64,000 bases of DNA from Actinoplanes ianthinogenes (GTDB lineage Bacteria; Actinomycetota; Actinomycetes; Mycobacteriales; Micromonosporaceae). Below the pieces are notes generated by a model. The model did no database searches. It was not told the DNA's origin and was given only the letters and a program-made list of their open reading frames with translations. Both the position numbers and the translations under genes were made by a program. Below, piece after piece: positions 1 to 64,000 of the stretch. The DNA is taken from assembly GCF_018324205.1 (NCBI RefSeq), contig NZ_AP023356.1, positions 3,427,501 to 3,491,500 on the forward strand. The letters are read 5' to 3'. Every line of letters begins with the position of its first letter. Within the stretch, counting starts at the first letter, position 1.

Positions 1-69
1 CTTGCCGATCAGCGAGAGGTCGAGCGGGGCGAAGTAATCCGGGAAGATCGAGATGATGTCGACCTTCAC
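1..69 (-). CDS. trmD: tRNA (guanine-37-N1)-methyltransferase TrmD, N-terminal fragment
   Basis: Only the first 23 codons are inside the window; the gene runs off the left edge. The reverse strand starts with GTG at 69-67 and reads VKVDIISIFPDYFAPLDLSL, the typical TrmD N-terminus (first strand of the SPOUT fold). TrmD methylates N1 of G37 in tRNAs using S-adenosylmethionine. Its start overlaps the rimM stop by 3 bases (GTGA arrangement), so it is probably translationally coupled as the last gene seen of the rpsP-khpA-rimM-trmD operon. The identification rests on the short N-terminus plus this very conserved gene order. Confidence 0.9.
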   Translation of the reverse strand, partial: MKVDIISIFPDYFAPLDLSLIGK

Positions 70-683
70 AGATCGAGGAGGCCTTCCGGGAGGTCCACGA
101 TCACCCGGCCGCCGGCGATGTCGACGGTCGGCACGATCGCGGTGACGAAGGGGATCAGCGCGGTCCCGCCACCGGACTTGGCCAGCACGATCAGGTCGGA
201 GGCCGGGGCGTGCTCGATGCGCTGCACGGTGCCGAGCGCGGACCCGTCGAGCGACTCCACGCGCAGCCCGATCAGCTGGTGGTCGTGGAACTCGTCCGGG
301 TCCTCCGGGGGCGCCAGATCGGCGCTGTCCACCTGGAGGAACACGCCGCGCATCGCCTCGGCGACGTTGCGGTCGTGGATGCCCTCGAACACGGCGATGC
401 CGCGGCCCTGATGCCAGCGGATCGACTCGAGCTTGAGCTGCTTGGGAACTTCGAACCGGACGCCCGGAGCGGACGCGCCCGCCGGGCCGGTGCTCACCCG
501 GCGGTCCCGGGGGACCTCCGTGGTGAACACCGACCCGACGGTGAAGCGTTCCTCCGGCTCGTCGGTCCGCACGACCACCGAGACCTCGCCCCGGATGCCG
601 TGCGGTTTACCGATCTGGCCGACGACGAGAAGCACCTGAACTCCCTTTTTGCGGGACGGCGAAGCCGTTTCGGGAAGCTCCAT
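66..683 (-). CDS. rimM: Ribosome maturation factor RimM
   Basis: RimM assists 16S rRNA processing and binds ribosomal protein S19 during 30S assembly. The diagnostic N-terminal motif VVGQIGKPHGIRGEV lies at about residues 20-34, followed by the RimM beta-barrel and a C-terminal PRC-barrel (DEFHDHQLIGLRV..., ending in VDLPEGLLDL). Two in-frame starts each have the same ribosome-binding site (AAAAAGGGAGTTC) 5 bases upstream: ATG at 683 (205 aa) and GTG at 635 (189 aa). The second is nearer the usual family length. The extra 16 residues (MELPETASPSRKKGVQ) are encoded by one copy of a 48-bp tandem repeat, described separately. The gene is 47 bp downstream of khpA and overlaps trmD. Confidence 0.95.
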   Translation of the reverse strand: MELPETASPSRKKGVQVLLVVGQIGKPHGIRGEVSVVVRTDEPEERFTVGSVFTTEVPRDRRVSTGPAGASAPGVRFEVPKQLKLESIRWHQGRGIAVFEGIHDRNVAEAMRGVFLQVDSADLAPPEDPDEFHDHQLIGLRVESLDGSALGTVQRIEHAPASDLIVLAKSGGGTALIPFVTAIVPTVDIAGGRVIVDLPEGLLDL

Positions 684-728
684 CAGAACTCCCTTTTTGC
701 AGTACGGCGAAGCCGTTTCGGGAAGCTC
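638..728 (-). repeat. Twin hairpin plus RBS repeat at the rimM start
   Basis: Two 43-bp copies (638-680 and 686-728) repeat with a 48-bp period and differ at only a few bases. On the minus strand each contains AACGGCTTCGCCGT, a short GC stem closed by a TTCG loop, followed by AAAAAGGGAGTTC, which acts as a Shine-Dalgarno sequence for the start codon just after it. The right-hand copy lies between the khpA stop and the rimM ATG; the left-hand copy lies inside the rimM frame. Because 48 is a multiple of three, the duplication keeps frame. Confidence 0.85.
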
Positions 729-730
729 AG

Positions 731-988
731 TCAGTACGCGTCGACGATGTCGACGCGGATACCGCGCCCACCGATCGACCCGATCACCTGACGCAGCGCC
801 TTGGCCGTGCGCCCGTTGCGCCCGATGACCGTTCCCAGGTCCTCGGGGTGCACACGGACCTCGAGCCGCTTGCCGCGGCGCGAGTCGACCAGGCGGACCC
901 GGACGTCGTCCGGGTTGTCGACGATGCCCTTGACGAGGTGCTCCAGCGCGGGCCGGAGCGCCCCGTCAGTTCGCGTCGGCGCCGGCAC
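731..988 (-). CDS. khpA: KH-domain RNA-binding protein KhpA
   Basis: A small single-KH-domain RNA chaperone of the KhpA (YlqC) family; it often pairs with KhpB/Jag. The body reads [20 protein letters not shown], then the KH signature [19 protein letters not shown] (GxxG loop as GRNG), ending in VDIVDAY. The GTG at 988 gives 85 aa and has AGGA 8 bases upstream; an in-frame ATG at 1024 would give 97 aa. No start codon lies close to the conserved LRPALE, so the gene must begin inside the 3' end of rpsP, overlapping it by at least 23 bp, which implies coupling. Confidence 0.93.
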
Positions 989-1493
989 CGGCCGGGTCCT
1001 CAGCCGTCTCGGCGACAGCCTCACGGTTCGGCTCGGCCGGGTCGGCGGCCTTGGTCTCCGCCGGCTTGGCCTCGGCGGCCTCCGGAGCGGCGGCCGGCTT
1101 CGACTCGGACTTCGCCTTCTTCGGGGTGGCGGCCGGCTTGGTGTCGGCGAGCCCGGCAGCGGCCTTCGCCTCGGCCTCGTAGACCTCGGTGCGGCTCTGC
1201 TTGCTCGGCGCGACGAGCAGCGGCGCCGGAGCCGGCAGGCCCTTGAACTTCTGCCAGTCGCCGGTCTTCTCGAGGATGCGCTGCACCGGCTCGGACGGCT
1301 GGGCGCCGACGGAGAGCCAGTACTGCACGCGCTCGGACTTGACCTCGATCACCGAGGGGTGTTCCTTCGGCTGGTAGATGCCGATGTACTCGATGGCGCG
1401 GCCGTCGCGCTTGGTGCGCGAGTCGGCGACGACGATGCGGTACTGCGGGTTGCGGATCTTGCCCATCCGCAGGAGCCGGATCTTAACGGCCAC
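966..1493 (-). CDS. rpsP: 30S ribosomal protein S16 with long acidic-alanine tail
   Basis: The N-terminus [20 protein letters not shown] followed by [18 protein letters not shown] is bS16. The GTG at 1493 is chosen because it begins the family sequence and has CAGGAG 10 bases upstream; a much longer upstream frame exists but looks like a shadow. The S16 core ends near residue 85. The remaining 85-90 residues are a low-complexity Ala/Glu/Lys/Pro tail (for example [20 protein letters not shown]), longer than in most bacteria but of a kind seen in actinobacteria. The gene heads the rpsP-khpA-rimM-trmD operon. Confidence 0.96.
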
Positions 1494-1667
1494 GGTGTAT
1501 TCGCTCCTGGTGACTGCGTGGGTGAGCCGACCGGAACCCGCGTGGGGATGCGGGGCCGATGCCTCGTGGATTGGCGGTGCGTGCGGGGTTAGAGGGCGCC
1601 ACACGACATGCCGGATACCAACAAGCCATTCTGCCAGACCGGAGGGCCGGAAGCCCAACCGGCCCCG

Positions 1668-2324
1668 CTATGTCCTTGCTTCCACCGGGCGGTCCCAGCC
1701 GGCCGGCAGCTCGGCCGGCGCCGTCCAGGCCGGATCCGGGCGGAAATCGGTCCAGGTGCCGTCGAACGGGAACTCCCCCGCCTCGATCTTCTTGATCACT
1801 CGGCGGCCCTCCGCCCAGACCTCGGCCTCGTCACGCACCCAGTAGTGCTCGGGCGCGGCGAGCCGCTCGGCGAACTCGTCCTCGTCCTTCCACCGCCAGG
1901 TCCGGTCGGGGTAGGCCACGACGTCCAGGTCCTGGTCGATCACGTCGATCCCGGCGACCTCGCCGTCGTCCCAGCGGATCGCCGACTCCTCCAGGTTGAC
2001 GTACCAGTTGGTGAAGTCGCCCTGATCGTCGCGGAACCACCAGACCGAATGGTTCGCCCCGGGCGGAAACAGGCGCAACACGCCCGGCCCGCGCCAGGTC
2101 GCGATCCGTGGCGCCTTCGCGACGGTCGCCCAGTCGAGGAACGACGGCAGGTCCCGGGCGAACCGCCCGTCCAGCGTCGTCTCGACCGCGATGGTGGAGC
2201 CGCGGGCCACCCAGAGGAGCAGCCCGCGCTCGTCGTCCGAGACCACCCGGCCGGGATGCACGAAGGCGATCCGGCCACGGTGGGTGTCACGGTGCAGGAC
2301 CAGACGTCCCGGTTCGAAGCTCAC
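1668..2324 (-). CDS. DUF402 domain protein (FomD-like)
   Basis: A 218-aa soluble protein starting VSFEPGRLVLHRDTHRGRIA. The central part (LLWVARGSTIAVETTLDGRF, then WWFRDDQGDFTNWYVNLEES and GIDVIDQDLDVVAYPD) matches the DUF402 fold, whose members act on nucleoside phosphates or related esters with divalent metal. The conserved acidic stretch IDVIDQDLDV and a downstream basic patch (EGRRVIKKIEAGEF) fit. The GTG start at 2324 is two bases past the proS stop, so the two genes form one transcription unit. The exact substrate cannot be told. The 174 bp between this gene and rpsP shows no further gene. Confidence 0.85.
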   Translation of the reverse strand: MSFEPGRLVLHRDTHRGRIAFVHPGRVVSDDERGLLLWVARGSTIAVETTLDGRFARDLPSFLDWATVAKAPRIATWRGPGVLRLFPPGANHSVWWFRDDQGDFTNWYVNLEESAIRWDDGEVAGIDVIDQDLDVVAYPDRTWRWKDEDEFAERLAAPEHYWVRDEAEVWAEGRRVIKKIEAGEFPFDGTWTDFRPDPAWTAPAELPAGWDRPVEART

Positions 2325-2326
2325 GC

Positions 2327-3733
2327 TCAGTACGAACGACCCAGGTAGGCGATCAGGCCCGGCTCCTCGTCCGACTCCGGCATGCTGCCGTCCTCGCGGG
2401 TGAGGCAGCGGACCGTGACGGCCTTGCCGTTCGCCTCCTTCTCCCCGGCCTCGCCGATGGCGGCCCACGGCACCCGGGCCCAGCCGGTCTGCGACGCCTC
2501 GATCGCCTCGCCCAGCGTCTTCACGTCGACGGTGCGCTCCACCCGGAACGCCAGCGCGTCGTCGTAGAGCCGCTGCTGGTCCGCCTTGAGCGCGGCGACC
2601 ACGGCGTTGGCCACCTCGGCCAGGGCGACCGGCGACTTCGAGCCGTCGATCCGGCGGGCGATCACCGCGTTGCCGTTGGCCAGGTCACGGGGGCCGACCT
2701 CGACGCGGACCGGGATGCCCTGCAACTCGGCGTCGACCGCGCGCCGGCCGAACGGGATGTCGGCACGGTCGTCCAGCTTCACGCGTACGCCGGCTGTCTT
2801 GAGGTCCTCGCGGAGCTGTGCCGCGGCCTCCGCGACGCCCTCGCCTGCCTTGACCACCATGATCTGCACCTGGATCGGCGCCAGCCGCGGCGGCAGCCGC
2901 AGGCCGTTGTCGTCGCCGTGCACCATGATCAGGCCGCCGACCATGCGGGTCGACGTGCCCCACGACGTGGTCCAGGCGTGCTCGACGGTGCGCTCGGCCG
3001 ACGAGTACGTGATGTCGAACGCCTTCGCGAAGTTCTGCCCGAGCTCGTGCGAGGTGCCCATCTGGAGCGCCTTGCCGTCGCCCATCATGGCCTCGACGGT
3101 CATCGTGTTGGTCGCGCCGGCGAACCGCTCGCCCTTGGTCTTACGGCCGGGCACCACCGGGATGGCCAGCAGCTCCTCCATGAACGCCTGGTAGACGTGC
3201 TTGTGGATCTCCCGGGCGTGCTCCCGCGCGTCCTGCTCGGTGGCGTGCGCGGTGTGCCCCTCCTGCCAGAGGAACTCGGTGGTCCGCAGGAAGGTCCGCG
3301 GCCGCAGCTCCCAGCGCACCACGTTGGCCCACTGGTTCAGCAGCAGGGGGAGATCACGGTACGAGTCGACCCACTTGGCCATGAACTCGCCGATCACGGT
3401 CTCGCTGGTGGGCCGGACCACCAGCGGCTCGGCGAGCTCCTTGCCGCCGGCGTGGGTGACCACGGCCAGCTCCGGCGAGAAGCCCTCGACGTGGTCGGCC
3501 TCGCGGCGCAGGTAGTTCTCCGGGATGAAGAGCGGGAAGTACGCGTTCTGCACGCCCTGCTCTTTGATCCGGGCGTCCATGTCGGCCTGCATGCGCTCCC
3601 AGATGGCGTAGCCGACCGGCCGGATCACCATCGTGCCGCGCACCGGGCCGTTGTCGGCGAGCTGCGCCTTGGCGATGAGGTCCTGATACCAGCGGGGGAA
3701 GTCCTCCGCACGGGGAGTGAGCACGCGAGCCAT
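2327..3733 (-). CDS. proS: Prolyl-tRNA synthetase, archaeal/eukaryote-like type
   Basis: Charges tRNA-Pro with proline. The 468-aa length and the sequence MARVLTPRAEDFPRWYQDLI belong to the shorter prokaryotic type-3 (eukaryote-like) ProRS, which lacks the INS editing domain between motifs 2 and 3. Class II features are visible: ENYLRREADHVEGFSPELAV, the proline-binding LVVRPTSETVIGEFM, motif 2 WELRPRTFLRTTEFLWQEGH, and GTSHELGQNFAKAFDI. An anticodon-binding domain (IPFGRRAVDAELQGIPVRVE) and zinc-like C-terminal region follow, ending LIAYLGRSY. The ATG at 3733 is preferred over 3739 because it starts the family sequence and has AGGA 9 bases upstream. Downstream DUF402 is cotranscribed. Confidence 0.96.
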   Translation of the reverse strand: MARVLTPRAEDFPRWYQDLIAKAQLADNGPVRGTMVIRPVGYAIWERMQADMDARIKEQGVQNAYFPLFIPENYLRREADHVEGFSPELAVVTHAGGKELAEPLVVRPTSETVIGEFMAKWVDSYRDLPLLLNQWANVVRWELRPRTFLRTTEFLWQEGHTAHATEQDAREHAREIHKHVYQAFMEELLAIPVVPGRKTKGERFAGATNTMTVEAMMGDGKALQMGTSHELGQNFAKAFDITYSSAERTVEHAWTTSWGTSTRMVGGLIMVHGDDNGLRLPPRLAPIQVQIMVVKAGEGVAEAAAQLREDLKTAGVRVKLDDRADIPFGRRAVDAELQGIPVRVEVGPRDLANGNAVIARRIDGSKSPVALAEVANAVVAALKADQQRLYDDALAFRVERTVDVKTLGEAIEASQTGWARVPWAAIGEAGEKEANGKAVTVRCLTREDGSMPESDEEPGLIAYLGRSY

Positions 3734-3815
3734 GACCACGCATCCTAGTCGTGACCGGACCGCAACCCGCCGGGTGGGCTTCCCGTGTCCCTCAACGAGA
3801 CGAACGGGGTGATGA

Positions 3816-4319
3816 ATGGACTTCGACGGGTTCTACCGGGACACGTCCCGGCGGCTGATGCGATATGCCTACGGGCTCACCGGGGATCCCGGCGAAGCCC
3901 AGGACCTGGTGCAGGAGGCCTACGCCCGGGCCTGGCAGCGCTGGCGGCACGTGTCCGGGTACGAGGATCCGGAGGCCTGGCTGCGGCTGGTGGTGAACCG
4001 GCTCTCCACCGACCGGTGGCGCAGGTTGTTCGTGCGCCGCAGTCACGCCGCGGCCGAGCGACCGCGGCCACCGGTCGCCCCGCCCACGGAGGACACCGTC
4101 CTGCTGGTCCGGGCGCTGCGGACGCTGCCGGTGACGCACCGCAACGCGCTCGCCCTGCACTACCTGCTGGACCGCTCGGTCGCCGAGATCGCCGTGGAGA
4201 CCGGCGCGTCGGTCGGCACGGTCAAGTCCTGGCTGTCCCGGGGCCGGGCCGGCCTCGCCACGGCGCTCGGCTCGCTGGAACCAACCCTGCTCCCGGAGGA
4301 AACGACCGATGCCCACTGA
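3816..4319 (+). CDS. ECF RNA polymerase sigma factor, SigE family
   Basis: A 167-aa sigma-70 family factor. Region 2 is MDFDGFYRDTSRRLMRYAYG, then LTGDPGEAQDLVQEAYARAW and EDPEAWLRLVVNRLSTDRWR. Region 4 is RALRTLPVTHRNALALHYLL followed by the helix-turn-helix SVAEIAVETGASVGTVKSWL. No region 3 is present, as expected for ECF factors of the actinobacterial SigE-type group often paired with a membrane-anchored partner. The stop overlaps the next gene by 11 bp, so that membrane protein is probably its coupled regulator or target. Confidence 0.92.
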   Translation: MDFDGFYRDTSRRLMRYAYGLTGDPGEAQDLVQEAYARAWQRWRHVSGYEDPEAWLRLVVNRLSTDRWRRLFVRRSHAAAERPRPPVAPPTEDTVLLVRALRTLPVTHRNALALHYLLDRSVAEIAVETGASVGTVKSWLSRGRAGLATALGSLEPTLLPEETTDAH

Positions 4320-5664
4320 CCTCGACGACCTGTTCACGGCGCTCGGCTGTCAGGCCGACGCGATCCCGATCGCGCCCGCCGAGCAGGCGCGCCGGCGGGG
4401 GCAGCGGCGCAGCCGGAACCAGGCCACGATCGCTGCCGTCGCGGTGTGCCTGGTTCTGGCCGGAGTCGGCGGGCTGCTGCACCGGTCCGGGCACTCGACG
4501 GCCCCGGCCGTCACCCCGTCGACCCGGACGCTGTCCGAGATCGGCCGGCCGATCGGGCTCGACGGCACGCTCACCACCTGGACGTCGATGGCGCACGACG
4601 GCCGGGTCTTCACCCTGTGGCAGGGACCCGGTGGCGGGTTGCACGTGCTCGCGGCCGACCTGGCGACGGGCGCCGAGGCGTGGACGGTGCAGCACCGGGG
4701 CGAGGCCGGCGAGACCCCCCGCCTCCGAGTGGCCGATGAGGCGGTGGTGCTGCGCACCGGGCAGGCGGCCACCGGCTACGACCCCGCCGACGGCCACCGG
4801 CTCTGGGACCTGCCGGTCGCGAAGCCGGACGAGCTGCTGGTGCACCACCGCGCCCTGGTCCGCTGGTCCAAGGACACCGGAGGGCTCGCGGCGTTCGACT
4901 GGCGCAGCGGCGCGCAGCGGTGGTCGCTGCCTGGGCTCGGCGGCGGGCCGGTGTGGTCGATCGCCGTCCACTCGGTGGACCAGATGAGCGAGGACGGCGG
5001 CACCGACGACCGGCTGGTCCAGGTCACCGGCAAGGGGCAGGTCCGGGTGGTGGACATCGGCACCGGCACGGTGGCCCGGAGCCTGACCGTCCCCGCCCCG
5101 GCCGACGACGGGATGATGCTCGCCTACAACGGGTGGCTGATCACCCATGAGACGACCGGCACGACCTACCAGGTGCGCGCCACCGATCTCCGGACCGGCG
5201 ACTCGGCCGTGGTGTACACCGGGTCGCCCGGCCACGCCCTGAACGCGGTCGACATGTATCTCGATCGACTCTTCGTGCTGGACCGGAGCCGCACCGGGAC
5301 CAGGGTGGTCGCGATCGACCTGAAGGACCGCCGGCGACTCTGGGAAATCCTCACCACGCGCCCGATGGCCGGGATCTCCGCGCGCGCCGGGCACGTGCTG
5401 ACCAGCGGCGAGGGGATCACTGAGCTCTACGACCAGAACGGGCGGTTCGTGTATCGCACGCCGGACACCTACGTCACCTGGCTCACCACGGACACGCTGC
5501 TGAGGGTCACGATGGCCGGAACGGTGGAACGGATCCGGGTCGCCGACGGGCACGTCGAGCCGCTCGGCCAGATCCCGTTGCAGCTCGGGCCGTGTGACAG
5601 CACCCCGGACCGGCTGGCCTGCCCGGTCGCCGAGGGGCTGCGGATCTGGAGCCTGCCCGGCTGA
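4309..5664 (+). CDS. Membrane-anchored PQQ-like beta-propeller protein (possible sigma-factor partner)
   Basis: A 451-aa protein. Residues 1-40 are cytoplasmic and basic at the end (EQARRRGQRRSRNQ), residues 43-60 form one membrane helix (TIAAVAVCLVLAGVGGLL), and the rest is extracytoplasmic with repeated Trp-rich blades such as ADLATGAEAWTVQHRG and DPADGHRLWDLPV, typical of PQQ-like quinoprotein propellers. There is no anti-sigma zinc motif. The 11-bp overlap with the ECF sigma gene and the short N-terminal cytoplasmic part suggest it may act as an anti-sigma or sensor; this is inference from layout. The stop is followed after 12 bp by the convergent amidohydrolase gene. Confidence 0.8.
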   Translation: MPTDLDDLFTALGCQADAIPIAPAEQARRRGQRRSRNQATIAAVAVCLVLAGVGGLLHRSGHSTAPAVTPSTRTLSEIGRPIGLDGTLTTWTSMAHDGRVFTLWQGPGGGLHVLAADLATGAEAWTVQHRGEAGETPRLRVADEAVVLRTGQAATGYDPADGHRLWDLPVAKPDELLVHHRALVRWSKDTGGLAAFDWRSGAQRWSLPGLGGGPVWSIAVHSVDQMSEDGGTDDRLVQVTGKGQVRVVDIGTGTVARSLTVPAPADDGMMLAYNGWLITHETTGTTYQVRATDLRTGDSAVVYTGSPGHALNAVDMYLDRLFVLDRSRTGTRVVAIDLKDRRRLWEILTTRPMAGISARAGHVLTSGEGITELYDQNGRFVYRTPDTYVTWLTTDTLLRVTMAGTVERIRVADGHVEPLGQIPLQLGPCDSTPDRLACPVAEGLRIWSLPG

Positions 5665-5676
5665 CCGCCCGGCGGC

Positions 5677-6753
5677 TCAGCGGATGACGGCGCCCCGCAG
5701 CACGATCCGGCGGGGCGCCTTCACCACGCGCAGGTCGGCGCGCGGGTCGGCGTCGTAGACGACCAGGTCGGCCAGGCCGCCCTCGACCAGCCCGGGGAAC
5801 CCGAGCCAGTCCCGGGCCCGCCAGGACGCGGCGGCCAGCACGTCCACCGCCGGGATGCCGGCCTCGTGCAGGTAGAGCATCTCCTCGGCGGCCAGCCCGT
5901 GCCGGATCCCGCCGCCCGCGTCGGTGCCCACGTAGATCGGGACGCCGGCCTCGTGCGCGGCCAGCACCACCTCGGGGAACCTGTCGCGCAGGGCGATCAT
6001 GTGGTCGGCGTACCCGGCGAACTTCTCCCGGGCCTGGTCGGCGATCTTCCCGAACGTCCGGATGTTGATCATCGTGGGCACCAGGGCGGTCCCGCGCCGG
6101 GCCATCTCGTCGATCAGGTCCAGGGACAGGCCGGTGCCGTGCTCCACCGAGTCCACGCCCGCCCGCACCATGATCTCCACGCCCTCCTCGGAGAACGTGT
6201 GCACCGCGGCCCGCGCACCCGCCGCGTGGGCGGCCTCGACCGCCGCCGTCATGGTCGCCGCGTCCCAGCTCGGGGCCAGGTCGCCGACCTCCCGATCGAT
6301 CCAGTCGCCGACCAGCTTGACCCAGCCGGTCCCGGCCTTGGCCTGCGCGGTCACCGCCGCCGCGACCTCGTCGGCGGCCACTTCCACGCCGATGTCCCGC
6401 AGGTAGCGGCGAGGGGCCGCGACGTGCCGCCCGGCGCGGGCGAGGCGGGGCACTCCGGGTTCGTCGTCCAATTCGGGGTACGGGTACGGCGAACCGGCGT
6501 CCCGCAGCGCCAGCACCCCGGCGTCCCGGTCGATGTGCGACAGCTCACGAGCCTGGTCGAGCCCGCTGATCGGCTTCGCCCCGTAGGCGATCCCGAGGTG
6601 GCAGTGCGCGTCGACCAGCCCCGGCACGATCCACCCGCCGTCACTGATCGTCTCGGCGTCAGCAACCGGTTCAAAAGTGACCCGGTCCCCAACAAGCCAG
6701 AGGTCCCGAACCTCACCGTCCGGCAGAACCACCCCACGCACATGCAACGCCAT
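5677..6753 (-). CDS. Amidohydrolase family metal-dependent hydrolase
   Basis: A 358-aa imidazolonepropionase-like amidohydrolase. The TIM-barrel metal ligands are visible: HCHLG (strand 1, near residue 50), a candidate carboxylated lysine in GWVKLVGDW (near 145), AVHTFS, VEHGTGLS, and the final aspartate in YVGTDAGGG. The flanking beta-sandwich is seen at the N-terminus (VRGVVLPDGEVRDLWLVGD) and C-terminus (GGLADLVVYDADPRADLRVV). The substrate is unknown; close relatives act on dipeptides or cyclic amides. The gene is convergent to the sigma/propeller pair and 26 bp from the next gene upstream region. Confidence 0.88.
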   Translation of the reverse strand: MALHVRGVVLPDGEVRDLWLVGDRVTFEPVADAETISDGGWIVPGLVDAHCHLGIAYGAKPISGLDQARELSHIDRDAGVLALRDAGSPYPYPELDDEPGVPRLARAGRHVAAPRRYLRDIGVEVAADEVAAAVTAQAKAGTGWVKLVGDWIDREVGDLAPSWDAATMTAAVEAAHAAGARAAVHTFSEEGVEIMVRAGVDSVEHGTGLSLDLIDEMARRGTALVPTMINIRTFGKIADQAREKFAGYADHMIALRDRFPEVVLAAHEAGVPIYVGTDAGGGIRHGLAAEEMLYLHEAGIPAVDVLAAASWRARDWLGFPGLVEGGLADLVVYDADPRADLRVVKAPRRIVLRGAVIR

Positions 6754-6779
6754 GGGAACAGTCCTACCGGATCAGCGCC

Positions 6780-7391
6780 TCAGACGTCCGGCCGGGCCAC
6801 CGCACGGATACGATCACGCCGCCGCGTCCATGCGGGTACGTCAAGTGTGGCCTGCCACGGAAGATCGACGGTCACCTCTCGATCCGTCTGCATCACCTGC
6901 CGATATCCGCCCTCAGGACCAAGCAGAAACTGAGTGAACGTCACCCGCGGAGCCAGCAGATCAACGACCCAGCAGGAAGGGATCCCGGCATCCGCATACT
7001 TCTTCAAGGTGTCGACATCCATCGACCTCTTCAAAATCTCCGGGATGATCTCGACCACCAGAGGAACGTCGCTTGATTTAACGGGCCCAAGCGCCGCTTC
7101 CACACGGACAAGCACCACGTCAGGCCGCAGTTCGTTGTACTCGTCAAGCAGGACGGCCTGCTCCATATTGATCAGGATGCCGTCCGGACAACGCTTGTCG
7201 AGCGCGTAGCCGATCTCTAGTGCGATCTGCTTGTGAATGGGCAGGACATGAGGAGACAAAGCGAGCCTTCCGTCGATCAACTCGTATCGGAGATCCTCAG
7301 GAAGGTCTGCGATGTCGTCGACGGTCAGGTCGTCTCGTCCGAGCAGGTGATCGAACACAGCAAGCTCGCTCAAGTGCGGCGCAGCGGTCAT
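6780..7391 (-). CDS. Uma2 family (DUF820) putative endonuclease
   Basis: A 203-aa PD-(D/E)XK-fold protein. Visible family motifs are YELIDGRLALSP, LRPDVVLVR, VPLVVEIIPE, a lysine-rich helix RSMDVDTLKKYADAGIPS and CWVVDL. The start at 7391 (MTAAPHLSEL) has AAGGAGGAG just upstream, better than the longer frame from 7424. Uma2 proteins are abundant in cyanobacteria and filamentous actinobacteria; the nuclease role is predicted from the fold and the cellular role is unknown. Its base composition is a little lower in GC than the neighbours, which fits a mobile or lineage-specific gene. Confidence 0.85.
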   Translation of the reverse strand: MTAAPHLSELAVFDHLLGRDDLTVDDIADLPEDLRYELIDGRLALSPHVLPIHKQIALEIGYALDKRCPDGILINMEQAVLLDEYNELRPDVVLVRVEAALGPVKSSDVPLVVEIIPEILKRSMDVDTLKKYADAGIPSCWVVDLLAPRVTFTQFLLGPEGGYRQVMQTDREVTVDLPWQATLDVPAWTRRRDRIRAVARPDV

Positions 7392-7456
7392 CGGCTCCTC
7401 CTTGATGGGATCGCCTCCAACCATACTAGCGCCGCGACAAGATGCGCCATGCCTAG

Positions 7457-9007
7457 TTACCGCTTATCGTCCTTCGGCTTGTTCAGCTTGTTGAAGTCGA
7501 GTTTCGGCAGCTTGAAGCCCGGCGGCATGCCACCACCGGCCAGCGCGCCCGGGTCCATCCCCGGCGGCAGCTGCGGCATCCCGCCCGGGAATCCGGCAGG
7601 CATCCCGCCCGGCATCCCGCCACCCGTCCGCGGGCGGTTGTTCTTGCCCTTGCGCTTGTTCTTCGAGCTCTTGGTCGCCGACCGGCGGCCGCCCGGCAGG
7701 CCCATCATGCCGCTCATCTGCTTCATCATCTTCTGCGCGTCGGCGAAGCGGTTGAGCAGCTGGTTCACCTCCATCACGGTGACGCCGGAGCCGTTGGCGA
7801 TGCGCAGCCGGCGGGACGCGTTGATGATTTTCGGCTCGGTGCGCTCTTTCGGCGTCATCGAGCGGATGATCGCGGTGACCCGGTCGAAGTGGCTGTCGTC
7901 CAGCTCGGCCAGCTGGTCCTTCATCTGGCCCATGCCGGGCATCATGCCGAGGATGTTGGCGATCGGGCCCATCCGCCGGACCGCGATCAGCTGGTCCAGG
8001 AAGTCCTCCAGCGTGAACTGCTCGCCACCGAGCAGCTTGCTGGTCATCTTCTCCTTCTGATCCTCGTCGAAGGCCTGCTCGGCCTGCTCGATGAGGGTCA
8101 GCACGTCACCCATGCCGAGGATCCGGCTGGCCATCCGGTCCGGGTGGAAGACGTCGAAGTCCTCCAGTTTCTCACCGGTGGAGGCGAACAGGATGGGCTG
8201 GCCGGTGACGTGCCGGACGGAGAGCGCGGCGCCACCGCGGGCGTCGCCGTCGAGCTTGGAGAGCACCACGCCGGTGACGCCGACGCCGTCCCGGAAGGCC
8301 TCCGCGGTCTGCACCGCGTCCTGGCCGACCATGGCGTCGATGACGAACAGCACCTCGTCCGGGCCGACCGCGTCCCGGATGTCGCGAGCCTGCTGCATCA
8401 TCTCCTCGTCGATGCCGAGACGTCCGGCGGTGTCGACGATGACGATGTCCTTGGCGGTCCGCTTGGCGACCTCGATCGAGTCCTTGGCGACCTTGACCGG
8501 GTCGCCGACGCCGCTGCCGGGCTCCGGCGCGTAGACGTCGACGCCGGCCCGGCCGCCGACCACCTGGAGCTGATTGACCGCGTTCGGCCGCTGGAGGTCG
8601 GCGGCGACCAGCAGCGGCTGGTGGCCCTGACCCTTGAGCCAGCGGGAGAGCTTGCCGGCGAGCGTGGTCTTACCCGCGCCCTGGAGACCGGCCAGCATGA
8701 TCACGGTGGGCGGCTGCTTGGCGAAGACCAGCCGCCGCCCCTCGCCACCGAGCGTGTTGATCAGCTCTTCGTGAACGATCTTGATGATCTGCTGTGCGGG
8801 GTTGAGCGCCTGGGAGACCTCGGCGCCCCGAGCCCGTTCCTTGAGGTTGGCGATGAATGCCTTGACCACCGGCAACGCGACGTCCGCCTCGAGCAGCGCG
8901 AGGCGGATCTCGCGCGCGGTGGCGTCGATGTCGGCATCGGTGAGCCGGCCCTTGCCGCGGAGCTTGGTGAAGATCCCGGACAGGCGGTCACTCAGGGTGT
9001 CAAACAC
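7457..9007 (-). CDS. ffh: Signal recognition particle protein Ffh (SRP54)
   Basis: The GTPase that, with 4.5S RNA, delivers nascent membrane proteins to FtsY. The N domain (MFDTLSDRLSGIFTKLRGKG) is followed by the G domain with P-loop GLQGAGKTTLAGKL, DTAGRLGIDEEMM and TKLDGDARGG, then the methionine-rich M domain (MTPKERTEPKIINASRRLRI, MMKQMSGMMGL). The C-terminal tail is glycine/methionine-rich (GGMPGGMPAGFPGGMP) and ends basic. The start is GTG at 9007 with GGGAAG 7 bases upstream. At 516 aa the length is typical of actinobacteria. Confidence 0.98.
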   Translation of the reverse strand: MFDTLSDRLSGIFTKLRGKGRLTDADIDATAREIRLALLEADVALPVVKAFIANLKERARGAEVSQALNPAQQIIKIVHEELINTLGGEGRRLVFAKQPPTVIMLAGLQGAGKTTLAGKLSRWLKGQGHQPLLVAADLQRPNAVNQLQVVGGRAGVDVYAPEPGSGVGDPVKVAKDSIEVAKRTAKDIVIVDTAGRLGIDEEMMQQARDIRDAVGPDEVLFVIDAMVGQDAVQTAEAFRDGVGVTGVVLSKLDGDARGGAALSVRHVTGQPILFASTGEKLEDFDVFHPDRMASRILGMGDVLTLIEQAEQAFDEDQKEKMTSKLLGGEQFTLEDFLDQLIAVRRMGPIANILGMMPGMGQMKDQLAELDDSHFDRVTAIIRSMTPKERTEPKIINASRRLRIANGSGVTVMEVNQLLNRFADAQKMMKQMSGMMGLPGGRRSATKSSKNKRKGKNNRPRTGGGMPGGMPAGFPGGMPQLPPGMDPGALAGGGMPPGFKLPKLDFNKLNKPKDDKR

Positions 9008-9072
9008 GGTGCGACTTCCCGTTGGTCGGTGGTGGAGGCGTAGACCGCAAGCCTAGCTGTAGCGGTGAAGGC

Positions 9073-9300
9073 TCACCGGTTCCGCATCCGGTACGTCTTC
9101 GTCGCCGCCTCGATCCGCCGCTGGGTACGGGTCCCCGGGGCGATCTCCTTCTTCACCTTTCCGTACAGCCAGAGCCCGCCGCCGACCACGAGCGCGGCCG
9201 CGATCAGGTAGAAGAACGCTCCGAACAGCGCGTGGGCCACCCAGCTCACCACGACCACGCCGCCGATCAGCGCCAGCACGTACATCACTGCCTTGCCCAT
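9073..9300 (-). CDS. Small two-helix membrane protein
   Basis: A 75-aa protein starting MGKAVMYVLALIGG with two closely spaced hydrophobic segments (about residues 5-22 and 26-45) and a basic cytoplasmic tail (KVKKEIAPGTRTQRRIEAAT). GGGAGG lies 6 bases before the ATG at 9300; the longer frame from 9360 is not needed. No known family is recognised. It lies 65 bp upstream of ffh on the same strand and may be cotranscribed. Confidence 0.7.
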   Translation of the reverse strand: MGKAVMYVLALIGGVVVVSWVAHALFGAFFYLIAAALVVGGGLWLYGKVKKEIAPGTRTQRRIEAATKTYRMRNR

Positions 9301-9492
9301 CCCGAGCCTCCCGCTCTTCGACTGCCTTCCACCATGCCCCGCCCGCGCAACGCCCCGCATCGGCCGAGCCCCTGAGACGTTCCCCTAGGGGTGGGATTTT
9401 CCGGATAACCCCCGAGAGGGCGTAACCGGGGTATAACGCCGCTTAAGGGCATAGACCGCAACTTCCCTCTCAACCGTGCCGTTAAGGCTCGG

Positions 9493-11244
9493 GTGGACGT
9501 GCGGCGAAAGGACGAGGGCGTGACCCTGCGGCGGCTTCTCCGGCGGGCGCCCTGGCCGGTCCGGCGACGGATCTTCCAGACGGCCGAGAGCAGGGTCCTG
9601 CCCCGCATCGCGCCGGAACGACGGCTCCGGCTGACCCGGGCCCTGATGCCGCTGGGCCCGGCGCGGCGGGACCGGCCCGCGGCGGCCGGGCGGGTGATCC
9701 GGGTGCGCACCCCGCACGGACGGTTCGGGGCCCGGGTGGTGACCGTCAGCAGCCCGGCCGAGGTGCGCCGGGCCAACCTGGACCGGGTCACCGAGGCGCT
9801 GGACCTGGCCGGGGTCGACTGGTTCCGGGTGCCCGCCGCCGAGCCGGGGCGGACCGCTGTGGGCGTACCGGAAACCGATCGCGACCTGGTGATGAGCATC
9901 CTGGCCGGCGCGGCGAACCGCGACCGCGGAATGGTCCGCCGCAGCGGCCCGAAGGGGCGCGAGGACCGGGTGGTGGCCGCCTGCTGGCCGGTCGCCGACC
10001 CCGGTGGCAGCCTGGTGCTCGGCCCGGAACACGCCTGCGAGGTCGAGTTCTGGCGGGCCGAGAGCCGGGGACTGGTGGCTCCGCGCCGCAACCCGGTCGC
10101 CGACGTCATCCCGGCCGACGATCCGGTGGTGACCGCCCCGGAGCCGGCCTTCGGCGCGTTCTGCGCGCCGGACGACGTCACCGGGTACCGCACCCGGCGG
10201 ACCTTCACGGCGGTCGGCCCGGACCGGATCGGTTTCCCGATCGACGTGGTCTACACCTGGGTGGACGGCGGCGACCCGGCCTGGCAGCGGCGCAAGGCGC
10301 GGGCGCTGGCGGAGAACCCGTGGGTGCGCGAGATCAACGGGCAGGCGGCCAACGACTCGCGCTGGATCAGCCGGGACGAGCTGCGCTACTCGATGCGCGC
10401 GCTGCACTACTTCGCGCCCTGGGTCCGGCACGTCTTCCTGGTCACCGACGATCAGACGCCGTCCTGGCTGGACCGCAACCATCCGCGGCTGACCGTGGTC
10501 AGCCACCGGGAGATCTTCGGCGACTCGGGCCGGCTGCCCACCTTCAACTCGCAGGCGATCGAGTCGAAGCTGCACCGGATCCCGGGGCTGGCCGAGCACT
10601 TCCTCTACCTGAACGACGACGTGATCCTGGGCCGGCCGGTCACCCCGGACCTGTTCTTCACCGCCGGCGGGCTGACCAAGTTCTTCCCGTCCGCGGCGCA
10701 CGTCGACCTGGCCCCGCGCGGGCCCGGCGACCGGCCGGCCGACTCGGCGGCGAAGAACAACCGGCGGCTGATCGAGAAGACCTTCGGCCGGGTGCTGACC
10801 CGCAAGATGATGCACGCGCCGCACCCGTCCCGGCGCAGCGTGCTGGAGGAGATCGAGGAGCGGTTCGCCGAGCCGCTGCGCGCGACCGCCGAGCACCAGT
10901 TCCGCCACCCGGACGACGTGTCGCTGCTCTCCTCGCTCCAGCAGTACTACGCCTACCTGACCGGGCTGGCCACCCCCGGGGCGCTCCGCTACAAGTACAC
11001 CGATCTGGCCGACCCGGTCACGCCGTACCGGCTGGCCCGGCTGCTGCGCTCGCGCAACGTGGACGCGTTCTGCCTGAACGACGTGGACACCGCGGGCGCC
11101 GCGGTGGCCGAGCAGGAGGCGCTGCTGGCCGACTTCCTGCCGGCGTACCTGCCGTTCGCCTCGCCGTTCGAGACGCGGGTGCCGCACCTCATCTCGCCCC
11201 GGCAGCACCCCGCCGGAGCGCTGGCCCTCCCGCCGGCTGCTTGA
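9493..11244 (+). CDS. Stealth family sugar-phosphotransferase
   Basis: A 583-aa Stealth (CR1-CR4) protein, predicted to transfer sugar-1-phosphate from a nucleotide sugar onto a surface polysaccharide. CR1 is IDVVYTWVDGGDPAW (near residue 250), CR2 spans DELRYSMRALHYFAPWVRHV to LYLNDDVILGRPV, CR3 is around MMHAPHPSRRSVLEEIEERF, and CR4 is the short NVDAFCLNDVD. The first 200 residues are a basic actinobacterial extension. The start may be GTG 9493 or GTG 9520; the latter has AAGGA 7 bases upstream. The next gene, a UDP-sugar dehydrogenase, follows after 26 bp, so both probably serve the same surface glycan. Confidence 0.92.
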   Translation: MDVRRKDEGVTLRRLLRRAPWPVRRRIFQTAESRVLPRIAPERRLRLTRALMPLGPARRDRPAAAGRVIRVRTPHGRFGARVVTVSSPAEVRRANLDRVTEALDLAGVDWFRVPAAEPGRTAVGVPETDRDLVMSILAGAANRDRGMVRRSGPKGREDRVVAACWPVADPGGSLVLGPEHACEVEFWRAESRGLVAPRRNPVADVIPADDPVVTAPEPAFGAFCAPDDVTGYRTRRTFTAVGPDRIGFPIDVVYTWVDGGDPAWQRRKARALAENPWVREINGQAANDSRWISRDELRYSMRALHYFAPWVRHVFLVTDDQTPSWLDRNHPRLTVVSHREIFGDSGRLPTFNSQAIESKLHRIPGLAEHFLYLNDDVILGRPVTPDLFFTAGGLTKFFPSAAHVDLAPRGPGDRPADSAAKNNRRLIEKTFGRVLTRKMMHAPHPSRRSVLEEIEERFAEPLRATAEHQFRHPDDVSLLSSLQQYYAYLTGLATPGALRYKYTDLADPVTPYRLARLLRSRNVDAFCLNDVDTAGAAVAEQEALLADFLPAYLPFASPFETRVPHLISPRQHPAGALALPPAA

Positions 11245-11270
11245 TCCACCAACATCACTAGGAGATTCCC

Positions 11271-12533
11271 GTGAGCTACGACGTGGTCATCCTCGGCCTG
11301 GGATATGTCGGGCTGCCGCTGGCACAGCAGGCCATCCGGGCCGGGCTGTCGGTGCTCGGCTTCGACGTCGACGAGGCCGTGGTCAAGGCGCTCGGCAACG
11401 GCTGGTCGCACGTCGACGACCTGAGCGACGCCGACATCGCCGAGATGCTGGCCGGCGGGTTCCGGCCGACCAGCGACGAGACCGAGATCGCGCACGCACG
11501 GACCGCGGTGATCTGCGTGCCCACCCCGCTCTCCGAGGGCGACGGGCCGGACCTGCGGGCGGTCACCGGCGCGACCGGCTCGATCGGCCGCAACCTGCGC
11601 CCCGGCATGCTGGTGGTGCTGGAGTCGACGACGTATCCGGGCACCACCGACGACGTGGTCCGGCCGCTGCTCGAACAGCTCTCCGGACTGACCGCGGGGA
11701 TCGACTTCCACCTGGCGTTCTCCCCGGAGCGGATCGACCCGGGCAACGCGTCCTACGGCGCGCACAACACGCCGAAGGTGGTCGGCGGGTACACCGCGGC
11801 CTGCACGGACGCGGCGGCCGGGTTCTACGGGCGGTTCATCGAGCAGGTGGTGCGCACCCACGGCACCCGGGAGGCGGAGACCGCGAAGCTGCTGGAGAAC
11901 ACGTACCGGCACGTCAACATCGCGCTGGTCAACGAGATGGCCCGGTTCTGCCACGAGCTGGACATCGACCTCTGGGACGTGATCAACGCGGCGTCCACCA
12001 AGCCGTTCGGCTTCCAGGCGTTCTACCCCGGGCCGGGCGTCGGCGGGCACTGCATCCCGATCGACCCGAACTACCTCAGCCACAACGTGCGCAGCAAGCT
12101 CGGCTACCCGTTCCGCTTCGTCGAGCTGGCCCAGGAGATCAACGCGACCATGCCGGCGTATGTGGCCCGGCGCGCGCAGAACCTGCTCAACGCCGACGGC
12201 GAGGCGGTCCGCGGGGCGACCGTGCTGCTGCTGGGCATCACCTACAAGGCGAACATCGCCGACCAGCGCGAGTCGCCGGCCACCCCGCTGGCCCGGCAGC
12301 TGGCCGCGCTCGGCGCGACCGTCGCCTATCACGACCCGCACGTGCGCACCTGGGACGTCGCCGGGGTGCCGGTCTCCCGCGTCGACGACCTGGAGTCCGC
12401 GGTCGCCTCGGCCGACCTGGTCATCCTGGTCCAGAACCACCGCGAGTACGACGCCGACCACCTCGCGAGGATCGCCAAGCGCTTCTTCGACACCCGCGGC
12501 GTCACCACGATCCGCGAAGCACACCGGCTCTGA
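11271..12533 (+). CDS. UDP-sugar 6-dehydrogenase (UDP-glucose / UDP-N-acetylmannosamine type)
   Basis: Oxidises a UDP-hexose to the uronate with two NAD molecules. The N-terminal Rossmann motif is LGLGYVGLPLA, the catalytic cysteine is in GPGVGGHCIPIDPNYL, and the C-terminal UDP-binding domain contains LLGITYKANIADQRESPA. GTG 11271 has GGAG 6 bases upstream. The C-terminal sequence and 420-aa length resemble WecC/WbpA-like enzymes more than classical UDP-glucose dehydrogenases, so the product could be a UDP-N-acetylhexosaminuronate. It follows the Stealth gene and is the last gene before a repeat region. Confidence 0.92.
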   Translation: MSYDVVILGLGYVGLPLAQQAIRAGLSVLGFDVDEAVVKALGNGWSHVDDLSDADIAEMLAGGFRPTSDETEIAHARTAVICVPTPLSEGDGPDLRAVTGATGSIGRNLRPGMLVVLESTTYPGTTDDVVRPLLEQLSGLTAGIDFHLAFSPERIDPGNASYGAHNTPKVVGGYTAACTDAAAGFYGRFIEQVVRTHGTREAETAKLLENTYRHVNIALVNEMARFCHELDIDLWDVINAASTKPFGFQAFYPGPGVGGHCIPIDPNYLSHNVRSKLGYPFRFVELAQEINATMPAYVARRAQNLLNADGEAVRGATVLLLGITYKANIADQRESPATPLARQLAALGATVAYHDPHVRTWDVAGVPVSRVDDLESAVASADLVILVQNHREYDADHLARIAKRFFDTRGVTTIREAHRL

Positions 12534-12543
12534 CGATCACATT

Positions 12544-12675
12544 CTTCATGTACGCGGGCCCGGCGGGGTGCGGATCGCATGCTCCCGCGCGGGCCGGAGG
12601 CAGCGATCTGGCCGCTGGCGCGTCCAGGGCGATCGCTGCCTCCTTCACTGTCCGTGGGTGGTTCCGGAGATCAAA
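12544..12675 (+). repeat. 132-bp structured repeat block, copy 1
   Basis: This block is the same length as, and nearly identical to, the reverse complement of 59085-59216. The exception is a 12-bp inverted repeat (arms 12597-12608 and 12631-12642, GAGGCAGCGATC paired with GATCGCTGCCTC) around a 22-nt loop. The arm sequence differs from copy 2 but pairs perfectly. A second palindrome, CCCGCGCGGG, lies just before the 5' arm. It starts 11 bp after the dehydrogenase stop. A frame through it could be translated, but see the rejected list. Confidence 0.85.
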
Positions 12676-12935
12676 CCCCGGGCTGGCCCTGGTGGCCCTA
12701 TCCCGCCTCTTGAAAGGGCCGCCAGGACCAGCCGGACGGTCACGGGCTGGCGCTCAGAGGCCTATCCCGCGTGTTGATAGGGCCACCAGCACCAGCTCGA
12801 CAGTCACGGGCTGGCACTCAGAGCCCCGTCCCGCCACGGGATAGGGCCACCAGGACCAGCCGGACAGTCACGGGCTGGCACTCAGGGCCCTGTCCAGGCA
12901 CGGGACAGGGCCACCAGGGCCAGCCCGGCCGTTGT
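12676..12935 (+). repeat. Array of 64-bp two-hairpin units, copy 1
   Basis: About four degenerate units with markers at 12722, 12786, 12850 and 12914, an exact 64-bp period. Each contains an inverted repeat of the type CCAGCCGG...CGGGCTGG and a second one of the type GGCCCTATCC...GGATAGGGCC. In the last unit the second stem reads GGCCCTGTCC...GGACAGGGCC, a paired change. The array fills most of the gap before gtrA; 12936-13031 shows nothing recognisable. The same unit, inverted, forms the array at 58742-59085. Confidence 0.85.
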
Positions 12936-13031
12936 GCGTCGTGCTTTCGGGCCCTCGGCGCAAGCCGGGGCTGCGAGCGGCGGCTGCGACGGTGAGCGGG
13001 GACGCCGTGGCTCGGGAGCGGCGGGCGGTGG

Positions 13032-13457
13032 TCAGCGGGTGGCGAAGGTCCAGCGGGAGTTGAGGAAGTAGTTGACCAGCGGGATCAGGGTCAGGGCGAT
13101 CGGCTGGACGATCGGGTAGGGCACCGCGAAGACCTCGGTGCCGAGCCACAGCACCACCGTGTTGATGGTGAAGGCGACCGCGGTGACGATCAGGAACTTG
13201 GTGCCGGCGATCGCGTGGCCGGCCGTGGAGCGGAAGACCCACCAGCGCTGGAGCACGTAGGAGACCACGATGCTGGCGACGAAGCCGGCGGTCGAGGCGA
13301 GCACCGGTCGCAGGTGCAGCAGGTGGACGCCGAGCAGGCCGACGCCGAAATGGGTGAGTGCGCTGGCTCCGCCACTCACTCCATATCGGACCAGACGCAG
13401 CAACCGGGGATCACGCAGGATCGGCTGAACGCTGCTCCACCCACTGTTCCGGGACAT
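13032..13457 (-). CDS. GtrA family membrane protein
   Basis: A 141-aa protein with four predicted membrane helices and the GtrA pattern: LVRYGVSGGASALTHFGV near residue 20, FVASIVVSYVLQRWWVFRS, the AFTINTVVLWLG helix, and a C-terminal LVNYFLNSRWTFATR. GtrA proteins move lipid-linked sugars across the membrane and usually work with a GT2 glycosyltransferase. The start at 13457 (MSRNSGW) is the nearest ATG to the conserved part. Here the expected GT2 partner is reduced to a remnant directly upstream (see next feature). Confidence 0.88.
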   Translation of the reverse strand: MSRNSGWSSVQPILRDPRLLRLVRYGVSGGASALTHFGVGLLGVHLLHLRPVLASTAGFVASIVVSYVLQRWWVFRSTAGHAIAGTKFLIVTAVAFTINTVVLWLGTEVFAVPYPIVQPIALTLIPLVNYFLNSRWTFATR

Positions 13458-13579
13458 CGAGCGACCGTATCCGGTCCGGGCCGGCCGTCGTCCCGGGCAC
13501 CCCCCTCGGCGACCGGGCCACCGGTCCACGCCGGGCTCTCGTCGTAGACCGGGGCGATCACCGAGATCAGTTCGGTCAT
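13458..13579 (-). pseudogene. Remnant of a GT2 glycosyltransferase N-terminus
   Basis: From ATG 13579 the reverse strand reads MTELISVIAPVYDE, the classic opening of family 2 glycosyltransferases (first Rossmann strand and turn). The frame then becomes unlike any glycosyltransferase and runs out into the gtrA gene in another frame, stopping at 13376. The ATG overlaps the stop of the upstream membrane-protein gene by 3 bases (ATGA), as expected of a former operon member. The simplest explanation is a deletion of nearly the whole GT2 gene, or of the GT2 half of a GT2-GtrA fusion. Confidence 0.65.
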
Positions 13580-15192
13580 GGCGCCTCCGTGCAGAACGGG
13601 CGGCCGGCCAACCGGCGGGTGGCGGTGTCGACGGCCTGGTCGAAGCGGCGCATCTCGGGCGGATACCCGGTCCGGCGGTCTCGGGGCAGAGCGGAGCGGA
13701 ACTGGTCGCGCAGCGCGCAGCGGCGGGCGTCACCGGCCGCGGACCGGTCGAAGTCGACGATCTCCTGGGCCACCCGGTCGTGCACGAACGGCGGCTTCTC
13801 CGCAGCCGCGGACGCCCGGTAGTCGCGGTTCGCGCTGGTCGCGACGGCGGCCACGATCACCAGCAGCAGCACGCCGGCGAGCGTGCCGAGGCGGTGCGTG
13901 CGGGCGGTCCGGTGGCTACGGGCGAACAGTCCGGTCAGCAGCGCCACGGTGAGCAGCCCACCGGCGGCGCCGGCCAGCGCGCTGTCCCGCCAGCCCAGGC
14001 CCCACCAGCCGGCCGCGGCGAGCCGCTGCACCTGGAGGTTGAGCGCGCCCATCGTGGCGGTCAGCAGCAGCGTGGCGAACCCGGTGGCGGCGAGCGCACC
14101 GGCCTGCCGCCGGTCCGGGGTGTCGCAGTGCGGCAGGTCCCTCCAGAATCGACGGACCAGCGGGAGCAGCACCACCAGCGCGACCAGCAGCGCGGCGGTG
14201 ACGGTGTGGCCGTACGGGCCCTCGGTGGCACGCTGCCAGGTCATCGGCGGCAGCCAGGAGGTCAGCCGGTTGGGCAGCGCGCCCAAGGCGCCGGCCGGGG
14301 CCACGTCGGAGCCGGAGTAGCAGGAGCCGTCCGCGCACTGCGCCGCGATGATCGCCCGCACCGGCACGGCCACCGGCAGGAAGCCGGCCCAGAGCAGCGC
14401 GGCGAACCGGGCCCCGGCGCCGCGCACGGTCTCCCGCCCGGACAGGCCGAGCAACCGGGCGCGGATCAGCACCACCACGGTGGCCAGTGGCACGGCCAGG
14501 CAGGTCATCTCGTTGAAGGCGGCCAGCGCCGCGCCGAGCAGCACCGTGGCCACGCCGAGCCGGGCGCCCAGCCGGTTCCGGCCCGCGGTCCGGGCGGCGG
14601 CCGCGGCGACCAGCAGCACCAGAGCGGCGGTGACGAAGTAGAGCCCGCCGAAGAGGACCGTGGTGCTGGTCCGGCCGGCCGCCACGAAACTCCCGCCGAC
14701 CGCGAACGGCAGCACCGCGGCGGCCGCCGAGGGCGGCCCGGCGAACGGGCGGCCCCGGCTCACCACGCACTCGGCCAGCACCACCGTGGCCAGGGTCAGC
14801 ACGATCGCGGCGGCGAACGAGACCAGCCGCAGCGAGATGTTGGCGGGCAGTCCGAACAGGTCGGTCAGCGCGAACGTGACGGCGTCCAGCAGCCACTCCA
14901 CCATCCGGCCGAGCGGGCGGAAGTTGCCCAGCGCCAGGTACTGCGGGACCGAGCGGATCGCCTCGCCGGCCAGCTCCCACGGGCGGTACAGGTAGCGGGC
15001 GCCGTTGGCGTACACGTTGAACCGGTGGTCGGCGCTGGGCTGGAGGGCGACCAGCGGGGACAGCACGACCAGCGGCACCAGCACGCAGCGCAGCGCGATG
15101 CCGCGCCAGACGGTCCGCCAGGGCCGAGGCTCCGCCGGATCCCGGTGGGTCACCGGTCGCGGCGGGCTGGCACTCAGCGTCGGGGCTGTCAC
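13576..15192 (-). CDS. Polytopic membrane protein of unknown function
   Basis: A 538-aa protein with about ten to twelve predicted membrane helices, for example VSFAAAIVLTLATVVLAECV, LYFVTAALVLLVAAAAA and LGTLAGVLLLVIVAAVATSA. A loop after the first helix (SADHRFNVYANGARYLYRPW) and a charged soluble C-terminus (about residues 465-538) are also visible. The layout resembles GT-C glycosyltransferases or polymer-handling membrane proteins, but no catalytic motif is clear. GTG 15192 is the likely start. The gene overlaps the GT2 remnant and lies upstream of gtrA in the same direction, so it probably belonged to a glycan-modification operon. Confidence 0.7.
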   Translation of the reverse strand: MTAPTLSASPPRPVTHRDPAEPRPWRTVWRGIALRCVLVPLVVLSPLVALQPSADHRFNVYANGARYLYRPWELAGEAIRSVPQYLALGNFRPLGRMVEWLLDAVTFALTDLFGLPANISLRLVSFAAAIVLTLATVVLAECVVSRGRPFAGPPSAAAAVLPFAVGGSFVAAGRTSTTVLFGGLYFVTAALVLLVAAAAARTAGRNRLGARLGVATVLLGAALAAFNEMTCLAVPLATVVVLIRARLLGLSGRETVRGAGARFAALLWAGFLPVAVPVRAIIAAQCADGSCYSGSDVAPAGALGALPNRLTSWLPPMTWQRATEGPYGHTVTAALLVALVVLLPLVRRFWRDLPHCDTPDRRQAGALAATGFATLLLTATMGALNLQVQRLAAAGWWGLGWRDSALAGAAGGLLTVALLTGLFARSHRTARTHRLGTLAGVLLLVIVAAVATSANRDYRASAAAEKPPFVHDRVAQEIVDFDRSAAGDARRCALRDQFRSALPRDRRTGYPPEMRRFDQAVDTATRRLAGRPFCTEAP

Positions 15193-15277
15193 ATCAAGGG
15201 CAACGACCCCACCGGTGTCGGGTTGCGACGCACCGGACAGGCCGACACCCGATCGCGGGGCCGCGCGTTAGAGGGCG

Positions 15278-17239
15278 ATGAGCCTCTCGCCGAACTTCCG
15301 TCCCGATCTCGAGGGCCTGCGCGCGGTCGCGGTGCTCCTGGTCGTGCTGGGCCACGCCGGGGTGCCGTTCGCCGCGGGCGGCTACGTCGGCGTGGACGTC
15401 TTCTTCGTGATCTCCGGCTTCCTGATCACCTCGTTGCTGAGCCGCGAGGCGGCCGAGTCGGGCCGGGTGTCGATCCGCCGGTTCTACGCCCGGCGGGCCC
15501 TGCGGCTGCTGCCGGCCGCCGCGCTGGTGCTGGTCACCACGCTGCTCGCGGCCCGGCTGTGGCTGCCCGCGATCCGGCTGGGCGAGCTGGCCAAGGACGC
15601 GCTGTCGGCCGCTGGGTACGTGGCGAACCTGCGGTTCGCGGTCACCGGCACGGACTACCTGAACGCGGACGCGCCGCCGTCGCCGTTCCAGCACTTCTGG
15701 TCGCTCGCGGTGGAGGAGCAGTTCTACCTGTTCTGGCCGCTGCTGCTGATGCTGCCGCGACGCAAGCCGGTGCTCGCCGGGCTGGTGGCCGCCTCGTTCG
15801 CGGCCGCGGTGGTGGAGACCGGGCGGTCGGCTCCGTGGGCGTATTTCGGCCCGCACACCCGGGCGTGGGAGCTGGGTGCCGGTGCGCTGATCGCGATCTT
15901 CGCCCCGCGTCTGCGGAGCGCCTGGCTCGGCGGGGCCGGGCTGGCCGCGATCCTCGGGGCGGCGCTGTGGTTCGACGACGGCACGGCGTACCCCGGCTTC
16001 TTCGCCCTGCTGCCCGTCGCCGGCGCCGCGGCCGTGCTGATCGGCGGTTTCCGGCCGCTCGCGGCCCGGCCGTTGCAGGCCGTCGGGCGGCTCTCCTACG
16101 GCTGGTACCTCTGGCACTGGCCGGTGCTGCTGATCGCCCCGGCCGCGCTCGGCCTCGACCCGTCGGTGCCGCTCGGGCTGCTGCTGTCGGTCGCCGCGCT
16201 GGGCCTGGCCTGGGTGACGTATCACCTGGTGGAGAACCCGCTGCGGCACCACCCGCGGCTAAGGCTGCGTCCCGCCCGGGCCCTCGGCCTGGGCGCCGGG
16301 CTGTCCGGGGCGGTGGCCGCCACCGCGGTCACCATCGCGCTGCTGCCGCACCCGGTGCCGGCCGGCGCGACGATCCGGGATCTGCGGACGGCGACCGCGC
16401 GCGCCGCCGACCCGTACGCGGTGATCACCCACGCGGTCCGGGCCAGTCGCCAGATCCGGGAGCTGCCCGGCAACCTGGCGCCGGCGCTGGCCCGGGTGAA
16501 CGCCGACAAGGCGCGGGTGTGGGCGGACGGGTGCCACGTCGAGGCGCCGGTGACGGTCGCGCCGGCCGGCTGCTTCTACGGCGACCCCACCGCGGCGACC
16601 ACCGTGGTGCTCTACGGCGACTCGCACGCGGCGCAGTGGTTCCCGGCCCTGGACCGGATCGCGAAGCGGCGGCACTGGCGGCTGGTGTCGCTGAGCAAGT
16701 CGTCCTGCTCGGCGGCCGACCTGCGGCTCTGGCACGACGGACTGAAGCGGGAGTACACCGAGTGCGCCGCGTTCCACGCGTCGGCGGTGGCCCGGATCCG
16801 GGCGTTGCGCCCGGCGCTCGTGGTGATCGGGTCGAGCTTCAACTATCGGCCGGTGGACACGCGTACCGATGAGGCCACCCAGTGGCGGGCGGCCTGGCAG
16901 CGGACCGCGGCCGCGGTCGGCGGCAAGGTCGCGCTGATCGTCGACACGCCCTATTTCGCCGAGCGGGTCCCGGTGTGCGTGGCCCGGCAGGCCCGCCTGA
17001 AGCGCGTCAACCGTTGCGGGAAGAACGCTTCGGCGGCCCTGCGCGGGCCCGCGCAGCGGATCGCCGTCCACGGCCTGACCGGCGTCACCGTGATCGACCC
17101 GGTCCCGTGGCTCTGCACGGACTTCTGCCCGCCGATCATCGGCAACGTGCTGGCCTACCGGGACTCCAACCACCTGACCACGACATATGCCCAGACGGTC
17201 GCGCCCCTGCTGGACGCGGCGCTACCGAAGCTCGAGTAG
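15278..17239 (+). CDS. OafA/YrhL-type acyltransferase with SGNH domain
   Basis: A 653-aa two-domain membrane enzyme that O-acylates surface polysaccharide or peptidoglycan. The acyltransferase-3 domain (residues about 1-350, ten or so helices) starts FRPDLEGLRAVAVLLVVLGH, with the conserved FFVISGFLIT and FYARRALRLLP. The C-terminal extracytoplasmic SGNH domain (about 430-650) has the catalytic serine in VVLYGDSHAAQW and the Asp-His pair in YRDSNHLTTTYAQ. The neighbouring glycosyltransferases suggest the acceptor is a surface glycan. Its last 18 bp overlap the convergent coiled-coil gene. Confidence 0.92.
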   Translation: MSLSPNFRPDLEGLRAVAVLLVVLGHAGVPFAAGGYVGVDVFFVISGFLITSLLSREAAESGRVSIRRFYARRALRLLPAAALVLVTTLLAARLWLPAIRLGELAKDALSAAGYVANLRFAVTGTDYLNADAPPSPFQHFWSLAVEEQFYLFWPLLLMLPRRKPVLAGLVAASFAAAVVETGRSAPWAYFGPHTRAWELGAGALIAIFAPRLRSAWLGGAGLAAILGAALWFDDGTAYPGFFALLPVAGAAAVLIGGFRPLAARPLQAVGRLSYGWYLWHWPVLLIAPAALGLDPSVPLGLLLSVAALGLAWVTYHLVENPLRHHPRLRLRPARALGLGAGLSGAVAATAVTIALLPHPVPAGATIRDLRTATARAADPYAVITHAVRASRQIRELPGNLAPALARVNADKARVWADGCHVEAPVTVAPAGCFYGDPTAATTVVLYGDSHAAQWFPALDRIAKRRHWRLVSLSKSSCSAADLRLWHDGLKREYTECAAFHASAVARIRALRPALVVIGSSFNYRPVDTRTDEATQWRAAWQRTAAAVGGKVALIVDTPYFAERVPVCVARQARLKRVNRCGKNASAALRGPAQRIAVHGLTGVTVIDPVPWLCTDFCPPIIGNVLAYRDSNHLTTTYAQTVAPLLDAALPKLE

Positions 17240-17890
17240 GTCGGCGAGGGCCGGCGGGTGCTGCCGGTCCACCACCACGGTCCGCTCGGTGGCGTGATCC
17301 CGGCACAGCTGGGCCAGCCGCTCGGCGAGCAGGTCGTCCCAGGCCCGGTCGGGCCGGTGCCGCTCCCAGGTGGCCCGGTCCGGCAGGTACTCCAGCAGCA
17401 CGCCGAGCTTGCGCAGCAGCGAGAACGCCGGGTCGTCGGTGAGCACCACCGGCCGGTGGTCCGGCGTGACCAGCAGGCGCTGGTTCACGGTGACCAGGAA
17501 GTCGCGCAGCGCGTCGTGGTCGAGGCCGATCGCGACGTACAGGTGGGCGGGCCGCCGCTTCGCGGCCGGCTGCTGCCGGGTGACCTGCTCCGGTACCACC
17601 GACCCCCCGCCGGGCCGGGGCCGCAGCCGTCGCGCCAGACCCTTCACCAGCCGCGGCGAGGTACGCACCGGATCCTTCACGAACGACACCAGCGCCCGCC
17701 CCAGCCGGTACGACCCGCTGCTGCGCAACCGCTTGCTCTTCTCCCGTTCCCGGTCCCGCTGCTCGGTCAGCCGCTCGCACCGGGCCCGCCAGGAGTCCCG
17801 TTCCAGCTCCACCGAGCGCATCCGCCCGGTCAGCGCCGCGACCTCCCACTGCAACTTCTCAAACTCCGGCTTAACTGATAAGTCGGACAT
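17222..17890 (-). CDS. Coiled-coil protein of unknown function, glycan cluster
   Basis: A 222-aa protein that starts MSDLSVKPEFEKLQWEVAAL and carries a heptad-like charged segment over residues about 8-55 (ELERDSWRARCERLTEQRDR). A basic region follows (GRALVSFVKDPVRTSPRLV), then a small alpha/beta domain (AHLYVAIGLDHDALRDFLVT ... RPVVLTDDPAFSLLRKLGVL). Such coiled-coil plus basic segments occur in proteins attached to glycosyltransferase clusters, but no family is recognised. The ATG lies two bases after the stop of the upstream glycosyltransferase fusion, so the two are coupled. Confidence 0.8.
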   Translation of the reverse strand: MSDLSVKPEFEKLQWEVAALTGRMRSVELERDSWRARCERLTEQRDREREKSKRLRSSGSYRLGRALVSFVKDPVRTSPRLVKGLARRLRPRPGGGSVVPEQVTRQQPAAKRRPAHLYVAIGLDHDALRDFLVTVNQRLLVTPDHRPVVLTDDPAFSLLRKLGVLLEYLPDRATWERHRPDRAWDDLLAERLAQLCRDHATERTVVVDRQHPPALADLLELR

Positions 17891-17892
17891 GT

Positions 17893-20067
17893 TCACGCTC
17901 CGCTTCGTACGTTCTCCGCAGCCAGCCCCGCCAGCCAGCGCGCCGCTGCCTCCGCCCCGTTGCCGAACCCGACCTCGGCGCACCGCCGGGCGAGCTGGGC
18001 ACGTACCTCCGGCCGCACCGCCTCGGCCAGCACCCGGTCCAGCTCGTCGCTCTCCGGGTCCTCGACGCAGAGCGCCGCCCCCGTCGTCGCGGCGAACCGG
18101 GCCCGGGCCACCTGGTCGTCCAGCGACGTCTGCCGGTTCGGCACGAACACGGTGGGCACCTGGAAGGCGAGCAGCTCGTGGAACGAGTTGTATCCGGACG
18201 CGGCGACCACCAGGTCCACACCGCGCAGATATCGGCTGATCGGGTACACCTTGACCACGCGCGCGCCGGGCACCGGCGGCATCGGCTCGGTGGCGATCAT
18301 CGACTCGGCGAGCAGCACCTGGAAACCGGCCTCGCGCAGGTGCTTCGCGATCCGGCCGACCGGCGACGCGATGTCGTTGATGTTCCCGGCGCCGAGCTGG
18401 AGCAGCGCGGCCGGACGGCCCTCCTCGACCCCCAGCACGGCCCGCGCCTCGTCCGGCCCGACCAGGTCGGAGCGGTCCAGCAGCATGATCGGGTCGACCG
18501 GGTGCACGCCGGCCCGGTCGGCCACGGTCGGCCCCTCGTCGGCCGGGGCGGCGAACTCGCCGGGCTCCAGGATGCCGTCGAACGCCCCGCGCCTCGCGAT
18601 CCACTCGGCGCCGGTCTCCCGGCGCCACATCGGCCGGCGCACCCAGACCCAGGTGACGTCCGGGCGGGCCGCGGCGGCCGCGACGATGCCCTCGTGCGGG
18701 ACGCTGTCCACCGCGACCACGGCCGGGCGGTGCAGGTCGACCAGGTGCTCCAGGCGCGACTGGAGGAAACCGGCCCAGCGCTGCTTGGGCAGGCCGAGCA
18801 CGGCCCGGGACGGCAGGTACTCGGTGAGGAAGCCCTCCCGGTGGGCGACCGAGGCGCCGTACGACTGGGTCGCGATCACCGCGGGATGACTCTCCGGCAG
18901 CCGCCGGCCGATCGCCATCAGCCGGGACAGGTGCCCCAGGCCGGCGCCGTTGTCGCTGAGCATCAGCACCGGTCGGGGCCGGGGCGCGGGGTCACGGCGG
19001 ACGTGTGCCGGGGCGCGGTGCGCGGCCGGCTTGGCGCCGGCGCCGCGGGCGGCCAGCCGGGCCAGGTGGGAGGCGACGCCGTACCGGGTCTCGACGAACT
19101 CCCGGGCCCGCGCGGCCACCTCGCGGTAGCGTTCCCGATCCGCCCAGAGCTCGCGGACCAGCGGCTCCACCCCGGCCGGCGTGGTGTAGAGCGCCGCGTC
19201 GCCGAAGATCGGCCGGAAGTGCTCGCCGACGATCGCCGGGACGCCCGCGGCCATCGCCTCAAGGATGGTCCGGCCGAATGCCTCGACCAGGTCCGGGTCG
19301 TGGAAGTAGACGAAGAAGTCGATGGTGCGGAGGAAGTCCACCGGCTGTTCGCCGCCGAAGGGGATGACTTCCCAGTTGGCGGGGTGCCGGCCGAGGAGAC
19401 GGGTGGCGATCTCACCACCGCCCATTACGCGTACCTTAATATCCGATTTTTCGGGATAAGCCTGGAGAATATCCTCAGGAGTGCGGGGCCACTTCACCGC
19501 ATCTGCACGCCCATGACGCCCGATAACCGGAAAATCCGATTGGGGCAGAGGAGGCCTCGCCCACTCGGACACATCGATGATCTCATGCCAGTCTTCATCC
19601 GACAAATCGGGCAGCATCCCACGGATTTGCGGACTGATCGGCGCCCACTCCACCGCCGGCCCGAAATACAGCTCGATCCGGTCCCGCACCTCGGCGAAGT
19701 CGTAGTACCGGGCCGGATCCGCCGCGTCCCCCGGCGCCTGGTTGAGCACCATCACGGTGTGCTCGGCGTGCACCCGCGGCACCACGGCCAGGTCGGCCGT
19801 GAAGATCCGCGGCTGGCGGATCACCAGCAGCCGGGCGTTCACCGCGGCGTCCGGGGTGGCCAGCTCGGCCAGCCCGTCGCGGAGCAGATCGGCGATCCGC
19901 GGGCTGAACGGCAGCCCGTCCCGGTTGTGTGGGGACGGCACGTGCACCAGGATCGTGCGCAACCCGGCCTCGGCCTGGGCGCGCACCTCGGCCGCGATGG
20001 CCGCCGAGTTCCCGCCCGGGTACCGGAAGTCCGAGAGGATCGCCACGTCATGGACGGTCGCGGTCAT
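17893..20067 (-). CDS. Fused GT4-like and GT28/MurG-like glycosyltransferase
   Basis: A 724-aa protein with two glycosyltransferase halves. The N-terminal half (about 1-350) looks like GT4: LSDFRYPGGNSAAIAAEVRA at the start and a nucleotide-binding segment PDLVEAFGRTILEAMAAGVP. The C-terminal half (about 365-724) begins MLSDNGAGLGHLSRLMAIGR, the GT28/MurG-type opening, and ends with VDLVVAASGYNSFHELLAFQ and VPTVFVPNRQTSLDDQ. MTATVHDVAI at 20067 has GGAG 9 bases upstream and is preferred over a longer frame from 20133. It is coupled to the coiled-coil gene. The sugar and acceptor are not predictable. Confidence 0.85.
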   Translation of the reverse strand: MTATVHDVAILSDFRYPGGNSAAIAAEVRAQAEAGLRTILVHVPSPHNRDGLPFSPRIADLLRDGLAELATPDAAVNARLLVIRQPRIFTADLAVVPRVHAEHTVMVLNQAPGDAADPARYYDFAEVRDRIELYFGPAVEWAPISPQIRGMLPDLSDEDWHEIIDVSEWARPPLPQSDFPVIGRHGRADAVKWPRTPEDILQAYPEKSDIKVRVMGGGEIATRLLGRHPANWEVIPFGGEQPVDFLRTIDFFVYFHDPDLVEAFGRTILEAMAAGVPAIVGEHFRPIFGDAALYTTPAGVEPLVRELWADRERYREVAARAREFVETRYGVASHLARLAARGAGAKPAAHRAPAHVRRDPAPRPRPVLMLSDNGAGLGHLSRLMAIGRRLPESHPAVIATQSYGASVAHREGFLTEYLPSRAVLGLPKQRWAGFLQSRLEHLVDLHRPAVVAVDSVPHEGIVAAAAARPDVTWVWVRRPMWRRETGAEWIARRGAFDGILEPGEFAAPADEGPTVADRAGVHPVDPIMLLDRSDLVGPDEARAVLGVEEGRPAALLQLGAGNINDIASPVGRIAKHLREAGFQVLLAESMIATEPMPPVPGARVVKVYPISRYLRGVDLVVAASGYNSFHELLAFQVPTVFVPNRQTSLDDQVARARFAATTGAALCVEDPESDELDRVLAEAVRPEVRAQLARRCAEVGFGNGAEAAARWLAGLAAENVRSGA

Positions 20068-20168
20068 GATCGTGTACTCCGTTGCTCGACGACCGGGTTC
20101 TCCGCCGGGCACAACGACCCGCGAGGCGATCACGTCACGCCGGTGCGGGGCGGGGCGTTGGGCAGACC

Positions 20169-22439
20169 ATGCGCACGCACATCACCCCGGCCTCGTACGG
20201 ATCCGCCCTGCTCGAACGGCATCTACGGGCGCTGCGCCGAACCGGGCCGGCCGGTCCCGCGACGGCCGCGATCCAGGCACGGTCCGCCGACGCCCGGGTG
20301 CTTCTCGCGTACGCCGCGGGCATCACCGACCTGGACGGCCTGCTCACCGCGGTCCGCGCCGGCCGCCCGGTGCTCGCCGAGCTGAACCCGTACGCGGTCG
20401 GCGAGCTGGCCCGGGCGATCGCCACCCAGGACCTGGAGCCGGAGGACCGCGCGGACGCTCTGGCGCTGTTCGACGGGCTGCTGCGGGCGCACGGACCGGC
20501 CGCGATCGCACCCGAGCACCAGGGGCTGCACGCGCAGCTGGCCTTCCCGGCCGGGCGGGCCGCCGACCTGCTGGCTCGATATCCGAAGGTGGCGAAGCCG
20601 ATCCGGCAGGCGCTGGCCGTGGACCTGGCCGAGCCGGACGAGTGGCTGGCCCGGTTCAACAGCCTGCTGCCGGCGCCGGGGATCCGCCTGACGGACGGTG
20701 ACGGGCCGCGGTTCGACCGCATCGCGCCGGGGACGGTGGACCGGGTCGACGACGAACACCGGATCACCACGATCGTGACCACCTACCGGCCGGGGGCGGC
20801 GCTGCTGGTGACCATCCGGTCGCTGATCGCGCAGAGCTGGGCGAACCAGGAGATCCTGATCGTCGACGACGGGTCGCCGGAGACGGCGATCCTGGACGAG
20901 GCGGCGGCGCTGGACCCGCGGGTCCGGGTGCTGCGGCTCGGCACCAATGGGGGGACCTATCTGGCCCGCAACGCCGGTCTGGACGCCGCAACCGGTGACT
21001 TCGTGACGTTTCAGGATTCGGATGACTGGTCGCATCCGTTGCGGCTGGAACGTCAGGTGGCCCCGCTCCTGGGTGATCCCGCGGTCTTCGCGACGACCTC
21101 GGCCGGGATGCGGGTCACCGGCGACCTGGTGATCACCCGGCCGGGACATCCGCACCACCGCTCCTACAACCTGTCCTCGCTGATGCTGCGCCGGACGCTC
21201 GCCCTGGGGAAGCTCGGCTACCTGGACACCGTCCGCAAGGGTGCCGACGCCGAATACGTCGAGCGGGCCCGCGCCGTGTTCGGCCGGCCCGCGGTGCCGC
21301 ACCTGGGCGCCGAGACGCTGGCCCTGATCCGGCTCTCCGGCAGCTCACTGTCCAGTGCGGACATGGCTGCGGGCTGGATGCACCCGGCGCGGCGGGCGTA
21401 CCTCTCCGCGTTCCAGGCCTGGCACACCCGGGTCGCCACCGGTCGCGAACCGGCCGTCCGCCCGCGCACCCCGCGGCAGCGCGCCTTCGCCGCCCCTCGC
21501 CGCCTCGCCGAGGTCACCCCGTCGGCCGCCACCTTCGACCTGGTCCTGGCCGCCGACTTCACCGACCCGGAGCACGTCACCGCGGTCCGGTCGTTGCTCC
21601 CGCACGCCTCGCTGGGCCTGCTGCACCTGCCCGTCCTCGGCGCCGCCACCGACAACCTGGCCCCGGACGTCCAGCGTCTGATCAACACCGGGTCGGTCAC
21701 CCAGATCCAGCTCACCGACCCGGTGCACACCGCGCTCCTGCTGGTCCGCGACCCCGCGACGCTGGCCTTCGCCACCGGCCTGCCGAGCGCCGTCCGCGCC
21801 GGCCGGGTGGTGATCGAGGAGGATCCCGCCTGGTCGACGGCGGCCGAGGCGTGTGCGGGCGCGGCGCGCCGCTTGTTCGGCGTCCAGCCCGAGCTCAGGT
21901 CGCTGCCGTGCACGGTGGACGTCCGCCGGTGGCGGACCGCGCCTCGCCGCCCGTCCCCGGATCGGCCGATTCTCGGCCGCTACCTCACCGACGACCACGA
22001 CCCGGTGCGGTCCCTGCCCGCGTCCGCCGATTTTGACGTACGCCTCCTGCACCGCACCGCCGAGCCCCTCCCCTCCCCCGCCCCGCACTGGCTGATCTAC
22101 CAGCCCGGCGACGTCACCCCCCGAGCCTTCCTCCACCAGCTCGACTTCTACCTGGGTTTCACCGACCCCCCGGCGACCCTGCTGGCCCCGCTGGCCGCCG
22201 GTTGCGTCGTGCTCCTGCCCCCGGACCGCGAACCGGAATACGGCCCCGCCGCCGTCTACTGTGCCCCGTCCGAGCTGCCGCGGACCCTGCGCCGCCTGCA
22301 CCGCAGCCCGCAGCGCTACGCCGCCCAGTCGGCCCGGTCCGAGGCGTTCGCCCGGCGGCACCACGCCGGCCGCTACGCCGACGTTGTCCGGTCCCTGCTG
22401 CACCCGCCCGGCCTGCCCCATCCCCGCACCGGGCCGTGA
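20169..22439 (+). CDS. Family 2 glycosyltransferase with helical N- and C-terminal extensions (paralogue A)
   Basis: A 756-aa protein. A helical N-terminal domain (about 1-185) precedes a GT2 domain (about 195-420). This contains ITTIVTTYRPGAALLVTIRS, the nucleotide-binding EILIVDDGSPE, NGGTYLARNAGLDAATGDFV and the metal-binding TFQDSDDWSHPLRLE. A C-terminal domain (about 450-756) resembles a second GT-like fold (PHWLIYQPGDVTPRAFLHQL). The MRTHITPA start is the one nearest the conserved region; no strong ribosome-binding site is seen. It has the same length and layout as the protein at 35846-38116. It is divergent from the GT4/GT28 fusion. Confidence 0.88.
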   Translation: MRTHITPASYGSALLERHLRALRRTGPAGPATAAIQARSADARVLLAYAAGITDLDGLLTAVRAGRPVLAELNPYAVGELARAIATQDLEPEDRADALALFDGLLRAHGPAAIAPEHQGLHAQLAFPAGRAADLLARYPKVAKPIRQALAVDLAEPDEWLARFNSLLPAPGIRLTDGDGPRFDRIAPGTVDRVDDEHRITTIVTTYRPGAALLVTIRSLIAQSWANQEILIVDDGSPETAILDEAAALDPRVRVLRLGTNGGTYLARNAGLDAATGDFVTFQDSDDWSHPLRLERQVAPLLGDPAVFATTSAGMRVTGDLVITRPGHPHHRSYNLSSLMLRRTLALGKLGYLDTVRKGADAEYVERARAVFGRPAVPHLGAETLALIRLSGSSLSSADMAAGWMHPARRAYLSAFQAWHTRVATGREPAVRPRTPRQRAFAAPRRLAEVTPSAATFDLVLAADFTDPEHVTAVRSLLPHASLGLLHLPVLGAATDNLAPDVQRLINTGSVTQIQLTDPVHTALLLVRDPATLAFATGLPSAVRAGRVVIEEDPAWSTAAEACAGAARRLFGVQPELRSLPCTVDVRRWRTAPRRPSPDRPILGRYLTDDHDPVRSLPASADFDVRLLHRTAEPLPSPAPHWLIYQPGDVTPRAFLHQLDFYLGFTDPPATLLAPLAAGCVVLLPPDREPEYGPAAVYCAPSELPRTLRRLHRSPQRYAAQSARSEAFARRHHAGRYADVVRSLLHPPGLPHPRTGP

Positions 22440-22447
22440 ACGACAGC

Positions 22448-22491
22448 GGCCGGGCCCGGGCGGTGGCGGTTGCCACCACCCGGACCCGGCC
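22448..22491. terminator. GC-rich bidirectional hairpin between convergent genes
   Basis: A near-perfect inverted repeat: arm GGCCGGGCCCGGGCGGTGGC (22448-22467) and arm GCCACCACCCGGACCCGGCC (22472-22491), with only a few mismatches and a tiny loop. It lies 9 bp after the GT2 stop and 12 bp before the HEAT-gene stop. No T-run follows, so it is a GC-hairpin type signal and the termination role is inferred from position. Confidence 0.6.
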
Positions 22492-22502
22492 GGCCGGCGT
22501 GC

Positions 22503-23012
22503 TCAGTCGAACAACTCGTACAGCGGGTCGATCACCTCGGCCCGCCGCTCGTCGTCCGCGGTCGCGGCCGCGGCCTCCAGCCGGCTGCTCAGCCGTTCCC
22601 AGGTCGGCTCGTCGATGTCCGTCTCGACGCCGCTGAGCAGGCCGAGCGCGGACATTCTCACCTCGTAACCGCCGGTCAGGGCCAGGTCGACGAGCAGTTC
22701 CAGGATCGGTGCGCAGTCGTACGGGTCGAGCGCGTAGAGCAAGGTGCCGCGGCGCCCTTCCGTGCGCGGGTCCCGCAGGAGTTCGACGATCGCGTCGAAC
22801 GCCTCCGGCACCACCATGTCGGACAGTGCCAGTGCGGTGGCGTTGCGCACCGCCGCATCCGGGGTCAGGCGCAGCAGCTCCAGCAGGCGGGGCGCCGCCT
22901 CGGTGGCCCGCCGCCGGCCGAGCTCATCGACCGCGTCGACGACGGTGTCCCGGTCCGAGCCGTCCAGCCGATCGACCAGTGCGGTCACCGGCACCTCTTC
23001 GAGAGCGCTCAT
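22503..23012 (-). CDS. HEAT-repeat protein, candidate immunity protein of the Rhs toxin
   Basis: A 169-aa acidic protein made of helical pairs of the HEAT type, for example VDAVDELGRRRATEAAPRLL, AAVRNATALALSDMVVPEAF and YEVRMSALGLLSGVETDIDE. Its ATG (23012) overlaps the stop of the giant Rhs/YD gene by 4 bp (ATGA). A small acidic gene coupled directly behind an Rhs gene is the standard position of a cognate immunity protein, and HEAT-like proteins are among known immunity folds. The immunity role is therefore inferred, not shown. The gene ends just before the convergent-gene hairpin. Confidence 0.75.
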   Translation of the reverse strand: MSALEEVPVTALVDRLDGSDRDTVVDAVDELGRRRATEAAPRLLELLRLTPDAAVRNATALALSDMVVPEAFDAIVELLRDPRTEGRRGTLLYALDPYDCAPILELLVDLALTGGYEVRMSALGLLSGVETDIDEPTWERLSSRLEAAAATADDERRAEVIDPLYELFD

Positions 23013-26000
23013 TTCACCTTCGGCTTCCCCAGCTGGACCCAGCGGTCGAAGATCCGCTTCATGTCCTCGATGGTGTCGATGTCGTCGCCGCCATTCTCAG
23101 CCTTCTTACCGACGCGATGAACCCATTTGACGAACTCCCGGTCCTTGTCATAACCGAACCAGTTGTCCCGGTCGCTCTTCTTGCCACCACGGTGTGACTT
23201 GCCCTTGGTGCCGCGGCGCTGCGGGCAGTCGTTGGCGTCTCCGTCGTGGTCCCGCCACTGCGAGCCCCGGGACTCCCAGAGGCCGCTGATCGCACCGGCT
23301 CCCGCACCGAGCGCGATCGCTCCCGCGCCCGCCTCGATCGCCGCACCGGACACCGCGACACCGCCGGCCAGAGCCAGCCCCTCGCCGACCGCCAGGCCAC
23401 CCAGCGCGATCGCGCCGCACGGCTCGGCGATGGCGCAGGCCACCGCGGCCGCCGCCACGACCACCACGGCGATGCCGGTGCCGGTGCCGACGTGGCACCA
23501 GAATCCGCACAGACCGGTCGGGTCCGCCATCAGCAGCGGGTTGTTCTCGACGTAGGAGTACGGCTGCCGGGTGACGTCCACCAGCGGATCCACGCTGACG
23601 AACTGGCCGGTGGCCGGGTCGTAGTCGCGGGCCCGGAGGTAGACCAGCCCGGTGACCGGGTCGGTCCAGTTGCCGGTGTAGCCGATCCGGCTGTCCGCCG
23701 TGCCGGTGTGCACGGTCCGGTTGCCGTACGGGTCGAACGTGGTGGTGCCGACGACAGCGCCGGTGCTGCCGGTGATCAGCCGGACCGAGCCGAGCCGGTC
23801 CTGGTGCAGGTACTCCACCGTGCCGTCGCGGCTGACCTGGGCGTACGGCGTACTGCCCGGGCCGTACAGGTACAGGTGGGTGCCGTCGTCGAGCAGCACC
23901 GGAAGGTCGTCGAGCGCCGCCCAGACGAAGCGTTCCGTGGTGCCGCCCACCGTCCGGGTCTGCCGCAGGCCGCTGCCGTTGGTGGTGTAGCCGACCTGGG
24001 TGCCCGCCGCGGTGGTGACCTGGGCCAGGCTGCTCGCGCTGGTGTACCGGTAGGACGCGGCGCCGCCGGTGAGCCGGTTGCCGTTCCCGTCGTACGTGTA
24101 CGCCGTCTCGGCCCCGCCCGGGCCGGTGCCCTGGGTCAGCTGCTGGGCCGCGTTGTACGCCAGCTTCGTCCCGTCCGGCAGCCCGGTGAGCGCACCGCCC
24201 GGCGTGGTGGTGTACGCGCCGTCGGCCCAGGAACCGGTGCCGGCGGTGGTACTCGTCGAGGCCAGCTGAGCCGTTCCCGAGTAGGTGTAGTCGTGCTGCT
24301 CCGTGCCGGCCCGATCACCGATGATCTGGCCCGCGTCGTCGTAGAGGTAGCCGTACGAGCCGAGGACCGCGCCGTCCTTGCGCACGGTGATGTCGGTCGC
24401 CTGCTCGTTCGGGTCGTACGTAGTGGTGCTGACGACGCCGTTCGGCGTGGTCTGGGTCGCCACCTGGCCGTCGGCGGTCCAGCCGAAGCGCGTGGTGGCC
24501 CCGGTCCAGTCGGTGGCGGCGGTCAGCTGACCCGCGTCGTCGCGGGTGTAGGTGACCGTCTTGCCGCCCGGGTACGTCACACCGGTGAGCTGCCCCGCCG
24601 CGTCGTACGTCAGGCCGACCCGGTTGCCCGCGCCGTCGGTGGTCGCGGTCAGTCGCCCGAACGCGTCGTACGCGTACGTGGTGGTCCCGGTCCCGTCGGT
24701 CATCGTGCGCCGCCGGCCCGCCGCGTCGTAGGTGAAGGTGATGTCCGCCGTGGCCGGGTCGCTGTAGTCGACGCGGGCCAGACGCCCGGCGGAGTTGTAG
24801 GTGCGGGTGACCGTCGTCCCGTCCGGCTGGGTGGTGACCCAGTCCGGGGAGCCGTCGGTGGCGTACGTGTACCGGGTCACCAGGTTGCCCGGGGCCGTCC
24901 GGGTGGCTTCCCGCCCGGCCGAGTCGTAGGTGTACGCCGTCTTGTTGCCGTCGGCGTCGGTGAAGGTGAGCACGTGCCCGGCGGCGTCGTAGGTGTACCG
25001 CTGGGTGCTGCCGTCCGGGTTGGTGGCGGTCTCCGGCTGGCCGGTGGCGGTGTAGGTCCGCACGCTGGTCCGGCCGTCGGCGTCGGTGGTCGCCGTCATC
25101 TGCCCGAGGGCGTCGTAGGTGTAGGTGGTCGCCTTGCCCTTCGCGTCCACGGACTTGACCGGTTCCCCGGCGGCGTCGTACGTGGTGCTCGTCGTGGCAC
25201 CGGACGGCAGAGTGGTCGAGAGCAGCCGGTCCGCGAGGTCGTAGCGGTAGGTGGTGCGCCGGCCGAGCGGGTCGACCTCGGCGACCCGGTTGCCGCGCAG
25301 GTCGTACTCGTACCGGGTGGTGTGCCCGGCCTGGTCGGTGGCGGCCGTCAACTGGCCCGCCTCGTCGTACGCCGAAGTGGTGCTGTTGCCGTTGGCGTCG
25401 GTGACCTTGACCGGCTGGCCGGCCAGGTCGTAGCCGCGGGTGGTGACGTCGCCCTCGGCGTCGGTCTCCGAGGTGCGGCGGCCGGACCCGTCGTAGGCGA
25501 ACCGGCTGACCCCGCCCGCCGGGTCGACCACCTTGGTGATCCGGCTCGCGCCGTCCAGGGCCGTCGTGGTGACCCCGCCGGTCGGGCCGGTCACACTGGT
25601 GACCTTGCCGTCCGCGTTGTAGCCGTACGTCGTGGTGTGCCGGCTCGGGCCGGTGACACCGGTCCGGTTGCCGGCCGCGTCGTACGTGTACCGGATGACC
25701 GTGCCGTCAGCAGCCGTCTCCGAGTCCAGCGTGCTGTCCGCGTTGTACGTCCACCGCCGCACGCCGCCGGCCGCGTCGGTCGCGGTGAGCTGGTTACCGT
25801 GCGTGTCGTAGGTGGCGCTGCTGGTGTGTCCGGCCGGGTCGGTGGCGGTGAGCTCGTTGCCCTGGGCGTCGTAGGTCCACGTCGTGGTCCGGCCCAGCGC
25901 GTCGGTCCGCGACGTACGGTGCCCGGCGCTGTCGTAGGCGTAGGTCTCGGTCGAGCCGTCCGGGGCGGTGACCATCACCGGCTGTCCGGTGTTCGGGTCG

Positions 26001-29000
26001 TAGTCCCAGGTGGTGGTGGCGGCGTCGGCGGTCCCGGCGGCCTTGGTCTGCGACCGCAGCTGCCCGTCGAGGTACTGCTCGACGATCTTGGCGCCGTTCC
26101 CGGCGGTGATGGTGACCGTGGAGGTGCCGATCTCGTCGCCGTCGACATAACCGAACGTGATCACCCGGCCGAGCGGGTCCGTCTGCTTGATGACGCGGCC
26201 CGACTCGTCGTAGACGTTGGTCGTCACCCCGCCCGCCGGGTTGGTGATCTTCGTGAGCAGGTGCTTGGCGCCGTAGCCGTAGCTGGTGACCGCGCCGGTC
26301 GGGTCGGTCACTGACGTCAGGTTGCCGTCGGCGTCGTGCGTGTAGGTGACGGTGGCGCCCGCCGGGCTGGTCACCGACGCGAGGTAACCGGCCGCGTCGT
26401 AGGTGAACCTGAGCTTGCGCCCGGAGTCACCGGTGATCTCGGTGGGCCGGCCGGCACTGTCGTACGTGTTGCTCACCGTCTGGCCGTTGACGTCCACCTG
26501 CCGCAGCAGCTGGCCGGCGGCGCTGAACACCATGGTGGTGAGGTTCTGCCGGGCGAAGGTGAGCGTGCCGTCGGCGTTCTTGACCGCGGTCGCCTGCAGC
26601 CGGGGCGCGCCCGCGAAGCTACCGGTGGACTTGGCGGAGAAGGTGGCCGTGCTGCCGTTCTCCTGCCGCACGACCAGGGTGCCGATGACGTCCGTGCCGG
26701 TGCCGGACGTGCCGGTGCCGGACGAGCCGGTGTTCTGCTGGGCGGTGACGCCGTACGGCCAGGCCCAGCCGTAGCCGACGACGGAGTTGACGCCCGCCCC
26801 GGCCGAGCTGTACGTCCGGGACATCTCCAGCGAGCCGGCGCGGTCGGCCACCGTGAGGTCGGTGGCCGGCTCGGTCAGCGCGCCCGTGTCCGTGTTCACC
26901 GGGTCGCCGTGCTGCTGGGAGCAGGGGATGCACTCGGCCGGGTTGCCGCCACCCGTCGTCTCACCGGGCAGGGTCGGGCCGCCCGGGTCGACCGGACGCT
27001 TGCCCTTCTTGATCACGCGGAGCCAGCCGCCGGAGCTGTTGCTGTCGGCGACGTAGAGCCGGGTGCCGTCGCTGGCCAGGCCGGTGATGCCGGCGAAACC
27101 CGCGTCGTAGTAGAGGCCGTCCGCCGGTGCGGACGACATGTTGCCGGCGACGAGTTCGACGACGCCGCTCGACTTGCCGGCCCGCTGCAGCGTGACGCCG
27201 CGGTAGGACGGGTAGCTGGTGAACGCCGCGTAGACGTAGTCACCGACGGAGAGCATGGCGGACGGCGCGCTGCCGGTGCCGGTGGCCATGACGGTCCCCG
27301 CCCCGGTGTCGGCGTTGACCTTCCACAGGTAGCCGTCCCCGGTCCACAGGTAGGCGTAGGTGTCGTCGGCCGCGATCGCCGCGGTCGTCCGGTTGCCCAT
27401 CGTGATGTTCACCTGGGTCGGCTTGGTGCCACCGGTCAGGTCGTAGCGCCACAGGTAGGCGTTGTCATAGAGGTAGAGCCATTTGCCGGCGATCGCGCCG
27501 AACCGGGCGTAGCCGGTGAAGGTGCCCTGGCTGATCACGGTCGTCGTGGCGCCGTTGGCCGGATCGATCCGGCGCACGCCACACGAGTCGAGCAGGTAGA
27601 CGAACCGGCCGTCCGACCCGATCACCTGGAGCGGGATGCTGTTCGCGTTGAACCGCACCTGCGCGCCGGTCGACCCGTCCACGCAGCCGTACTCGGCCGC
27701 GCCGGCGATCGCGGTTCCGGTGCCGGTGCCCTTGTTGACCTGCATGAGCTGCAAGCCCTTGGTCATGTAGGCGAAGGAGCCGAGAAGCGCGACACCGTTG
27801 CTGCCGTAGTTGAACCCGCCCGCGACGGTGGTCACCACGCCCGCGTTCATGATCGGCGCGGTGGCGACGGCGGCGGGAGCCTTCGGGGTGGCTGACGTCA
27901 GCGTCTTGAGCCACGAACCATCACTGCCACGGTCGGCGAGGAAGAGCCTGGTGCCATCGCTGGCCATACCCGTGACGCCGGACAGGCCGGTGGTGTCAGT
28001 GGCCGACGGCGACACGAGCAGCGTGGTACCGGTGCTCTTGCTGATCCGCAGCACCGTCGTGCCACGAGCCGGGCTCAGCACGTTGGCGAACGACGCGTAC
28101 ACGTAATCACCGACCGACAGCATCGCCGTCGGCGCACCCGTCACCGTCAAACCGGACGTCAGAACCGAACCAGCACCGGTGGAAGCATTGACCTTCCACA
28201 GGCTGCCCTCACCCGTCCACAGATAGGCGTAGCTGTCGTCGGCCGCGATCGCCGCGGTCGTCCGATTGCCCATCGTGATGTTCACCTGAGTCGGCTTGGT
28301 GCCACCGGTCAGGTCGTAGCGCCACAGGTAGGCGTTGTCATACAGGTACAACCACTTGCCCGCGATCGCGCCGAACCGGGCGTAGCCGGTGAAGGTGCCC
28401 TGGCTGATCACGGTCGTCGTGGCGCCGTTGGCCGGGTCGATCCGGCGCACGCCACACGAGTCGAGCAGGTAGACGAACCGGCCGTCCGACCCGATCACCT
28501 GGAGCGGGATGCTGTTCGCGTTGAACCGCACCTGCCCGCCGGTCGACCCGTCGACACAGCCGTACTCGGCCGCACCGGCGAGCACCGAGGAGGCGCCGGT
28601 GCTCTTGTTGACCTGCAGCAGTTGCAGGCCCTTGTTGACGTACGCGTATGAACCGATCACCGCGACGCCGTTGGTGGCGGCGTCCAGCGCCCCGGGCACC
28701 GTGCCGATCGAGCCGGCGTCCATCACCGGCGCGGTCGCTACGGCAGCGGGAGCCTTCGGGGTGGCTGACGTCAGCGTCTTGAGCCAGGAACCGTCACTGC
28801 CACGGTCGGCCAGGTAGAGCCTGGTGCCGTCGCTGGCCATGCCGGTGACGCCGGACAGGCCGGTGGTGTCAGTAGCCGACGGCGAGACCAGCAGGGTCGC
28901 GCCGGTGCTCTTGCTGATCCGCAGCACCGTGGTGCCACGAGCCGGGCTCAGCACGTTGGCGAACGACGCGTACACGTAGTCGCCGACCGACAGCATCGCC

Positions 29001-32000
29001 GTCGGCGCACCCGTCACGGTCAAACCGGACGTCAGGACCGAACCGGCACCGGTGGAAGCGTTGACCTTCCACAGGCTGCCCTCACCCGTCCACAGATAGG
29101 CGTAGCTGTCGTCGGCCGCGATCGCCGCGGTCGTCCGGTTGCCCATCGTGATGTTCACCTGGGTCGGCTTGGTGCCACCGGTCAGGTCGTAGCGCCACAG
29201 GTAGGCGTTGTCATAGAGGTAGAGCCACTTGCCGGCGATCGCGCCGAACCGCGCGTAACCGGTGAAGGTGCCCTGGCTGATCACGGTCGTCGTGGCGCCG
29301 TTGGCCGGGTCGATCCGCCGCACACCACACGAGTCGAGCAGGTAGACGAACCGGCCGTCGGACCCGATCACCTGGAGCGGGATGCTGTTCGCGTTGAACC
29401 GCACCTGCCCACCGGTCGACCCGTCCACGCAGCCGTACTCGGCCGCACCGGCGAGCACCGAGGAGGCGCCGGTGCTCTTGTTGACCTGCAACAGTTGCAG
29501 ACCCTTGTTGACATACGCGTACGAACCGATCACCGCGACGCCGTTGCTGCCACTGTCCAGAGCGGACGTGACGGTGCCGATCGAGCCGGCGTCCATCACC
29601 GGTGCGGTGGCGACGGCGGCCGGAGCTTTCGCGGTTGCCGACGTCAGCGTCTTGAGCCACGAACCATCACTGCCACGGTCGGCCAGGTAGAGCTTGGTGC
29701 CATCGCTGGCCATACCGGTGATACCGGACAGGCCGGTGGTGTCAGTGGCCGACGGCGACACGAGCAGGGTCGCGCCCGTGCTCTTGCTGATCCGCAGCAC
29801 CGTGGTGCCACGGGCCGGGCTCAGCACGTTGGCGAACGACGCGTACAGGTAGTCGCCGACCGACAGCATCGCTGTCGGCGCACCCGTCACCGTCAGTCCG
29901 GTGACGACGGCCGTGCCGGTGCCCGTGGTGTTGTCCGCGGCGACCTTCCACAGGGTGCCCTCGCCGGTCCACAGGTAGGCGTAGGTGTCGTCGGCCGCGA
30001 TCGCCGCGGTCGTCCGGTTGCCCATCGTGATGTTCACCTGGGTCGGCTTCGTGCCACCGGTCAGGTCGTAACGCCACAGGTAGGCGTTGTCGTACAGGTA
30101 CAACCACTTGCCCGCGATCGCACCGAACCGCGCGTAACCGGTGAAGGTGCCCTGGCTGATCACGGTCGTGGTCGCGCCGTTGGCCGGATCGATCCGCCGC
30201 ACGCCACAGGAGTCGAGCAGGTACACGAACCGGCCGTCGGAACCGATCACCTGGAGCGGGATGCTGTTCGCGTTGAACCGCACCTGCGCACCGGTCGACC
30301 CGTCGACACAGCCGTACTCGGCCGTGCCGGCCAGGACCGTGCTCGCCCCGGTCGCCTTGCTGATCTGCAGAAGCTGCAGACCCTTGTTGACGTACGCGTA
30401 CGAACCGATCACCGCGACGCCGTTGCTCCCACTGTCCAGAGCGCCGGTAACCGTGCCGATCGAGCCGGCGTCCATCACCGGAGCGGTGGCGACGGCAGCG
30501 GGAGCCTTCGGGGTGGCTGACGTCAGCGTCTTGAGCCACGAACCATCACTGCCACGGTCGGCCAGGTAGAGCTTGGTCCCGTCGCTGGCCATACCCGTGA
30601 CGCCGGACAGGCCGGTGGTGTCAGTAGCCGACGGCGACACCAGCAGGGTCGCGCCGGTGCTCTTGCTGATCCGCAACACCGTGGTGCCACGAGCCGGGCT
30701 CAGCACGTTGGCGAACGACGCGTACACGTAGTCGCCGACCGACAGCATCGCCGTCGGCGCACCCGTCACCGTCAAACCGGAGGTGAGCACGGAACCGGCA
30801 CCGGTGGAAACGTTGACCTTCCACAGGCTGCCCTCACCCGTCCACAGGTAGGCGTAGCTGTCGTCGGCCGCGATCGCCGCGGTCGTCCGGTTGCCCATCG
30901 TGATGTTCACCTGGGTCGGCGTACCGCCGGTGATCAGGTCGTAGCGCCACAGGTAGGCGTTGTCATACAGGTAGAGCCACTTGCCGGCGATCGCGCCGAA
31001 CCGCGCGTAGCCGGTGAAGGTGCCCTGGCTGACCAGGGTGGTGGTGGCGCCGCTCGCGGGGTCCACGCGGCGAAGACCGCAGGAGTCGAGCAGATAGACG
31101 AACCGGCCGTCGGACCCGACCACCTGGACCGGGATGCTGTTCGCGTTGAATCGCGCCTGGCTGCCCGCGGTCCCGTCGACGCAGCCGTACTCGGCCGCGC
31201 CCGCCACGACCGTGCTCGCCCCGGTGCTCTTGTCGAGCTGGAGCAGTTGCAGGCCCTTGGTGACATAGGCGTACGAGCCGATCACCGCGACGCCGTTGGT
31301 GCCGGCGTCCAGTGCGGAGTTGACGGTGCCGACCGAACCGGCGTCCATGATCGGAGCCGAGGCGACCGCGGCGAGGACGTCCCAGCGCACCGGCAGGGTG
31401 CCGGTGCGGCCGGCGGCGTCGGTCGCCCTGATCACCGGCTGGTAGACGCCGGATCCGGTCACGGTGCCGCTGATCGCGCCGCTGGCCGCGTCGATGGTCA
31501 GGCCACCGGGCAGGCCGGTCGCGCTCCAGGTGTAGGTCCCGCCGCCACCGGTCGCGGCGAAGGTCGCGCTCGCGGCCTGCTTCTCGATGCCGGTCTGGGT
31601 GCGCGGACCGGTCACGACGATCGGCGCGCTGACGTTCCAGTCGAAGGTCACCTTGTCGCTGCGGCCACCGTTGTCGGTGGCGGTCAGGGTGACCGTCCAG
31701 GTGGCCGGGGCGGTGAGGGTGCCCGAGACGACGCCGGCGGCGCTGATGCTCAGCCCGTCGGGGAGGCCGAGCGCGGACCAGGTGTAAACCCCGCTGCCGC
31801 CGGTGGCGGCCAGGGTGAGGTCGACGGCGGCACCGGTGACGCTGTTCTGGGCGCCCGGGCTGGTCACGACGACCGGGCCCTTGACGGTCAGGGCGAACGT
31901 GACGGTGCTGCTGCGCTGCGCGGCGTCGGTCACGGTGGCGGTGACCGGGTAGTCACCGGCCACGGCCGGGGTGCCGGAGACGACGCCGGCACTGCTGACG

Positions 32001-34033
32001 GTCATGCCGGTGGGCAGGCCGGTCGCGGTCCAGGCGTACGGCGCGGTGCCGCCGGTACCGGTCAGGGTGAGGGTGCCGGCGACGCCGGTGGTGGCGCTCT
32101 GGTTGCCGGGGTTGGTGGCCACCAGCGGCGTGGCGACGGTCCAGGTGAAGCTGACGGCGCTGGTGCGTCCGGCCGCGTCGGTGACGGTCGCGGTCACCGT
32201 GGCGGTGCCGGCCGTGGTGGGGGTGCCGGAGACGACACCGGCGGTGCTGACGCTGAGCCCGGCGGGCAGACCGGTCGCGGTCCAGGTGTACGGCGACGTG
32301 CCACCGGTACCGGCCAGGGTGAGGGTGCCGGCGACGCCGGTCGTCCCGTTCTGCGCACTCGGCTTCGTCGCGACCAGCGGGGTCGCGACGGCCCAGGTGA
32401 AGCTCAGGCTGGAGGCGCGCCCGGTGGCGTCGGTGACGGTGACCGCGACGGTGGAGCTGCCCGCGGTCGTGGGGGTGCCGGAGACCACGCCGGCGCTGCT
32501 GATGGTCAGCCCGGCGGGAAGGCCGGTCGCCGTCCACGTGTACGGGCTGGTCCCGCCGGTGGCCGCCAGCGTCTTGGAGACGGCGACGCCGGTGGTGCCG
32601 TTCTGCGTGCCGGGGTTGGTGATCGCCGGCGCGTTCGCGGTGACCCAGCTGAAGCTCGCCGTGGCCGTACGGCCACCGGCGTCGGTGAGGGTGACCGTCA
32701 CGGTGGAGGTCCCCGCCGTGGTCGCGGTGCCGGAGACGACGCCGGCGCTGCTGATCGTCAGCCCGGCGGGAAGGCCGGTCGCCGTCCACGTGTAAGGCGT
32801 CGTGCCACCGGTGCCGGCCAGCGTGAGCGTGCCGGCCTTGCCGACGGTGGCCTGCTGCGTGCCGGGGTTGGTGACGGCCGGTTGGGCGGCGACGGTGACG
32901 GTGAACGTGGCGGTGCCGGTGCGCTTCGCGGCGTCGGTGGCGGTGGCCGTCACGGTGGAGGTCCCGGCCGTGGTCGGCGTGCCGGAGACGACGCCCGCGC
33001 TGCTGATCGCCAGCCCGGCCGGAAGGCCGGTCGCCGTCCACGTGTACGGGCTGGTCCCGCCGGTCGCCGCCAGCGTCTTGGAGAACGCGGTGCCGACGGT
33101 GGCGTTCTGGGCGCCGGGGTTGGTCACCGCGGGCGGTACGGCGGTGACCCAGCTGAACGTGGCGGTCGCGGTGCGGCCGGCGGAGTCGGTCGCGGTCACC
33201 GTGACGCTGCTGGTGCCGGCCGTGGTGGGGGTTCCGGAGACCACACCGCTGGTGGCGTTGAGCGTCAGCCCGGCCGGCAACCCGGTGGCCGCCCACGTGT
33301 ACGGGCTGGTGCCGCCGGTCGCGGCCAGGGTGAGCGTGGCCGGCTGGCCGGTGGTGGCCTGCCGGGTGCCGGGATTGGTCACGGCGAGCGCGGCGGCCGC
33401 GACGCTCCAGGTGAACGTGGTGAAGCCGGGAATCTTGGCGGCGTCGGTCGCGGTCACCTTCGTGGTGAAGGTGCCGGCGGCGGTCGGTGTGCCGGTGATC
33501 GCGCCGGTCGACGAGTTGATCGCCAGGCCGGTCGGCAGCCCGGTCGCGGACCAGACGTACGGAGTCTTGGCTCCGGTGGCGGTCATCGCCTGATTGACGG
33601 CGACGTTGACGACCGAGGCCCGGGTGCCGGGATTGGTCACCGTCGCGGCGGTCCCGGTGGTCCAGCTGAACGCGGCACTACCGGCCAGCTTCGCCGAGTC
33701 GGTGGCGGTCACCTTCGCCGCGTACGTCGCGGCGGTTGTCGGCGTGCCGGAGATGACGCCGGTGGCGGCGTTGATCGTCAGGCCGGCGGGCAGCCCGGTG
33801 GCGGTCCAGGTGTACGGGCTCGTACCGCCCGTGCCGGCCACCGTCAGGCTGGTGGCGACACTGATGCCGCTGTACTGCGTGCCGGGATTGGTGACCACCG
33901 GCGAGGTGGCCGCCTCGGCCGCCGGAACGTCGATGAATCCGGCCAGCAACGTCGTCAGACAGACCATCACGTACGTCGTCGTGCGACGCCGCGCCCACGG
34001 CTGCGAAGCCGTTCTTACCCCGTGAATACTCAT
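23009..34033 (-). CDS. Giant secreted Rhs/YD-repeat protein with Ig-like and propeller modules and a C-terminal toxin-like tip
   Basis: A 3674-aa protein. Order of parts: a signal peptide (residues 1-41, RRRTTTYVMVCLTTLLAGF, cut after AAEA); ten Ig-like putative repeats (about 43-888) of about 84 aa with the core SPYTWTATGLPAGLTI; five near-identical modules of about 291-293 aa (about 889-2344) with DGRFVYLLDSCG and GKWLYLYDNAYLWRYDL; a DUF6531-type start (QQHGDPVNTDTGALTEPATD); about thirty YD repeats; the Rhs core with YLHQDRLGSVRLITG; and DPTGLCG near residue 3508. The last 165 residues are variable-type: a hydrophobic Gly/Ala stretch, then a basic tip with DNWFGYDKDREFVKWVHR and DMKRIFDRWVQLGKP. 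That tip is an unrecognised toxin-like domain. AAAGG precedes ATG 34033. Confidence 0.9.
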   Translation of the reverse strand: MSIHGVRTASQPWARRRTTTYVMVCLTTLLAGFIDVPAAEAATSPVVTNPGTQYSGISVATSLTVAGTGGTSPYTWTATGLPAGLTINAATGVISGTPTTAATYAAKVTATDSAKLAGSAAFSWTTGTAATVTNPGTRASVVNVAVNQAMTATGAKTPYVWSATGLPTGLAINSSTGAITGTPTAAGTFTTKVTATDAAKIPGFTTFTWSVAAAALAVTNPGTRQATTGQPATLTLAATGGTSPYTWAATGLPAGLTLNATSGVVSGTPTTAGTSSVTVTATDSAGRTATATFSWVTAVPPAVTNPGAQNATVGTAFSKTLAATGGTSPYTWTATGLPAGLAISSAGVVSGTPTTAGTSTVTATATDAAKRTGTATFTVTVAAQPAVTNPGTQQATVGKAGTLTLAGTGGTTPYTWTATGLPAGLTISSAGVVSGTATTAGTSTVTVTLTDAGGRTATASFSWVTANAPAITNPGTQNGTTGVAVSKTLAATGGTSPYTWTATGLPAGLTISSAGVVSGTPTTAGSSTVAVTVTDATGRASSLSFTWAVATPLVATKPSAQNGTTGVAGTLTLAGTGGTSPYTWTATGLPAGLSVSTAGVVSGTPTTAGTATVTATVTDAAGRTSAVSFTWTVATPLVATNPGNQSATTGVAGTLTLTGTGGTAPYAWTATGLPTGMTVSSAGVVSGTPAVAGDYPVTATVTDAAQRSSTVTFALTVKGPVVVTSPGAQNSVTGAAVDLTLAATGGSGVYTWSALGLPDGLSISAAGVVSGTLTAPATWTVTLTATDNGGRSDKVTFDWNVSAPIVVTGPRTQTGIEKQAASATFAATGGGGTYTWSATGLPGGLTIDAASGAISGTVTGSGVYQPVIRATDAAGRTGTLPVRWDVLAAVASAPIMDAGSVGTVNSALDAGTNGVAVIGSYAYVTKGLQLLQLDKSTGASTVVAGAAEYGCVDGTAGSQARFNANSIPVQVVGSDGRFVYLLDSCGLRRVDPASGATTTLVSQGTFTGYARFGAIAGKWLYLYDNAYLWRYDLITGGTPTQVNITMGNRTTAAIAADDSYAYLWTGEGSLWKVNVSTGAGSVLTSGLTVTGAPTAMLSVGDYVYASFANVLSPARGTTVLRISKSTGATLLVSPSATDTTGLSGVTGMASDGTKLYLADRGSDGSWLKTLTSATPKAPAAVATAPVMDAGSIGTVTGALDSGSNGVAVIGSYAYVNKGLQLLQISKATGASTVLAGTAEYGCVDGSTGAQVRFNANSIPLQVIGSDGRFVYLLDSCGVRRIDPANGATTTVISQGTFTGYARFGAIAGKWLYLYDNAYLWRYDLTGGTKPTQVNITMGNRTTAAIAADDTYAYLWTGEGTLWKVAADNTTGTGTAVVTGLTVTGAPTAMLSVGDYLYASFANVLSPARGTTVLRISKSTGATLLVSPSATDTTGLSGITGMASDGTKLYLADRGSDGSWLKTLTSATAKAPAAVATAPVMDAGSIGTVTSALDSGSNGVAVIGSYAYVNKGLQLLQVNKSTGASSVLAGAAEYGCVDGSTGGQVRFNANSIPLQVIGSDGRFVYLLDSCGVRRIDPANGATTTVISQGTFTGYARFGAIAGKWLYLYDNAYLWRYDLTGGTKPTQVNITMGNRTTAAIAADDSYAYLWTGEGSLWKVNASTGAGSVLTSGLTVTGAPTAMLSVGDYVYASFANVLSPARGTTVLRISKSTGATLLVSPSATDTTGLSGVTGMASDGTRLYLADRGSDGSWLKTLTSATPKAPAAVATAPVMDAGSIGTVPGALDAATNGVAVIGSYAYVNKGLQLLQVNKSTGASSVLAGAAEYGCVDGSTGGQVRFNANSIPLQVIGSDGRFVYLLDSCGVRRIDPANGATTTVISQGTFTGYARFGAIAGKWLYLYDNAYLWRYDLTGGTKPTQVNITMGNRTTAAIAADDSYAYLWTGEGSLWKVNASTGAGSVLTSGLTVTGAPTAMLSVGDYVYASFANVLSPARGTTVLRISKSTGTTLLVSPSATDTTGLSGVTGMASDGTRLFLADRGSDGSWLKTLTSATPKAPAAVATAPIMNAGVVTTVAGGFNYGSNGVALLGSFAYMTKGLQLMQVNKGTGTGTAIAGAAEYGCVDGSTGAQVRFNANSIPLQVIGSDGRFVYLLDSCGVRRIDPANGATTTVISQGTFTGYARFGAIAGKWLYLYDNAYLWRYDLTGGTKPTQVNITMGNRTTAAIAADDTYAYLWTGDGYLWKVNADTGAGTVMATGTGSAPSAMLSVGDYVYAAFTSYPSYRGVTLQRAGKSSGVVELVAGNMSSAPADGLYYDAGFAGITGLASDGTRLYVADSNSSGGWLRVIKKGKRPVDPGGPTLPGETTGGGNPAECIPCSQQHGDPVNTDTGALTEPATDLTVADRAGSLEMSRTYSSAGAGVNSVVGYGWAWPYGVTAQQNTGSSGTGTSGTGTDVIGTLVVRQENGSTATFSAKSTGSFAGAPRLQATAVKNADGTLTFARQNLTTMVFSAAGQLLRQVDVNGQTVSNTYDSAGRPTEITGDSGRKLRFTYDAAGYLASVTSPAGATVTYTHDADGNLTSVTDPTGAVTSYGYGAKHLLTKITNPAGGVTTNVYDESGRVIKQTDPLGRVITFGYVDGDEIGTSTVTITAGNGAKIVEQYLDGQLRSQTKAAGTADAATTTWDYDPNTGQPVMVTAPDGSTETYAYDSAGHRTSRTDALGRTTTWTYDAQGNELTATDPAGHTSSATYDTHGNQLTATDAAGGVRRWTYNADSTLDSETAADGTVIRYTYDAAGNRTGVTGPSRHTTTYGYNADGKVTSVTGPTGGVTTTALDGASRITKVVDPAGGVSRFAYDGSGRRTSETDAEGDVTTRGYDLAGQPVKVTDANGNSTTSAYDEAGQLTAATDQAGHTTRYEYDLRGNRVAEVDPLGRRTTYRYDLADRLLSTTLPSGATTSTTYDAAGEPVKSVDAKGKATTYTYDALGQMTATTDADGRTSVRTYTATGQPETATNPDGSTQRYTYDAAGHVLTFTDADGNKTAYTYDSAGREATRTAPGNLVTRYTYATDGSPDWVTTQPDGTTVTRTYNSAGRLARVDYSDPATADITFTYDAAGRRRTMTDGTGTTTYAYDAFGRLTATTDGAGNRVGLTYDAAGQLTGVTYPGGKTVTYTRDDAGQLTAATDWTGATTRFGWTADGQVATQTTPNGVVSTTTYDPNEQATDITVRKDGAVLGSYGYLYDDAGQIIGDRAGTEQHDYTYSGTAQLASTSTTAGTGSWADGAYTTTPGGALTGLPDGTKLAYNAAQQLTQGTGPGGAETAYTYDGNGNRLTGGAASYRYTSASSLAQVTTAAGTQVGYTTNGSGLRQTRTVGGTTERFVWAALDDLPVLLDDGTHLYLYGPGSTPYAQVSRDGTVEYLHQDRLGSVRLITGSTGAVVGTTTFDPYGNRTVHTGTADSRIGYTGNWTDPVTGLVYLRARDYDPATGQFVSVDPLVDVTRQPYSYVENNPLLMADPTGLCGFWCHVGTGTGIAVVVVAAAAVACAIAEPCGAIALGGLAVGEGLALAGGVAVSGAAIEAGAGAIALGAGAGAISGLWESRGSQWRDHDGDANDCPQRRGTKGKSHRGGKKSDRDNWFGYDKDREFVKWVHRVGKKAENGGDDIDTIEDMKRIFDRWVQLGKPKVK
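27005..31370 (-). repeat. Five near-identical 873-879 bp intragenic repeats (propeller-like modules)
   Basis: Within the Rhs gene, the codons for APIMDAG/APVMDAG recur at 31346, 30473, 29594, 28721 and 27848, giving spacings of 873, 879, 873 and 873 bp. The DNA is very similar between copies, especially in the three middle ones. This suggests recent duplication or gene conversion. The last module is shorter and most diverged (MNAGVVTTVAGGFNYGSNG) and ends at KKGKRPVDPGG. The repeated protein module has Trp/Tyr-rich strands consistent with a beta-propeller; the fold is inferred. Confidence 0.9.
31371..33930 (-). repeat. Ten tandem Ig-like (He_PIG-type) coding repeats
   Basis: Ten units of about 252-258 bp encode the pattern VTNPG...TLAATGGTSPYTWTATGLPAG...GVVSGTPTTAGT...VTATDAAGRT...FSW. 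The central units (4 to 7) are most alike and the first, second, ninth and tenth are more diverged. They form an extended stalk after the signal peptide. The repeats are in frame with the Rhs gene. Confidence 0.9.
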
Positions 34034-34302
34034 ACGCACCTTTGTGAGCGGAGAGATACACGGCAATAGTCCGTTTAATGGCATATGGCTGCCACGGCGG
34101 AATCGGTGCGCCTGCCGACCGGAAAGGACTCACCCCGTCAACTAGTCCGACCCTGGATCGGCCGAACGGACGATGGAGCCGGGGCGGCAACCGAACAGCG
34201 ACGCATCGACACCCTTACGGCAGTCATGCCGGCGGGTGAGCGGGCCGAAGGGAACGGTGAGCCCGGCGATCAGCCAGGCGCCGTACTCCGAAAGGGTCTG
34301 AT

Positions 34303-34788
34303 TTGCGCTCGCTGTTCCGTCGCCTCGCCGTCGTCGCCGCCTTCGTTCCGGCCGCCGCCTTCGGCGTGGCGCTCGCCGCGACCCCGGCCGACGCCGCGCC
34401 GGTCGCCGAGGCGACGCTGCAGGCCGACATCGTGCGGCTGACCAACGTGCAGCGGGCCGCCCACGGCTGTGGCGCGCTCAAGCTGGACGCGCGGCTGACC
34501 ACGGCGGCCCGCGGGCACAGCGCCTACATGGCGCAGTCCGGGGCGTTCAGCCACACCGGCAAGGGCGGCTCGAACTTCGTCGTCCGGGAGAAGGCCGCGG
34601 GTTACCCGAAGCCGTCCGCCGAGAACATCGCCTGGGGTTACCGCTCCGGCAAGGACGTGGTGACCGCCTGGATGAAGAGCCCGGGTCACCGCGCCAACAT
34701 CCTGAACTGCAAGTCCAAGACGGTCGGTGTGGGCGCGGTCTACAGCAAGGGCGGCGCCCCCTACTACACCCAGGACTTCGGGTATTAA
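34303..34788 (+). CDS. Secreted CAP (SCP/PR-1-like) domain protein
   Basis: A 161-aa protein with a signal peptide (RSLFRRLAVVAAFVPAAAFG, cleavage after ADA) and a CAP domain. Visible CAP features: VRLTNVQRAAHGCGALKLDA, the HSAYMAQSGAFSHTG segment with its metal-site histidine, SAENIAWGYRSGKDVVTAWM, and SPGHRANILNCKSKTVGVGA. The start is TTG at 34303 with AAAGG 7 bases upstream; no better start lies nearby. Its stop shares the TTAA of the convergent methyltransferase stop. The 270 bp between it and the divergent Rhs gene holds both promoters; no clear motif was found there. Confidence 0.88.
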   Translation: MRSLFRRLAVVAAFVPAAAFGVALAATPADAAPVAEATLQADIVRLTNVQRAAHGCGALKLDARLTTAARGHSAYMAQSGAFSHTGKGGSNFVVREKAAGYPKPSAENIAWGYRSGKDVVTAWMKSPGHRANILNCKSKTVGVGAVYSKGGAPYYTQDFGY

Positions 34789-35849
34789 GCCTGCACCGCA
34801 GGCTCTTGGCTACGCCCCCGCCGATCCCCCTGCGGCGGGGGCGTTTTCTTTGTCCGGGCGTAGGTGAGCACGGCGTGCCGGCCGAGGAGTTCGCCCTCGC
34901 GGCCGAGCGCGGGGTCGGACGCCAGCCAGCCCTCGATGGCGGCCTGCTCGTCGGGCCGGTTCGCGTCGTCGAAGACGATCGTCGCGCGGTCCGCGAGGCG
35001 CGGGCCGACCACCGGCAGCGCCGGGTATCGACTGTCCGGACCGACCGCCGCCGGCGGCCCGTCGACCAGCAGGAAGTCGACGCCGTCCAGGTCCTCCAGG
35101 ACGGCCGGGTCGTACCAGGAGAAGGTGCGCTCGCCGACCTCCACCGGGGCCAGCGGCGCGTCGCGGACCTCGGCCACCCCGGTCAGGCCGTGCGCGGCCA
35201 GGGCGGCGCGGGTGCGGTTCGCGTACTCCGGCTCATGATCGAGGGAGATCAGCCGGCCGCCGGTCTGCTCCAGCACGTAACCGAGCCAGATCGTCGAGGT
35301 GCCGCTGCCCAGCTCCAGGACCAGTTCCGGGCGCCGGGACCGGACCAGGAAGAGCAGCTCCAGCAGGTCGGTCGGGTTCAGCGCGTAGTCGCCGGAGGAC
35401 GGCATCGGGGCGCGCGGCGTGAACCCCTGGAAGAGCTGGACGGTCGCCTCGACCTCGCGGGGCACGGTGTGCTGCACGGTCCGCAGGCCACGGTCGGCGA
35501 TCCGCTGGACCCGGGCCAGCGCGTCGGTCAGCTCGCGGTGCCGGTCGTCGGCGGCGAGCCGCTGACGTTCCACCGCGGACACCACCCGGCGCTGCGTCGC
35601 GTCCAGCACCACCCGCAGGTCGCGCAGTTCCCGGCGGTCGCCGCGGAGCGCGAGCAGCCGCCGGTTCAGCAGCAGGACCCCGGCCAGGACCAGGGCGAGC
35701 AGCAGGGCGAGCAGGCTGACCGCCACCCGGGTCGCGTCGAGCGCGGCCGCGGTCGCGACGCCGGCCACGAGCAGCGCGGTGAGCCCGGCGGCGGCGACGG
35801 TGCGCGGGCCGAGCTCGCGCGCCCGGCCGGCCAGTGTGCGAAGCCTCAT
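34785..35849 (-). CDS. Membrane-anchored class I SAM-dependent methyltransferase
   Basis: A 354-aa protein. Two membrane helices at residues about 17-35 and 42-62 (VAVSLLALLLALVLAGVLLL) are followed by a short coiled-coil (DRRELRDLRVVLDATQRRVV) and a cytoplasmic methyltransferase domain. SAM-binding motif I is ELVLELGSGTSTIWLG, motif II is RLISLDHEPEYANRT, and the later DFLLVDGPPAAVG is the acidic motif. The closest types act on sugars or lipids in surface-glycan clusters. ATG 35849 overlaps the stop of the GT2 gene upstream by 4 bp, so the two are coupled. Stop codons of this gene and the CAP gene share the palindrome TTAA. Confidence 0.88.
   Translation of the reverse strand: MRLRTLAGRARELGPRTVAAAGLTALLVAGVATAAALDATRVAVSLLALLLALVLAGVLLLNRRLLALRGDRRELRDLRVVLDATQRRVVSAVERQRLAADDRHRELTDALARVQRIADRGLRTVQHTVPREVEATVQLFQGFTPRAPMPSSGDYALNPTDLLELLFLVRSRRPELVLELGSGTSTIWLGYVLEQTGGRLISLDHEPEYANRTRAALAAHGLTGVAEVRDAPLAPVEVGERTFSWYDPAVLEDLDGVDFLLVDGPPAAVGPDSRYPALPVVGPRLADRATIVFDDANRPDEQAAIEGWLASDPALGREGELLGRHAVLTYARTKKTPPPQGDRRGRSQEPAVQA
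34812..34850 (+). terminator. Intrinsic terminator of the CAP gene, inside antisense coding sequence
   Basis: A 12-bp perfect stem ACGCCCCCGCCG / CGGCGGGGGCGT (34812-34823 and 34833-34844) with a 9-nt loop, followed on the plus strand by TTTCTTTG. It lies 24 bp after the CAP stop. The same bases encode the C-terminal KKTPPPQGDRRGRSQ of the methyltransferase on the minus strand. Confidence 0.85.
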
Positions 35850-38116
35850 GTACTGCCACCTCCGGTGCCTGCCGTGGCCGCGGGGGCGACCACACCAAGC
35901 CCTAACGGCGCAGCCTGAGTGGCGTTACGCGCGATCGCCGCCACCCGGTCCACGAACCGATCCGGGTGATGCCCGTCCCACAACGCCCGCCGATCCCGCC
36001 GCCGCCGCTCCGCCACCAGCGCGGGATCCGTCCGATACCGCCGCAACTCCTGCGCCGCTCCGGGACCGGCCGTGCCCGGCGCCAGGGCGATGCAGCCCGC
36101 CGCGGCCGCCTCCAGCGCCGCCCGCTGCGACCCGCCCGGCAGCGCGAAGTCGAGCTGCCCGTAGAACTCCCGCGCCTCCACCTCGGCCGCCCGATAGACC
36201 AGCCGCCCCGCCGGTTGCCGCGGCAGCCGCAGCCCGTCCGCGACCCGGATCCGCACGTCACAACCGGTCAGCCCGTCGAACACGGCCAGCTCCCGCAGAT
36301 CGTGCACCTCGGCCCCGACCACCGGCTGCCGCGCGATCGGCGTGCGGCGAGGCGCGCCGGCAACGGCCACGGTCGGCAGATCGAACGCGGTCAGCGGCAG
36401 GTCCGCGAGGGCCGCCCGGATCGCCGCCGACTGCGGGCACCAGAGCACCGGGACCCGGAAGATCCGCTCGGCCACCGCGCCGCACGGCCGCAGCGCGACG
36501 CGCGGTTCCTCATCGATCAAAAACATTACGGTACGCGGGGAGAGCCTGGTCTCCTCGACAAAGTGATGCCGCAGCACCTCCGCCTGCCGGACCAGCACCA
36601 GCCCGCAGTCCACCCGGTCGGTGAGCACGACCGCCCCCAGCCGGCCCGCGTTGACCAGCCCCTGCACCGCCGGATGCACCGGTTGCCGCCGCACCGCCGG
36701 CCGCCGCCAGTCCTCCAGGTGCAGGATCGCCACCCGCAGCCCGCGCCCGAGCAGCGCCTCGATCTCGGCCAGCCCGGATCGTTGCGACTCGCCCAGCACC
36801 CGCCAGTCGGCGGCGACGATCACGTCGTACGCCACCGTCGCGGCCTGCTCAGAGACGGACCGGGACAGATGCGCGGGCGCCGGGAAGGGCCGATCCCCGC
36901 CGTCGCGCGGCCGGAAGGCCGGCGTGGTCCCGGCGGCGATCCGGGCGTGCCAGGCCACGTAGGCGGAGCGGTACGCGGCGCGGGCCGGGTGCAGCCAGTA
37001 CGGGAGGATCTCGGCGCGCGACAGCGAGCCGGTGGAGAGCCGGATCAGCGCCAGGTGCAGCGGCAGGTGGCGCAGCGCCCGGTCGCCGAAGGCCGCGACG
37101 ATCCGGTCGATGTACTCGGAGTCGCCCCCCTTGCGGACCACGTCGAAGTACCCGGCCCGGTCGAGGACCGCCCGCTTGCGGATCAGCAGGGCGGACGGGT
37201 TGAGCTTGCCCCCGCGCCGGCCCAGCCGGGTCAGCGCCAGGTCCTCGGTGACCCGGCGGCCGTCCGACGTGGAGGCGACCAGCCGCGGATCGTCGAGCAG
37301 CGGCGCGACCTGGATTTCCAGGCGGCGCGGGTGCGACCAGTCATCGGAGTCCTGAAAGGTCACGAAGTCACCCGCGGCGGCGTCCAGACCGGCGTTGCGG
37401 GCCACGTAGGTGCCGCCGTTCACCGGCTGGCGGAGCAGCCGGACCCGCGGGTCGAGCGCCACCGCCCGGTCCAGGACCGCGTCGTGCTCCGGCGGCGACG
37501 CGTCGTCGACGACCAGCACTTCCAGGTTCCGCCAGGACTGCCGGAGGATCGAGCGGACCGCGGTGAGCAGCCCCTCCCCGGGCCGGAACGCGGTGACCAC
37601 CACGGTGATCAGTTCCGGCCGCCGCACCGGGGACGGATCGTCGGTGCACAGCCGGTCGAAGGGCGGCAGGTGCTCCCGCTCGTCCAGCCGGATCGCCGGG
37701 GCCGGCAGCCCGGCGCCGAACCGCCGCAACCACGGCCGCAGCGGACGGCCCGGCTCGCGGAACGGGTTGGCCAGGTCGGTGGCGATCTCGTGGCGCACCT
37801 GCCGGCTCGCGGCGATCCGCGGCGCGCGGGCCAGCTGGGCGTAGACGTCCCGCTGCCGGGCCGGGACCCGCCGCACGCCGAGCATCTCGAACAGCGCCAG
37901 CGCGTCGGCCCGGTCGCCGGGCAGCACGTCCTGCAACGCGATCACCTGGGCCAGGACCGCCACCCGGTCCGGTCTCGCCAGAGCGGGCCGCCGGCCGGTC
38001 CGGGCGGCGTGCAGCAGGCCGGCCAGGTCGCCGGACGCCAGGTCCTCCCGGAGGCCGACCGCGCGGTTGCGCACAGCGGAGGCGACCAGCGCCGCCGGAT
38101 TCTCGTCACCCACCAT
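35846..38116 (-). CDS. Family 2 glycosyltransferase with helical extensions (paralogue B)
   Basis: A 756-aa protein of the same length and domain order as the one at 20169-22439. The GT2 domain shows ITVVVTAFRPGEGLLTAVRS, EVLVVDDASPPE, NGGTYVARNAGLDAAAGDFV and TFQDSDDWSHPRRLE, almost the same words as in paralogue A, while the N- and C-terminal domains are more diverged. MVGDENPAAL at 38116 is the likely start. The gene lies 31 bp after glnD and is coupled to the methyltransferase. It is therefore read with the nitrogen operon unless it has its own promoter. Confidence 0.88.
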   Translation of the reverse strand: MVGDENPAALVASAVRNRAVGLREDLASGDLAGLLHAARTGRRPALARPDRVAVLAQVIALQDVLPGDRADALALFEMLGVRRVPARQRDVYAQLARAPRIAASRQVRHEIATDLANPFREPGRPLRPWLRRFGAGLPAPAIRLDEREHLPPFDRLCTDDPSPVRRPELITVVVTAFRPGEGLLTAVRSILRQSWRNLEVLVVDDASPPEHDAVLDRAVALDPRVRLLRQPVNGGTYVARNAGLDAAAGDFVTFQDSDDWSHPRRLEIQVAPLLDDPRLVASTSDGRRVTEDLALTRLGRRGGKLNPSALLIRKRAVLDRAGYFDVVRKGGDSEYIDRIVAAFGDRALRHLPLHLALIRLSTGSLSRAEILPYWLHPARAAYRSAYVAWHARIAAGTTPAFRPRDGGDRPFPAPAHLSRSVSEQAATVAYDVIVAADWRVLGESQRSGLAEIEALLGRGLRVAILHLEDWRRPAVRRQPVHPAVQGLVNAGRLGAVVLTDRVDCGLVLVRQAEVLRHHFVEETRLSPRTVMFLIDEEPRVALRPCGAVAERIFRVPVLWCPQSAAIRAALADLPLTAFDLPTVAVAGAPRRTPIARQPVVGAEVHDLRELAVFDGLTGCDVRIRVADGLRLPRQPAGRLVYRAAEVEAREFYGQLDFALPGGSQRAALEAAAAGCIALAPGTAGPGAAQELRRYRTDPALVAERRRRDRRALWDGHHPDRFVDRVAAIARNATQAAPLGLGVVAPAATAGTGGGST

Positions 38117-38147
38117 CGGGGCGTTCAACGCGACGGCCCGCCGCGGG

Positions 38148-40418
38148 TTACACCGCGGCCAGCACCGCCTGCTGCACCCGGTCCCGCTCGGCCTGGTCGG
38201 CCCACGTGCCGACCAGGTAGAACGCGTCGACCACGTCACCGCCGAGGGTGGAGATGCGGGCGGCCCGGATCTCCGCGCCGGCCTCGTCGAGCGCGTGCGT
38301 GACCCGGTAGAGCAGGCCCGGGGAGTCCGCCGCGCGCAACTCCAGGACCACCGCGTCGGTCGCGGCGGCCCGCTGCCAGATCACTTTCGGCGAGGCGGTG
38401 CCGCCGCGCGCGCTCATCGCGCGGGCACGGACCCGCTGGGTCACCGAGACGTCGCCGGCCGCGACGCGGCGCAGGTCCGCGGCGAGGGCGACCGGATCGT
38501 ACGGCGTCCCGTACCGCGGCTGCGTGAAGAACTCGACGATCGCCCGCCCGTCCACCGTGCTGGTGTTCGCGGCGACCACGTCCAGCCGGTGCATGGCCAG
38601 GCAGGCGGCCACCCCGGCGAGCAGTCCCCGGCGGTCGGCGGCGGCCACCGAGACCTGGTCGCCGTCCAGGTGCACCACCGGGAGGGTGCCGCTGAGCAGC
38701 TCGGCGTCGGGTTCCGGGGGCTCCGGGAGGGCGCCGGTGTCCAGCCGGGCGCGCACCCGGCGGACCAGCTCGGCCATCAGCCGGGCCTTCCAGTCGGACC
38801 AGGCGGCCGGGCCGGTGGCGTGCGAGTCGGCCCGGGCCAGGGCGTGCAGCAGATCCAGGGTGGCCGGGTCGCCGAACTGATCGGCCACCGTGGAGATGGT
38901 TTTCGGGTCGTCCAGGTCGCGGCGGGTGGCCACGTCCGGCAGCAGCAGGTGCAGCCGGACCATCTTCTCGACGGTGGTCACGTCGGCCGGTGGCAGGCCG
39001 ATCCGGGTGGCGATGTCGACGGCGATCGGGGCGCCGACCAGGCTGTGGTCGCCGGGCAGGCCCTTGCCGACGTCGTGCAGGAACGCGCCGATCAGCAGCA
39101 GGTCGGGGCGGTCCACCTCACGGGCGTACTTGGTGGCCTCGTACGCGGCCTGGACCAGGTGCCGGTCCAGGGTGAACCGGTGGATCGGGTGGTGTTGCGG
39201 GAGACTGCGCATCCGGGCCCACTCGGGGAGCCAGGCGTCGATCAGGCCGTACCGGTCGCAGGTCTCCCAGGCCGGCAGCAGGCCGGGGCCGGCGCCGAGC
39301 AGCGAGACCAGGGCGGCCCGGGCGGCGGCCGGCCACGGGTGCGGCAGCGGCGGGCAGAACGCGGCGAGCCACTCGCAGGTGGCCCGGGCGATCGGCAGCT
39401 GCACGGTGGCGGCCGCGGCGGCCACCCGCAGGGACAGGCTGGGGTCGGGGACCGGGCCGATCGCGGTCCGCGCCAGGACCAGCTCGCCGTCCTGCTCGAC
39501 CACGTCCCGGGCGACCGGGCGACGGGGCGGCACGGCCGGGGCGCCGGGCCGGCGGCGGGTGCCGCGGAGCCGGTCGACGGCCCGCCAGGCGTCGTCGACG
39601 GCGTGCGCGACGGTCCGCGCGTCGCCGGAGACGCGGCGCAGCAGGGTGTCCGAGTCCTCGATCTCCAGCAGGCCGGCGACCGCGGCGCGTTCCTGGGCGA
39701 CCAGCCGGTCGACCCGGCGGCCGACCGCGAGGTGCAGGGCGTCCCGGGTGTCCAGCAGCCGCAGGGTGGCGGCGCGCACCGCGGGGCGCATGGTGTCGGC
39801 GATCCCGGCGCGGCCGATGCCGCGCAGCAGGGTGACGTCGCGCAGGCCGCCGGCCGCCTCCTTGAGGTCGCCCTCCAGCAGGAAGGCGAGCTCGCCGTGG
39901 CTGGCCCAGCGGGTCTCGGTGAGCTCCTTGAGCTGCGGCATGAGGCGTACGGCGGTGCGCCGCCACTGGTCGCCGGTGGCCGCGATCAACTCCGCCGAGA
40001 GCGTGGCGTCGCCGGCCACGTGCCGGGCGTCGAGCAGGCCGAGGGAGACCTTCACGTCGTCGTGGGCCACCGAGAGCGCCTCGGGCAGGGTGCGCACCGA
40101 GTGGTCGAGGCCGAGCCGGGCGTCCCAGATCGGGTACCACAGCGCGGAGGCGATCCGGTCGATCCCGGCCACTCCGCGGTGCAGCAGCACCAGGTCCAGG
40201 TCGCTGTAGGGGGCGCAGTCGCGCCGGCCGAGCCCGCCGACCGCGAGCAGGCTGACGCCGGGCAGGTGGCTCGGGAAGAGCTCGTTCAGCCAGACGTCGA
40301 GTGCCGCGGCACGCCTCTCGCGCGCCGCGGCCCCGATGTGTTCCTTGAGTTTGTCGAGCGAGTCGCCGGCAGCCGGACGTGCGGGCGGGGCCGGCGGCTC
40401 ACTCAACGGGTTCGTCAT
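38148..40418 (-). CDS. glnD: [Protein-PII] uridylyltransferase / uridylyl-removing enzyme
   Basis: A bifunctional sensor that adds or removes UMP (or AMP in some actinobacteria) on PII according to glutamine. The nucleotidyltransferase domain has GGLGRRDCAPYSDLDLVLLH (near residue 65), the HD domain has GAFLHDVGKGLPGDHSLVGA (near 455), and two C-terminal ACT domains are seen (VSVAADRRGLLAGVAACLA-like and VVLELRAADSPGLLYRVTHA). At 756 aa it is a little shorter than the E. coli protein. It lies 4 bp after the glnB stop in the amt-glnB-glnD operon. Confidence 0.96.
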   Translation of the reverse strand: MTNPLSEPPAPPARPAAGDSLDKLKEHIGAAARERRAAALDVWLNELFPSHLPGVSLLAVGGLGRRDCAPYSDLDLVLLHRGVAGIDRIASALWYPIWDARLGLDHSVRTLPEALSVAHDDVKVSLGLLDARHVAGDATLSAELIAATGDQWRRTAVRLMPQLKELTETRWASHGELAFLLEGDLKEAAGGLRDVTLLRGIGRAGIADTMRPAVRAATLRLLDTRDALHLAVGRRVDRLVAQERAAVAGLLEIEDSDTLLRRVSGDARTVAHAVDDAWRAVDRLRGTRRRPGAPAVPPRRPVARDVVEQDGELVLARTAIGPVPDPSLSLRVAAAAATVQLPIARATCEWLAAFCPPLPHPWPAAARAALVSLLGAGPGLLPAWETCDRYGLIDAWLPEWARMRSLPQHHPIHRFTLDRHLVQAAYEATKYAREVDRPDLLLIGAFLHDVGKGLPGDHSLVGAPIAVDIATRIGLPPADVTTVEKMVRLHLLLPDVATRRDLDDPKTISTVADQFGDPATLDLLHALARADSHATGPAAWSDWKARLMAELVRRVRARLDTGALPEPPEPDAELLSGTLPVVHLDGDQVSVAAADRRGLLAGVAACLAMHRLDVVAANTSTVDGRAIVEFFTQPRYGTPYDPVALAADLRRVAAGDVSVTQRVRARAMSARGGTASPKVIWQRAAATDAVVLELRAADSPGLLYRVTHALDEAGAEIRAARISTLGGDVVDAFYLVGTWADQAERDRVQQAVLAAV

Positions 40419-40422
40419 GTGA

Positions 40423-42182
<1,760 letters not shown>

Positions 42183-42297
42183 GCTGCCTCCTCTCGGATT
42201 AGGTGTCCTCACACCCGACCGAGGGGGCAGCGTCGCCGTGTCGGCCGGTTCGACGCAGAGGTTTCCGGCTGGCTGTTTCGGCAACGGTCTACGCGCG

Positions 42298-42334
42298 ATT
42301 TCCGGCGCGTCACGGGTTGTTTCCGACGTGTGAA
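42298..42334 (-). promoter_or_regulatory. Putative GlnR box upstream of amt
   Basis: On the minus strand the sequence reads TTCAC-6-GAAAC-5-GTGAC-6-GAAAT (half sites 42330-42334, 42319-42323, 42309-42313, 42298-42302). The actinobacterial GlnR box is gTnAC-n6-GaAAC-n6-gTnAC-n6-GaAAC; three of four half sites fit closely but the middle spacer is 5, not 6. Its place 115 bp before the amt start fits nitrogen control. Confidence 0.5.
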
Positions 42335-42355
42335 GAAACTCTCACAGTCGGGACG

Positions 42356-43171
42356 TCAGCGGAGGGCGTACTCCAGGGTGTGCCGCTCGTAGTCGAGCAG
42401 CCGCAGATCGCGCATCGGCCGGCGTAGATGCCCCTTGTGCACGATGCGGACGAACGCCGGGTCACCGGCCGCCGCCATCCGCCGGATCCCCTCGACGTGG
42501 TCGACGATCCGTTTCCGGATGGTCCGCACCAGGCGGTGCCGGTCGCGCGGGATCAGCCCGTACGCGTCGGCGAACAGCCGCAGCCGCCGCGGCCGGTTCG
42601 GCCGTTTCCAGCCCAGCGTGTACGAGTCCCGGTCGCTGAACAGCGGCACCCAGGTCCACGCCGCGTACGCCACGTCGTAGATCCGCGAGCCGGGCGAGGC
42701 CAGGTCGAAGTCGATCAGGGCGAGGGTGCCGTCCGGCCGCCAGACCACGTTGTGCGGGGCGGCGTCGTGGTGGCAGATCACCTCGGTGTCCGGCGGCGGC
42801 GGCCCGAACGAGCGCCAGACCGCGCCGGGCGGCGGCACGAAACCGTACTGCGCGTCGTGGAACATCCGCAGCATGGTGGCGACCGTGACCAGCGCCTCCT
42901 CGGTCACCCAGTGCGGGGCCAGCGGATACTCCCCGCACTCGCCGTCGAGGTAGGTGAGCACCTCGCGGCCTTTCTCGTCCATGCCCAGCGCGCTGGGCGA
43001 GCCGGTGAACCCGACCCGCTCCAGATGGTTGAGCAGCGCGTGGACAGCCGGCGTCCACGGGCCGGCATTACGCCGGACCGTGTCGCCGATCCGGGACACC
43101 GTGCTGACGTTGCCACCGTGCAGCGGTATCTCGCGCAGCGGCTCCTGCGTCACCCACAGCCTCCCTGACAT
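42356..43171 (-). CDS. Aminoglycoside phosphotransferase-fold kinase
   Basis: A 271-aa APH-family kinase. The catalytic loop is ICHHDAAPHNVVWRPDG and the metal-binding motif is LALIDFDLASPG. The N-terminus is short and starts MSGRLWVTQEPLREIPLHGG; a Gly-rich ATP loop is poor. A C-terminal helical part (RLVRTIRKRIVDHVEGIRRM) completes it. This fold phosphorylates antibiotics, choline or other small alcohols, so the substrate cannot be stated; resistance is not implied. It lies 20 bp downstream of ftsY on the same strand and probably shares its transcript. Confidence 0.85.
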   Translation of the reverse strand: MSGRLWVTQEPLREIPLHGGNVSTVSRIGDTVRRNAGPWTPAVHALLNHLERVGFTGSPSALGMDEKGREVLTYLDGECGEYPLAPHWVTEEALVTVATMLRMFHDAQYGFVPPPGAVWRSFGPPPPDTEVICHHDAAPHNVVWRPDGTLALIDFDLASPGSRIYDVAYAAWTWVPLFSDRDSYTLGWKRPNRPRRLRLFADAYGLIPRDRHRLVRTIRKRIVDHVEGIRRMAAAGDPAFVRIVHKGHLRRPMRDLRLLDYERHTLEYALR

Positions 43172-43191
43172 ATCCGCGAAACAGGTTGAGC

Positions 43192-44349
43192 CTACGCGGT
43201 CTCCCCAAGAAGGGCTTCGACGAAGGCGGCCGGCTCGAACGGCGCCAGGTCGTCCGGCCCCTCGCCGAGCCCCACCAACTTGACCGGAATTCCCAGCTTG
43301 CGCTGCACCGCGATGACGATCCCGCCCTTCGCGGTGCCGTCCAGCTTGGTGAGCACCACACCCGTGACATCCACCACCTCGGTGAACACCCGGGCCTGCT
43401 CGAGTCCGTTCTGTCCGGTGGTGGCGTCCAGCACCAGCAGCGTCTCGTCGACCGGGCCGTGCTTCTCCACCACCCGCTTGACCTTGCCCAGCTCGTCCAT
43501 CAGGCCGACCTTGTTCTGCAGCCGGCCGGCGGTGTCCACCACGACGGTGTCCACGCCGGTGTCGATGCCGCGCTTGACCGCGTCGAACGCCACGCTCGCC
43601 GGGTCACCGCCCTCCGGCCCGCGGACGGTCTCCGCGCCGACCCGCTCGCCCCAGGTGGCCAGCTGCTCGGCCGCCGCCGCGCGGAACGTGTCGGCCGCGC
43701 CGAACAGCACGCTCCGGCCGTCCGCGATCAGCACCCGGCCGATCTTGCCGCAGGTGGTGGTCTTGCCGGCGCCGTTGACGCCGACCACCATCAGCACCGC
43801 CGGGCGCCCGTCGTGCGGAGTGGTCCGCAGGCTCCGGTCCAGGTCCGGCTCCAGCGCCGCGACCAGCTCCTCGGCGAGCTGCTCGCGCACCTCGGACACG
43901 GTCCGGGTGCCGAGGATCCGGACCCGCTCCTTGAGCCGCTCGACGATCACCTGGGTGGCCTCGACGCCGACGTCCGCGGTGATCAGGCTGTCCTCGATCT
44001 CCTCCCAGTCGTCGTCCTCCAGGTGGTCCCGGGAGAGGACGGCGAGCAGGCCCCGGCCGAGCGCGGTCTGCGAGCGGGCCAGCCGGGCGCGCAGCCGGAC
44101 CAGGCGGCCGGCGGTCGGCTCGGGTTTCTCGAGGACCGGCTGCTCCTCGACGACCGGCTCTTCAACCGCGGGGGCGGGCTCCTCGACCTTCTCGATGAGC
44201 GGAGGCAGCTCCTCCTCGACGGGAGCCGCGGGCACCTGGGGAACCGGCGGCGGCGGAAGCTCCTTGCGGCGCATCCGGGGCACGACCAGCCCGACCGCGC
44301 CCACGACCAGGACGACGAGCAGGATCACTGCGGCGACCACGTATTCCAT
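43192..44349 (-). CDS. ftsY: Signal recognition particle receptor FtsY
   Basis: The SRP receptor GTPase. A single N-terminal membrane helix (YVVAAVILLVVLVVGAVGLV) is followed by a Pro/Glu-rich linker and the NG domain. G-domain motifs are GVNGAGKTTTCGKIG, DTAGRLQNKVGLMDEL and TKLDGTAKGG. At 385 aa the linker is short compared with E. coli. The start MEYVVAAVIL (44349) begins the membrane helix; a longer frame upstream adds unrelated residues. Confidence 0.97.
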   Translation of the reverse strand: MEYVVAAVILLVVLVVGAVGLVVPRMRRKELPPPPVPQVPAAPVEEELPPLIEKVEEPAPAVEEPVVEEQPVLEKPEPTAGRLVRLRARLARSQTALGRGLLAVLSRDHLEDDDWEEIEDSLITADVGVEATQVIVERLKERVRILGTRTVSEVREQLAEELVAALEPDLDRSLRTTPHDGRPAVLMVVGVNGAGKTTTCGKIGRVLIADGRSVLFGAADTFRAAAAEQLATWGERVGAETVRGPEGGDPASVAFDAVKRGIDTGVDTVVVDTAGRLQNKVGLMDELGKVKRVVEKHGPVDETLLVLDATTGQNGLEQARVFTEVVDVTGVVLTKLDGTAKGGIVIAVQRKLGIPVKLVGLGEGPDDLAPFEPAAFVEALLGETA

Positions 44350-44471
44350 GCCGAAATCCTGACAGATGAGTCGTCCGGCCGTGGCGTGGGCCACGTACTG
44401 GCGATTCCGGGCACTCATTGGGAAGGATGTGGGCACCCTCGAGAACCAGCTTGGAAGGCCGGTGGCGTGCA

Positions 44472-46151
44472 GTGACCGCGCAACTTCTCATCGGGCCCGT
44501 ATTACGCCGGGTCGTCGGTGATCGCGCCACCGTGTGGGTGGAGACCAGCGAGCCCGCGCTCGTCCGGGTCGAGGCGGGCGGCGAGGCCGCCGGGTCCGCT
44601 TCGACCTTTTCGGCGTACGGCCATCATTACGCCCTGGTGGTGGTCAGTGGTCTGGCCCCGGACTCGGCACACGCGTACCGGGTGCTGCTGGACGATCAGC
44701 AGGTGTGGCCGGCGGCCGGCTCGCCCTATCCCCCGTCGGTGATCCGCACCCGGGCCGCCGACGACGCGGACCAGCCGGTCTCGCTGCTGTTCGGGTCGTG
44801 CCGGCAGGCCACCCCGCAGGCCACCGGGCGGCAGCTGCCCCCGGACGCGCTCGACGCGTACGCCCGGCGGCTGATGGCCGAGCCGGAGCACCGCCCCGAC
44901 CTGCTGGTCCTGCTCGGCGACCAGGTCTACGCGGACGAGACGTCGCACAAGGTGCGCCGGTTCCTGCGCCGGCGCCGGGCGGCCGGGCACGACGGGCCGG
45001 TCGATCAGGTGGTGACGTTCGAGGAGTACACGAAGCTCTACCTGGAGTCGTGGCGGGACCCGGAGGTGCGCTGGCTGTTCGCCACCGTGCCGAGCGTGAT
45101 GATCTTCGACGACCACGAGCTGATCGACGACTGGAACACGTCCGCGTCCTGGCGCGCCGACATGGCCGCCCAGTCGTGGTGGCGCGACCGGATCTCCGGC
45201 GGGCTCGGGTCGTACTGGGTCTATCAGCACCTGGGCAACCTCAGCCCGGACCAGCTGGACGCCGACCCGCTGTTCCAGAAGGTGTCGGCCGCCGGGGACG
45301 CCACCGACCTGCTGCGCGAGTTCGGCCTGCGGGTCGACGACCCGGGCTCGGCCGAGAACACCGACGTGCCCTACCAGTGGAGTTTCGCCCTCGACCTGGG
45401 CCGCACCCGCCTGGTGGTGCTGGACAACCGGTGCAACCGGGTGCTCACCCCGGGCGCCCGGGCGATGCTGCCGGCCGCCGAGTGGGACTGGTTCCTCGAC
45501 CAGGCCCACGGTGAATACGACCACCTGGTCGTCGGCTCGTCGCTGCCGTGGCTGATGCCGCCGGCCATCCACCACCTGGAGGCGTGGAACGAGGCGGCCG
45601 CCGAGTCCCGCCGGCCCCGCTGGTCGGGGTTCGCCGAGAAGGTGCGGCGCGCCTTCGACCTGGAGCACTGGGCCGCGTTCGGCAAGTCGTTCACCGCGCT
45701 GGGCGAGCTGTTCCGGCGGCTCGGCGAGGGCGGGGTGGGCGCGCCCGGGCACCGGGTCGGCGCGGGCGGGGCCTATGCCGCTCCGGCGTCGATCAGCGTG
45801 CTCTCCGGGGACGTGCACCATTCGTACGTCGCCCGCGCCGACTTCGGGCACCCGGTGGCCACCCCGGTGATGCAGCTGACCTGCTCGCCGATCCACAACG
45901 AGGTGCCGTTGCCGCTGCGGCCGCTGATGCGGGTCGCCTGGTTGCCGCCGGTCGCCCGGGTGGCCCGGGGTCTGGCCCGGTCGGCCGGGGTGGTCAAACC
46001 GCTGATCCGCTGGAGGCGGCTGTCCGGGCCGTATTTCGGCAACGCGATCGGCACGCTGACCCTGGACGGCCGGTCCGCGACGGCGTGCATCGAGGGCACC
46101 ACCAAGGACGGCCGGCTGCACGAGGTGGTGGCGACGCGGTACCAGCCGTGA
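44472..46151 (+). CDS. PhoD-like alkaline phosphatase / phosphodiesterase
   Basis: A 559-aa enzyme of the PhoD family. It starts VTAQLLIGPVLRRVVGDRAT with a small beta domain, then the metallophosphatase core: LLFGSCRQATPQ, VLLGDQVYADETSH, MIFDDHELIDDWNT, LVVLDNRCNRVLTP and ISVLSGDVHHSYV. No clear signal peptide or Tat motif is seen, unlike classical secreted PhoD, so it may be cytoplasmic. GTG 44472 is preferred; a longer frame from 44418 includes a part that looks non-coding. Confidence 0.88.
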   Translation: MTAQLLIGPVLRRVVGDRATVWVETSEPALVRVEAGGEAAGSASTFSAYGHHYALVVVSGLAPDSAHAYRVLLDDQQVWPAAGSPYPPSVIRTRAADDADQPVSLLFGSCRQATPQATGRQLPPDALDAYARRLMAEPEHRPDLLVLLGDQVYADETSHKVRRFLRRRRAAGHDGPVDQVVTFEEYTKLYLESWRDPEVRWLFATVPSVMIFDDHELIDDWNTSASWRADMAAQSWWRDRISGGLGSYWVYQHLGNLSPDQLDADPLFQKVSAAGDATDLLREFGLRVDDPGSAENTDVPYQWSFALDLGRTRLVVLDNRCNRVLTPGARAMLPAAEWDWFLDQAHGEYDHLVVGSSLPWLMPPAIHHLEAWNEAAAESRRPRWSGFAEKVRRAFDLEHWAAFGKSFTALGELFRRLGEGGVGAPGHRVGAGGAYAAPASISVLSGDVHHSYVARADFGHPVATPVMQLTCSPIHNEVPLPLRPLMRVAWLPPVARVARGLARSAGVVKPLIRWRRLSGPYFGNAIGTLTLDGRSATACIEGTTKDGRLHEVVATRYQP

Positions 46152-46194
46152 ATTCCGTGGCGAGCGGTCGCGACCTGCGCCAGGATGACCGGCG

Positions 46195-46716
46195 ATGACT
46201 ACCTGGACCGCGCCCGAGGCGCATCGCGTATCCGAACCACTCACCGGCGCCGAGCGCCCCATGCTGCAGGGCTGGCTGGACTATCACCGGCAGACGCTGC
46301 TGCTCAAGTGCGCCGGCCTGACCGCCGAGCAGCTCAAGACGGCCAGCGTCGAGCCGTCGGCGCTGACCCTGCTCGGCCTGGTCCGGCACATGGCCGAGGT
46401 GGAGCGCTGGTGGTTCCGGACCAAGGCCGCCCAGGACACCACGCTGGGCGACCTCTACTGCCCGGAGGGCAACGACAACGGCGACTTCGACGACGTGGCC
46501 GGCGCGGACGCCGAGGCCGACTTCGCCACCTTCCACGAGGAGGTCCGGCTGGCCGACGCGGCCGTGGCCGCGCTGCCGCTGGACCACGAGTTCCCGGGCC
46601 GGCGCGGCCCGATCAGCCTGCGCTGGGTCTACACCCACATGATCGAGGAGTACGCCCGGCACAACGGGCACGCCGACCTGCTCCGCGAGCGGATCGACGG
46701 CGTCACCGGCGACTAG
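46195..46716 (+). CDS. DinB-fold (DUF664) protein
   Basis: A 173-aa four-helix-bundle protein. LGLVRHMAEVERWWFRTKA carries the first histidine of the metal site and YTHMIEEYARHNGHADLLRE the second pair, as in DUF664/DinB proteins. These can be thiol-dependent metalloenzymes such as S-transferases (mycothiol-dependent in actinobacteria), but this member's substrate is unknown. Its stop shares the palindrome CTAG with the convergent lipoprotein gene. Confidence 0.88.
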   Translation: MTTWTAPEAHRVSEPLTGAERPMLQGWLDYHRQTLLLKCAGLTAEQLKTASVEPSALTLLGLVRHMAEVERWWFRTKAAQDTTLGDLYCPEGNDNGDFDDVAGADAEADFATFHEEVRLADAAVAALPLDHEFPGRRGPISLRWVYTHMIEEYARHNGHADLLRERIDGVTGD

Positions 46717-47399
46717 TCACCCAGGCGCGGCAGGGTGGACTTGCCCTCGTCCCGGACGGTGAAGGCGGTCATCGCGTCGCCTTCGCCGCTCTCCTGGACG
46801 ATCACCTTGTCGTCGTCCCCCTCGGCGTACACGTAAAGGCCGTTCACCTCGATCCACCGGCCCTTGCCGTCCTGCGTCTTCGGGTACGTGAAGATCTGGT
46901 CCCGCCGGCCGGCGTCGCAGGCGGCGATCTTCAGGTCCAGCGACTTGCTGCCACCCGGCGAGGACACCTGGAGGCACCACGGCTCGCCGCCCTTGACGAG
47001 CTTGGCGGTCTTCATCAGGTACTCCGAGGCGCCGGGCTTGATCGGGGTGAGCACGAACACGGACCGGTCGTCGAGGTGGTCGGTCAGTGCGACGACGCCG
47101 TCCGAGCCGACGGTCAGCATCTTGCGTCCGCCGGACGGGACGGTGGCGAAGACCAGCTGGCGGTCCGGCCGGATCGCGGTGCCCGGGCCGACCGGGGCGA
47201 TCCCGGCCGGCGTGCTGCTCGTGGCCGGAGCGCCGGCCGGCGCGCTGCTCGCCGGAGCGCTGCCGGCGGCGCTGCTCGCCGGAACACTGCTCGCCGGGGC
47301 ACTGCTCGCCGGCTGCGCGGACGAGTCGGGTGACCCGGACGAGCAAGCGGCGAGGCTCAGGGTCAGGGCGAACAGGCCGATCTTGGCCACAGCAGACAT
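46713..47399 (-). CDS. Secreted lipoprotein with Ser/Ala-rich linker
   Basis: A 228-aa protein with a lipoprotein signal (MSAVAKIGLFALTLSLAAC, lipobox LAAC at residue 19), then a low-complexity Ser/Ala/Pro linker (residues about 20-70) and a globular C-terminal domain (about 75-228) with KMLTVGSDGVVALTDH and IFTYPKTQDGKGRWIEVNGL. The domain has ricin/beta-trefoil-like alternation but no family is certain. The ATG 47399 starts the signal. Its stop overlaps the DinB stop. Confidence 0.8.
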   Translation of the reverse strand: MSAVAKIGLFALTLSLAACSSGSPDSSAQPASSAPASSVPASSAAGSAPASSAPAGAPATSSTPAGIAPVGPGTAIRPDRQLVFATVPSGGRKMLTVGSDGVVALTDHLDDRSVFVLTPIKPGASEYLMKTAKLVKGGEPWCLQVSSPGGSKSLDLKIAACDAGRRDQIFTYPKTQDGKGRWIEVNGLYVYAEGDDDKVIVQESGEGDAMTAFTVRDEGKSTLPRLGD

Positions 47400-47477
47400 C
47401 GACGATCCTTCCGGCAGAGGTGCTCCCATCTTGGACGGGAGCACCCGGCCCGCGGTTCCGGGGTCGTCCATCCGGCA

Positions 47478-48095
47478 TCAATCCGGGAGATCGAGGACCT
47501 TGCGCAGGTAGGGCACGTGCTCGGCGCCGGTCCAGCGGTAACCGGAGAGGCCGGACGAGCGCGCGCCCCGGATCACCCGGTCGTCGTCGTCCACGAAGAG
47601 CACGTGCTTGGGCTGCTCACCGATCTCCTGGCAGGCCCGCTCGAAAAACTCCGGGGCCGGCTTGTGCACCTCCAACTCCCAGGAGCTGAGGACGACGTCC
47701 ACCTCGCCGGTCAGGCCCAGCGCGTCCAGGTCGCCGCGGAGCCGGTCGGTGGCGTTGGTGGCCAGTCCGACCTTGCGACCGGCCGCCCGCACGCTCCGGA
47801 CGAACTCCAGAGCCTCCGGCTCCACCTCGCCGAGCCGGGCCGGCTGCCACTCGGCCACCGCCGCGGCCGCCTCCGCCGCGTCCAGCGGCAGCCGGTCGGC
47901 GACCAGCTTCATCCACTCGGCGTCGGTGATCTCGCCGGCCATCGCGGGGCGGTAGAGGTCCCACGACATCGCGGTCTCCAGCAGGGCGGCCGGTTTCAGG
48001 CCGTATTTCACCTCGACGGCGATCATCGGGGCCGGGTCGAAGCGGCGCAGCACGCCGTCCAGGTCGATGAGCAGGGCCCGGGCGCGGTCGCGCAT
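47478..48095 (-). CDS. HAD-superfamily hydrolase
   Basis: A 205-aa haloacid-dehalogenase-like phosphatase. Motif I is LLIDLDGVLRRFD, motif II is around LATNATDRL, the lysine is in VHKPAPEFFE, and motif IV is FVDDDDRVIRGARSSG. The small helical cap lies between motifs I and II. Motif I has DLDG, so it is an aspartyl phosphatase or phosphoglucomutase-like enzyme with unknown substrate. It begins 8 bp after the smc stop and is probably cotranscribed with it. Confidence 0.88.
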   Translation of the reverse strand: MRDRARALLIDLDGVLRRFDPAPMIAVEVKYGLKPAALLETAMSWDLYRPAMAGEITDAEWMKLVADRLPLDAAEAAAAVAEWQPARLGEVEPEALEFVRSVRAAGRKVGLATNATDRLRGDLDALGLTGEVDVVLSSWELEVHKPAPEFFERACQEIGEQPKHVLFVDDDDRVIRGARSSGLSGYRWTGAEHVPYLRKVLDLPD

Positions 48096-48102
48096 GTCTT
48101 GT

Positions 48103-51100
48103 CTAGTCCTCCGTGTCGCGGTTCAGCCGCTGGCTGATCACCTGCGTGACGCCGGCCCGCATGGTCACGCCGTACAGCGCGTCCGCGACCTCCATCGTCC
48201 GCTTCTGGTGCGTGATGATCAGCAGCTGGCTCTTCTCCCGAAGTTGCTGGAAGAGCGTAATCAACCGGCCCAGGTTGACGTCGTCGAGGGCCGCCTCGAC
48301 CTCGTCCATGATGTAGAAGGGCGAGGGGCGGGCCCGGAAGATGGCGCAGAGCATGGCCACCGCGGTCAGCGAGCGCTCGCCGCCGGAGAGCAGCGACAGC
48401 CGCTTGATCTTCTTGCCCGGCGGGCGCGCCTCCACCTCGACGCCGGTGGTCAGCATGTCCTCCGGGTCGGTCAGCACCAGCCGGCCCTCGCCGCCCGGGA
48501 ACAGCACCTGGAAGACCTGCTGGAACTCGCGGGCGGTGTCCTCGAACGCCGAGGTGAACACCTCGAGGATCCGGTCGTCCACGTCCTTGACCACGGTGAG
48601 CAGGTCCTTGCGGGTGGCCTTGAGGTCCTCCAGCTGGTCGGAGAGGAACTTGTAGCGCTCCTCCAGCGCGGCGAACTCCTCCAGCGCCAGCGGGTTGACC
48701 TTGCCGAGCAGGGTCAGGTCCCGCTCCGCCTTGGCCGACCGCTTCTCCTGGGTGGGCCGGTGGAACGGCACCGGCTCCGGAACCGGCTTGCCGTCCTTCT
48801 CGGCCGCCGCGACCTCCGCCTGGGTCGGCGGCACCAGCTGCTCCGGGCCGTACTCGCTGATCAGCGTCTCGACGTCGAGCGAGAAGTCCTCGGCGGCCTT
48901 GGCCTCCAGCTGCTCGATGCGCATCCGCTGCTCGGCCCGGGCCATCTCGTCCCGGTGCACCTCGCTGGTCAGCCGCTCCAGCTCGGTGACCAGGCGTTTC
49001 GCGGTGGCCCGCACCTCCTGGAGCTCGGCCTCCCGGCTGGTCCGCTCCTGCGCGATCCGGTCGCGTTCCTCGGCCGCGGCGGCCACCGAGATCTGCACCC
49101 GGGCGAGCGCGGTGCTCGCGCCGGCCGCGACCGCGCGGGCGATCTCGGCGCCCCGGGCCCGCGCGGCCCGGCGGGCCGCGGCCCGCTCCCGGGCCTGCCG
49201 CTCCTGGTTGGCCTGGCGCATCAGCGAGTCGGCGCGGCCCGCGATGGAGGAGACCCGCTCCTCCGCGGTGCGCACGGCCAGCCGCACCTCCATCTCGTTC
49301 TGCCGGGCCTGCGGGACCAGCGCGGCCAGCCGGTCGCGCTCCTCGGTCGACGGCTCCTCGTCGATCGGGGTGTCCTCGGCCAGCCGCAGCCGCTCCTCCA
49401 GCTCCGCCACGCGGATCAGGTCGGCCTCGCGGGCCGCCTCGGCCTTCTGCCGGGAGGCGCCGAGCCGCTCGCTCTCCGCTTTCGCCGAGCGGGCCGCGGC
49501 GCCCAGCTCGGCCAGCCGGCGGGCGGCCGCGTTGCGCTCGCCCTCGGCGGCCCGTTTCGCCTGCGCGGCGACGGTCACCGCCTGCTTCAGCTCGGCGACC
49601 TGGGCGCGCGCCTCGGCGAGCTGCTCCTTGATCTCGGCGATCCGCTCCTCGGCGGCGGCCCGGCCGGCCTTCGCCTCGTCGACCGCCGCCTGCACCTCGA
49701 TGTAGCTGGTGGCTTTCGCCGAGCCGCCGGCCGCCGCGTACGTCCCGAGGACGTCGCCCTCCGGCGTCACCGCGCGCAGCTCGGCGTTCGACCCGACCAG
49801 CGCCACCGCCGCGGCCAGGTCAGGCACCAGCACCACGTCCCGCAACGCGCGGTTCAGCGCCGGCCGGATCTGCTCCGGGCAGTCGACCAGGTCGGGCGCC
49901 CAGAGCGCGCCCTCCGGCAGGCTCGGCCGCAGGGCGTCCAGCGACCCCCGCATGCCGGGCCCGGCCGGGGCCGCGATCACCAGCGAGGCCCGGCCCGCGT
50001 CGGCGATCTTCAGCGTACGGACGGCCTCCACCGCCTCGTCCAGGCTCGCGATCGCCACCGAGTCGGCCAGCGTGTCCAGCGCCGCGGAGAGCGCCGCCTC
50101 GTGCCCCGCGCGGACCGTCAGCATCGAGGCGAGGCTGCCCAGCATGCCCGGCACCTGGCCGGTCCGGGCCAGCAGCGCGCCCGCGCCGTCCTTGCGCTTG
50201 AGGCCCAGCGCCAGCGCCTCCTCGCGCGCCTTGAGGCTGGCCGCGTCCTTCTCCGCGGCGCGTTCCGCGTCGGAGAGCTCGCGGACCACGGCGGCGGCCT
50301 TGTCGTGCGCGGCGACCGCCTCGTCGTGCCGGGCGTCCAGCTCGGCGTTGTCCCGGTCGGCGTCCGACGACTCGGCGGAGACCACGTCCACCTCGGCCTG
50401 CGCCGCCTCGGCCCGCATCAGCGCGTCCTCGTGCGCGGCCGCCAGGCGCTCGATCTCCTCGGCGGCACTGCTGGTCCGGGCTCGCGCGGCGTTCACGTTG
50501 CCGGTCAGCTTGGCCAGGCCCTCGCGGCGGTCGGCGATCGCCTTGGCGGCCGCCCGCAGCTCACTCTCCGCGGCGGCCAGCTGGCGTTCCTGGTCTTGGC
50601 GGTGCTCGACCGCCTCGGCCAGCCGCATCTGGTCCTCGGTGAGCGCCTCGCGCAGCTCCTCCTCCTGCTCCCGGACCCGCTCGGCCTCGGCCTCGAGCAT
50701 CTCCGGGTCGCGGCCCGGGCGCTCGTCGTCCGGGGTGGCGGCCAGGTGCCGCAGCCGCTCGGTGGCCAGCTGCTCGGTGGAGCGGAAGCGTTCCTGCAGG
50801 GTGGAGAGCTTGTACCAGGTGTCCTGGGCGGCCTGGAGCAGCGGCGCGTCCTCGGCGTGCGCGAACTCCAGGTCCGCCAGCATCCGCTGGACCTCGCGGT
50901 TCTCCTCCTCGACCTCGCCGCGCCGGTCGCGCATCGCGGCCTCGTCGGCGATCTCCTTGTCCAGGGTGGTGCGCAGCGTGAACAGGTCGTCGGCGAGCAG
51001 CCGGAGCCGGGCGTCGCGCAGGTCGGCCTGGATGCCGGCGGCGCGCCGGGCCACCTCGGCCTGCCGGCCCAGTGGTTTGAGCTGGCGGCGCAGCTCGGCG

Positions 51101-51684
51101 GTCAGGTCGTTCAACCGGTTCAGGTTGACCTGCATCGCGTCGAGCTTGCGGACGGCCTTCTCTTTACGCTTGCGGTGCTTCAGGACACCGGCCGCCTCCT
51201 CGATGAACGAGCGGCGGTCCTCCGGCTTGGCGTGCAGCATCGCGTCCAGCCGGCCCTGGCCGACGATGATGTGCATCTCCCGGCCGATGCCGGAGTCGCT
51301 GAGCAGCTCCTGGATGTCGAGCAGGCGGCAGGAGTTGCCGTTGATCTCGTACTCACTGGCGCCGTCGCGGAACATCCGCCGCGTGATGGACACCTCGGTG
51401 TAGTCGATCGGCAGGGCACCGTCGTTGTTGTCGATGGTCAGCGTGACCTCGGCCCGGCCCAGCGGCGCGCGGCCCGAGGTGCCGGCGAAGATGACGTCCT
51501 CCATCTTGCCGCCACGCAGTGCCTTCGCACCCTGCTCGCCGAGCACCCAGGCGATGGCGTCGACGACGTTCGACTTGCCGGAACCGTTCGGCCCCACCAC
51601 ACAGGTGATGCCCGGTTCCAGCCGCAGCGTGGTGGCGGAGGCGAAGGACTTGAAGCCCTTGACCGTCAGGCTCTTGAGGTGCAC
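48103..51684 (-). CDS. smc: Chromosome segregation ATPase SMC
   Basis: A 1193-aa SMC protein. Walker A is VGPNGSGKSNVVDAIAWVLG near residue 30. Long coiled coils flank the hinge (about 500-650, PGMLGSLASMLTVRAGHEAA and further), and the C-terminal ABC signature LLSGGERSLTAVAMLCAIF is followed by Walker B FYIMDEVEAALDD. The N-terminus starts MHLKSLTVKGFKSFASATTL. Full length for the family. Upstream of it is a 420-bp gap with a terminator; downstream are the HAD gene and, farther on, ftsY. Confidence 0.98.
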   Translation of the reverse strand: MHLKSLTVKGFKSFASATTLRLEPGITCVVGPNGSGKSNVVDAIAWVLGEQGAKALRGGKMEDVIFAGTSGRAPLGRAEVTLTIDNNDGALPIDYTEVSITRRMFRDGASEYEINGNSCRLLDIQELLSDSGIGREMHIIVGQGRLDAMLHAKPEDRRSFIEEAAGVLKHRKRKEKAVRKLDAMQVNLNRLNDLTAELRRQLKPLGRQAEVARRAAGIQADLRDARLRLLADDLFTLRTTLDKEIADEAAMRDRRGEVEEENREVQRMLADLEFAHAEDAPLLQAAQDTWYKLSTLQERFRSTEQLATERLRHLAATPDDERPGRDPEMLEAEAERVREQEEELREALTEDQMRLAEAVEHRQDQERQLAAAESELRAAAKAIADRREGLAKLTGNVNAARARTSSAAEEIERLAAAHEDALMRAEAAQAEVDVVSAESSDADRDNAELDARHDEAVAAHDKAAAVVRELSDAERAAEKDAASLKAREEALALGLKRKDGAGALLARTGQVPGMLGSLASMLTVRAGHEAALSAALDTLADSVAIASLDEAVEAVRTLKIADAGRASLVIAAPAGPGMRGSLDALRPSLPEGALWAPDLVDCPEQIRPALNRALRDVVLVPDLAAAVALVGSNAELRAVTPEGDVLGTYAAAGGSAKATSYIEVQAAVDEAKAGRAAAEERIAEIKEQLAEARAQVAELKQAVTVAAQAKRAAEGERNAAARRLAELGAAARSAKAESERLGASRQKAEAAREADLIRVAELEERLRLAEDTPIDEEPSTEERDRLAALVPQARQNEMEVRLAVRTAEERVSSIAGRADSLMRQANQERQARERAAARRAARARGAEIARAVAAGASTALARVQISVAAAAEERDRIAQERTSREAELQEVRATAKRLVTELERLTSEVHRDEMARAEQRMRIEQLEAKAAEDFSLDVETLISEYGPEQLVPPTQAEVAAAEKDGKPVPEPVPFHRPTQEKRSAKAERDLTLLGKVNPLALEEFAALEERYKFLSDQLEDLKATRKDLLTVVKDVDDRILEVFTSAFEDTAREFQQVFQVLFPGGEGRLVLTDPEDMLTTGVEVEARPPGKKIKRLSLLSGGERSLTAVAMLCAIFRARPSPFYIMDEVEAALDDVNLGRLITLFQQLREKSQLLIITHQKRTMEVADALYGVTMRAGVTQVISQRLNRDTED

Positions 51685-51984
51685 GGATCTCCGGAAGGTC
51701 TGATCGGCGGTGGTCTGCTGGGTGGCAGGCTACCCGCATGGGTCAGCCAGGGCAGCGTTACGCCGCGCCCGGGCCGCCCTCCACAGCCGGAATATCCGCC
51801 TTCTCCAGGCGACAACACCGCGCCGATCGGGATCCGTCGCCAGTTGGATCCGCGCCGCGTTCCTGCCGTCGCCCACTCGCCCGGTCACCGGGTGCGTCGG
51901 CCGCCGCCCGGGACCATGCCCTTCGTGTGCCCGGCGCATCCCCGTCCTGCGGGGCGGTAAACCTGCCAGCCATGCCGAAGCCGG
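51685..51984. other. Non-coding interval upstream of smc
   Basis: No convincing gene. It must hold the smc promoter, since the next gene on the same strand, at 52102, is followed by a strong terminator. Several overlapping open frames occur here on both strands, but none resembles a protein and they are consistent with the GC-rich background. Confidence 0.5.
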
Positions 51985-52030
51985 ACAAAAAACTGCGCGC
52001 CGCCACGGATGTGGAGGCGCGCTTTTCTTT
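51985..52030. terminator. Bidirectional intrinsic terminator downstream of the coiled-coil gene
   Basis: A GC-rich hairpin (GCGCGCC ... GGCGCGC, about 51994-52022) is bordered by AAAAAA on the left (TTTTTT when read leftward) and TTTTCTTT on the right. On the minus strand it follows the coiled-coil gene that ends at 52102; on the plus strand it could stop antisense reading into that gene. Confidence 0.75.
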
Positions 52031-52101
52031 GGTGCGTTGTGGTGCGAGGGGGGATAACGCCGGTCAGCCACCCCGCAGCGACATCCCGGCGTCGATCGGG
52101 C

Positions 52102-52296
52102 TCAGGTCAGGGCCGGCTCGCTCAGCCGCAGAATGTCGTCCGCTTCCGCGGCGGCTGCCGCCAGACGATCATTCTCCGCCCGGAGGCGGGTGACCTCGAA
52201 CTCCAAGCTCTGCACCCGGGAACGCAGTCGGGTGACCTCGTCGAGCAGGCGCCGATCGGGCGCCGCACCTACGTGGCCGTAGAGGGCCTTCGCCAT
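52102..52296 (-). CDS. Small coiled-coil protein
   Basis: A 64-aa protein, MAKALYGHVGAAPDRRLLDE followed by a leucine-zipper-like heptad segment (TRLRSRVQSLEFEVTRLRAE). Similar short coiled-coil proteins are common in actinobacteria but no function is established here. It begins with ATG 52296 preceded by AAGGAGT (on the minus strand). It is a free-standing gene between smc and the exopolysaccharide operon. Confidence 0.75.
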   Translation of the reverse strand: MAKALYGHVGAAPDRRLLDEVTRLRSRVQSLEFEVTRLRAENDRLAAAAAEADDILRLSEPALT

Positions 52297-52829
52297 CGTG
52301 ACTCCTTGTGACGCGGTGCGTCTCGTATGTGTTTTCTTCGCCGGAAACGGCCGGCCAACGTGCGCCCAGCGCGCGCGAACTGACGCACCAAAGGCTCACG
52401 GGCACGCGTGAACACAGAATTCCGCCACTGGAGCAACGGAACTCACTTAGGTGCAGATGCTCAAGCCACGAAGGGAGCCGGGGCATGAGTGGGCGCGACT
52501 GGCGACATCTCCATAGTCCGCCGATACCCATGCTCCGTCAAGCCGAGCGCACGCAGCGGCACGGCCGACGTCAGTGAATCACGCCACCAAGGAGTGCTGA
52601 ACTGCGATTATGCACGCTCCCGGCGGTTTGGCGATCTCCTCGACGCCACTCGATCAATTCACTGGACGAAGTTCGATCAACACCCTACGCACGGACACCG
52701 CCCGGGGGCCACTGATTTGATCAAGAAGATCATCGGCTCCGCGTGGCGAAGGACAGCAGGCAATGCCCACCGCCGGGGGTCCGGCAAACCAGAACGTCCG
52801 TCACGAACACTTGCCGAACACCATCTCCT
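52297..52829. other. Gene-free interval with lower GC content
   Basis: A gap of about 530 bp with visibly more A and T than its surroundings. It holds the divergent promoters of the coiled-coil gene and the exopolysaccharide operon. The frames in it, such as one at 52489-52866, read as random sequence and are rejected. No repeat or RNA gene was recognised. Confidence 0.5.
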
Positions 52830-52873
52830 TTCGGGCAAATTCGGGCAAACCTGTGCGACAAATTAGGGCAAAG
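52830..52873 (+). promoter_or_regulatory. Direct-repeat motif upstream of the GT4 gene
   Basis: TTCGGGCAAA occurs twice in immediate tandem (52830-52839 and 52840-52849), and a related ATTAGGGCAAAG follows at 52862-52873. The location 70-110 bp before the glycosyltransferase start suggests an operator for a regulator, but no known consensus matches. Confidence 0.4.
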
Positions 52874-52941
52874 GGTGCTTATTTCTGTCGCCTAGCTGAC
52901 ATGACTTGCTAGCCCGGGGTCCTTCTGTCGTTGCCTCCAGC

Positions 52942-54450
52942 GTGAATCCGACCCCGTCGCGCGAGCGCATCTGTCTGCTCACCGGCGGCGGGTACCCGTA
53001 CCGCCGGGACGCCCTCGGAGGTTGGTGCCGGTCGCTCGTCGAGGGCTTGCACCGGTTCCGCTTCGAGCTGCTCACCGTCACGGACCGGGAACTGCCGTCC
53101 GCGCCCGCGTACCCGCTTCCGTTCAATGTCGGCTCGGCGCGCGTCGTCGCGCTCGGCCGCGAACCGGCCCGCTCCGAGCGGCGCCGCGCCCAGCTCCCGG
53201 ACGGGGCCGCCGACGCGGTCGGCCGGTTCTGCCGGGGGCTGCTCGACGAGACCGCCACCGAGGAGTTCACCGACGGGCTGCGGTGGATCGCCGAGCTGGC
53301 CGGGAACCGGCCCAGCCCGCTGACCCGGCTGCCGCTCGCCGACCGGCTGCTCGACGCCTGGCGGGGGCGGGCGGAGGGCGTACCGGAGAATCCACCGCTG
53401 CCCAAGCTCAGCGTGCGTGACGCGCGGACCGCGGCCACCCTGTTGCGGCACGCCATGCGTGCCCTCGCCGTGCCGGTCCCGGACGCGGACCTGGTGCACT
53501 GCGTGGGCGGCACCACCCCGCTGCTGGCCGCGCTCGCCGGGCGGTGGCGCAGCGGCACCCCGCTGCTGCTCACCGAGGCGCGCACGCCGGTCACCCGGCA
53601 GCGGCCGGCCGAGGAGCGGCTCTCGCCCGCGGTCCGGCTGATCCTGCGGCGGTTCCGGGGCGCGGTGGCGCGGACCGGGTACGCCGAGGCGGAGCTGATC
53701 GCGCCGCTGAGCGCCTACCACCACGACTGGGCGCTGGACCACGGCGCGGAGCCGACCCGGCTGGTCCGGGTGCCGGCCGGGGTGGACCCGAAGGAGTACC
53801 CGGGCGCCGCCGAGCTGGACGCGCCGCCGACCGTGGTGTGGGCCGGCAGCGGTGGACCGGACAGCGGGCTGACTCTGGTGCTGGACGCGTTCACCGAGGT
53901 CGCGGCGGCGCTGCCGGGGGCGGTGCTGCACCTGGTCGGGGTCACCGCGAAACACGAGGAGCACTGCGCCGACCAGATCGAGCGGACCGGGCTGGGACGC
54001 GCGGTACGCCTGCACCCGCTGCCCGCCGACCCGCGGGAACGGTTCACCGTCGGGCAGGTGGTGGCGCACGTGCCGGGGCCGGCCGACCCGCCGTACCGGC
54101 TGGTCGAGGCGATGATGTCGGGCCGCCCGGTGGTGGCCGTGGACATCGGCCCGGCCGGCGAGACGCTCGGCGACACCGGCGTCGTGGTGCCCGCCGACGA
54201 CCCCTCCGAGCTGGCCATCGCGATCGTCGGCCTGCTCCGGGACACCCCGCGCCGGCGGGCGCTGGGCGACGCGGCCCGGCAGCGTGCGCTCAGCCACTTC
54301 ACCGTCGACCGGGTGGTGCGGGTCTACGGCGCCCTCTACACCGACCTGGCCGCGCCGCCGCCGGCGCCGGCCTTCGAACTGGCGCTCGCCGTGCCGGCGC
54401 CGCGTACTCCGACGCCGGCCACGCTGCGCTGGCTGACCAGGGAGGACTGA
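52942..54450 (+). CDS. PelF-like (DUF3492) family 4 glycosyltransferase
   Basis: A 502-aa GT4 enzyme. It begins VNPTPSRERICLLTGGGYPY, then RRDALGGWCRSLVEGLHRFR, which matches the PelF/DUF3492 opening. The C-terminal half has the GT4 nucleotide-binding features RLVRVPAGVDPKEYPGAAEL, DSGLTLVLDAFTEVAAALPG and YRLVEAMMSGRPVVAVDIGP. PelF builds a cationic exopolysaccharide from UDP-GlcNAc or UDP-GalNAc. GTG 52942 is chosen because it starts the conserved block; a TTG at 52906 would be 12 codons longer. The next gene starts one base after the stop. Confidence 0.82.
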   Translation: MNPTPSRERICLLTGGGYPYRRDALGGWCRSLVEGLHRFRFELLTVTDRELPSAPAYPLPFNVGSARVVALGREPARSERRRAQLPDGAADAVGRFCRGLLDETATEEFTDGLRWIAELAGNRPSPLTRLPLADRLLDAWRGRAEGVPENPPLPKLSVRDARTAATLLRHAMRALAVPVPDADLVHCVGGTTPLLAALAGRWRSGTPLLLTEARTPVTRQRPAEERLSPAVRLILRRFRGAVARTGYAEAELIAPLSAYHHDWALDHGAEPTRLVRVPAGVDPKEYPGAAELDAPPTVVWAGSGGPDSGLTLVLDAFTEVAAALPGAVLHLVGVTAKHEEHCADQIERTGLGRAVRLHPLPADPRERFTVGQVVAHVPGPADPPYRLVEAMMSGRPVVAVDIGPAGETLGDTGVVVPADDPSELAIAIVGLLRDTPRRRALGDAARQRALSHFTVDRVVRVYGALYTDLAAPPPAPAFELALAVPAPRTPTPATLRWLTRED

Positions 54451-54451
54451 A

Positions 54452-57400
54452 ATGACGATCACTCCCCCGCGCGGGACCTCCGGGACCTCGCGCACGGCGG
54501 CGCGCAACCGGCGGCGCCGCCCGCAGACACCGGGCGAGCCGCGGCACGCGGCGAACAGCGGGCCGGGTTTCGACGAGGCCCCGGCGCCGCGGCGGCGGCC
54601 CGCCCCGGATCCGGGTGGGGCCGGGTTGGGCGCTCGACTGTACGAGGTCATGTCGGACTCCGAGCGGGAGACGGCGGTGGCCGAGACGCTGCTGTTCGTG
54701 CGGCCCGACTTCGGGGACGAGCCGGCCGCCGGTCACGAGGCAGCACCCGCCCACGCGGCCCCGGAGCCGGCCGGGCCGGCCCATGCCGCGCTCGAGACGG
54801 CCGGGCCGGCCCACGCGGCGTTTGAGATGGCCGCACCGGCGCACGCGGCGCTCGACACCGCCGCACCGGCCCACGCAGCACCCGAAACGGCCGCGCCGGC
54901 CCACGCGGCGTTCGAGATGGCCACACCGGCGCACGCGGCGTTTGAGATGGCCGCGCCGGCGCACGCGGCCCACGACATCGCCGCGCCGGCGCACGCCGCG
55001 GCCGAGACACATCTCTTTCCGCGGATCTCGCTGACCGAGGCGGAACTGGCGAGCGCGGACCTGCCCGGCACCGGTCCGATCGCCGAGCCGGGGTTCGGCA
55101 CGGAGACGGTGACGTTCGAGCGACCGGCCGACCTGGCACCCGTCGGCGAGACCATCCTCTTCACCCGGCCCGCGGACTGGGAGACAGCGGCGGTGCGCGA
55201 CCGGGCGGTCGGGACCGGGGCGGACATGACCCCACCGGCCCGGACCGGCTCCGGTGCGGTGCGGCGTGAGGTCAGCCCGATGACCGAGACGTTCCTGTTC
55301 GGGGCGCCGGTGCGGCACGCGCAGGAGCCTCGGTCGCCGATCGACGGGACGGCGGAGACGCTGCTGTTCGCGGGGCTGTCCCGGGCGCTGGCCGTCCAGC
55401 TGGGCGAGGAACCGGGCGCGGTGGAAACGGGCACCGGTGTGGAACCGGCGTCCCTGCCCCTGGCGGACGCCGAGGCCGCGGTGGCGCAGCCGGACTGGGC
55501 GGACGCGGTCGCGCCGGTGAACGGGGATCCGGTGCACGCGGCGGTGGCCGCTTCGCCCGGGTGGGACCAGGACGCTGCTCCGGCGGCAGCCCCGGACTGG
55601 GACGCGGATCATCCGGGTGCGGCTGCGGCACTGGACTGGGAACACGCCGCCGCTCCGGCGGCAGCCCCGGACTGGGACGCGGATCATCCGGGTGCGGCTG
55701 CGGCACTGGACTGGGACCAGGACCACGCCGCCACGGCGGCGCCGGAAGACTGGGAGCAGGACGACGCTGCGGCGGCATCGCGTGACTGGGACGCGGCGCA
55801 GCCGGCTTCGGGCGCGTCGGCGGGCTGGGAACAGAACCACGCGAGTGCTCCGGCGTACCAAAACAGCGCGGGCATCGCGCCGCGCGGACCGAGACGTCGG
55901 CGGCGGTCCTGGGCCGAGCTGGATCGGAAGGCGGCGGAGCCGCGGCCGACCGGGGAGGACGTGCGCGACCTGGCCGCGCACGCCTCGCTCGACTTCACCG
56001 GGTCGAGGGAGTGCACCGAACCGGAAGAGTTCGGCGGGCCGACGGAATACGCCGGACCGGAGGAGTTCGGCGGGCCGGCCGCTTTCAGCGAACCGGCGGC
56101 ATTCGGCGAACCAGAAAATTTCGCAGGACCGGAGGAGTTTGCGGGACCGGAGGAATTCGGGGAGCCGGAGGACTTCGCGGGACCGGGGCCGTTCGGCGAG
56201 CCGGAAGACTTCGACGGACCGGAGGAGCTGGGCGCCGGGCTCGGGACCGACGGCTCCGGCGAGCTGAGCCCGGCGCGCCTGGCCAAGGCCGCGGCCGCCG
56301 ACGCCGCCTGGCGGGCCTTCGCCGAGGGCGAGCGGGAGACCGAGATCCGCACCGGCCGCCGAGCCAAGAGCCGGTGGCTGAGCACCCTCACCGGCACCCG
56401 CACCAGCGGTGACCACGACGCGCTGAAACGGCCCTTCTTCCTCTGGCCGGTGCTCCTTCGCTGCTTGCTCTACCTCGGGCCGCTCAGCGTGGCCGTCGCC
56501 GGGGTCGGCGCGCTCGGCCGGGTCGCCTGGCCGGTGCCGGCCGTCACGCTGCTGCTCGGCTGGGCCGCGGCGCAGGCGCTGACCAGCGTCGGCGTCACGG
56601 TGGCGCGGCGGGCCGGTGCGGAGGCCGCGGTTCGTCTGGTCGGGGCCGGGTTCCTGGCGGTGACCGGGGTGTGGTGCGCGCTCGTCTGGATCGCGCCGGC
56701 CGCGCTGCTCGGGCCGGACCGGCTGCTGGCCGCCTCGGTCGGGGCGGGTGGGCTGGCCACCCTGGCCACGGTGACCGCGGCGCTGGTGACCCGTTCGGAG
56801 TTCGCGGTGATCCGCTGGTACCTGCCCTGCTGGCTGCTGGCCGGCCTGGCGCTGGCAGCGGCCGGTGGGGTCGGCTGGGCCGGCTGGGTGCCGGTGGAGA
56901 CGCTGCTGCCGGCGGCGATCGTGGCGGTGCTGGTGCGGGCGTTCCGGCCGGCCGTGCTGCTCGGGCGGGAGTGCCGGATCCCCCGGCTCAGCCCGGTGGA
57001 ACGCCGGCGCGGGCTGGCGTACTCGGTCGTCGGCGCCTCCCAGGCGATCTCCGTGGCGCTGCTCTGGCAGGCCGGTCCCGCGGTCACCCCCTCGCCCGCC
57101 GCGCTGCCGCTGCTGCTCGCGGTGCCGATGCTGGAGGCGCTGATCGGCTGGCACACCGACCGGATCGACGCCGGGCTGGACTCCGCGGAGAGCGCCGCCG
57201 ATCTGGACCGGCACGTCCGCAACGTCACGGTGATCACGCTGGCCGGCCTGATGCCGCCGCTGGCCGCCGGTGGGGCGCTGGCGCTGGCCGCGTACCGGCT
57301 GCCCGGTGGGCTGTCCAGCCTGCACGGCGCGCAGGGCGCGGTGCTGGCGCTGGCCGCCGGGACGCTGCTCGGCGGGGTCTTCGCGATCACCTTCCTGCTG

Positions 57401-57592
57401 GCCGCGCGGGCCCGGATCGGGTTCGCCGCCACGCTGGCCACCGCGCCGCCGCTGGCCACCCTGGCCCTGCCCCTGCTTCCCCAACCGGCCGCCGGGCCGC
57501 TGCCGGTCGCCGTCGCCGTGCTCGCCGCGACGCACGTGGCCGGCCTGCTCATCGTCGCCCTGACCGCCGCCGATCTTCGGAGGACCTCGTGA
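54452..57592 (+). CDS. Large membrane protein with repeat-rich N-terminus, PelG-like position
   Basis: A 1046-aa protein in two parts. Residues 1-660 are low-complexity and probably disordered. They hold nine PAHAA decapeptides (99-183), six ETxxF motifs (see findings), a Trp/Asp-rich part (371-460) and an acidic EEFGGP-type repeat (523-593). Residues 661-1046 form about eleven or twelve membrane helices, for example FLWPVLLRCLLYLGPLSVAV and GGVFAITFLLAARARIGFAA. Pel clusters have a multi-pass PelG after PelF, and this gene is in that place, but the sequence similarity cannot be checked here. It is coupled by GTGA overlap to the next gene. Confidence 0.7.
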   Translation: MTITPPRGTSGTSRTAARNRRRRPQTPGEPRHAANSGPGFDEAPAPRRRPAPDPGGAGLGARLYEVMSDSERETAVAETLLFVRPDFGDEPAAGHEAAPAHAAPEPAGPAHAALETAGPAHAAFEMAAPAHAALDTAAPAHAAPETAAPAHAAFEMATPAHAAFEMAAPAHAAHDIAAPAHAAAETHLFPRISLTEAELASADLPGTGPIAEPGFGTETVTFERPADLAPVGETILFTRPADWETAAVRDRAVGTGADMTPPARTGSGAVRREVSPMTETFLFGAPVRHAQEPRSPIDGTAETLLFAGLSRALAVQLGEEPGAVETGTGVEPASLPLADAEAAVAQPDWADAVAPVNGDPVHAAVAASPGWDQDAAPAAAPDWDADHPGAAAALDWEHAAAPAAAPDWDADHPGAAAALDWDQDHAATAAPEDWEQDDAAAASRDWDAAQPASGASAGWEQNHASAPAYQNSAGIAPRGPRRRRRSWAELDRKAAEPRPTGEDVRDLAAHASLDFTGSRECTEPEEFGGPTEYAGPEEFGGPAAFSEPAAFGEPENFAGPEEFAGPEEFGEPEDFAGPGPFGEPEDFDGPEELGAGLGTDGSGELSPARLAKAAAADAAWRAFAEGERETEIRTGRRAKSRWLSTLTGTRTSGDHDALKRPFFLWPVLLRCLLYLGPLSVAVAGVGALGRVAWPVPAVTLLLGWAAAQALTSVGVTVARRAGAEAAVRLVGAGFLAVTGVWCALVWIAPAALLGPDRLLAASVGAGGLATLATVTAALVTRSEFAVIRWYLPCWLLAGLALAAAGGVGWAGWVPVETLLPAAIVAVLVRAFRPAVLLGRECRIPRLSPVERRRGLAYSVVGASQAISVALLWQAGPAVTPSPAALPLLLAVPMLEALIGWHTDRIDAGLDSAESAADLDRHVRNVTVITLAGLMPPLAAGGALALAAYRLPGGLSSLHGAQGAVLALAAGTLLGGVFAITFLLAARARIGFAATLATAPPLATLALPLLPQPAAGPLPVAVAVLAATHVAGLLIVALTAADLRRTS

Positions 57593-58158
57593 AGACCCTG
57601 TTTCCCGCGTACGCCCACCCCGGCCCCGAACTCGAGCTGGACGCCGACACCTGGATCGTCCGCGAGCACCCGGGCGACCGGCGTACTCTGCACCAGTCGC
57701 TGGGCCGGATCGACCTGGACTGGGGCAGCCGCTCCCTCGCCGACGTCCTCTCCGACGTGGACGCCTGGCGGGCCGACGGGGTGGAGGGCCTGTTCCTGGA
57801 CCGGGCGCCGGCCGGTTCCGGCGGTGTCGGGCCGGTCGCGCTGACCGTCCGGCTCGCCGCCCGCCGCGGCCTGCACCGGGTCGTGCTGAACCCGGGCGTG
57901 CCGACGCATCCGCTCTACCGCGATCTCGGGGTGCGGATCTGCACCTTCGAGGGACCCTGGTCGGCGTACCAGACCTGGGACGGCGACGGCACCCGGCCGG
58001 GCGACGGCCACATCGTGCACGGCGTCCCGGCCGCACTGCTCACGGCCGCGCGGCGCCTGATGGGCCGCCGCGGCGCCGGCTTCGGCCTGGCCACCGACGC
58101 GGGCCCGGACCTGGCCCCGGCCGGAGCTCCGGGAGGCGGCGCCCACAGCGCCGATTGA
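57589..58158 (+). CDS. Spherulin-4-like (GH135/GH114-type) glycosidase domain protein
   Basis: A 189-aa protein starting GTG with VKTLFPAYAHPGPEL. The features DADTWIVREHPGD, SRSLADVLSDVDAWRADGVE, GLFLDRAP and ATDVVLNPGVPTHPLYRD-like segments (RVVLNPGVPTHPLYRDL) fit spherulation-specific family 4, a TIM-barrel glycosidase family that degrades galactosaminogalactan in fungi. The usual FxDE acidic pair reads FLDR, so the second acid may be missing. No signal peptide is visible. It overlaps the membrane-protein stop by 4 bp and ends the operon. Confidence 0.65.
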   Translation: MKTLFPAYAHPGPELELDADTWIVREHPGDRRTLHQSLGRIDLDWGSRSLADVLSDVDAWRADGVEGLFLDRAPAGSGGVGPVALTVRLAARRGLHRVVLNPGVPTHPLYRDLGVRICTFEGPWSAYQTWDGDGTRPGDGHIVHGVPAALLTAARRLMGRRGAGFGLATDAGPDLAPAGAPGGGAHSAD

Positions 58159-58191
58159 AACCAGTTCCCGGTACGTCCGAGGCACGCGCCC

Positions 58192-58315
58192 GCCTGAACG
58201 CCTCGGCCGGCCTCAACGCCTCGGCCAGCCTCAACGCCTCGGCCCGCCTCAACGCCTCGGCCCGCCTCAACGCCTCGGTCCACCTCAACGCCTGCGCTGG
58301 CCTCAACGCCTCAAA
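58192..58315. repeat. 18-bp tandem repeat, seven copies
   Basis: Seven imperfect units of CCTCAACGCCTCGGCCCG (first unit begins at 58192; steps of 18 bp). In one frame on the plus strand this would read LNASAR-like and on the minus strand EALRRA-like hexapeptides. Both frames are probably not translated. The repeat begins 33 bp after the spherulin-4-like stop. Confidence 0.8.
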
Positions 58316-58429
58316 AGTCGGGCTCCGCCAGCCCAGCAACGCTTGTCCACAGTCACGCTTCTTCCACAGGCCATCCGACAGCACTCGCCGACCGCCGTCA
58401 CACTGTTCTGGCGGCGGTCCCCCAGGGTG

Positions 58430-58600
58430 GGCGGGTCGACGAGGGGCGGGCGGAGGCAGGCAGGCGCGAGGCAGGCAGGCGCGAGGCGGCCGCGAGGCAG
58501 GCGAGGCACGCGCAAGAAAGGCAAGGCGGCCCTGAGGCAGGCGTCAGACGGCTGCGAGGCAGGCCGTGCGTCAGGCGGCCGGGAGGCAGGCGTGCGGCGG
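58430..58600. repeat. Degenerate GAGGCAGGC-rich tract
   Basis: A stretch of imperfect GAGGCAGGC, GCGAGGCAGGC and GGCGGCC words without strict period. Open frames here (58155-58535 and others) are rejected as coding. It may have come from slippage. Confidence 0.65.
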
Positions 58601-58656
58601 CGACCGGGACGGACGCCGACCGTGGTGGTGGGCGGAGACGAGGTGACGGGGTTGGT

Positions 58657-58684
58657 TTTGATCTCCGGAACCGACCGCGGACAG
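58657..58684 (-). repeat. Partial copy of the 132-bp repeat end
   Basis: These 28 bases (TTTGATCTCCGGAACCGACC and the next eight) are identical to the right-edge part of the 132-bp block at 59085-59112. Nothing else of that block follows here. Its orientation is the same as the full copy, so the 64-bp array between them is bracketed by the same edge. Confidence 0.8.
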
Positions 58685-58741
58685 GGAAGACATCCCATGT
58701 GCCAGGGGTGTCAAGCGGCTTGACCCGATCCACATCTGCCC

Positions 58742-59085
58742 AGGGCGCTGAGGGCCAGCCGAGGGGTGTCGGGCTGGTCCTAGTGGCCCTATCCGGGTGT
58801 GGGATTGGGCGTTGAGGGCCAGCCGGGGAGTGTCGGGCTGGACCTGGTGGCCCTATCCGTGAGTGGGATTGGGCGTTGAGGACCAGCCGAGGAGTGTCGG
58901 GCTGGACCTGGTGGCCCTATCCGGGTGTGGGATTGGGCGTTGAGGGCCAGCCGGGGAGTGTCGGGCTGGACCTGGTGGCCCTATCCGTGAGTGGGATAGG
59001 GCGCTGGGGGCCAGCCGGGGAGTGTCGGGCTGGACCTGGTGGCCCTATCCGGGAGTGGGATAGGGCGCTGGGGACCAGCCGGGGT
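58742..59085 (-). repeat. Array of 64-bp two-hairpin units, copy 2
   Basis: Five complete units and a partial one. The word GAGG(G/A)CCAGCC starts at 58750, 58814, 58878 and 58942, and the equivalent GGGGGCCAGCC and GGGGACCAGCC at 59006 and 59070, an exact 64-bp period. Each unit has a hairpin CCAGCC...GGCTGG and a second of the type GCCCTATCC...GGATAGGGC. The units alternate between two forms (loop GTGAGT or GGGTGT). Same unit as the array at 12676-12935, opposite orientation. Confidence 0.88.
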
Positions 59086-59216
59086 TTGATCTCCGGAACC
59101 GACCGCGGACAGTGAAGGGTGGGCTGATCGTCCTGGACGCGCCAGCGGCCAGATCAGCCCGCCCGGCCCGCGCGGGAGCATGCGATCCGCACCCCGCCGG
59201 GCCCGCGTAAATGAAG
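59085..59216 (-). repeat. 132-bp structured repeat block, copy 2
   Basis: Reverse complement of this block aligns with 12544-12675 over its full length. The 12-bp arms (59118-59129 and 59152-59163) pair in 11 of 12 positions around a 22-nt loop. Loop and flanks are nearly the same as in copy 1, the arms are not. The ATG found at the start of copy 1 is ATT here. Confidence 0.85.
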
Positions 59217-59259
59217 ATCTTGAAAGTCTGGCGACGTCGGCCGCCGCTCGGGGATCGGC

Positions 59260-60114
59260 TCAGGCGTGCGGGAGGCGCGGCCGGGGCTGGCAGCGGGGGC
59301 AGCTGAAGCTGGAGCGGTTCATGAAGCTCTCGCGGCGGATCGGCGCGCCGCAGCGACGGCACGGCTCGCCCTCGCGGCCGTAGGCGTTCAGCGACCGGTC
59401 GAAATACCCGCTCTCCCCGTTCACGTTCACGTAGAGCTCGTCGAAGCTCGTCCCGCCGGCCACGATCGCCTCGGCGAGCACGTCCCGCACGTGCCCCAGC
59501 AGCCGCGTCACCGCGGGCCGGGTCAGTTTGTCGGTCGGGCGGGTGCCGTGCAGTTTCGCGCGCCAGAGCGCCTCGTCGGCGTAGATGTTGCCGACGCCGG
59601 AGATCAGGCTCTGGTCGAGCAGGGCCCGCTTGATCTCGGTGTGCCGGCCGCGCAGCCGGGCCGAGAACGCCTCGTCGTCGAAGAGCGAGTCCATCGGGTC
59701 GCGGGCGATGTGCGAGATCTCGCCGGGCAGTTCGGCGCCGCCCTCGGACACCGACAGGCCACCGAACGTGCGCTGGTCGACGAAGCGCAGCTGCGGGCCG
59801 CCGTCGGTGAACGTGAAGCGGACCCGCAGGTGCTTCTCGTCCTCGGCGTCGGCCGGCTGCATCAGCAGCTGGCCGCTCATGCCGAGGTGGGCGATGATCG
59901 CGTCGCCGGAGTCGAGCGGCAGCCACAGGTATTTGCCGCGGCGGGACACGTCGAGCACGGTGCGGCCGGCGAGCACGTCGCTGAAGTGCGCGTCACCGGG
60001 CAGGTGGCGGCGGATCGCCCGCGGGTGGCGCACCTCGGCGGTGGCGATCGTGCGGCCGGTCACCCACTTGGCCAGTCCCATCCGGACGGTCTCGACCTCG
60101 GGAAGCTCAGGCAA
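59260..60114 (-). CDS. mutM: Formamidopyrimidine-DNA glycosylase MutM (Fpg)
   Basis: Removes 8-oxoguanine and formamidopyrimidines from DNA. It begins [20 protein letters not shown] with the catalytic Pro2 and Glu3, continues to [20 protein letters not shown], and ends with the zinc finger [20 protein letters not shown] followed by CPRCQ. All four zinc cysteines are present. Length 284 aa is typical. It lies 10 bp downstream of the PIG-V gene on the same strand. Confidence 0.97.
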
Positions 60115-60124
60115 CGGGGGGTCC

Positions 60125-61348
60125 TCACATCGTGTAGGGCCAGACGGTGATCAGGTAGGCGCCGTACCAGAGACCGAAGAACGCCCAGCCGCCGATCGCC
60201 AGGATCGCGACCCGGGGGCGGGCGCGGGCGGCGGCGACGACACCGGGCAGGAGCGTCAACAGTACGGGCAGCAGCAGCCGTGGCTTGGAATGGTAGAAGC
60301 CGGCCTGACCGTAGACCAGGACCATGGCGATCACGCCGTAGACGGCGAGCGGCAGCCAGGGTTTGCGGGCCAGTGCCACGCCGGCGGCGGCGAGCGCGGC
60401 CAGCAGCAGGAACGCGACACTGACCTGCACCCAGTTGTCGCCGGTGGTCAGCGCGTCCCGGACGAAGGTGACCGTGCTGCGGCCGTAGTCGAACGAGGTG
60501 CCCCACCCGGCCGTCTGGATCTTGAACCAGGCCGACCAGTCGCCGACCCGCCAGCCGACCCAGCCGAGGAAGAGCGGGACGCCGGCCAGGGCGGTGGCCG
60601 CCGCGGCGAGCGGGCTCCAGATGCTCTCGGTGCTCTTGGCCGCCCGGATCTCGCGGACCGTCATCAGCGCGGCGACCGCCAGCGCGATCGCCGCGGCGGC
60701 GCCGGTCGGGCGGGTCAGCGCGGCGCCGAGGCCGAGGAGACCGGCCGGCAGCCACGCCTTGCGGTGCGCCGCGGCGAGCATGCCCGCCACCATCGCGATG
60801 AAAAGGCTTTCCGAGTACGCCATGGAGAGCACCACGGAGACCGGAGCCGTGCAGCAGATCGCCACCAGCGCCCAGCCGGCCCGCTTGCCGTACAGGGTGG
60901 TCCCGAGCAGGTGCAGCGCGACCGCCGCCCCGATGGAGGCGATCCAGGCCACCCCGAGCGCGGCGTTGCTGGCCGGCACCCCGAGCAGCGTGACGCCGCG
61001 GATCAGCATCGGGTACAGCGGGAAGAACGCCAGCTCGTTGGCTTGCAGCACGTGGCTGGCGTCGTACGTGTAACCGTGCGGGTACCCGTCCATCGCGACC
61101 CGCAGGAACCAGCCGCCGTCCCAGACCAGCAGCCGCTGGAACACGCCGCCACCGGTCTGCGTCGACGCGCCGCCCAGCCACCAGATCATCAGCAGCTGGG
61201 CGACCCGGGTCAGCGCCAGCAGGCCGACCGCGACGGCCACCCCCGTGCCGCCACCGGCCTTCTCCCAGAGGGTCTCCCGGTGGTTCTCCGTCTCGTCCGG
61301 AGCCACCGGCGCCGCCTCACTCGGGCTTGTCGTCGCCATCGGCTTCAT
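60125..61348 (-). CDS. PIG-V-type GT-C mannosyltransferase
   Basis: A 407-aa membrane protein with about ten helices. It has [20 protein letters not shown], the Asp/Trp luminal motif near the end of the first helix, then [20 protein letters not shown] and [20 protein letters not shown]. These match the PIG-V (GPI mannosyltransferase 2) family, polyprenyl-phosphate-mannose-using enzymes in actinobacteria. The start at 61348 ([10 protein letters not shown]) has GGAG four bases upstream; 61339 is an alternative. It overlaps the rnc 3' end. Confidence 0.82.
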
Positions 61349-62054
61349 TCCGCTCCGATAGGGTCCGCCAGGCAGCCGCGGCGGCACGCTGTTCGGCCTG
61401 CTTCTTGCTGCGCCCGTCGGAGCCGCCGTAGCGGACGCCGGCGACCACCACCCAGGCGGTGAACGTCTTGGCGTGGTCCGGGCCGGAGTCCTCGATCACG
61501 TAGTCCGGCACGCCCAGCCCGAGTGCGGCGGTCAGCTCCTGGAGGCTGGTCTTCCAGTCCAGCGCGGCGCCCCGGCCGGCCGACTCGGCCATCAGCGGGT
61601 CGAACAGGCGGTGGATCACCTCGCTGGCGGTCTCCAGGCCGTGCTCCAGGTAGATCGCGCCGAGCAGCGCCTCCAGGGTGTCGGCCAGGATGCTGGCCTT
61701 GTCCCGGCCGCCGGTGGTCTCCTCGCCCTTGCCGAGCAGCAGGTGCGGGCCGAGGCCGTCCTCGCCCAGGCCGCGGGCCACGTCGGCGAGCGCGTGCATG
61801 TTGACCACGCTGGCCCGCAGCTTGGCGAGCTGGCCCTCGGGCAGGTCCGGGTGGTTGTGGAAGAGCGCGGAGGTGATCACCACGCCGAGGACCGAGTCGC
61901 CGAGGAACTCCAGGCGTTCGTTGGTGGGCAGGCCGCCGTTCTCGTACGCGTACGAGCGGTGGGTCAGCGCTCGTTCCAGCAGGTCTGCCTCGAACGGGAT
62001 GCCGAAGGCCTCTTCCAGGGGGAGGGTGGGGGGACGGCGGCGCTTGTCATTCAT
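61317..62054 (-). CDS. rnc: Ribonuclease III
   Basis: Cleaves double-stranded RNA, including rRNA precursors. RNase III signature [20 protein letters not shown] and the second acidic motif [20 protein letters not shown] are present, followed by a dsRNA-binding domain ([20 protein letters not shown] ... [13 protein letters not shown]). 245 aa. The ATG overlaps the plsX stop by 4 bp. Confidence 0.97.
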
Positions 62055-62965
62055 GCGATACCTCGTTGTACGACATCAATCCTGCGATGGCGGTGCAGAT
62101 CGGCGGCGAAGGCGATGCCCTTGGCGAGATCGGTGCCGGTGGCGGCGCCGTGGCAGACCACCACGACGCCGTGGACACCGAGCAGCACGGCGGCGGGCGT
62201 TTCGTCCGTTTCTTTCGGCCTGGTGGCCGCTTCGAGGGCTTTGAGGAGCACGTTTCCGGTGAAGCCGTCGGTGACCACGACGTCAGCGGCTCGGCCGAGC
62301 ACCACGTCGCTGCCCTCGACCAGGCCGGCGTAGTTCAGCGGGAGATCTTGGAGGAGCCGCGCGGCGGCCCGTCGCAGGCGGTCGCCCTTGCCGTGCTCGG
62401 TGCCGATGGTGAGCAGGCCGACCCGGGGCTCGGCCAGGCCGTGGACCGCGGTGGCGTAGGCGGCGCCGAGCCGGGCGTGCGTGGCGAGCGTCTCCTCGTC
62501 GGGGTCGACGGTCGAGCCGACGTCGAGCAGCACGAGGCGGCCGGCGGCGGTGGGCAGCACGGCGGCGAGCGGGGGGCGGCGGATGCCGGGCCAGCGGCCC
62601 AGGGCGCGTGCGGCGGAGAGCACCGTCACGGCGGTGTCGCCCGCGGAGACCAGGGCGTCGGCCTGGCCGGCGGCGACGGCATCGGCGGCGGTGCCGCCGA
62701 GCACGGTGGTGAGGCGGTGGCGCCGGGCCGGATGGACGGCAGCGACCACCGCGTCGGCGGCTTCGGCCGGGCCGACGAGAGTCAGATGCAGGGTCGGGTC
62801 GTCTGCGAAGGCACGCAGAGCGCCGTCAACCACGACGGCGGGAGCTTGGTCCCCGCCGAGGAGGTCGACGGCGATCCGCGCGGTGCCCGGCTCCCTGCGG
62901 GGAGCCGGAGCACCGGTGGGACGCCACTGCTCAGGTACGACCCGCCCGGTGATCGGGCGCGTCAC
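62051..62965 (-). CDS. plsX: Phosphate acyltransferase PlsX
   Basis: Converts acyl-ACP to acyl-phosphate for phospholipid synthesis. The family start appears at [20 protein letters not shown], then [53 protein letters not shown] and [17 protein letters not shown]. Length is 304 aa, about 30 shorter than E. coli, and some conserved internal segments look reduced. The position between rpmF and rnc is the normal one. Confidence 0.9.
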
Positions 62966-62974
62966 TCGGCGTCG

Positions 62975-63148
62975 TCAGACCTCGAGGACCTGACGGCCGT
63001 TGTAGGTGCCGCAGACCGAGCAGGCGGCGTGCGGCAGCTTCGGCGACTTGCACTGGGGGCAGGCCACGGTCGAGACCGCGGTCGCCTTCCAGTTCGCCCG
63101 GCGCGAGCGGGTGTTGCTGCGCGACATCTTGCGCTTGGGGACGGCCAC
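62975..63148 (-). CDS. rpmF: 50S ribosomal protein L32
   Basis: A 57-aa protein read from GTG 63148: [20 protein letters not shown], then [20 protein letters not shown]. Two zinc-binding pairs are visible, CPQC and CSVC, so this is the C+ (zinc) form. A GGAG-type ribosome-binding site lies upstream. It was missed as a long open frame because it is short. It is followed by plsX after 9 bp and preceded by DUF177 after 5 bp. Confidence 0.96.
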
Positions 63149-63153
63149 GGTTC

Positions 63154-63720
63154 CTACTCCTCATTACTCGGAAGATTGCGCAAAGCGGCCCAGCGGGGGT
63201 CGACTTCCTCATGGCTGTGATCAGCCGGAAGGTCGTCGAAGTGCACCCCGCACTCGGGGCACAACCCTGGGCAGTCCGTCCGGCAGAGCGGGTTGGTCGG
63301 CAGGGTCAGCACCACCGCGTCCCGCACCACCGGCTCCAGGTCGATCAGGTCGCCCTGCATCCGGCCCACCTCGTCCTCGTCGGTGGTCTCCTCCGTGGTG
63401 CTGTCCTCGTAGGCGAACATCTCCCCGAGGGACACCTCGAACGACTCGTCGATCTCGTTGAGGCACCGGCCGCACTCGCCGCTGAGCGAGCCGCGCACGG
63501 TGCCGCTGACATAGACCCCTTCGGAAACCGACGTGAGCGTCAGATCGAGCTCGAGGTCGGATCCCTCGGGGACCGAGATCAACTCCAGGCCGAGGTCCGC
63601 CGGCGCCGCCGCCACCCGTTTCAGGGCACGCGTCGCACCAGGCTGCCGGGGTAGTTTCGTCGTGTCGACGACCAGCGGCTGCCTGGGGTCCAGGTGTCTC
63701 TGCGGTGACTTGGGCATCAT
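63154..63720 (-). CDS. DUF177 (YceD) protein, 23S rRNA accumulation factor type
   Basis: A 188-aa protein with the YceD pattern: [14 protein letters not shown] around residue 85, a glutamate/aspartate-rich middle ([20 protein letters not shown]), and the second cysteine set [18 protein letters not shown]. YceD lies upstream of rpmF and affects 23S rRNA accumulation in bacteria and plants. It starts [10 protein letters not shown] with two possible ATGs (63720 and 63717). Confidence 0.92.
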
Positions 63721-63788
63721 GATCCTCAGCCATGGGTAGGCCGACCGAAAACATTACCTGAGCTTGCGGGACGTCGTCGAATCGGGCT

Positions 63789-64000
63789 CTAGAACGGGAG
63801 GGGCCTCTCGGCGTCCTCACCCTGGAAGGTGCCGATCTCCCGGAGCGCGTGCATCTTGTCACGGCCCCGCTCGATCGATGCCAGCGCCCGGGTCAGGAAC
63901 TGCTCGAAGTTGGCCAGGGCGGTGTCGACGTAGTCGTCGACCTCCTCACGCAGCCGCTGGGCCTCGCCCCGCGCCTCGGCGATGATCCGGGCACCCTCGT
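63789..64000 (-). CDS. DivIVA / ATP-synthase-b-like coiled-coil protein, C-terminal part
   Basis: The 3' end of a gene running off the right edge. The visible 70 residues read RIIAEARGEAQRLREEVDDY, VDTALANFEQFLTRALASIE and RGRDKMHALREIGTFQ, ending PLPF with TAG at 63789. The helical coiled-coil character and location directly before DUF177 fit the conserved actinobacterial protein described as cell division initiation or DivIVA-like. The N-terminus is not seen. Confidence 0.75.
   Translation of the reverse strand, partial: EGARIIAEARGEAQRLREEVDDYVDTALANFEQFLTRALASIERGRDKMHALREIGTFQGEDAERPLPF

Follow-up and report, generated by a model that had tools for sequence, protein, structure and literature searches.

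We describe a dispersed repeat of about 125-135 bp, composed of two hairpins and a short tail, that lies outside genes and mostly close to their 3' ends, and that is restricted to the genus Actinoplanes within the samples searched. We interpret it as a new REP-like family, recognised in the form of a folded single strand. In the interpretation that we favour, with a probability of slightly under one half (about 0.48), hairpin 2 of this genus-specific element is recognised as its folded minus strand through a bulge and the apical loop, and its stem acts as a spacer helix. The evidence includes the arms of hairpin 2, which vary between copies and covary, and the mismatches that they tolerate, which are G.T, G.G and G.A and almost nothing else, so that the folding strand can be read from sequence alone.

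The two window copies and the family in the genome

The window, by which we mean the whole stretch of 64,000 nucleotides that was analysed (positions 3427501-3491500 of the single contig of 9,897,806 bases that makes up genome G000, Actinoplanes ianthinogenes), contains two copies of the element. The initial annotation had aligned 12544-12675 on the plus strand end to end with 59085-59216 on the minus strand, and both this alignment and the pairing of the arms are confirmed: in copy 1 the arms GAGGCAGCGATC/GATCGCTGCCTC (12597-12608 / 12631-12642) pair at 12 of 12 positions around a 22-nt loop, and in copy 2 the arms GGCGGGCTGATC/GATCAGCCCACC (59152-59163 / 59118-59129) pair at 11 of 12 around a loop of the same length, the sole mismatch being C.A as read and a G.U pair on the opposite strand. 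The presence of two inverted copies, as first described, is real but understates the family, which is large: a loop pattern finds 83 places in G000 (46 on the plus strand, 37 on the minus strand), all with at most two mismatches, and the covariance model R1 finds at least 84 copies. The reversed loop, used as a control, matches two places at up to three mismatches and none at up to two. A 161-bp BLAST query, of whose 208 first-look candidates 40 were scored, matches at least 40 places, the window copies included, with alignments of 127 bases or more and identities of 84% upwards. The similarity among the copies is far beyond chance. Loop variants escape the pattern: the 83 places include neither the BLAST place at 7102317 nor the copy at 3531769, whose loop has lost one nucleotide. 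The same deletion in the otherwise conserved loop occurs in the related genome G010, at 451649 and 440466, and in 13 of the 18 matches listed for G060, which span 55 bases instead of 56 (e.g. C1:8438377-8438431).

Copy 1 of the element (12544-12679) reads tail, hairpin 2 and hairpin 1 in minus-strand order, and its start is 10 bp past the stop codon of the open reading frame 11271-12533, which we take to be UDP-glucose-dehydrogenase-like. Hairpin 1 (12557-12595) is GC-rich, contains an inner triloop stem and gives mixed evidence as to strand. Hairpin 2 (12596-12643) consists of a variable, covarying stem, 12596-12608 with 12631-12643, around a conserved apical part, and the tail module (12643-12679, assigned like hairpin 2 to the minus strand) reads CTTCACTGTCCG...GGTTCCGGAGATCAAACCCC on the plus strand. 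An array of 3.6 copies of a 64-bp palindromic unit adjoins it (12695-12925). Copy 2 (59085-59216) has the opposite orientation, and the folded strand of its hairpin 2 (59118-59163) is the plus strand of the window; it lies 43 bp past the stop of the minus-strand frame 59260-60114, presumably mutM-like, and adjoins an array of 5.3 of the 64-bp units (58743-59084), beyond which stands a second, isolated tail module (58654-58689). The likeness of the two window copies extends into these arrays. The unit itself follows the palindromic plan GGCTGG...CCCTATCC...GGATAGGG...CCAGCC, and such arrays are found at many loci, mixed with isolated tail modules.

Alignments of the copies reveal a common plan, which on the plus strand runs from a gene end through an AT-rich stretch (GATCAAGATC...TTCAT), hairpin 1 and hairpin 2 to the tail, followed in many G000 copies by an array of 64-bp units. 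Further along some arrays the tail module occurs again by itself, with no hairpins, so that the whole is a mosaic. Three open frames (12160-12777, 12548-12844 and 59045-59926) cross the element in the window and might enter annotations as the ends of proteins (GCGSHAPARAG...), and the family may explain open frames that cross such blocks elsewhere. The window also includes a 2.2-kb array with a 252-bp period at 31717-33903, which is probably a gene for a repeat-domain protein and unrelated to the element. Rfam models gave no match in the window at their gathering scores and, at E values up to 1, only sub-threshold matches of no use in 12500-12950; a scan for tRNA and tmRNA found none, a promoter and terminator scan of 12400-13100 gave no sites, and searches of an open-access library showed no account of this repeat in Actinoplanes.

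The copies have a fixed orientation relative to the ends of genes. With genes called by a codon-usage gene caller trained on G000, 82 copies could be placed (one of the 83 pattern places was dropped through an identical key), and none of them lies inside a called gene. The gene on the side of hairpin 1 is co-oriented with the element in 62 of the 82, and its stop is at a median distance of 28 bp (range -22 to 652). Among the 80 copies with both neighbours called, 43 lie between convergent genes, 34 between tandem genes (16 between two minus-strand and 18 between two plus-strand genes) and 3 between divergent genes; in a reference 400-kb stretch of G000, which includes some copies, 60 of 326 junctions are convergent and 59 divergent. 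Of the 43 convergent cases, 38 have the hairpin-1 end as the nearer of the two, and where neighbouring copies are separated by less than 10 kb, they are arranged as +/- in 9 of 10 cases. This placement, outside genes, downstream of coding regions and at convergent or co-directional junctions, is that of REP-like repeats. The half of the genome proximal to the origin (dnaA at 4.709 Mb) holds 58 of the 83 copies, and no orientation bias relative to the replication fork is seen (44 of 83 run with it). We considered the +/- pairs as ends of composite elements and rejected this idea; the pair at 3354287/3356771 of G000 encloses an array and a transposase gene that we take to be IS256-like, and the pair at L118 encloses GC-rich tandem repeats. 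The former pair lies in a 2.7-kb convergent intergenic region (L187, G000:C1:3354177-3356889) with two elements, the transposase gene and a long palindromic array, the equivalent of which in G010 measures 47 bp.

Covariation and folding strand of hairpin 2

To assess the pairing of hairpin 2 across the family, we used a gap-free alignment (A1) of 56 columns, written on the minus strand, that holds the 116 distinct hairpin-2 sequences among 144 matches, after removal of spurious matches (L061, L062, L065, L074), matches with more than two mismatches, two copies in another register (L126, L078) and duplicates. The structure tested has 16 outer and 6 apical pairs. In these 116 copies 90.9% of the stem cells are paired, as compared to 75.3% when the 3' letters are shuffled and 28-41% when the partner is slid; 15 of the 16 outer pairs are changed on both sides (11.3 in shuffles), as are 312 cells (74 in shuffles), and the covariation score reaches 0.392, with 0.115 in shuffles. 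Not one of 500 shuffles reaches the observed pairing, both-side changes or covariation score. The test does not take phylogeny into account, and related copies can exceed shuffles without any structure, yet the slid control, which retains the relatedness, gives far lower values. The six apical pairs are invariant in all 116 copies and, since they never vary, uninformative by themselves. A structure-blind scan for co-variation with average-product correction, based on 123 rows from which IS-disrupted, N-holding and short copies had been left out, returned stem pairs as its top five, each 89-100% Watson-Crick; hairpin 1 is not among the clear pairs of that scan.

The mismatches that remain in the stem of hairpin 2 are strongly asymmetric between strands. 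Columns 4-16 are fully Watson-Crick in 27 of the 116 copies, and the remainder have almost only mismatches that contain G. On the minus strand, the 171 non-Watson-Crick cells among 1508 in these columns are G.T (115), G.G (36), A.G (19) and A.C (1), which on the plus strand read A.C (115), C.C (36), C.T (19) and G.T (1). G.T, G.G and G.A belong to the more stable mismatches in nucleic acids. The copies share ancestry and the 171 cells are thus not independent; among distinct column/pair mismatch events, 24 of 25 have G on the minus strand. The hairpin of the minus strand is also predicted to be the more stable one in 116 of 116 copies, with RNA as well as with DNA parameters. Outside the stem, C on the minus strand changes 2.4 times as often as G (0.063 versus 0.0265), but this bias is far below 170:1 and cannot produce the asymmetry of the mismatches. 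That 170 of the 171 cells hold G on the minus strand indicates that it is this strand of hairpin 2 that folds.

The folded minus strand has an apical part made up of a 4-nt bulge that starts with G, a UGG/CCA helix, an A.G mismatch, a CGC/GCG helix and a GYCA loop, the loop variants being CGCCAG in 91, CGTCAG in 24 and CGCCGG in 1 of the 116 copies. As far as can be judged from the letters, the mismatch and apical data would fit RNA and single-stranded DNA alike for the folded strand; a stable DNA tetraloop motif was considered as an argument for single-stranded DNA and dropped, as no literature support for it was found. Hairpin 1 is less uniform. Its inner stem agrees with folding of the minus strand (A.C on the plus strand in 21 and 14 of 66 copies), but one outer pair disagrees, with T.G on the plus strand in 52 of 66. 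In addition, among 32 rows from other genomes, 14 have GTAG on the plus strand at the foot of hairpin 1, as compared to 0-2 in control stretches of the same rows, and so do 20 of 20 copies from genome G034 (L313-L327 among them). The type found in the window lacks this GTAG, and 2 of 82 G000 rows have GTAG at that place in other contexts. The GTAG of the other Actinoplanes suggests that hairpins 1 and 2 may be read on opposite strands.

These results bear on the initial proposal that the hairpin itself is selected, which further copies with variable but paired arms would favour and copies with unpaired arms would contradict. The proposal holds up: the arms vary and still pair across the 116 copies, and no intact copy among them has unpaired arms. 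We regard the covariation of hairpin 2 as a sign that selection keeps one strand foldable. Two parts of the proposal have to be modified. The stem exists, but folding concerns the strand complementary to that which had been read, and the arms do covary, but between orthologous sites they often change as whole paired blocks, together with the type of tail, so that much of their variation looks like exchange with a different copy rather than like stepwise compensatory change in place. Since the mismatch spectrum marks the folding strand, the form and the recogniser of REP-like repeats, an old question, become testable with a few oligonucleotides.

Distribution within Actinoplanes and history of the sites

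In a search of the whole genus, model R1 matches 47 of 67 Actinoplanes genomes, with copy numbers that range from none to at least 84: G000, G010 and G060 have at least 84 each, G014 has 60, G243 53, G023 48 and G034 35, with no more than 84 candidates scored in any one genome. A family-wide sample of 300 genomes from 44 genera, which includes these 67, has all of its 47 matching genomes in this genus and none among the other 233. In a sample of 396 genomes from the phylum, the only matches besides the window's own genome are two weak, overlapping, two-strand matches in one genome, which we take for a chance palindrome; these many-genome searches, in which at most 18 candidates per genome were scored for the family and 14 for the phylum, used stricter filters that lose weak matches. 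Exact matches to the loop in a collection of named genomes comprise 14 stretches, all from Actinoplanes (A. palleronii, liguriensis, rectilineatus, siamensis, regularis and cyaneus). Within the samples searched, the element is thus shown to be restricted to the genus. With 67 genomes that differ so widely in copy number, that share some sites and have lost others, and that include what seems to be a recent burst, a protein that moves or uses the element can be sought by correlation.

The genomes G000, G010 and G060 are collinear, with about 91% identity over the stretches compared, which permits individual sites to be followed. At the 3' end of dapB the pattern is found in 4 of 30 orthologues, namely in G000, in G060, in G010, where the copy is split by an IS, and as a second subtype in the partly masked G032; by eye, G016 has a related sequence of the second subtype, and the G023 flank (L236) holds what looks like a decayed element (GATCACGATCATCATGTCG...CTGATCGCTGCCCC). 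The occupation of this site in several species implies that part of the pattern is vertical retention, which may reflect a function at the gene end. At mutM, where one of the 30 orthologues offers no more than 140 bases of flank, the pattern is found in two, G000 and G010; G060 lacks the element there. The dapB and mutM ends of G060 carry other palindromic arrays. At a further site, G000 has 6 bp between two stops (placed by eye) where G010 and G060 hold the element. At nine shared sites the arms range from equal through slightly altered to exchanged in both halves, often together with a different type of tail; at dapB, for example, G000 and G060 have GGCGGGCT and G010 has AGGGCGGC. This exchange of arms as paired blocks, often along with the tail type, resembles what replacement by a different copy or a new insertion at that site would leave, and any claim that compensatory changes arise quickly in situ is limited accordingly.

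In G034, the 20 copies fetched are near-identical outside the arms over about 125 bp, and their flanks are unrelated, which indicates that the element has dispersed within that species. Both ends of the G034 element are T-rich on the minus strand, and the minus-strand 3' flank has T at 0.40 and A at 0.16. As to a target-site duplication, which would be expected of a MITE, a comparison confined to one fixed register detects none in G034 (own-flank repeat 5.05 versus 5.02 in shuffles), while the G000 flanks have a slight excess of shared words (5.24 versus 5.04), a value that 4 of 100 shuffles attain.

In the relative G010, the element is a recurrent landing site for an insertion sequence of the IS110 family (PF01548, PF02371). 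Of the 23 copies fetched (rows L140-L159, L070 and L085, out of 46 pattern places with at most two mismatches), 14 contain the IS with one common right-hand junction, located in hairpin 1; its left-hand junction was read at two sites, and its gene lies at L162:11884-13101. The window copies do not contain this IS. It is a guest of the element and not its mobiliser. One G010 copy (L159) has a short scar, GGATCGCTAAGTAGCGCGGGCC, in hairpin 1, as if an IS had departed.

Proposed mechanism and comparison with known systems

We propose that a protein recognises the folded minus strand of hairpin 2 by its bulge and apical loop, the stem mattering to it only as a helix of suitable length, in which case the arms could drift or be swapped so long as they remain paired, and that copying or recombination through the folded single strand, be it DNA or RNA, would have spread the element to the 3' ends of genes. 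Against this reading stand the search for a mobilising enzyme, which found none (no Y1 transposase in G000, no copy of the element at 21 Y1 loci of relatives, no reverse transcriptase domain in G010 or G023), the occupation of the dapB site in several species, the mixed strand signals of hairpin 1, the slight excess of shared words in the G000 flanks and the even orientation relative to the replication fork. A more far-reaching version, which we consider doubtful, is that the element represents a new class of mobile repeat with strand-specific recognition through a bulge-and-tetraloop head on a sequence-free stem, with a mobiliser that is neither a Y1 protein (RAYT/IS200) nor a reverse transcriptase, and with a fixed orientation at gene 3' ends.

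The main rival to this interpretation holds that the element is a cis-acting RNA boundary at gene 3' ends, the hairpins of which stop or process antisense transcripts from the convergent neighbour, with a host function under selection and spread as a secondary matter. Such transcripts would carry the folded minus strand shortly ahead of their antisense entry into the gene. This is rather unlikely in our estimation, although it would account for the fixed orientation with the hairpin-1 end a median of 28 bp past the stop, for the greater proximity of that end in 38 of 43 convergent cases, for the +/- arrangement in 9 of 10 cases of copies less than 10 kb apart, for the retention at dapB in several species and for the T-rich minus-strand 3' flank in G034. 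It fits poorly with the 16 of 80 copies between two minus-strand genes and the 18 of 80 between two plus-strand genes, and with mutM, where the element is found in 2 of 30 orthologues; moreover, 12400-13100 contains no intrinsic terminator, that is, no hairpin followed immediately by a T tract, and about 10 nt (by eye) separate hairpin 1 from the T-rich tract, unlike in an intrinsic terminator. The element could, alternatively, be a variant of the GTAG REPs mobilised by RAYT proteins, the transposase having been lost from G000 or residing elsewhere in the genus. Several features speak for this idea: the element is extragenic, palindromic and strand-specific, lies 3' of genes and serves as an IS110 landing site, and 14 of 32 other-genome rows as well as all 20 G034 copies have the GTAG at hairpin 1. 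A Y1 transposase domain (PF01797) was detected in 8 of 36 genomes, G010 among them, the set being searched without G034 and G023 and the control being positive in 5 of 14. We nevertheless hold it to be improbable: the window's type is without the GTAG, G000 has no Y1 candidate, and the element is absent from the fetched flanks of 21 Y1 loci of genus members (best E 0.93), so that no cognate Y1 transposase, either in G000 or flanked by the element, was found.

Arms could also stay complementary without selection if each were repaired from its partner, through hairpin template switching or through conversion between arms or copies, and the arms at orthologous sites do often differ as paired blocks drawn from the same repertoire, often along with the tail type. 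Such repair is strand-blind, however, and should leave A.C as often as G.T, for which the minus strand shows 1 versus 115, with no C.C, C.T or T.T at all; it also leaves the invariant apical pairs and loop unexplained. The asymmetry thus disfavours neutral palindrome repair as the sole cause, and we see little chance that it suffices. A SINE-like spread by reverse transcription of a folded RNA would agree with the structured folded strand, the location at 3' ends and the lack of target duplication in G034, but the copy-rich genomes G010 and G023 have no match to a reverse transcriptase (RVT_1), of which G000 has one, and by eye the G034 alignment contains neither an A-tail nor a truncation series; we consider this origin very improbable. 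A search for IS91-type Y2 proteins gave no matches in these genomes and none in the control genomes, and is hence uninformative.

Recognition as a folded single strand has a precedent in the attC sites of integrons, which are recombined as folded single strands and have stems of variable sequence. Unlike attC, the Actinoplanes element has a conserved rather than a variable apical loop, and no cassette arrays were seen. The closest likeness is to REP and BIME repeats with RAYT proteins (GTAG type), with which the element shares high copy number, extragenic palindromes at gene 3' ends, mosaic arrays, one special strand, mismatches in the stem and, in part of the family, GTAG on the plus strand at the foot of hairpin 1. 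REPs are described as lying mostly 3' of genes, between convergent or co-directional genes, with a RAYT-type unit of 20-40 bp (PMC3733652), and the y REP of E. coli as having conserved mismatches and an AA-GC bulge in the stem, with only one strand recognised when folded (PMC8266576). The Actinoplanes element differs in its length, which at 125-135 bp with two hairpins and a tail lies outside 20-40 bp, in the arms of hairpin 2, which vary and covary around a conserved apical loop, in a folding strand opposite to the one with GTAG, and in the lack of GTAG in the window's type. Given the different size, the absence of a Y1 candidate from G000 and of the element from 21 Y1 loci of genus members, and a GTAG that is missing from the window's type and present elsewhere in the genus, we call it a REP-like family and do not claim membership in the RAYT REPs. 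The CGTC-tagged REPs include families without a dedicated transposase and have stems of 8-9 bp and loops of 4-5 nt (PMC3733652). By eye, the folded strand of most G034 copies has CGTC (or GGTC) ahead of hairpin 2, one base off the place next to the stem, but the window's type is without it, and the stem of 16 bp with a 6-bp apical part is larger. REPs are also known as targets of IS110-family insertion sequences (PMC1525189), and like the REP targets of IS621 and ISPpu9/10, the Actinoplanes element receives an IS of this family, in its hairpin 1.
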